A stretch of DNA of 21,117 nt from a virus: positions 1 to 21,117 of IMG/VR virus record IMGVR_UViG_3300032291_000244. One strand, 5' to 3'. The translations under genes and the position numbers were made by a program. The notes beneath the pieces are model-generated. The model made no database searches, was not told where the DNA came from, and saw only the letters and a program-made list of their open reading frames with translations. Position 1 is the first letter of the stretch. Each line of letters begins with the position of its first letter. Shown here piece by piece: positions 1 to 21,117 of this stretch.

Positions 1-2
1 AA

Positions 3-389
3 GGTCTGCAACGCTACACGCAAGACTATGCGGGCAATGCTTATCAGCAAGCCTTTAACAACTTCAATGCACAACGCCAAAACATTTACGGCAATTTGTC
101 AGACATGGCAAAGATTGGTAGCAGTTCAGCGGGTCAATTGGCTAACCTTGGTGCAAACTACGGTTCTAACCTTGGTTCGTTGGCATCCAACTACGGTGGC
201 AATTTGACGCAAGGTTACGGTCAAGGTATTGGCGCTGCAAATGCTTACGGTTTGAACACAGCCAACCTTGCAACGGGTATTGGATCGGCTTTGGCAAGTA
301 ACGCTACTCAATCAGGCGCAAACAATGCCGCCCTTTTGAGCAACCTTGGCAATACCGCATTACTTGGCTCTATGCTTAAAGCGACTTAA
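3..389 (+). CDS. DNA-ejection (gp7-like) virion protein, 5' truncated
   Basis: The frame is open from the left edge to a TAA at 387-389, giving 128 residues; the true start lies outside the window, and the internal TTG at 96 is not needed. The protein is rich in Gly, Asn, Ala and Ser, with loose repeats around GANYGSNLG, LASNYGG and GYGQGIG, and ends in a small hydrophobic segment (ALLGSML). Low-complexity Gly/Ala/Asn-rich tails like this are typical of the smallest of the three ejection proteins of P22-like podoviruses, which leave the virion with the DNA. The two large genes just downstream fit the other two members of that set. The role is inferred from composition and position; a tail or head-fibre protein is the main alternative. 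Confidence 0.5.
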   Translation, partial: GLQRYTQDYAGNAYQQAFNNFNAQRQNIYGNLSDMAKIGSSSAGQLANLGANYGSNLGSLASNYGGNLTQGYGQGIGAANAYGLNTANLATGIGSALASNATQSGANNAALLSNLGNTALLGSMLKAT

Positions 390-398
390 GGACAAATC

Positions 399-2006
399 AT
401 GGCTGACTTTTCAATGAACGTAAATTACGCCAAGCCCCAGACCACAAGTCTTGGGGAAATGGTCAACCTAGCGGGTGGAATTCAGAACTTCCAACAAGCG
501 CAACAACTTAATCCTTTAGAACTTGAAAAAAAGCAGATTGAAAATCAAGTGTTGCGTCAAAAAAATGATGAGCGTTTGAAATTACAAGAGTTCACAAGCA
601 ATCCAAACAATTGGCAGACCAATGGTCGCATTGACATGGAAAAGATCAATTCGGTCATTCCAAAGATTGCCCCATTGACAGGCGCTGATGTGATCAGTTC
701 ATTGAGTGGATTACATACAAGCCAAACAAACGCTGACAAAGCCAAACAAGAACTGACCCAATCTGAGCGTCAATTGATTGGTAATGTTGACCATTCATTA
801 GGTTTGATGGGCGTGAGTGACCCCAAGCAAGTGATGAGAGCCTATGAAGGGTTGATTGCTAACAATCCTGACAACGCTGCATTGCATCGCATGGTCAAGG
901 CAAGAATGGATATTTTGAGCAAAGCGCAAGCTGGCCCAAACATCACAAAAGACTTGCTTTCTGAATCAGCTTCTTTGTTGTCTATCCCACAACAACGTGC
1001 AGAGTTTGCGCCTAAAGTCAGTTTGACTTCTACGGGTAGCGAGTTGAAAGAAACTCTGACAACTCCCATGAGTCCATCAGGCCAAGCGCCTAACATTCGC
1101 ATGACGGGTGCGGCAGAGCCTTTGACAATTGCGCCAGGCTCTCAGTATGTCCCAACTGGTCGAGTTGATCAAAACAACAACCCAACGGCTTATCAATATG
1201 ATAAATCTGGCAATTTGTTGGGTGAAGTGACAATTCCCGCAGGGGTGCAAGGCGCACAAATAGCGCCACAGCAACGCCAAATGCCACAACAGGGTGGTGG
1301 TACACCACAACCTCAAGTGAACGCACCACAAGCCCCTGTAATGTCTGCCAATGCACCCGCAAGGATGCGAGCAGGCGAGAACGCAGACACATTGCGTGAT
1401 GCTCAAGCTATTCGCACAAGGGCAAATGCTTCTGCCGCCAATGTGCCTAATCAACAATTCAACAGCAACCAAATTATTAAAATTGCTGATGATGTGATTT
1501 CAGGTAAAGGTGCGGGCGCTATTGCCAATTTGACGGGTGGTTACGCTGCGTTGCCTTTTGGCGGTGACAATGCAACCAACTTGCAACAGCTTGGTCATTA
1601 CATGGCGCTTCAAACAGCAGAATTGGCAAAATCTTCTGGTTTAAGTGGAACAGATGCGGCTAATCAGATTGCGGGTCAGATTGCGGGAACAACTGAATGG
1701 ACAGCGCCCGCCATCAAACAAACCGCCCGTGTCAATCGTGCTTTGTCAACTGCAACAAGTTTGTTTAACCAAGGTGTTGAAAACGAATTTAATAAAACTA
1801 AAGACCCTTTTGCGGCTAGAGATTTCCAAAATAAATGGAGTCAAATTGCTGACGTAAACGCCATTCGTCTTTATGATGCAATGAAAAACAACGACAAAGA
1901 TGGCATGAAAGAAGTTGTCAATGCCGTTGGTGGCCCTGATTCTATTGGCTACAAAAATCTGCTGAATAAAATCAAGTTTATGAGTACGCTTGTCAAGGGG
2001 CAATAA
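399..2006 (+). CDS. putative ejection/internal virion protein, 535 aa
   Basis: The ATG at 399 is preceded by AAGGA with good spacing and follows the previous stop by 9 bases. The protein is soluble and mainly helical by composition. Residues about 30-75 are charged and Gln/Glu-rich; a Pro/Gln-rich linker follows at about 285-320 (QQRQMPQQGGGTPQPQ), and then an Ala-rich C-terminal domain. No enzymatic motif such as a transglycosylase Glu is apparent. Size, low-complexity linker and position between two other putative ejection genes suggest one of the P22 gp20/gp16-type proteins that form the trans-envelope conduit during infection. Its stop overlaps the next start as TAATG, implying translational coupling. 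Specific gp20 versus gp16 identity cannot be assigned. Confidence 0.55.
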   Translation: MADFSMNVNYAKPQTTSLGEMVNLAGGIQNFQQAQQLNPLELEKKQIENQVLRQKNDERLKLQEFTSNPNNWQTNGRIDMEKINSVIPKIAPLTGADVISSLSGLHTSQTNADKAKQELTQSERQLIGNVDHSLGLMGVSDPKQVMRAYEGLIANNPDNAALHRMVKARMDILSKAQAGPNITKDLLSESASLLSIPQQRAEFAPKVSLTSTGSELKETLTTPMSPSGQAPNIRMTGAAEPLTIAPGSQYVPTGRVDQNNNPTAYQYDKSGNLLGEVTIPAGVQGAQIAPQQRQMPQQGGGTPQPQVNAPQAPVMSANAPARMRAGENADTLRDAQAIRTRANASAANVPNQQFNSNQIIKIADDVISGKGAGAIANLTGGYAALPFGGDNATNLQQLGHYMALQTAELAKSSGLSGTDAANQIAGQIAGTTEWTAPAIKQTARVNRALSTATSLFNQGVENEFNKTKDPFAARDFQNKWSQIADVNAIRLYDAMKNNDKDGMKEVVNAVGGPDSIGYKNLLNKIKFMSTLVKGQ

Positions 2007-4228
2007 TGGCTGTTGTTGATGATTTTGATATAGATTCGATCAATAACGCAGTTAGTTCTGCTTTTGGTCGCAAATCAGCGCCCCCCGTAAAGACTCCATC
2101 CTCCCGTGAACAAGAGTCTTTAAGGATATTGCAAGCTGAATATGAAAAAGAAAGCAAACTTGCCGCGGCTGGTAATCCAACTTCTGCCCGTAATTTAGAG
2201 GCGCTTCAACGAGAAATGAAGCGCATGGGTGGCGCACCCACTACTGCACCCACTACTGCACAGACGCAAAGTGATGACTTTAGTGTGGATGCAATTGGTT
2301 CTGCTGTTCAAGATGCTTTTAAAACAGCGAAAACTGATAAGCCAGTAGCAAAGAACAAAACCGATCAAGCAATTATCAATTTGCAAAGATCGCGTGAAAT
2401 GTATGGCCAAATGGGGCGTGACTTGGGCGCTAGTGCGGCATCATTGGCTGACACTACCATTGGCGGTATTTTGCCTATGGCTGGTCAAGTGGTTCAAGCC
2501 GCATCCCGCCCGTTTACTACGCCAGAAAAAGCACAGCAATATGGTCAAGCTGTTTCAGGCGCATTAGAAAAACCATTTGGTAAGACATTTGGGGTTACGC
2601 AAAGCCCTGCTTATCAGGGTGAGGCTTCACAAAGATTGATGAACTTTATTGGTGAAAACGTCAATAAAGGTGCTGAGTGGATTGCCCAAAAAACAGGCTT
2701 GCCACTTCCTGATGTGCAAAACATGATGGGAACGCTAACTGTTGCCACACCAGCGGTATTGGCTAAACCTTTGGCTACCGTAGCTAAACCTTTGGTTAAA
2801 GGTGCTGAAACCGTTAGTCAATGGGGCAATGAAATTCGCGCTGGCGCACCTAGTCAGCTTGAACAACAGTTTCAAGCCAAAGGCGGTAAACAAAGCGCTG
2901 GCGCGGCCGCTACTCAAGCCAAAACGCAGATTGATGCCGCAATTGCACAAGCAAAGCCAGAGTTAGCCGCTGATTTGAAATTGCTAAACCCTGCTGAAAC
3001 AAACATAGAAGCACTTAATCGTGTGGTTGACGCAGATTCTCTGGATGTGCCAGTACGTTTGACCCGTGGTCAGGCTTCACAAAACCCAACACTTATTTCC
3101 CGTGAGCGAAATGAAAGAGGGTTTAAAGAGCAATTTGTTGATCGTTTTAATGAACAAAACAAAGCGCTAAAAGAGAACGTGACGTTGGTTAAAGAACGTG
3201 CCGCGCCTGATGTGTTTGCGCCTGATTATGTATCTAATGCTCAAGGCGCAATTGAGCAAGTTCGCGCAAAGATTGACGCATTCAAAGCTGAAAAACAACA
3301 AGCGTATAAAGACCTTGCAGACTTTGGCGCGGGTAAATTAGAAGTTGACAGCAAGACATTTGCACAAAACGCAATGAATGCGTTGACCAAAAATGAGGAC
3401 ATTGATTTCTTGCCGCCTACGATCAAAACTAAAGTTGATCAATACATTGCTGGCAAGCCAATGAACTTTGATCAGTTCCAAAATTTAGCAACACAAATTG
3501 CCCGTGAAACAAGAAAAGCACAAAAAGCTGATGATGGCAACGCGGTTCATGCTTTAGGTTTGGTTCGCAATGAATTAGAAAATTTACCGCTTATTGGTGA
3601 GACAGCAGAAGCTAAAGTGTTTGCTGACAAAGCCCGTGGCTTGGCTAAACGTGAGTTTGACTTGATTGATAAGACCAGACCAACTTACAACTCTGTTTAT
3701 GCAATGGTTGAAAATGGCGGTGCTGATACTAAAAACTTTATTCAAAATAATGTGTTTAGTTCTAAGAATCAAGACTTTGCCAAGATGATTGATTTAGTTG
3801 GTGACAACCCACAAGCCATTCAAAACTTGAGGGCTGGCACTTTAGACTATATTTTAAAAAATTCTACTGATGCAAGTGGAAATTTTGCCACTGGTAAATT
3901 TGCAAAAAGTATTGCTGATTTAGATGTAAACAAAAAGCTAGATGCTTTGTTTGGCGCTGAGGAGGCTGGTCGTTTACGCAAGATTGCTAACGCTGGTACA
4001 TTGATTGAAGCTAGACCTAAAGGCTCTTTTGTCAATGAATCAAACACAACGGTTTCTGCTGGTCAAATGGCTAAAAATTATCTTACTGGCGTGTTAGAGG
4101 AAATACCCGTTGTGGGATCGGTCGTTAAGCCAGCCACAAATCTTTATATGCAAAACAAAATGAAAAAAGAGATGAAAGAGTCTCTGCGCCCTGCCGCTGG
4201 CACTAAACTTTCAGACATAGGAAAATAA
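2006..4228 (+). CDS. large putative DNA-ejection protein, 740 aa
   Basis: It starts at the ATG overlapping the upstream TAA. The N-terminus carries two similar DDF-x-(I/V)-D-(S/A)-I motifs (residues about 5-11 and 90-97) separated by a Pro/Thr linker encoded by a 12-bp tandem repeat (CCCACTACTGCA). Amphipathic or hydrophobic stretches occur around 140-165, 240-265 (with duplicated AKPL segments) and near the C-terminus (IPVVGSVVKP). The middle has a conserved-looking block, LTRGQASQNP, followed by RFNEQNKAL, which I recall from large podovirus ejection or internal virion proteins. Long helical, Ala/Lys-rich content with membrane-seeking segments suits a protein injected into the envelope. It is the third and largest of the ejection-type set here. 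Confidence 0.6.
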   Translation: MAVVDDFDIDSINNAVSSAFGRKSAPPVKTPSSREQESLRILQAEYEKESKLAAAGNPTSARNLEALQREMKRMGGAPTTAPTTAQTQSDDFSVDAIGSAVQDAFKTAKTDKPVAKNKTDQAIINLQRSREMYGQMGRDLGASAASLADTTIGGILPMAGQVVQAASRPFTTPEKAQQYGQAVSGALEKPFGKTFGVTQSPAYQGEASQRLMNFIGENVNKGAEWIAQKTGLPLPDVQNMMGTLTVATPAVLAKPLATVAKPLVKGAETVSQWGNEIRAGAPSQLEQQFQAKGGKQSAGAAATQAKTQIDAAIAQAKPELAADLKLLNPAETNIEALNRVVDADSLDVPVRLTRGQASQNPTLISRERNERGFKEQFVDRFNEQNKALKENVTLVKERAAPDVFAPDYVSNAQGAIEQVRAKIDAFKAEKQQAYKDLADFGAGKLEVDSKTFAQNAMNALTKNEDIDFLPPTIKTKVDQYIAGKPMNFDQFQNLATQIARETRKAQKADDGNAVHALGLVRNELENLPLIGETAEAKVFADKARGLAKREFDLIDKTRPTYNSVYAMVENGGADTKNFIQNNVFSSKNQDFAKMIDLVGDNPQAIQNLRAGTLDYILKNSTDASGNFATGKFAKSIADLDVNKKLDALFGAEEAGRLRKIANAGTLIEARPKGSFVNESNTTVSAGQMAKNYLTGVLEEIPVVGSVVKPATNLYMQNKMKKEMKESLRPAAGTKLSDIGK

Positions 4229-4229
4229 A

Positions 4230-4772
4230 ATGGCAGTCAATCTTTCCCCCATTGGTAATGGTTTCCAATTCTTTACCAACACAGGCATTCCCCTTAACGG
4301 TGGGTATATTTACACCTACCAAGCTGGCTCAAGCACTCCTTTAGCCACTTACACAACTGCAACGGGTAATATTGCTAACAGCAATCCTATTCAATTAGGA
4401 ACAAGTGGCCGCCCCCCGCAAGAAATTTGGTTGACTGAGGGGTACTCATATAAGTTTATTTTGACTGATTCTGCCAATGTGCAGATTGCCACTTACGACA
4501 ACCTTTATGGCATCTTGGGAACAGCCGCGGCAGTTAACCCAATTCCCGCTGGCGGCATCATTATGTGGTCAGGCTCAATTGGCGCTATTCCTGTTGGCTA
4601 TTACCTTTGCAATGGCTCTAACGGCACACCCGATTTGAGAGACAGATTTGTAGTGGGTGCTGGTAGCACTTACGCTGTTGGCAACACAGGCGGTTTTACT
4701 TCTGCTGTGACGGGTTCAGGCGGCACAAACTTGCCGCTTTACTATGCGCTTGCATTTATCCAGAAAGCCTAA
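4230..4772 (+). CDS. tail-collar fibre-like protein with P22-tailspike-like N-terminal head-binding region
   Basis: An AGGA element precedes the ATG and the gap to the previous stop is one base. Residues about 6-90 (GNGFQFFTNTGIPLNGGYIY, then YQAG, TPLATY, NPIQLGTSGRPP, GYSYKFILTD) have the layout of the P22 tailspike head-binding domain, a short beta domain that docks receptor-binding proteins on podovirus tails. Residues about 107-145 form a phage tail-collar domain (AGGIIMWSG, PVGYYLCNG, TPDLRDRFVVGAG). The protein then ends in a short Gly-rich tail. At 180 residues it lacks the beta-helix or endosialidase body of a tailspike. It may be an adaptor or short fibre that carries or mimics a receptor-binding protein encoded elsewhere. 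Confidence 0.75.
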   Translation: MAVNLSPIGNGFQFFTNTGIPLNGGYIYTYQAGSSTPLATYTTATGNIANSNPIQLGTSGRPPQEIWLTEGYSYKFILTDSANVQIATYDNLYGILGTAAAVNPIPAGGIIMWSGSIGAIPVGYYLCNGSNGTPDLRDRFVVGAGSTYAVGNTGGFTSAVTGSGGTNLPLYYALAFIQKA

Positions 4773-4773
4773 A

Positions 4774-4977
4774 ATGTCTGATATTGATTTGGTCAAATAT
4801 GGGGTGCTTTGGCAAAAAGTTGAATCTATGGAAGCCAAGATTGACAAGATGGAAGCCCAACTTGAAACGCTGATTGAATTGGCCAACAAGGGGCGTGGTG
4901 GCTTTTGGATGGGTATGGTTTTTGTGTCAGGCATTTCTACATTCTTTGGTTACATTACACATTATTGGTCAAAGTAA
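4774..4977 (+). CDS. small coiled-coil protein with C-terminal membrane segment (holin-like)
   Basis: I chose the ATG at 4774, one base after the collar gene's stop; an in-frame ATG at 4744 would overlap that gene by 29 bases. The 67-residue protein has a heptad-rich coiled coil (about residues 13-40, VESMEAKIDKMEAQLETLIEL) followed by one hydrophobic span (about 44-64) and a short basic tail. A coiled coil plus one C-terminal membrane helix is the layout of XhlA-type haemolysin/holin accessory proteins. Its place as first gene of the lysis cassette supports a role in membrane disruption. The exact family is not certain. Confidence 0.65.
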   Translation: MSDIDLVKYGVLWQKVESMEAKIDKMEAQLETLIELANKGRGGFWMGMVFVSGISTFFGYITHYWSK

Positions 4978-4981
4978 ATGA

Positions 4982-5269
4982 ATGCGCTGGCTCATTCTGT
5001 TATTACTGTTTGGGCTAGTAGGTGCGGTAGCCAAGAATGGCTGTCACGTTAGGGAATTCTATGGAATTGGTTACACCGTCCATGACCCCACAGAACGTCA
5101 TAAGGAAATGCTTGCATGGCTAATCCACAACGCAGAACATTGCAAGTCAAAAGATTATGTGGTGCTGTGGAACAATTTGCCTGATTGGGCTGGAACAGCG
5201 GACACAGTAATACTTAGATCAAAGATAATTTACGGGTACAAGGATGCGCTTGATCGGGAAAAAAAGTGA
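4982..5269 (+). CDS. secreted or membrane-anchored hypothetical protein, 95 aa
   Basis: The first 16-18 residues (MRWLILLLLFGLVGAVA) are a signal peptide or signal anchor; a Cys follows at 21, but the preceding K-N-G is not a good lipobox. The mature part is polar, with two Cys (21, 54) that could form a disulfide in the periplasm, and an aromatic C-terminal half. There is no catalytic motif I recognise. It sits inside the lysis cassette and its stop overlaps the next start (GTGA). A periplasmic lysis accessory role is an inference from location only. A competing ATG at 4978 in another frame yields a 24-codon dead end. Confidence 0.6.
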   Translation: MRWLILLLLFGLVGAVAKNGCHVREFYGIGYTVHDPTERHKEMLAWLIHNAEHCKSKDYVVLWNNLPDWAGTADTVILRSKIIYGYKDALDREKK

Positions 5270-5505
5270 AAGTCAGTTACGACAAATGGTATCCAATAGT
5301 TCAGCCAAACGCGGCAATGCAATCAGAAGTGTTTGCCAAGCGTGTGGAAAGGTTAGATGCTGAACGGGCGGTGCAAGTTCAGATAGATCAGCAAGTAAAA
5401 AAGTTTCATCAATATGAGTATGAAATTTACGAATACAGAATGCGACAGATCACGATAAACATTGATATTACCAATCTGAAACGACAAATTGATGCCCTCG
5501 TATGA
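5266..5505 (+). CDS. hypothetical coiled-coil protein, 79 aa
   Basis: A GTG start at 5266 overlaps the upstream TGA by four bases (GTGA), the usual coupling pattern of this cassette. The protein is highly charged and Gln/Tyr-rich, predicted to be one long helix from about residue 17 to 75 (ERLDAERAVQVQIDQQVKKF onward), with no membrane segment. I do not recognise a family. A soluble coiled coil between two lysis proteins could be a holin regulator or a cytoplasmic partner of the next protein, but nothing in the sequence proves it. It overlaps the next ATG by four bases. Confidence 0.6.
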   Translation: MKVSYDKWYPIVQPNAAMQSEVFAKRVERLDAERAVQVQIDQQVKKFHQYEYEIYEYRMRQITINIDITNLKRQIDALV

Positions 5506-5771
5506 CCAAGAAACCAGCACCCAAAACGACACCAGACACCAGAGACAAGCTGACGCTGTACGTCACTCTAATGGTAAGCACAACCTTGTGCATCTCTGTA
5601 TTGGCCATGGTGGTCAGCTTTATGTTGGGTCTGTGGGCCAAGGAAGTGGACAACGCAGAAATTTTCAAAATGATTTCACCCGCTTTTTCTACTCTTATAG
5701 GCGGCATGATTGGATTCCTGTCTGGTATCAAACTCATGCAAAACGATGATAAAAAGGACACTAAATGCTGA
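5502..5771 (+). CDS. putative holin, two membrane helices
   Basis: The ATG at 5502 overlaps the previous stop (ATGA). The 89-residue protein has a basic, Pro/Thr-rich cytoplasmic N-terminus (residues 1-17), a first hydrophobic span (about 18-46), a short charged loop (WAKEVDNAEIF), a second Gly-rich hydrophobic span (about 58-79) and a charged Asp/Lys C-terminus. Two helices, charged ends and small size are the pattern of class II holins, which form the membrane lesion that releases endolysin. The endolysin two genes downstream has no export signal of its own, so a holin is expected. Assignment rests on topology, not on a family motif. Confidence 0.65.
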   Translation: MTKKPAPKTTPDTRDKLTLYVTLMVSTTLCISVLAMVVSFMLGLWAKEVDNAEIFKMISPAFSTLIGGMIGFLSGIKLMQNDDKKDTKC

Positions 5772-6280
5772 CACTACTTTCAACCCTGATTTCATTTTTA
5801 ATGGGCGGCTTGCCTAAGATTTTGGATTTCTTTCAAGATCGTGCCGACAAGTTACATGAACTGGCTTTGGCTAGAATGCAGATTGAGCGTGAACTAGAAC
5901 TGCGTAAAGCGGGGTTTGAAGCACAAGAGCGCATAGAAAATATTAGGTCAGAGCAATTGGCTACTGAAAGCGCGGCCAATACTCAACAAATTTTGATTGG
6001 CGCACAACAAGCTGAAATGTCAGCCATCTATGCCCATGACACAAGCCTGAATGAAGGCACATCACTCTGGATGAGGAATTTAAGGGCTTCAGTTCGCCCT
6101 GTCATTACTTACGGCTTTTTCTTTTTGTTGCTGTTTGTAGATATTGGTTTGTTTGCGTATGGCTGGCATCAAGGTGCTACGTTTGTAGAACTGGCTGAAA
6201 TGCTGTGGGACTCTGACACCCAAGCCCTGTTTGCTTCTATCATTGCTTTCCACTTTGGCGGCAGAGCCTTTGGCAAATGA
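5765..6280 (+). CDS. three-helix membrane protein, resembling GTA-type 3TM holin
   Basis: It starts 7 bases before the end of the upstream holin gene. The layout is an N-terminal hydrophobic segment (about 2-20), a long charged helix/coiled coil (about 24-85), then two membrane spans (about 113-133 and 152-166) linked by an acidic loop. The RPVITYGFFF sequence before the second span and the FGGRAFGK ending match my recollection of the 'holin of 3TMs' proteins of gene-transfer agents and many phages (R-P-W/V-I-T-Y then G-R). It may be the main holin or an antiholin paired with the two-helix protein upstream. The stop overlaps the endolysin ATG. Confidence 0.65.
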   Translation: MLTLLSTLISFLMGGLPKILDFFQDRADKLHELALARMQIERELELRKAGFEAQERIENIRSEQLATESAANTQQILIGAQQAEMSAIYAHDTSLNEGTSLWMRNLRASVRPVITYGFFFLLLFVDIGLFAYGWHQGATFVELAEMLWDSDTQALFASIIAFHFGGRAFGK

Positions 6281-6753
6281 ACATTTCTGAAAAATGTTTG
6301 CACATGATTCGCCATCACGAAGGTGTGCGTCAAAACCCGTATAAATGCCCGGCAAAGCTGTGGACGGTGGGCGTGGGCCATGTCATGTTTCCAGAGCAAG
6401 GCAAGCTAAAGATTGACCAGCGTGATGCGTTTACACCCCCGCCAGAAGCCATGCGTAAACATAGCATGGAGGAAGTCAATGAAATTCTTAGGGCTGATCT
6501 TGCTAGGTTTGAGAAAGGAGTGGCTACTTATTGCCCTGTTTCTCTTACTCAAGGCCAGTTTGATGCACTTGTTTCATTTTCATTCAATGTTGGCTTAGGC
6601 ACATTACAGCGGTCAACCCTGCGTCAAAAGGTGTTGCGTGGCGACATGGAAGGCGCTTCTGAGGAACTTCTAAAGTATTGCATGGCGGGTGGCAAAGTTC
6701 TCAAAGGTCTGCAAAAACGCAGACTTGACGAAAGAGCGCTATTTCTTAGCTGA
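6277..6753 (+). CDS. endolysin, GH24 lysozyme (T4/P22 type)
   Basis: This 158-residue protein hydrolyses the MurNAc-GlcNAc bond of peptidoglycan. The catalytic signature E-x8-(D/C)-x5-T is visible as E15 in RHHEG, C24 and T30 in LWTVGVGH, with Cys in the position that is Asp in T4 lysozyme; this E-C-T variant is known in other phage GH24 enzymes. The C-terminal half has the usual QFDALVSFSFNVG block (about 93-105) and the ending LKGLQKRRLDERALFL. The length is normal for a single-domain GH24 enzyme. There is no signal or SAR sequence at the N-terminus, so release should depend on the upstream holin. ATGA overlap with the upstream gene; the 3' end overlaps a convergent gene by 15 bases. Confidence 0.93.
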   Translation: MNISEKCLHMIRHHEGVRQNPYKCPAKLWTVGVGHVMFPEQGKLKIDQRDAFTPPPEAMRKHSMEEVNEILRADLARFEKGVATYCPVSLTQGQFDALVSFSFNVGLGTLQRSTLRQKVLRGDMEGASEELLKYCMAGGKVLKGLQKRRLDERALFLS

Positions 6754-6945
6754 CTTGATAAACACAGAAAAACTGTGAATTGTGTCTTTGCCAAAAGAAA
6801 GCGCTTCTAAGCGTTTTACGTAATCGTCAAGGGCATCGTTCCAGCCAGCGTCATAAGCCGCGCAAACAGCGTCTATAGAGGCTTCCTGAGCGCCCGTCAT
6901 GCGTAACAAGGCAATTAAATCATCTTTGGTCACTTTGAGACTCAA
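6739..6945 (-). CDS. hypothetical protein at end of leftward operon, 68 aa
   Basis: This is the last gene of the leftward operon; its stop (TAG) lies 15 bases inside the convergent endolysin gene. There is no ATG at the natural start; candidates are TTG at 6945 or GTG at 6933, both overlapping the 58-aa gene upstream by 14-26 bases and neither with a strong Shine-Dalgarno. The predicted protein is helical and Ala/Asp-rich (GAQEASIDAVCAAYDAGWND), with a basic C-terminus. I do not recognise a family. A small CACAG/CTGTG hairpin (6763-6777) lies in its 3' end. Confidence 0.5.
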   Translation of the reverse strand: MSLKVTKDDLIALLRMTGAQEASIDAVCAAYDAGWNDALDDYVKRLEALSFGKDTIHSFSVFIKSAKK

Positions 6946-7096
6946 CTTGTTTAGCTTCTAACGGTGCGCCAAGCATTTCAAGAAAGCAAAGTTGACACCA
7001 ATGACCCTCATGCCCCTCAATGTCACTTGAAATAACATGAGCGTGTTCGCCATGCTTGGGGCAGTTAATTACCCATTGTGAAATTGAATTTTCCAT
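6920..7096 (-). CDS. zinc-finger-like microprotein, 58 aa
   Basis: An ATG at 7096 is preceded by AAAGGGAAAAC, a strong ribosome site like those of neighbouring genes. The protein has a C-x2-H pair (C12, H15 in NCPKHGEH) and a C-x2-C pair (C34, C37 in WCQLC), separated by a His/Glu/Gly-rich stretch (HVISSDIEGHEGHW), which suggests a small zinc-binding fold. The C-terminal 15 residues are polar and probably disordered. No family is recognised; small zinc-ribbon proteins in early phage operons often bind host proteins or nucleic acid. It overlaps the following gene in another frame by about 26 bases. Confidence 0.6.
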   Translation of the reverse strand: MENSISQWVINCPKHGEHAHVISSDIEGHEGHWCQLCFLEMLGAPLEAKQVESQSDQR

Positions 7097-7105
7097 GTTT
7101 TCCCT

Positions 7106-7297
7106 TTAGTTGACTTTAATTTGTTGTCTTTGATGCTTGCCTATTTTCCTAGAAAGCCAGCAAGATTGGCAAATCCATTTGTGTCCCATGTCAACACCGC
7201 CCTCTGGAGGCTTGATTTCATCACAATTATTACAAGATCGTAATTTGTGAACTGGCTGGTTGCTGTTAAGACTCAATGGTGTCATTTTAAGTTTCAT
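7106..7297 (-). CDS. zinc-ribbon microprotein, 63 aa
   Basis: The ATG at 7297 overlaps the stop of the upstream gene as ATGA, so it is probably translationally coupled; MTPLSL (residue 5) is an alternative start. Two C-x2-C knuckles (C22/C25 in SCNNC and C43/C46 in ICQSC) separated by 17 residues make a zinc ribbon, and the tail is basic (SRKIGKHQRQQIKVN), which would suit nucleic-acid contact. It is one of two adjacent zinc-binding microproteins at the distal end of the leftward operon. No specific family is recognised. Confidence 0.65.
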   Translation of the reverse strand: MKLKMTPLSLNSNQPVHKLRSCNNCDEIKPPEGGVDMGHKWICQSCWLSRKIGKHQRQQIKVN

Positions 7298-7617
7298 TGT
7301 TGAATTATTTTCATTACACGCTGTGAACGTCCTGATCTGGCTTTGCGCTTTTCGCCCGTGTCCGCAATAAATCCTTTGCGTATCAATGGGGCAAATCTAG
7401 GCGAAATGGTCTGAACACCGTGGTGTGGAAAGTGCGCCATTACTTCATCGGAAGTGCATCCATTTGGATATTTTGCAACCACTTCATAAACCATTTGCTC
7501 TAGCCGTGTAGAGTCAATTGATTCAGCCGCTTCCATGCTGGTGATTGGGTCTGATGCTCTGGCCATAAACTTTGGCTCTGAGCCAAAGATGGATTCAAAA
7601 ACTTTACTGAATGTCAT
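7294..7617 (-). CDS. winged-helix DNA-binding-like phage protein, 107 aa
   Basis: The start at 7617 has AAGGGGAAAAC upstream. The motif ARASDPITSMEAAESI (about residues 19-34) followed by a helical segment, NGCTSDEVMAHF, ISPRFAPLIRKGFI and a Gly/Arg-rich wing (GEKRKARSGRSQ) is a pattern I know from small phage proteins of the lambda-like early or nin regions and is consistent with a winged helix-turn-helix. It likely binds DNA, possibly as a regulator, but no target is evident. An 80-base leader that can form a large stem-loop and an alternative pairing over the ribosome site separates it from the gene upstream. Confidence 0.65.
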   Translation of the reverse strand: MTFSKVFESIFGSEPKFMARASDPITSMEAAESIDSTRLEQMVYEVVAKYPNGCTSDEVMAHFPHHGVQTISPRFAPLIRKGFIADTGEKRKARSGRSQRVMKIIQQ

Positions 7618-7622
7618 GTTTT

Positions 7623-7691
7623 CCCCTTAAAGGTGGGGGTACTAACTGCTCGTCTGCAAGCTAGGAATTTCCTTTGCACAGCTTTCCCCCC
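7623..7691 (-). promoter_or_regulatory. structured leader with two competing pairings over a Shine-Dalgarno
   Basis: Read leftward, the gap begins with six G (7691-7686) and later has five C (7639-7635), which can pair and enclose nested stems: AGCTG with CAGTT, TGCAA with TTGCA, and AGG with CCT around an AAATT loop. The same C run is followed by the Shine-Dalgarno GGGG (7626-7623) of the 107-aa gene and can pair with it instead. The two pairings exclude each other, which is the design of a translational switch. This is my hand-folding; no energy was calculated. Confidence 0.4.
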
Positions 7692-7696
7692 GTTAA

Positions 7697-7924
7697 TCAA
7701 AAATCAATGTCATCGTCTTTTGGCAGACCTTGATAATTTGATGGCTCTGGATCATTTAAAAATGCCCGTCCATCCCAATTGCGTGGCTCAACATCAATGA
7801 TTAACATTTCGCCAGCTTTGGTTTCAATGACGCTACCAATGGTGCGGTAACGGTGCTTTGTTTTACCTTCTTTGTCTGTGTAAGAACCTACAGAGGCTTT
7901 AACAATTTTAAGAGTTTTTGACAT
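7697..7924 (-). CDS. small hypothetical protein with beta/OB-like pattern, 75 aa
   Basis: I chose the ATG at 7924 (MSKTLKI), which overlaps the exonuclease stop by 17 bases, over an in-frame ATG at 7948 that would overlap further. The sequence alternates hydrophobic and charged residues (KIVKASVGSYTDKEG, HRYRTIGSVIET, EMLIIDVEP), the look of a small beta barrel, and ends in an acidic tail (PKDDDIDF), a feature also seen in single-strand DNA-binding proteins. Immediately downstream of an ERF-YqaJ pair, an SSB-like or recombination accessory role is plausible but unproven. Confidence 0.65.
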   Translation of the reverse strand: MSKTLKIVKASVGSYTDKEGKTKHRYRTIGSVIETKAGEMLIIDVEPRNWDGRAFLNDPEPSNYQGLPKDDDIDF

Positions 7925-8543
7925 TTTTAATTTCCATAAGTTGAGCAATTTTTATATCAAGTTCATTTAAGAATTTGACAATTTCTTCCTCCATTAGCCT
8001 GATATACATATTGTCCCGCGGGACACGTTTAACAAACAACTGAAGTTCCTCTGGCAGACGATTGTCAAAAGACACAAAGTCACACCAGCTACGCCCTGTG
8101 CAAGCCATTTGGAATTGCATTTGCGTGTTGTATTTGCCCGGCACAGTCTGACTTAGCAAAGTCTCAATGTGCGTGGCCGTATTAGGGCATTTGATTTCTA
8201 GCAATCCATCATCCCCAACAAGCCCGTCAGGAGAAGCCCCAGCCATGATGATTGACGGGTGAGGCACAAACCCCACTTCATCCACTAAAACATTGTGGGC
8301 GACTTCATACGACAGCCGGGCTAACGGTTCTGTTTCTGTACCCCATTGCATAGCTGAGTTTGTAAAACCCTCTGCTTTTTGGTTTGTCAGGCGTTCACAG
8401 ACCAATTGCGCCATGTAGTTTTCGCGGCTGGCGCTAAAGCCTGTTTTGGTTTTGGCAATCACATCAGCCACACGGGATGCTGTGACCTTACCAATCCGAG
8501 CCTCAAACCATGCGTCTGAGCGTTGTTCAATCAATTCAATCAT
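7908..8543 (-). CDS. YqaJ-family viral recombinase exonuclease (lambda Exo type)
   Basis: This 211-residue protein belongs to the PD-(D/E)xK nucleases that resect double-strand ends 5' to 3', giving single strands for annealing. Visible motifs are QRSDAWFEARIGKVTASRVADV (residues about 7-28), GTETEPLA (E72), ASPDGL (D106), LEIKCP (E116, K118) and YNTQMQFQMACTG (about 138-150). D106, E116 and K118 form the catalytic core. The ribosome site is AAAGGGGAAATT. The gene overlaps the ERF gene by four bases, so the pair is translationally coupled, as with lambda exo-bet. A 14-bp perfect palindrome lies inside the gene at 8012-8025. Confidence 0.93.
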   Translation of the reverse strand: MIELIEQRSDAWFEARIGKVTASRVADVIAKTKTGFSASRENYMAQLVCERLTNQKAEGFTNSAMQWGTETEPLARLSYEVAHNVLVDEVGFVPHPSIIMAGASPDGLVGDDGLLEIKCPNTATHIETLLSQTVPGKYNTQMQFQMACTGRSWCDFVSFDNRLPEELQLFVKRVPRDNMYIRLMEEEIVKFLNELDIKIAQLMEIKNVKNS

Positions 8544-9100
8544 AATTTCCCCTTTGCTTTGTCTTTAGCGGCAATCACTTTGCCTTGCCAATCTGTATTG
8601 CCATTGCAAGCGGCATAGGCGGCTTTGTAGGCGGCTTTCAAAGCGTCTTGGTCTGTTGATGCCTCAATAGCGGCCAAATGGTCTGTAAGGGCGTTTTCAT
8701 TGATGGCTGGCTTTTCAATGACTGTCTTGCGGCTGGCCGCGTTGCCATCGTCATCCTCTGGTGCTATACCGCAAGCGGCCATCAGCGATCCTCTACGGGC
8801 ATAAGTCAAAGCACTCATGTGACCTTGTGGGTCTGCTTTGCTGGCAGGGAAATGCAGAATGCCGCATTCCATCATTTCGCCTGACTCATGAACAAACATG
8901 GTTTCAACCATTACGCCATTTTCACAATCATAAGATTTCTGAATCAAGGCAATCCCGTTGTCATTGAGAGCGCCTATAACAGCCTCAACGCAAGCGGATA
9001 GGTCAGCATAGCGTGACTTGAAATGCGGGTTTGTAGAGGACTTTAAAGCAGGGCCAAAAGCCTTTTGTGCTTTGACCAATGCTGTTGCTAAGTTTTTCAT
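8540..9100 (-). CDS. erf: ERF-family single-strand annealing protein
   Basis: The 186-residue protein anneals complementary single strands during phage recombination and genome circularisation, as P22 Erf does. Family features include the N-terminal ALVKAQKAFGPALKSSTNPHFKSRYADL (residues about 7-34), NGIALIQ, and the block DPQGHMSALTYARRGSLMAACGIAPEDDDGN (about 90-120). Most relatives I recall read ALTYARRYSL, so Gly at 104 in place of an aromatic is unusual. The C-terminal third is an Ala-rich helical extension. AAGGATGAAAC provides the ribosome site. Partnered with the downstream YqaJ exonuclease. Confidence 0.92.
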   Translation of the reverse strand: MKNLATALVKAQKAFGPALKSSTNPHFKSRYADLSACVEAVIGALNDNGIALIQKSYDCENGVMVETMFVHESGEMMECGILHFPASKADPQGHMSALTYARRGSLMAACGIAPEDDDGNAASRKTVIEKPAINENALTDHLAAIEASTDQDALKAAYKAAYAACNGNTDWQGKVIAAKDKAKGKL

Positions 9101-9282
9101 GTTTCATCCTTTAAATAAGCCGTTAGGCGTTTGATTCGGTCTGAGTGATAGTCAGCCATGCGCTTTGCGTATTCTTGAGCGCTGAGAGCGTCTAACAGCT
9201 TGCGTTGGGCTTGTTCTAATTCTTTAGCCGCCAGTTCTTTAGCTGATGGCAAGCGGAAGTAATCTTTTAGTTGGTCAATCAT
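9097..9282 (-). CDS. coiled-coil hypothetical phage protein, 61 aa
   Basis: I chose the ATG at 9282 (MIDQLKDYF), behind GGCGGGGC; a longer reading from 9345 would swallow the 30-aa gene. The protein is a single charged helix with the pattern RLPSAKELAAKELEQAQRKL then AKRMADYHSDRIKRLTAYL. I recall short proteins with this S-A-x-E-L...A...L...Y-H-x-x-R-I-x-R-L layout next to recombination genes in several phages; function is unknown. The stop overlaps the ERF start by four bases. Confidence 0.75.
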   Translation of the reverse strand: MIDQLKDYFRLPSAKELAAKELEQAQRKLLDALSAQEYAKRMADYHSDRIKRLTAYLKDET

Positions 9283-9284
9283 GT

Positions 9285-9377
9285 TTAGCCCCGCCATGCC
9301 AGTAGTACGCCAATGCCGCCAAAGATAACGATGGCAAGCGCCCATTCAACAAGGGTTTGAATGATCTTAGATTTCAT
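9285..9377 (-). CDS. 30-residue single-span membrane microprotein
   Basis: The ATG at 9377 has a strong AAAGGAACAAA upstream and the frame ends in TAA at 9285-9287. Residues about 11-27 (EWALAIVIFGGIGVLLAWRG region) form one membrane span flanked by Lys at the N-terminus and Arg at the C-terminus. It overlaps the upstream gene by 11 bases and ends two bases before the next ATG, so it fills the gap exactly. This tight packing and the good ribosome site support a real gene. Function unknown; tiny membrane proteins in early phage operons can act on host membrane enzymes or exclude other phages. Confidence 0.6.
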   Translation of the reverse strand: MKSKIIQTLVEWALAIVIFGGIGVLLAWRG

Positions 9378-9639
9378 TTTGTTCCTTTAACATACGAGCG
9401 TGGTGAATCTTGGTTTCAGACATGATGTGTTGAAATTCTGATAAAGGCAGATCACAAGAAATGTCATCACCTTTTAAGTTAAAAATGAACACATCGTAGA
9501 TTTCCGCTGAGTTGTGGTCATGGGGCATATTGATTTCTGCGGGGTAGTAGTCATAGCCAACTTTGACGTTCTCAAGCGTTGTGCCATTGTCATAAGACAC
9601 AACGTCATCAAAGTAATAGTGAAGTTTGTAATCAGTCAT
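9367..9639 (-). CDS. hypothetical acidic protein, 90 aa
   Basis: The ATG at 9639 follows AAGGACACACT. The protein is Asp/Tyr-rich and starts with a beta-like segment (YKLHYYFDDVVSYDNGTTLE), then a His/Asp-rich stretch (MPHDHNSAEIYDVFIFNL) and a helical C-terminus. There are no recognisable catalytic or metal motifs beyond scattered His and Asp. It lies between an 86-aa and a 30-aa gene in the leftward operon. I do not recognise a family. Confidence 0.65.
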   Translation of the reverse strand: MTDYKLHYYFDDVVSYDNGTTLENVKVGYDYYPAEINMPHDHNSAEIYDVFIFNLKGDDISCDLPLSEFQHIMSETKIHHARMLKEQNEI

Positions 9640-9648
9640 AGTGTGTCC

Positions 9649-9909
9649 TTAAGCAAACTTATTGATCAATGCGTTTAACTTGCGAACTTGATCACGGGCA
9701 GACTTTTGAAATTCGTCACCGTTTTCGCCAATGTAATCTTCATTGTTTAAGTGACCAGCTTCATGGAAACAGCTAAGAATGTATTTAGCTTCATGCACAA
9801 TTTGTGCGTCTGTGTAATCGTTGATTTCTTTTTTATCGTCTTGAGAAATTTGCTGTAAGTTGTTAGCTAATTCGTCAATTGACATTGCTGATTTAATGAT
9901 TGAGCGCAT
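9649..9909 (-). CDS. hypothetical protein, first gene after leftward promoter P1, 86 aa
   Basis: The ATG at 9909 has AGAGGAAATCAAA upstream. The protein is helical; the C-terminal half has ILSCFHEAGHLNNEDYIGEN and SARDQVRKLNALI. The segment around FHEAGH looks like an H-E-x-x-H motif at first glance, but the spacing is H-E-A-G-H within a short helical protein with no other protease feature, so a peptidase call is not supported. As the first gene behind a strong, operator-containing promoter it should be made very early. Function unknown. Confidence 0.7.
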   Translation of the reverse strand: MRSIIKSAMSIDELANNLQQISQDDKKEINDYTDAQIVHEAKYILSCFHEAGHLNNEDYIGENGDEFQKSARDQVRKLNALINKFA

Positions 9910-9953
9910 TTTGATTTCCTCTAAAAAGACCCCATAAATTTAGGGCATGATGA
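9910..9953 (-). repeat. 5' leader copy 1 (shared with copy 2)
   Basis: Read leftward this leader runs from the -10 of P1 to the ATG at 9909: ATGCCCT, eight or so variable bases, GGGGTCTTTTT, then AGAGGAAATCAAAATG. It matches copy 2 upstream of the 56-aa gene almost base for base outside the variable part. CCC can pair with GGG across the variable bases, and a short T run follows, resembling an attenuator. Confidence 0.7.
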
Positions 9954-9983
9954 ATTATAAGTTATCTTATAAAGAAGTGTCAA
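9954..9983 (-). promoter_or_regulatory. leftward sigma70 promoter P1
   Basis: On the minus strand, TTGACA (9983-9978) and TATAAT (9959-9954) are both perfect consensus with an 18-base spacer. It drives the recombination operon from 9909 leftward. A perfect dyad lies between the two boxes and overlaps the -10, so the promoter is probably repressible. Confidence 0.85.
9955..9972. promoter_or_regulatory. operator-like dyad O1 at promoter P1
   Basis: TTATAAG-TTAT-CTTATAA is a perfect 7-base inverted repeat with a 4-base spacer. Its ATAAG-N4-CTTAT core (9957-9970) recurs at promoter P2 and over the Cro-like gene start. Position within the promoter suggests a repressor site, most simply for the neighbouring Cro-like protein. 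Confidence 0.6.
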
Positions 9984-10015
9984 CACTTTTTTTAAATATT
10001 TTTAAATTATTTTTA

Positions 10016-10035
10016 GATGGGGCTTTTGCCCCGTC
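10016..10035 (+). terminator. GC-rich stem-loop with T-rich tail on + strand
   Basis: GATGGGGC-TTTT-GCCCCGTC forms an 8-base-pair stem (one T-G pair as RNA) with a TTTT loop, followed on the + strand by TTATTTATTTGTTTTTT. That is intrinsic-terminator architecture for rightward transcription. Read leftward, just beyond the 56-aa gene, the stem has a C-A mismatch and is followed by an A-rich tract, so it is a poor terminator in the direction expected from the genes. Confidence 0.45.
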
Positions 10036-10039
10036 TTAT

Positions 10040-10210
10040 TTATTTGTTTTTTAGTGGTGAATTGGCTTTAAAGTCATAACCAATATTTTTTAATTCTTTG
10101 GTTGTTTCAGCAAGACTCATGTTGTTTACTTGTTGAACAGGGTGGCCAATGTTAAGTAAAGCCTTACGTTGAGCATTTGCCAAAGTAACCATCCAGTTGC
10201 AGTTCATCAT
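10040..10210 (-). CDS. hypothetical protein, first gene of promoter P2, 56 aa
   Basis: ATGATG at 10210/10207 follows AAGGAAATCAAA, the same ribosome site as the 86-aa gene, and lies directly behind promoter P2. The reading frame ends in TAA at 10040. The sequence (MVTLANAQRKALLNIGHPVQ, then a polar Lys/Asn-rich C-terminus) is helical at first and basic overall. No family recognised. Strong expression signals rather than similarity support it. Position equals that of lambda N, but I see no arginine-rich boxB-binding motif to call it an antiterminator. Confidence 0.65.
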   Translation of the reverse strand: MMNCNWMVTLANAQRKALLNIGHPVQQVNNMSLAETTKELKNIGYDFKANSPLKNK

Positions 10211-10254
10211 TTTGATTTCCTTAAAAGACCCCGAGAAGTTCAGGGCATGGGTGA
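10211..10254 (-). repeat. 5' leader copy 2
   Basis: The leader of the 56-aa gene reads ATGCCCT, variable bases, GGGGTCTTTT, then AAGGAAATCAAAATG, nearly identical to copy 1 about 300 bases to the left. The variable bases differ, yet CCC...GGG pairing is kept in both, which hints that the hairpin rather than its loop matters. Confidence 0.7.
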
Positions 10255-10282
10255 ATTATAAGCGGTCTTATGGGTAAGTCAA
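10255..10282 (-). promoter_or_regulatory. leftward sigma70 promoter P2
   Basis: On the minus strand TTGACT (10282-10277) and a perfect TATAAT (10260-10255) are separated by 16 bases. It should drive the 56-aa gene and possibly read on into the recombination operon. Operator-like dyad O2 lies in its spacer and overlaps the -10. Confidence 0.8.
10258..10271. promoter_or_regulatory. operator-like dyad O2 at promoter P2
   Basis: ATAAG-CGGT-CTTAT is a perfect 5-base inverted repeat with a 4-base spacer, the same core and spacing as O1, in the same position relative to the -10 box. Confidence 0.6.
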
Positions 10283-10321
10283 CAATTATTTCAAATTATT
10301 TTGTAGGTACTTTCCCTAGTG

Positions 10322-10347
10322 TTGCTTTTTTGCAAACTGTGTATAAT
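10322..10347 (+). promoter_or_regulatory. rightward promoter of the Cro-like gene
   Basis: A perfect TATAAT lies at 10342-10347. The -35 is poor: TTGCTT (10322-10327) gives only a 14-base spacer, so the promoter is weaker than P1 and P2 or needs help. The -10 ends seven bases before the ATG at 10355, so the transcript would begin at or next to the start codon. Confidence 0.55.
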
Positions 10348-10356
10348 GTGGCTTAT
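10343..10356. promoter_or_regulatory. operator-like dyad O3 over the Cro-like gene start
   Basis: ATAAT-GTGG-CTTAT matches the O1/O2 core with one changed base and identical spacing. It covers the -10 box and the first bases of the start codon, an arrangement suited to autorepression by the encoded protein. Confidence 0.5.
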
Positions 10357-10510
10357 GAATAAAAAAAAGTTTATAGCACTAGCTGGCTCACAGAGTGATC
10401 TAGCCAAACTTTTGGGGATCAAGCAACCAGCTATTTCCCAATGGAAAGCTGTGCCTATTGCGAGAATTTGGCAATTAAAATTGTTGCGTCCACATTGGTT
10501 TGTGGATTAA
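10355..10510 (+). CDS. Cro-like helix-turn-helix repressor, 51 aa
   Basis: The protein has the P22 Cro layout: a short basic start (MNKKKFIALAG), a helix-turn-helix at about residues 11-30 (SQSDLAKLLGIKQPAISQWK), then VPIARIWQLKLL and a short tail. P22 Cro shows the same Q-x-x-x-A-x-x-L-G-I-x-x-x-A-V-S-Q-W-K pattern. I chose the ATG at 10355; an in-frame ATG at 10346 lies inside the -10 box and could not be transcribed from this promoter. There is no Shine-Dalgarno, consistent with a leaderless mRNA. No CI-type repressor is encoded beside it, which is unusual for a Cro. It probably acts on dyads O1-O3. Confidence 0.82.
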   Translation: MNKKKFIALAGSQSDLAKLLGIKQPAISQWKAVPIARIWQLKLLRPHWFVD

Positions 10511-10530
10511 GATTGTTTGAAACACGGCTA

Positions 10531-10577
10531 GGCAGGGAGTAATTACCCCGCTGAAAAGAGTTCCTCCCTCTCCTGCC
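10531..10577 (+). promoter_or_regulatory. long-range stem-loop between the Cro-like and replication genes
   Basis: GGCAGG (10531-10536) pairs with CCTGCC (10572-10577), extended by GAG (10537-10539) with CTC (10568-10570) and one bulged T. The loop begins with the palindrome GTAATTAC flanked by GGG and CCC. No T run follows, so it is not a plain terminator; it may be a leader structure or protein site. Confidence 0.3.
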
Positions 10578-10613
10578 GCAGTTTCTTTTAGGGAGTGTTA
10601 AAAGGCGAGAAAA

Positions 10614-11342
10614 ATGCACTATTACAAGAGAAATCTTGGCGACTATGCCAAGAAAGCTGGACGTTTGACTATGTTGCAACACGGTGCGTACACGCTTCTT
10701 ATTGATTCGTGTTATGACCGTGAAATTTTCCCAACTTTAGATCAAGCACTTGAATGGACTTGGGCATCAACAGAAGCTGAAGTTGAGGCGGTAAAGTTTG
10801 TTTTAACAAGGTTTTTTACGCTTGATAAAGAAGGCTGTTATGTGCAAGACAGGATTCTTCAAGAGTTGTTGCATTACCATAAAAATGCAGATACAAACAA
10901 ACGAATTGCTGATGAAAGAGAAGCAAAGCGTAGAGAAAAAAGCACGAACCGTGTACCAAGCGTTAACGAAGCTACACCTAACCAAGAACCACTAACCACT
11001 AACCATAAACCAAAGAGAGAAAGCGCAACTGTCGTTGCTTGCCCTTCTGATGTTGATCAACAAATTTGGGATGATTGGAAACAGTTACGCAAAGCCAAAA
11101 AAGCGCCTGTTACAGAAACCGTGGTTAAAGGCGCAAGAAAAGAAGCCGCCAAAGCAAACATGGCGTTTAGCGATTTTCTGAGTGTATGGTGCGCTAGAGG
11201 TTCACAAGGTTTGCAAGCTGATTGGTTAAAGCCTGATGAGAAAAATTTAAGCAAAACTGGTCAAATGAATCAAAGGGTAATTTCTGGTCTTACCCGTGGT
11301 CTTATTGGAGGACAAACCAATGTCAAATTACTTGGAAACTGA
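10614..11342 (+). CDS. DUF1376-type phage replication protein, 242 aa
   Basis: The N-terminal about 90 residues (MHYYKRNLGDYAKKAGRLTM, HGAYTLLIDSCYDRE, FPT, then FFTLDKEGCYVQDRI) match the DUF1376 domain found in phage and prophage replication-initiation proteins. A charged linker follows (about 98-140), then a C-terminal helical domain (QIWDDWKQLRKAKKAPVTET ... QADWLKP), the pattern of lambda O-like or helicase-loader C-terminal parts. Five tandem 7-bp AACCANN repeats lie in the DNA encoding the linker, the same place as the iterons of lambda ori inside gene O. The next gene resembles lambda P, completing an initiator plus loader pair. Its 3' end overlaps the next gene by 23 bases. Confidence 0.8.
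   Translation: MHYYKRNLGDYAKKAGRLTMLQHGAYTLLIDSCYDREIFPTLDQALEWTWASTEAEVEAVKFVLTRFFTLDKEGCYVQDRILQELLHYHKNADTNKRIADEREAKRREKSTNRVPSVNEATPNQEPLTTNHKPKRESATVVACPSDVDQQIWDDWKQLRKAKKAPVTETVVKGARKEAAKANMAFSDFLSVWCARGSQGLQADWLKPDEKNLSKTGQMNQRVISGLTRGLIGGQTNVKLLGN
10980..11014 (+). repeat. five tandem 7-bp iterons (AACCANN), putative replication origin
   Basis: The repeat units are AACCAAG, AACCACT, AACCACT, AACCATA and AACCAAA, directly abutting. Seven is not a multiple of three, so the repeat cannot arise from a repeated peptide; it is a DNA-level pattern. It lies inside the replication gene's linker, as lambda ori iterons do in gene O. Confidence 0.55.
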
Positions 11343-11709
11343 TTTTTGCAACCAAGACGAAGGTCTTGATTACATCTTTGGCCGAATGATGGCAATTTAT
11401 GGCGCACCGTTTAATCGTCATTTTGATGGCCTTGACCCTGAGTTTGTTCGTCAAGAATGGAAGGGTCAAATTGGTAAATTCTTGACATATCGCCCAAGCA
11501 TGGATTTTGCCATTGACAAGCTGAATGAGGAATTTGTGCCAAGCGCAATTAAATTTAGAAATTTGTGCAATCAAGGCCCGGAAATTCCTGTTAAGCCTTT
11601 ACCGCAAATTGAACGCAAGTTGACCATCCATGAGCAGATTGAAAGCGACAGGATTAGGGCAGAGGCTTTGGCTAAGTTGGCTGAAATGAAAAAGCAATAC
11701 TCAAAATGA
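11320..11709 (+). CDS. lambda P-like helicase-loader-type protein, 129 aa
   Basis: I chose the ATG at 11320 with GGAGG eight bases upstream, rather than a GTG at 11296. Residues about 15-90 (YIFGRMMAIYGAPFNRHF, FVRQEWKGQIGKFL, AIDKLNEEFVPSAIKFRNLC) follow the pattern of the small lambda P/replication-P-type domain: an aromatic-rich helix, W...L, and a final P-S-x-x-x-F-x-x-L-C. The C-terminus is a charged helix (EQIESDRIRAEALAKLAEMK). Its place right after the DUF1376 gene supports a role in delivering the host helicase. At 129 residues it is shorter than lambda P (233), so it may hold only the loader core. Confidence 0.6.
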   Translation: MSNYLETDFCNQDEGLDYIFGRMMAIYGAPFNRHFDGLDPEFVRQEWKGQIGKFLTYRPSMDFAIDKLNEEFVPSAIKFRNLCNQGPEIPVKPLPQIERKLTIHEQIESDRIRAEALAKLAEMKKQYSK

Positions 11710-11942
11710 CACACCATGAAGCAACAGCAATCCTTGACCGAGCAAGAGAAGGTCAACAATTTAGCGAATTTGTCATTCTCAGAGCGCTTGAACTTACGGG
11801 AGACTTTGAAGGAAGCGGAAGCGCGGGAATGGATCAAACGTTATCGCAAGAAAATGATGGAAGAAGGCAGGGGAGAAGCCCAATACTGGTGGCAACTGAC
11901 GCTAGAGGATATTGCCAAGAAACGTGGTCAGCCAGCCGCTGA
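11706..11942 (+). CDS. overlapping frame with conserved-looking N-terminus, 78 aa (possible frameshift partner)
   Basis: An ATG at 11706 overlaps the previous stop as ATGA, the coupling used throughout this region. The first 35 residues (MTHHEATAILDRAREGQQFS, ILRALELTGDFE) resemble a family of short phage proteins I recall, with the ILDR..G and AL.LTGD motifs, and use A/T-ending codons like the neighbours. After residue 36 the sequence becomes Gly/Ser/Arg-rich and unconvincing, while the frame one base on looks coding. Either two genes overlap or one gene has a +1 frameshift near 11805. Confidence 0.45.
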   Translation: MTHHEATAILDRAREGQQFSEFVILRALELTGDFEGSGSAGMDQTLSQENDGRRQGRSPILVATDARGYCQETWSASR

Positions 11943-11985
11943 TGATCTACGCATACGCATGAACACCCAGAAAGAAAAAAAATGA
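11716..11985 (+). CDS. hypothetical basic helical protein, 89 aa
   Basis: The frame opens at an ATG at 11716 and ends in TGA overlapping the RusA start. From about residue 34 onward (AEAREWIKRYRKKMMEEGRG, YWWQLTLEDIAKKRG, AADDLRIRMN) it reads as a normal basic helical phage protein; the ending RG-x-x-AADDLR-x-R-M is familiar from small nin-region proteins. The first 30 codons end in G or C more often than local genes, and the other frame looks better there, so the true N-terminus is doubtful. Function unknown. Confidence 0.6.
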   Translation: MKQQQSLTEQEKVNNLANLSFSERLNLRETLKEAEAREWIKRYRKKMMEEGRGEAQYWWQLTLEDIAKKRGQPAADDLRIRMNTQKEKK

Positions 11986-12401
11986 TGCAAATTATGTTTA
12001 CGGTGTACGGTGAGCCAGTAGCCAAGGGAAGGCCAAGATTTTCCACAAGGGGAAAGTTTCCCGTTGCTTACACACCTGAAAAAACAAAATCCTATGAGTT
12101 TGAGGTTGGCATGATGGCTCTAGCCGCAATGGGTGGCTCAAAGCCCTTAGAAGGGGCATTAGAGGCGTTTATTTACGTTTCCTTTGCCGTTCCTGAGTCT
12201 TACTCAAAAAAACGCACAGAGGCTTGTTTAAGCGATGTTGAGAAACACACCAAAAAACCCGATTTAGATAACGTGGTCAAAGCAATATGCGATGGCATGG
12301 ACAAAATTGTCTTTTTATCGGATTCGCAAATCACATCAATTCACGCCACAAAGGTTTACGGGGAAGTGGCAAAGGTTGAAGTTTTGGTGAAGCAAGCATG
12401 A
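11982..12401 (+). CDS. rusA: RusA-family Holliday junction resolvase
   Basis: This 139-residue endonuclease cuts Holliday junctions arising in phage recombination and replication. The family motif KPDLDNVVK (residues 92-100) with D94, D96 and K100, followed by CDGMDKIVFLSDSQI (D104, D107, D114), holds the acidic catalytic and metal residues. The N-terminal block VYGEPVAKGRPRF and a C-terminal KVYGE are also typical. Overlaps the gene upstream by four bases and the NinB gene downstream by four bases, so the three are likely co-translated. Confidence 0.93.
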   Translation: MMQIMFTVYGEPVAKGRPRFSTRGKFPVAYTPEKTKSYEFEVGMMALAAMGGSKPLEGALEAFIYVSFAVPESYSKKRTEACLSDVEKHTKKPDLDNVVKAICDGMDKIVFLSDSQITSIHATKVYGEVAKVEVLVKQA

Positions 12402-12799
12402 TTTTTAATTTACACAACAGCCAACAGGCCCACTCAGTTTTAAAAGACTTATGGCCCAAGATCAAAGAAACCTTGCAAGCTGGCAAGCAATTGCGCTTAG
12501 AAGTTAAAAAGGCAACCAGAAGCACAGACCAAAATGATATGTTTCACGCCCTGATTGACAAGGTTTATAAGGCCATGAAGGGTGCTGGCTCAGAGTGGTC
12601 AGCAGACGATTGGAAGCGCCTGTTAATTGATCAATGGGCAAATGAGACAGGCCGCAAGTTAGGCAAAATAGCGCCAAGCCTAGACGGGCAAAGAGTAGTT
12701 CAACTAGGACTACAGAGCCACAAATTCACCAAAGAGGAAGGCTCTGAGTTTATTGAATGGCTTTTGTGCTGGATGGCAGATAAGGGAATAGAAACATGA
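12398..12799 (+). CDS. ninB: NinB-like recombination mediator
   Basis: Lambda NinB (Orf) helps RecA-independent recombination by loading on SSB-coated DNA. The 133-residue protein carries the family features RSTDQNDMFHALI (residues 41-53), SEWSADDWKRLLIDQWANE (about 65-83), IAPSLDGQRVVQLG (91-104) and a closing EFIEWLLCWMADKGIE. The length fits the family. Start ATG overlaps the RusA stop; its stop overlaps the zinc-ribbon gene. With RusA and the HNH protein it forms a lambda nin-like cluster that complements the ERF/YqaJ genes of the leftward operon. Confidence 0.92.
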   Translation: MIFNLHNSQQAHSVLKDLWPKIKETLQAGKQLRLEVKKATRSTDQNDMFHALIDKVYKAMKGAGSEWSADDWKRLLIDQWANETGRKLGKIAPSLDGQRVVQLGLQSHKFTKEEGSEFIEWLLCWMADKGIET

Positions 12800-13002
12800 T
12801 GTGTCCAATTTGCGGTACACGCAAGAATAAAGTCTTAGACACAAGAGCAAACCCAGAATTTATCCTTAGAAAACGGGAATGCGAGAATTTTCACAAGTAC
12901 CAAACCAAAGAATATGCAATACCTGAAACACCAGTATGTGAGAAGCCAGAAGCTGTTAAAGCTAGTAGCGGATTTAGCCTGTCAAAATTGTGGCATAGAT
13001 AA
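12796..13002 (+). CDS. NrdR-like zinc-ribbon protein, 68 aa
   Basis: The N-terminus (MMCPICGTRKNKVLDTR, then LRKRECENFHKYQTKE) aligns with the zinc ribbon of NrdR, the bacterial repressor of ribonucleotide reductase genes: CPxCG...V-x-D-(S/T)-R...R-R-x-C-x-x-C-x-x-x-(F)-x-T-x-E. C3, C6 and C29 are present, but the fourth ligand position is Phe 32, with His 33 beside it, so the metal site is altered or uses His. The ATP-cone of NrdR is absent. It may bind host promoters or replication proteins. The 3' end overlaps the HNH gene by 89 bases in another frame. Confidence 0.65.
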   Translation: MMCPICGTRKNKVLDTRANPEFILRKRECENFHKYQTKEYAIPETPVCEKPEAVKASSGFSLSKLWHR

Positions 13003-13234
13003 CGGGGTTCAGGCGGCTCACAGTAATTGGGGCGGGGGTAAGGGTAAAGGCATTAAGGCTGATGACAACCTAGTGGCCGCTTTGTGCCTTAAATGCCATT
13101 ACGAAATAGACCAAGGGGCGCATCTATCTAAAGATGAACGCAAAGAAATGTGGCAAAAAGCCCACACAGCAACAATCGAGGCACTTGGAGACAGATGGCC
13201 TCCAGAAGTGCCAAAGCCTCACTTGCCTTTGTGA
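12914..13234 (+). CDS. HNH-type nuclease, YbcO/DUF1364-like
   Basis: After a short helix (RSQKLLKLVADLACQNCG) the protein has C23-x2-C26, an AAHSN motif (H36), a Gly/Lys loop (GGGKGKGIKADDNLVAALC) and C58-x2-C61-H62 followed by EIDQG. This zinc-bound His-Cys arrangement is that of DUF1364/YbcO-type HNH nucleases of lambda-like nin regions. The start may be ATG 12914 (106 aa) or GTG 12938 (98 aa, beginning at the conserved RSQKLL); neither has a clear ribosome site. It overlaps the zinc-ribbon gene upstream by 65-89 bases. Likely nicks or cuts DNA in recombination or packaging. The 3' end meets a convergent gene. Confidence 0.82.
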   Translation: MQYLKHQYVRSQKLLKLVADLACQNCGIDNGVQAAHSNWGGGKGKGIKADDNLVAALCLKCHYEIDQGAHLSKDERKEMWQKAHTATIEALGDRWPPEVPKPHLPL

Positions 13235-13389
13235 GCCTTGTCCAAGCCTTGAGACTCATGGCGCTTTAGTTCCTGTTCCACAGCTTTGATGCGGGACATT
13301 TCAGCGCGATGCTCAGAGACTTTTTCGTAGTGCATAGGCTGTTTAGGGGCGCTAGATTTAGCAGAAGTAATTTTAAAATTTGTGGCCAT
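13219..13389 (-). CDS. inverted small hypothetical protein, 56 aa
   Basis: I chose ATG 13389, behind AACAGGATTTGTC, rather than an ATG at 13419 with no ribosome site. The protein is short, basic and helical (residues about 19-45: MHYEKVSEHRAEMSRIKAVE) and ends HKGK. It is the only leftward gene in the right half of the window and its end overlaps the HNH gene by 16 bases. A possible promoter (TTGACT, 17 bases, CAATGT) lies at 13444-13416 on the minus strand, interleaved with the rightward promoter. No family recognised. Confidence 0.6.
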   Translation of the reverse strand: MATNFKITSAKSSAPKQPMHYEKVSEHRAEMSRIKAVEQELKRHESQGLDKAHKGK

Positions 13390-13412
13390 GACAAATCCTG
13401 TTAAAATGGTGG

Positions 13413-13441
13413 TTGACATTGTGCCACATTGGACATAAAGT
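13413..13441 (+). promoter_or_regulatory. rightward sigma70-like promoter for the accessory/packaging block
   Basis: TTGACA (13413-13418), a 17-base spacer and TAAAGT (13436-13441) precede the gene at 13474. The -35 is perfect and the -10 moderate. On the opposite strand TTGACT (13444-13439) and CAATGT (13421-13416) overlap it face to back. Confidence 0.5.
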
Positions 13442-13473
13442 CAAAACCATAAATTCTTTGCAAGGAAAATATC

Positions 13474-13686
13474 ATGGGTAAAATGGACACAAAAATGGCT
13501 AAAAGCACCACAGGCGCAACACCCCCTAAAGGTGCTGAATCGTCTGACCGTACAGGCGAACGCATGGAAAAAATGCGTGGTGGCGTTGCTATGGGTAAAG
13601 AGGACAAAATGGGCGCTGATCACCAGTTCAATACTGGTAAGACAGACGGCATTTGCTACACTAAGACCAAATCAGAGTACCGCTAA
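13474..13686 (+). CDS. Met/Lys/Gly-rich hypothetical protein, 70 aa
   Basis: AAGGAAAATATC precedes the ATG. The protein is low-complexity, basic and has eight or so Met (MGKMDTKMAK, ERMEKMRGGVAMGKEDKMGA), and ends GICYTKTKSEYR. It is likely disordered. I do not recognise a characterised family. It opens a run of tiny genes between the nuclease and packaging blocks and probably uses the promoter at 13413-13441. Confidence 0.65.
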   Translation: MGKMDTKMAKSTTGATPPKGAESSDRTGERMEKMRGGVAMGKEDKMGADHQFNTGKTDGICYTKTKSEYR

Positions 13687-13755
13687 AAAGCGAAACCCAA
13701 ACAGCCATGCAGGGCTGAGTGGGCTTCTAGGCACAACAAATAAAGGAGATTTGCC

Positions 13756-13980
13756 ATGCTTAAACAGAATTGTAAGGCTTGTGTTTACTTTAACGACATA
13801 GGCGACATGGGGCAATGCAGACGCTACCCCACATTTCAAAACCGACACTACACAGAGTGGTGCGGTGAGTACCAATTAGTTGCCATCCTTGAGACAGAGG
13901 ATGTTTTACCCGTCCCAGAGGCGGGTGCTTTTTCTGAGCCGCCAAAGAAACGTGGCAGACCAGCAAAGGGTGCAAAATGA
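13756..13980 (+). CDS. Cys-rich protein with C-terminal AT-hook-like tail, 74 aa
   Basis: A strong AAAGGAGATTTGCC precedes the ATG. Four Cys (C6, C9, C21, C36 in QNCKACVYF, GQCRRYP and WCGEY) form a likely zinc or iron-sulfur centre; a linker with acidic and Pro residues leads to KKRGRPAKG (64-72), the core of an AT-hook, which binds the minor groove of A/T-rich DNA. Metal-binding head plus AT-hook suggests a DNA-associated protein. The stop overlaps the GroES-like gene start (ATGA), linking the two in translation. Confidence 0.75.
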   Translation: MLKQNCKACVYFNDIGDMGQCRRYPTFQNRHYTEWCGEYQLVAILETEDVLPVPEAGAFSEPPKKRGRPAKGAK

Positions 13981-14258
13981 ACTTGCAACCACTTAAAGAT
14001 AAAATTTTGGTGCGTCCTGAACAACGCATTCAAAGCACAATTTATTTCCAATCGGCAGAAGCTGACAGCCGTGGAACGGTTATGGCTGTAGGCCCAGAAG
14101 CCCATGCCGAGGGTTTGAACATTGGTGACAAAATTGCTTTTGGTACATTCCACAAAGACTATAAAGACGAATACCTAAAGTTTGAGGAAATCAAGCACAA
14201 TGATGAGCGCTTACTCAAAATGAGTTGGCAAGATGTTTGTTTTGTAATTGAGGAGTAA
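13977..14258 (+). CDS. GroES-like co-chaperonin (Cpn10 fold)
   Basis: The sequence follows GroES: LQPLKDKILVRPE at residues 3-15 (GroES IRPLHDRVIVKRKE), a short mobile-loop region about 16-28 with TIYF in the place of the GroEL-contacting IVL, then SRGTVMAVGPEA (31-42), LNIGDKIAFG (47-56), a Lys/Tyr-rich segment and a closing KMSWQDVCFVIEE. Length 93 is normal for Cpn10. GroES caps the host GroEL chamber; T4 gp31 and others replace it to fold large phage coat proteins. Here it likely helps fold the coat protein or another virion protein. The loop is shorter than in GroES. Confidence 0.87.
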   Translation: MNLQPLKDKILVRPEQRIQSTIYFQSAEADSRGTVMAVGPEAHAEGLNIGDKIAFGTFHKDYKDEYLKFEEIKHNDERLLKMSWQDVCFVIEE

Positions 14259-14261
14259 ATC

Positions 14262-14426
14262 ATGGCTACTAAACCCGGTTTGTATGCCAATATCCATAAA
14301 AAGCAAGAACGTATAGAACGCCAAAAGGCAGAGGGCAAACCCGTTGAGCGTATGAGAACGCCCGGCACAAAGGGCGCACCCACAGCCGCGGCTTTTAAAC
14401 AGTCTGCTAAAACTGCAAAAAAATAA
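14262..14426 (+). CDS. small basic conserved phage protein, 54 aa
   Basis: The ATG at 14262 lies four bases after the GroES-like stop, behind GAGGAG in the end of that gene, and the frame ends TAA at 14424-14426. The protein is Lys/Ala-rich with the segments GLYANIHKKQERIE and ERMRTPGTKGAPTAAAFKQS. I recall the pattern LYANIHxKxxRI...KMRxPGxKGAPTAxAF from many environmental phage genomes, with no known function. It is very basic and may be a nucleic-acid or virion-internal protein. Confidence 0.75.
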   Translation: MATKPGLYANIHKKQERIERQKAEGKPVERMRTPGTKGAPTAAAFKQSAKTAKK

Positions 14427-14428
14427 TC

Positions 14429-14707
14429 ATGGCGACTAAAAAGCACGATAAGCCCATTCCCCACAAGACAACGGGCAAGGACAAAACCTATAACCCGACA
14501 GACAAGGGCGCGGGAATGACCGCCAAGGGCCGCGCTGAGTACAACGCCAAGAACAATTCAAATTTAAAGCCGCCAGCGCCTAATCCCAAGACAAAGAAGG
14601 ACGAAGGACGTAAGGCAAGTTTTTGCGCCCGAATGGAAGGTGTTGTTAAGAACGCCAAAGGGCCAGCAGAACGTGCCAAGGCATCACTAAAGAACTGGAA
14701 CTGCTAA
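14429..14707 (+). CDS. basic conserved phage protein (DUF6321-like), 92 aa
   Basis: It starts two bases after the upstream stop. The core reads MTAKGRAEYNAKNNSNLKPP (residues 30-49), then KTKKDEGRKASFCARMEGVV (54-73) and a helical AKGPAERAKASLKNWNC ending. The LTAKGRxxYN...SNLKxP...RxxSFCARM pattern is known from short domains of unknown function in T4-like cyanophages and other marine and freshwater phages. Highly basic, so nucleic-acid contact is plausible. Its stop overlaps the next start (TAATG). Confidence 0.75.
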   Translation: MATKKHDKPIPHKTTGKDKTYNPTDKGAGMTAKGRAEYNAKNNSNLKPPAPNPKTKKDEGRKASFCARMEGVVKNAKGPAERAKASLKNWNC

Positions 14708-14856
14708 TGCTAGAGCAAGTAAAAGCCCGAATTGCTGACCTTGAGAAGCAAAAAGAACAAATGCTGGCTAACTTTCACGCCATTTCAGGCGCTATTGCCG
14801 AGAATCAGGCTTGGTTGCGTCAGCTTATGGTTGAAAAGCCAGCCGAAACCGAGTAA
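14707..14856 (+). CDS. coiled-coil microprotein, 49 aa
   Basis: The ATG overlaps the previous stop (TAATG) and the frame ends at TAA 14854-14856. Nearly the whole protein (MLEQVKARIADLEKQKEQML, NFHAISGAIAENQAWLRQLM) is one heptad-patterned helix, likely a dimer or trimer; the last residues are Pro/Glu-rich. Function unknown. Tight coupling to the upstream gene and clean codon use support it. Confidence 0.7.
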   Translation: MLEQVKARIADLEKQKEQMLANFHAISGAIAENQAWLRQLMVEKPAETE

Positions 14857-14868
14857 ATTAGTGGCACT

Positions 14869-15894
14869 ATGCCAACACTAGCCGACATATACAGCGCCAT
14901 TGACTCTGCTAAACGCAAGGGGTCTGATCTAATCCGCAATCCGGGCGCAAGCCTACAGCAAATTGCTGGATATGGTGCAGACAAAGCAAATGCGGCTAGA
15001 GAACAACTTTACGAAGCTACGGCAGAAGAAGGCATAAATTACGGGCCAAAGACAAAAAAACTTGCCAAACAAATGGCCGAGTCTTACAACCCTATGGGGA
15101 TACTTGCCCCAAAAAGGTTTATAGGAAAACCGTTAGAAGGTATGCCAACTACGGTTAATGTAGGCGGCAAACTAGAGCAATTTGGTACAGATCAAAGATT
15201 GGTTGACATTGCAAAGGGTTACATGGCCGACAAAGGTTTTGTATATGAGCCTTTGACAAAATATGCTCAAATTGATGTTAATCGTGCAAACAAATTAGCC
15301 GAGGGTTATCAAATGATGGCTAACAACCCAAATGATCCTAAAGTTAAAAAAGCGTATGCCGCTTTGATTGAGGAAACAATGGGCCAATATGAGGCTTTAA
15401 GAAAAAAAGGCTATAAGTTTGACTTTATGCCCGAATCTGGTGACATATATGGCAACCCTAGAAATGCCATAAATGATGTTATTTTGAACAAAAAATTGTC
15501 AGTATTTCCAACTGAGCAAGGGTTTGGTGGCCCGTCAGCATTGGAAGCAAGTCAAGCTAACCCATTGCTAATGCGTGTGGGTGAGAAGTGGAATGGTAAA
15601 GAAGTGACAGCTAACGACATTTTTAGGGCTGTCCATGATGTGTTTGGTCATGCCAAGCATGGTGTGGGATTCAGAGCCGTTGGTGAAGAAAACGCTTTCC
15701 AATCCCATGCAAGGATGTATTCACCCAAAGCGTTGCCAGCCGCAACATCAGAAACTAGGGGACAGAATTCTTGGGTTAATTATGGCCCATTTGGAGAATT
15801 TAACCGCACAGCCAGCCCTGCTTTGACAGAATACGCAGAACAAAAAACTGGTTTATTGCCAGCGTGGGCATGGAAAGAGGGACTTGTTAAGTGA
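14869..15894 (+). CDS. conserved phage protein with HDxFGH and TETRGQNSWVNYG-like motifs, 341 aa
   Basis: Residues about 1-90 are variable and helical. From about 115 to the end the protein looks like a conserved, enzyme-like domain found in many environmental phages: FGTDQRLVDIA, LAEGYQMMANNPNDPKVKKA, YAALIEETMGQYEALRKKGY, FPTEQGFGG, NDIFRAVHDVFGHAKHGVGF (251-268 region), GEENAFQSHARMYS, then TSETRGQNSWVNYGPFGEFN and QKTGLLPAWAW. H256, H261 and E273/E274 or E295 could bind a metal. I know no established function; such genes are sometimes labelled by chance similarity. It follows the tiny-gene run and overlaps the next gene (GTGA). Confidence 0.7.
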   Translation: MPTLADIYSAIDSAKRKGSDLIRNPGASLQQIAGYGADKANAAREQLYEATAEEGINYGPKTKKLAKQMAESYNPMGILAPKRFIGKPLEGMPTTVNVGGKLEQFGTDQRLVDIAKGYMADKGFVYEPLTKYAQIDVNRANKLAEGYQMMANNPNDPKVKKAYAALIEETMGQYEALRKKGYKFDFMPESGDIYGNPRNAINDVILNKKLSVFPTEQGFGGPSALEASQANPLLMRVGEKWNGKEVTANDIFRAVHDVFGHAKHGVGFRAVGEENAFQSHARMYSPKALPAATSETRGQNSWVNYGPFGEFNRTASPALTEYAEQKTGLLPAWAWKEGLVK

Positions 15895-16244
15895 TAGAGC
15901 AAATTTTTATTGCAGTTACTGAGTTGATTGCAATATGGTTAATTCAAGACAAAAGAACAGAATTTCGCAAGTGGGCTTGCATTTTTGGACTATTAGGGCA
16001 ACCATTCTGGTTTTATGCTTCATACGAAGCAAACCAATGGGGCGCATTCACGCTATGCTTTTTCTTTACCGCGGCATGGTGTAAGAGTTTGAAAGATTAT
16101 TGGTTTACTAAACAAACAGGAATGACTAATCAAGACTATTACGAACTGATCACAGAAGCTGTTGACAAGCTGTCCAGCACATCAAAGCTGGATTACAAAG
16201 ATTACATTCAAAGAGTTTTAAAAGAAGCCTTAAAGATCAAATGA
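15891..16244 (+). CDS. membrane protein with two hydrophobic spans, 117 aa
   Basis: GTG at 15891 overlaps the previous TGA. Hydrophobic segments are at about 4-19 (amphipathic to membrane), 28-44 (ACIFGLLGQPFWFYASY) and 50-63 (GAFTLCFFFTAAW); a soluble helical C-terminus follows (about 80-117). The IFGLLGQPFWFY...QWG...FF pattern recurs in unknown phage membrane proteins next to terminase genes. Function unknown; its place just before TerS is the only clue. Overlaps TerS by four bases. Confidence 0.7.
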   Translation: MIEQIFIAVTELIAIWLIQDKRTEFRKWACIFGLLGQPFWFYASYEANQWGAFTLCFFFTAAWCKSLKDYWFTKQTGMTNQDYYELITEAVDKLSSTSKLDYKDYIQRVLKEALKIK

Positions 16245-16651
16245 CTGAAACACCCGAAAAACGCCCTGTTGGTCGCCCATCCCTCTACAAACCTGAGTAT
16301 TGTGAGGAAGTGATTGCATTGGGCAAGATCGGTAAGTCAACTGAGGCAATTGGTGCTATTTTAGGCGTAGGGACTAAAACTTTATACAACTGGCGTGACG
16401 AAAATCCAGAATTTTTACACGCCTTGGAGTTGGCTAAAGAGTTTGAACTGCAATGGTGGGAAGATATTGCCCAAACCCACATGATTGAGAACAAAGAAAG
16501 CGACAAGATAAATGCTTCTATTTGGTCAAGGTCTATGGCGGCAAGATTCCCTAAAAAGTATCGTGAGCAAGTTAAACAAGAAATTACAGGCGCTGATGGC
16601 GCACCATTGTTGGCTGGCATTCAAGTAACGTTTGTGAAGCCAAGTGAGTGA
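16241..16651 (+). CDS. terS: terminase small subunit
   Basis: TerS recognises the packaging site and regulates the TerL motor. The N-terminus (KRPVGRPSLYKPEY) is basic and resembles the start of many TerS proteins; a helix-turn-helix follows at about residues 31-54 (GKSTEAIGAILGVGTKTLYN), then an oligomerisation helix region and a C-terminal tail likely to touch TerL. Length 136 is normal. It sits directly ahead of TerL with an 8-base overlap, the standard order. Assignment is supported by both the HTH pattern and position. Confidence 0.85.
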   Translation: MTETPEKRPVGRPSLYKPEYCEEVIALGKIGKSTEAIGAILGVGTKTLYNWRDENPEFLHALELAKEFELQWWEDIAQTHMIENKESDKINASIWSRSMAARFPKKYREQVKQEITGADGAPLLAGIQVTFVKPSE

Positions 16652-17927
16652 CGTTAGCCAAGCAATTGCAAAGGCTGAGTTCCCACTCAAGCTAGAGTGC
16701 CTATTTAAACCATCACGGTACAAAGTTCTTTACGGTGGACGCGGTGGCGCTAAGTCTTGGGGGGTAGCAAGGGCTTTGCTGATTAAAGGCGCTCAAGCCC
16801 CGTTAAGGGTGCTTTGCGCCCGTGAATTCCAAACATCTATCAAAGACTCAGTTCACAAGCTACTGTGTGATCAAATCATGGCGCTTGGGTTAGAGGGTTT
16901 CTATGAAATCACTCAGGCATCAATTAGGGCTAAAAACGGCACAGAGTTCAGCTTTGTTGGCCTAAAGAACAATGTGGCTAACGTCAAGTCTTACGAAGGT
17001 GTTGACGTTTGTTGGGTAGAGGAAGCACAGACAACCAGCCGTATGTCGTGGAATGTCCTGATCCCTACCATTCGTAAAGAAAAGTCAGAAATTTGGATTA
17101 CTTTTAACCCAGAACTAGAATCAGACGAAACTTATCAACGGTTTGTTTTAAAGCCGCCAGAGGATTGCATTGTTCAAAAGGTCAACTGGTCAGATAACCC
17201 GTGGTTTCCCGAAACGCTAAAACTTGAGAAAGATGCGCTTAAATTCCGCGATCCACAGGCTTATAACGTGGTTTGGGAAGGCTTATGCCGACAGACGGTA
17301 GATGGCGCTATCTTTGCCAGAGAAATGCAACTGGCTGAATTAGATGGCCGCATTACAAAGGTCAACTACGATGCCACAAAGCCCGTTCACGCCATCTTTG
17401 ACTTGGGCTGGTCTGATGCCACAGCAATCTGGTTCTTACAGTTTGTAGGCATGGAAACCCGTTTGATTCGCTACATTGAGGGCAATCAGCAGACCATGAG
17501 TGACTATCTGGCCAAGATGCAAACCTTTGGCTATATGTACGACACCCTTTGGCTACCGCACGATGCTGAGAACAAGACGTTGGCCGCCAATGGCAGAAGC
17601 ATTGAGGAAATTGTAAGGAATGCGGGATATAAAACCAAGATTATTCCTAAAACGTCAATTACAGACTCAATCAATGCGGCCAGAACATTGTTTACAAATA
17701 TGTGGTTTGACAGGGATAATTGTCACGAAGGCTTGCAATGTCTTAGGCATTACCGTTACGATGTTGACCCAGAGACTAAGCAATTCAGCAGAACGCCATT
17801 ACACGATCAATATTCGCATGGCGCTGATGCGTTTAGATATATTGGTTTAATGGTCAATGAGCCTAAACAGGCCAGAAGGCCAAAAGCAAACGCAAATTAT
17901 GGTAGCGATTACTCATGGATGAGTTAA
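16644..17927 (+). CDS. terL: terminase large subunit (ATPase-nuclease)
   Basis: TerL is the packaging motor. GTG at 16644 overlaps the TerS stop. The ATPase half shows the Walker A-like GGRGGAKS (31-38), Walker B VDVCWVEEA (120-128, catalytic Glu 126/127) and coupling motif WITFNPE (151-157). The RNase H-like nuclease half has D253 (AIFDLGWSDATA), D307 (LPHDAE) and D395 (HGADAFRY) as metal-binding acids. At 427 residues it is a compact, complete Terminase_3/PBSX-type enzyme. Packaging mode (headful or cos) cannot be read from it alone, though P22-like neighbours favour headful. Confidence 0.96.
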   Translation: MSDVSQAIAKAEFPLKLECLFKPSRYKVLYGGRGGAKSWGVARALLIKGAQAPLRVLCAREFQTSIKDSVHKLLCDQIMALGLEGFYEITQASIRAKNGTEFSFVGLKNNVANVKSYEGVDVCWVEEAQTTSRMSWNVLIPTIRKEKSEIWITFNPELESDETYQRFVLKPPEDCIVQKVNWSDNPWFPETLKLEKDALKFRDPQAYNVVWEGLCRQTVDGAIFAREMQLAELDGRITKVNYDATKPVHAIFDLGWSDATAIWFLQFVGMETRLIRYIEGNQQTMSDYLAKMQTFGYMYDTLWLPHDAENKTLAANGRSIEEIVRNAGYKTKIIPKTSITDSINAARTLFTNMWFDRDNCHEGLQCLRHYRYDVDPETKQFSRTPLHDQYSHGADAFRYIGLMVNEPKQARRPKANANYGSDYSWMS

Positions 17928-17956
17928 AATGTCTCCAAATCACTTAGGGCAACATC

Positions 17957-20038
17957 ATGGCTGATGATTACGACAAACGAATTCAGGACGCAATAGAGTT
18001 TCTCAAGTTTGCTAACGATGCAGACACAATGAACCGTCAGGAAGCGCTTGAGGATTTGAAGTTTGGCGCTGGTGATCAATGGCCTGTTACCCTGCAAAAC
18101 TCACGCAATCTTGAGTCACGCCCTTGCATTACGGTGAACAAGGTGGACAACTATTGCCGCCAAGTCTCCAATCAGCAACGCCAGCAACGTCCCCGCATCA
18201 AAGTTCATGCCACAAATACGCATGAGGACATGGTTGACGCACAGACCATTAGTGGCATTATTCGCCACATTGAGGTCAATTCAAATGCTGACCATGCTTA
18301 TGACAATGCGTTTGAATACGCAGTTCGCATGGGATGGGGCTATGTACGGGTCAGAACTGACTACATTTCAGAGGATTCGTTTGATCAGGAAATTTACATT
18401 GACCCTGTGGATAACCCATTCACGGTGTACTTTGACCCCAATTCAGTAGCGCCTGATGGCTCTGACGCTGACCGTTGTTTGATTACAACCATGATGCTGA
18501 AAGAGGAATTCCGCAAGCTGTACCCAGACGCTGATGACGGTGGCACAAGTTTCACACAGCGTGGAACGGGCGACTCACAGTCTGAATGGATTACCAAAGA
18601 GGACATTCGCCTTGCTGAGTATTACTACACAGTCAGGGAAAAGGCTACTTTGTACCTTTTGAGCGATGGTTCATCTACTTTTGCAGATGACAAAGACTTT
18701 TTCAAGCGTTTAGATGCTTTTGGCATTACGGTGGTTGACAAGCGTGATTCGTTCAAGAAAACCATTAAGTATTGCAAAATGACCGCGGTTGAGGTGCTTG
18801 AGGAACGCGATTGGGCTGGCAAATATATCCCGATTGTTCCCGTCTATGGCCGCCACATTGTCATTGGTGACAAGCGCAAAAAGTTTGGCATGATTCGTTA
18901 TGCTAAAGACCCACAGCGTATGTATAACTTTTGGCAAACGGCCATTACTGAGGGCGTTGCATTAGCACCCAAAGCCAAATGGTTGATTGCTGAAGGCCAA
19001 GACGAAGGACATGAGAGCGATTGGGCAAACGCCAACATCAAGTCATTCCCTGTTCTGCGATACAAACAGACTGACATTGATGGCCGCCCTGCGCCAGTTC
19101 CCTCACGTTTACAGCCAGAGCCGCCACAAGCGGGAATCATGGCCGCGGCTATGGGCGTTGACAATGATATTAAAAACATCATGGGCGTGTTTGACCCCGC
19201 ACAGCTTGGTCAGGGCAACATTTCAGGTAAAGCATTGAATGGCCAGCAACAACAAGTTGACCTAACAAACTTTGACTATTACGACAACCTTACACGTTCA
19301 ATCAGTCACATTGGCAAGATTTGCCTTGATTTAATTCCTAAGATTTACGACACAGAGCGTGTTATGCGAATCATTGGGGACGATGGCAAGCCAGAACTGT
19401 TGACAATTAATCAGCGTGACTCTGTTGACCATGTACTGAATGACATTACCGTTGGTCAATACGATGTGGTCATGGAAACAGGGCCGGGCTACAACAGCAA
19501 GCGTCAGGAAGCCGTGGACAATATGCTTCCCTTGCTTGCGGCCGCACCAGAACTTATGCAAGTGGCTGGTGACTTGGTGTTTAGAAATATGGATTGGCCG
19601 GGCGCTGACATTATTGCTGACCGCCTTGCCGCGTCTAACCCAATGGCACAAATTGACGATAAGTCTAAAGTACCGCCACAAGTTCAGATGCAACTGGCTA
19701 TGTCACAGAAACAGATTCAGGAACTTACACAGGCAATTCAGGCTAAAGATTTGATGTTGCAAAACCGCATGGACGTTGAGCAAATGAAGCAAGATTCAGA
19801 GACTAAGCGCACCCTGATGAAAGAGACAGGTAGGGCTAATGAGGCTGAATTGCGTGAACAAAGTGATCGTTCTGAAATGCAAATGCGTGTTGAGGGTCAG
19901 GCCAACGATACGGTTATCAGAACGCAGACACAGCTTGAAATTGAAAGAATGAAGCAACAGATTGCTATTTTGTTGGCCACAATGCACAAAGAAACATTAG
20001 GTAATGCAAGTGCAGAGACAACAGAACGGGCTATTTGA
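17957..20038 (+). CDS. P22-like portal protein
   Basis: The dodecameric portal is the DNA gate at one head vertex. At 693 residues it is near P22 gp1 (725). The N-terminus has DLKFGAGDQWP (about 49-59), then RPCITVNKVDNYCRQVSNQQ and QRPRIKV, the standard opening of P22-type portals; GYVRVRTDY, FTVYFDPNS and a central wing follow. The last 130 residues (from about 560) are Gln/Met/Glu-rich helix (QIQELTQAIQAKDLMLQN, MRVEGQAND), equivalent to the barrel that P22 portal extends into the head. The start follows AGGGCAAC and a 29-base gap after terL. Confidence 0.92.
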   Translation: MADDYDKRIQDAIEFLKFANDADTMNRQEALEDLKFGAGDQWPVTLQNSRNLESRPCITVNKVDNYCRQVSNQQRQQRPRIKVHATNTHEDMVDAQTISGIIRHIEVNSNADHAYDNAFEYAVRMGWGYVRVRTDYISEDSFDQEIYIDPVDNPFTVYFDPNSVAPDGSDADRCLITTMMLKEEFRKLYPDADDGGTSFTQRGTGDSQSEWITKEDIRLAEYYYTVREKATLYLLSDGSSTFADDKDFFKRLDAFGITVVDKRDSFKKTIKYCKMTAVEVLEERDWAGKYIPIVPVYGRHIVIGDKRKKFGMIRYAKDPQRMYNFWQTAITEGVALAPKAKWLIAEGQDEGHESDWANANIKSFPVLRYKQTDIDGRPAPVPSRLQPEPPQAGIMAAAMGVDNDIKNIMGVFDPAQLGQGNISGKALNGQQQQVDLTNFDYYDNLTRSISHIGKICLDLIPKIYDTERVMRIIGDDGKPELLTINQRDSVDHVLNDITVGQYDVVMETGPGYNSKRQEAVDNMLPLLAAAPELMQVAGDLVFRNMDWPGADIIADRLAASNPMAQIDDKSKVPPQVQMQLAMSQKQIQELTQAIQAKDLMLQNRMDVEQMKQDSETKRTLMKETGRANEAELREQSDRSEMQMRVEGQANDTVIRTQTQLEIERMKQQIAILLATMHKETLGNASAETTERAI

Positions 20039-20112
20039 CTTTTTTAAATTATGTGGTAAAAACCACTAAACCTTACCCGTGAGGCACATGGGGTTAAATC
20101 GTTGGGAAACGT

Positions 20113-21015
20113 ATGTCCGAAAAAGAAGCAAGTCAAGTATTGACAAGCGAGAATGCGGCAGAATTTTATGCAAACAGATTAGGTTTAGCTGAATCTTCAG
20201 CAGATACTGAGGCGGTTGAGGAAACTCCCGAGCCAGAATCTGATGAGTCACAGAGTGAACCGAAAGAGGCAGAAAAGGAAGCAAACCAAGAGGGTGAGCG
20301 AAAGCAGAACCCCAAACTTGAAAAGCGGTTCTCAGAGATAACCAAGCAACGTGAGGAAGCGCGAAAAGAAGCGCAGAACGAGCGTCAAGCTAGGATAGAA
20401 CTAGAACAGCGATTGGCGGCACTAGAACAGCAAAGACAGCCTCAACAGGCTTTTAATGTTGATCAAGAGCCACAACCAAGCCAGTTTAGTGATGCGTTTG
20501 AGTATGCGAAGGCTCTAGCTGAGTTTTCAACAGAAAAAGCGTTAGCTGAACGTGATAGGCAAGTGGCACAGCAGAGAGAACAGGAAGCGCAACAAAAGAT
20601 TATCCAATCTTGGGCGCAGAAGGTTCAGGAAGCGAAAGCAGACTTGCCAGATTTTGATGATTTGGTCGCATCCAGTGACGTAGTTGTAAACAACGCAGTC
20701 AGGGATGCAATTCTGGAGAGTGATGTTGGGCCTAAAATCCTGTATCACCTAGCTGAAAACAATGACCTAGCCAAAAAGATCGCCAGCTTGAGTCCAAACG
20801 CGGCACTTAGAGAGATTGGGAAACTAGAAGCAAGGTTTGAGGTAAATCCTGAAACAAAGCAGACAGCCCCTGTTGTTAGAAGTAAAGCACCAGCACCGAT
20901 TCAACCGATTCGTGGGGGGCAAGGCAAGGCTGATGTACCGATTTCCGCTGATGGCGAATTTCATGGTTCATATCAGGCTTGGAAGGCCGCCCGTAAAGCG
21001 GGAAAAATTCGGTAA
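20113..21015 (+). CDS. scaffolding protein
   Basis: The 300-residue protein has the composition of a phage scaffold: an acidic, disordered N-terminus (about 30-65), a long Glu/Arg/Gln coiled coil (about 67-115 and 130-180), a compact middle helical region (PDFDDLVASSDVVVNNAVRD) and a basic C-terminal end (SYQAWKAARKAGKIR), the usual coat-binding element. The position between portal and coat is the P22 order. The gene is preceded by 74 noncoding bases holding a GTGGT-AAAA-ACCAC hairpin and a weak TTGACT/TAAAAA pair. Scaffold directs coat assembly and leaves before DNA entry. Confidence 0.9.
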   Translation: MSEKEASQVLTSENAAEFYANRLGLAESSADTEAVEETPEPESDESQSEPKEAEKEANQEGERKQNPKLEKRFSEITKQREEARKEAQNERQARIELEQRLAALEQQRQPQQAFNVDQEPQPSQFSDAFEYAKALAEFSTEKALAERDRQVAQQREQEAQQKIIQSWAQKVQEAKADLPDFDDLVASSDVVVNNAVRDAILESDVGPKILYHLAENNDLAKKIASLSPNAALREIGKLEARFEVNPETKQTAPVVRSKAPAPIQPIRGGQGKADVPISADGEFHGSYQAWKAARKAGKIR

Positions 21016-21039
21016 ACCTAATCTATTTGGAGTCCAAAA

Positions 21040-21117
21040 ATGGCTAATAATTTATTGACGATAAGCAAGATCACCAACGAAGCGTTGATGGTTTTGGAAA
21101 ATGAGTTGACTTTCACA
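21040..21117 (+). CDS. P22-type major coat protein, 3' truncated by window end
   Basis: The 26 codons in view (MANNLLTISKITNEALMVLE, then NELTFT) match the start of P22 gp5-family coat proteins in environmental phages, as I recall them. The order portal-scaffold-coat supports it. The gene begins 24 bases after the scaffold stop behind TTTGGAGTCC. The rest is outside the window. Confidence 0.82.
   Translation, partial: MANNLLTISKITNEALMVLENELTFT

Follow-up and report, generated by a model that had tools for sequence, protein, structure and literature searches.

We have identified an early control region of a freshwater phage that probably operates, on sequence evidence, as an autoregulated single-repressor switch, in which a P22-type Cro protein would block both early arms and its own promoter without CI. 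The region lies in a virus contig, a 21-kb fragment (21,117 nt, hereafter the window, to which all positions refer). Rightward genes of this phage encode a DUF1376 primosomal protein, RusA, NinB, terminase and a P22-like portal. The host is presumably a freshwater betaproteobacterium. When the window was compared with phage records by megablast, nothing matched. The features of the control region and its surroundings are as follows, with the operators being putative and the basis of each assignment given in parentheses.

7908-8543, leftward: YqaJ exonuclease, among the leftward genes (family search)
8540-9100, leftward: Erf, among the leftward genes (family search)
9649-9909, minus strand: 86-aa open reading frame, first gene after P1 (ORF list, family search)
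9928-9947, minus strand: hairpin of the P2 type at the 5' end of the P1 transcript (sequence, relatives)
9954-9983, minus strand: leftward promoter P1, TTGACA-18-TATAAT, with its -10 overlapping a dyad (promoter inspection)
9957-9970, no strand: operator at P1, ATAAGTTATCTTAT (motif search, relatives, shuffles)
10040-10210, minus strand: 56-aa open reading frame driven by P2, without family match (ORF list, family search)
10228-10246, minus strand: hairpin (GCCC...GGGU) at the 5' end of the P2 transcript (sequence, relatives)
10255-10282, minus strand: leftward promoter P2, TTGACT-16-TATAAT, with its -10 overlapping a dyad (promoter inspection)
10258-10271, no strand: operator at P2, ATAAGCGGTCTTAT (motif search, relatives, shuffles)
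10342-10347, plus strand: -10 of the cro promoter, TATAAT, with the ATG 7 bases downstream (sequence)
10343-10356, no strand: operator at the cro promoter, ATAATGTGGCTTAT (motif search; kept in relatives)
10355-10510, plus strand: cro gene, 51 aa, P22_Cro family PF14549, recognition helix KQPAISQWK (profile, model, structure match)
10614-11342, plus strand: DUF1376 primosomal/replication protein, downstream of cro (family search)

A preliminary description of this DNA had placed the motif ATAAG-N4-CTTAT at three sites, each overlapping the -10 of a promoter. A motif search of the window recovered all three, with perfect copies at 9957-9970 and 10258-10271 and a copy with one change at 10343-10356, and the overlaps were likewise found at two leftward promoters and at the cro promoter. 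Judged by their sequences, P1 and P2 are excellent, near-consensus promoters; the cro promoter is without a good -35 at normal spacing. The dyad at cro covers not only the -10 but also the A and T of the ATG that starts cro (10355-10357), an overlap that had been overlooked. Dinucleotide shuffles held no perfect copy in 297 of 300 cases and one copy in the other three, compared with two in the window. When up to one mismatch was allowed, the window contained four matches against a shuffle mean of 0.53, and none of 100 shuffles reached four. The fourth match (9649-9662, TTAAGCAAACTTAT) is probably due to chance, because it is placed where a gene ends, has no evident promoter and lacks a counterpart in the relative G001. 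Each of the three promoters has one dyad, rather than the several tandem operators of lambdoid CI/Cro control regions.

Loci with this Cro numbered 39 in a first scan and 80 of approximately 500 matches in a second. The expectation that the motif would be conserved at the same promoters was checked in these relatives, and in dozens of them dyads are again present at both places, the promoter to the left of cro and that of cro itself, with the half-sites kept and the N4 varying. Leftward sites are partly imperfect on one side, reading ATAAC-N4-CTTAT in 22 of 50. In three relatives, G001 (33.6 kb), G002 (34.7 kb) and G003 (33.8 kb), ATAA-N5-CTTAT or its mirror occurs in 3, 3 and 2 copies, respectively, all at control-region promoters. 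Many random copies across the genome would have spoken against an operator according to the preliminary description, and none was found outside the control region in these three. G001 and G003 are taken as complete because they carry exact terminal repeats of 127 bp and 123 bp. As a separate observation, one clade (L027, L029, L097 and similar loci) has an extra perfect ATTAG-N4-CTAAT approximately 28 bases upstream of cro, before the cro -10, so that the arrangement of sites at cro depends on the clade.

The two leftward units of promoter and leader resemble each other and the -10 itself makes up half of each dyad, which would fit a reading in which the repeats are merely shared promoter sequence, that is, TATAAT and the flanks of duplicated promoters. 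We find this scarcely credible, as the non-promoter half CTTAT lies outside the -10 and shows 90-100% conservation at each base, next to an N4 that varies. It also precedes the -10 in the leftward promoters and follows it in the promoter of cro, and promoter function does not explain conservation on opposite sides of the -10 in two promoter types. Sites specific to particular Cro classes, TCTAC-N4-GTAGA and TATAG-N4-CTATA, contradict this reading as well.

The 51-aa protein falls by its sequence within the P22 Cro family, scoring 40.9 bits against PF14549 in a profile search (curated cut-off 30.2, E 1.7e-10). Its predicted structure is all-alpha (pLDDT 88), and the best PDB match of the model is P22 Cro, 1rzs (probability 1.00, TM 0.73, with a modest E of 0.046). 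That this protein binds the dyads had been proposed earlier; support now comes from the family match and from co-variation of recognition helix and operator. Cro proteins with Ser26 in the recognition helix (QPS) go with CCTAT half-sites at both promoters in 7 of 7 loci, compared with 0 of 53 for Ala26 (p 2.6e-9 by Fisher's test for either site, a value that overstates independence because of the relatedness among loci and the linkage of the three sites over approximately 400 bp). Proteins with the helix SRGAVWKWK have the TCTAC-N4-GTAGA sites at both promoters, and in those with SRAAVHHWK the cro site is a perfect TATAG-N4-CTATA and the leftward one is degenerate. The OR sites of P22 share a common core, TTAAG-N4-CTTAA, that matches the dyad core. 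A tree of the downstream gene, tried as a way of counting independent specificity changes, was uninformative because the relatives carry non-homologous replication genes there.

The leftward operon also encodes a 107-aa protein (7294-7617, minus strand; phrog_1123) that looks like a small winged-helix protein and is possibly a second regulator. With this second putative DNA-binding protein at hand, a host protein or another phage protein might bind the dyads and the Cro-like protein might act elsewhere. Such an arrangement is very improbable in our view, given that the dyad core matches P22 Cro sites and that a changed recognition helix in Cro is accompanied by changed operators at both promoters. 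Because the sites at the leftward and cro promoters change with this helix, the comparison points to Cro as the protein that binds them.

Lambdoid switches pair Cro with CI, and cI adjoins cro. In agreement with the preliminary description, the gene content of the window includes no CI gene between the leftward promoters and cro. A CI gene elsewhere in related genomes was also looked for, and 33 records of the group yielded no integrase, no S24-type CI and no second HTH_3 regulator with a meaningful score. Of these records, 13 are at least 31 kb, and two of the 13 have exact terminal repeats. In the long relatives, of up to 36 kb, serine recombinase and ParA had no match and Phage_CI_repr had none above its cut-off. 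Positive controls were recovered, with integrase PF00589 found in the temperate phage PBR31 and in Rhizobacter and an S24 CI found in Rhizobacter. When 28 G001 proteins, mostly non-structural, were scanned against Pfam, no regulator family other than Cro emerged, the remaining HTH matches coming from the terminase small subunit. Because the defining cI was looked for and not found in the window and relatives, the control region is, by gene content, not a lambdoid CI/Cro switch and resembles the Cro arm of such a switch alone.

These searches support the earlier suggestion of a Cro-only, possibly lytic phage, and we consider the phage probably lytic on its gene content. A temperate phage whose repressor belongs to an unrecognised family, or is encoded outside the sequenced part, could use the operators of Cro in the manner of lambda CI. 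This reading draws on the window being a 21-kb fragment, on a related Rhizobacter Cro that adjoins a divergent S24 CI, and on PBR31, which has a related portal together with an integrase and a c repressor. It is nevertheless unlikely, since none of the integrase, serine recombinase, ParA, S24 or CI-type HTH searches of the long relatives gave a match above cut-off and Cro was the sole regulator family among the scanned G001 proteins.

In the single-repressor switch that we favor, host RNA polymerase would start two leftward transcripts, carrying small genes and then the Erf and YqaJ recombination genes, as well as a rightward, probably leaderless, transcript of cro and the replication genes. 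A Cro dimer would bind the one ATAAG-N4-CTTAT site at each promoter and block the -10, and accumulating Cro would shut down both early arms together with its own synthesis. We infer that Cro would thereby time early expression or hold it back. With no CI, there would be no competing occupant of the sites and no lysogenic branch.

The Cro of P22 and phage 21 has the same Pfam family, the same predicted fold, 42% identity and the operator core given above. The P22-like layout is common to both systems, with cro followed by replication genes and divergent leftward recombination genes (Erf). P22 has CI (c2), three tandem OR sites and a cro led by a Shine-Dalgarno sequence, whereas here there is no CI, one site per promoter and a predicted leaderless cro. 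Three circular Manatee Spring phages (MW202520, MW202674 and MW202462) have a Cro-type gene near Erf, and searches of them gave no integrase or S24 match. Their Cro proteins are divergent (52% identity over 42 residues for MW202462, the others being without a close match) and their operators somewhat different; MW202520 has TTAAG-N4-CTWWA dyads at both promoters and an ATG close after the -10. A prophage-like region of Rhizobacter sp. SG703 (L139) encodes a Cro that is 48% identical, in a divergent control region. Unlike here, a divergent 236-aa S24-type CI lies directly beside its cro. A literature search on CI-less Cro phages, leaderless cro and helix-operator co-evolution returned only the telomere phages PY54 and phiKO2 as close parallels. 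Their Cro acts at a 16-bp palindrome, and the PY54 cro mRNA is leaderless by RACE (PMC4488713). Repression by the PY54/phiKO2 Cro is directed at the prophage repressor gene alone and spares cro (PMC4488713, PMC4997575), in contrast to the present region, where the sites lie on the cro and leftward early promoters without a prophage repressor.

The cro mRNA is probably leaderless as well, beginning at or beside the AUG, because the ATG stands 5-7 bases after the -10. This distance holds in 62 of 64 non-redundant relatives, the other two having another assignment, and no Shine-Dalgarno motif was detected before cro. A transcript start at or next to the AUG would bring the operator over the start codon. 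Between the -35 of P2 and the cro promoter lies a block, TAGGTACTTTCCCTA(A/G)TGTTGC (window 10304-10325), that is kept in most relatives; its TAGGTACTTTCCCTAA part is found again in the distant phage MW202462. Because the cro promoter is without a good -35 at normal spacing, this block may stand in for one.

Virulent phages with cro but without cI, such as lytic Streptococcus thermophilus phages, are known among unrelated phages and hosts, and in those streptococcal phages the module is described as what a deletion left of a lysogeny module. Because of these other groups, a cro without cI is not in itself a new category. The special value of the present group is a natural set of matched Cro-operator pairs, with the operators ATAAG/CTTAT, ATAGG/CCTAT, TATAG/CTATA and TCTAC/GTAGA, which could be used for deriving rules of helix-DNA recognition and for building small orthogonal repressors. 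Rules relating Cro helix and half-site were reportedly set out by Hall et al. in 2005. The lambda switch is taught as a contest of CI and Cro, and finding the Cro half alone raises the question of what Cro feedback is for without a lysogeny decision. A more speculative and rather doubtful extension is that the Cro-only circuit is no decayed lambdoid switch but a stable one-repressor module, possibly of older origin, which belongs to a widespread group of freshwater phages and has been maintained by selection and repeatedly re-specified by Cro-operator co-evolution, with CI being a later addition in temperate relatives.

Several minor observations concern the leaders and the surrounding genes. 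The 5' hairpin of both leftward mRNAs (AUGCCC...GGGGUCUUUU-AGGA) is conserved at the same place in relatives. Of 28 distinct leaders, 5 have G-C instead of C-G at one stem pair, and 95% of pair cells are consistent with the hairpin, which may protect the 5' end or regulate translation. An Rfam scan gave no match, and a two-codon AUG-CCC-stop leader peptide was rejected, the stop being absent in several relatives. A PADLOC scan of six early proteins, including the small leftward ones, also gave no match. A GroES-like co-chaperonin is encoded at 13977-14258 (PF00166, phrog_3188). Among the relatives, the replication gene after cro has been swapped for non-homologous ones while the control region stays.
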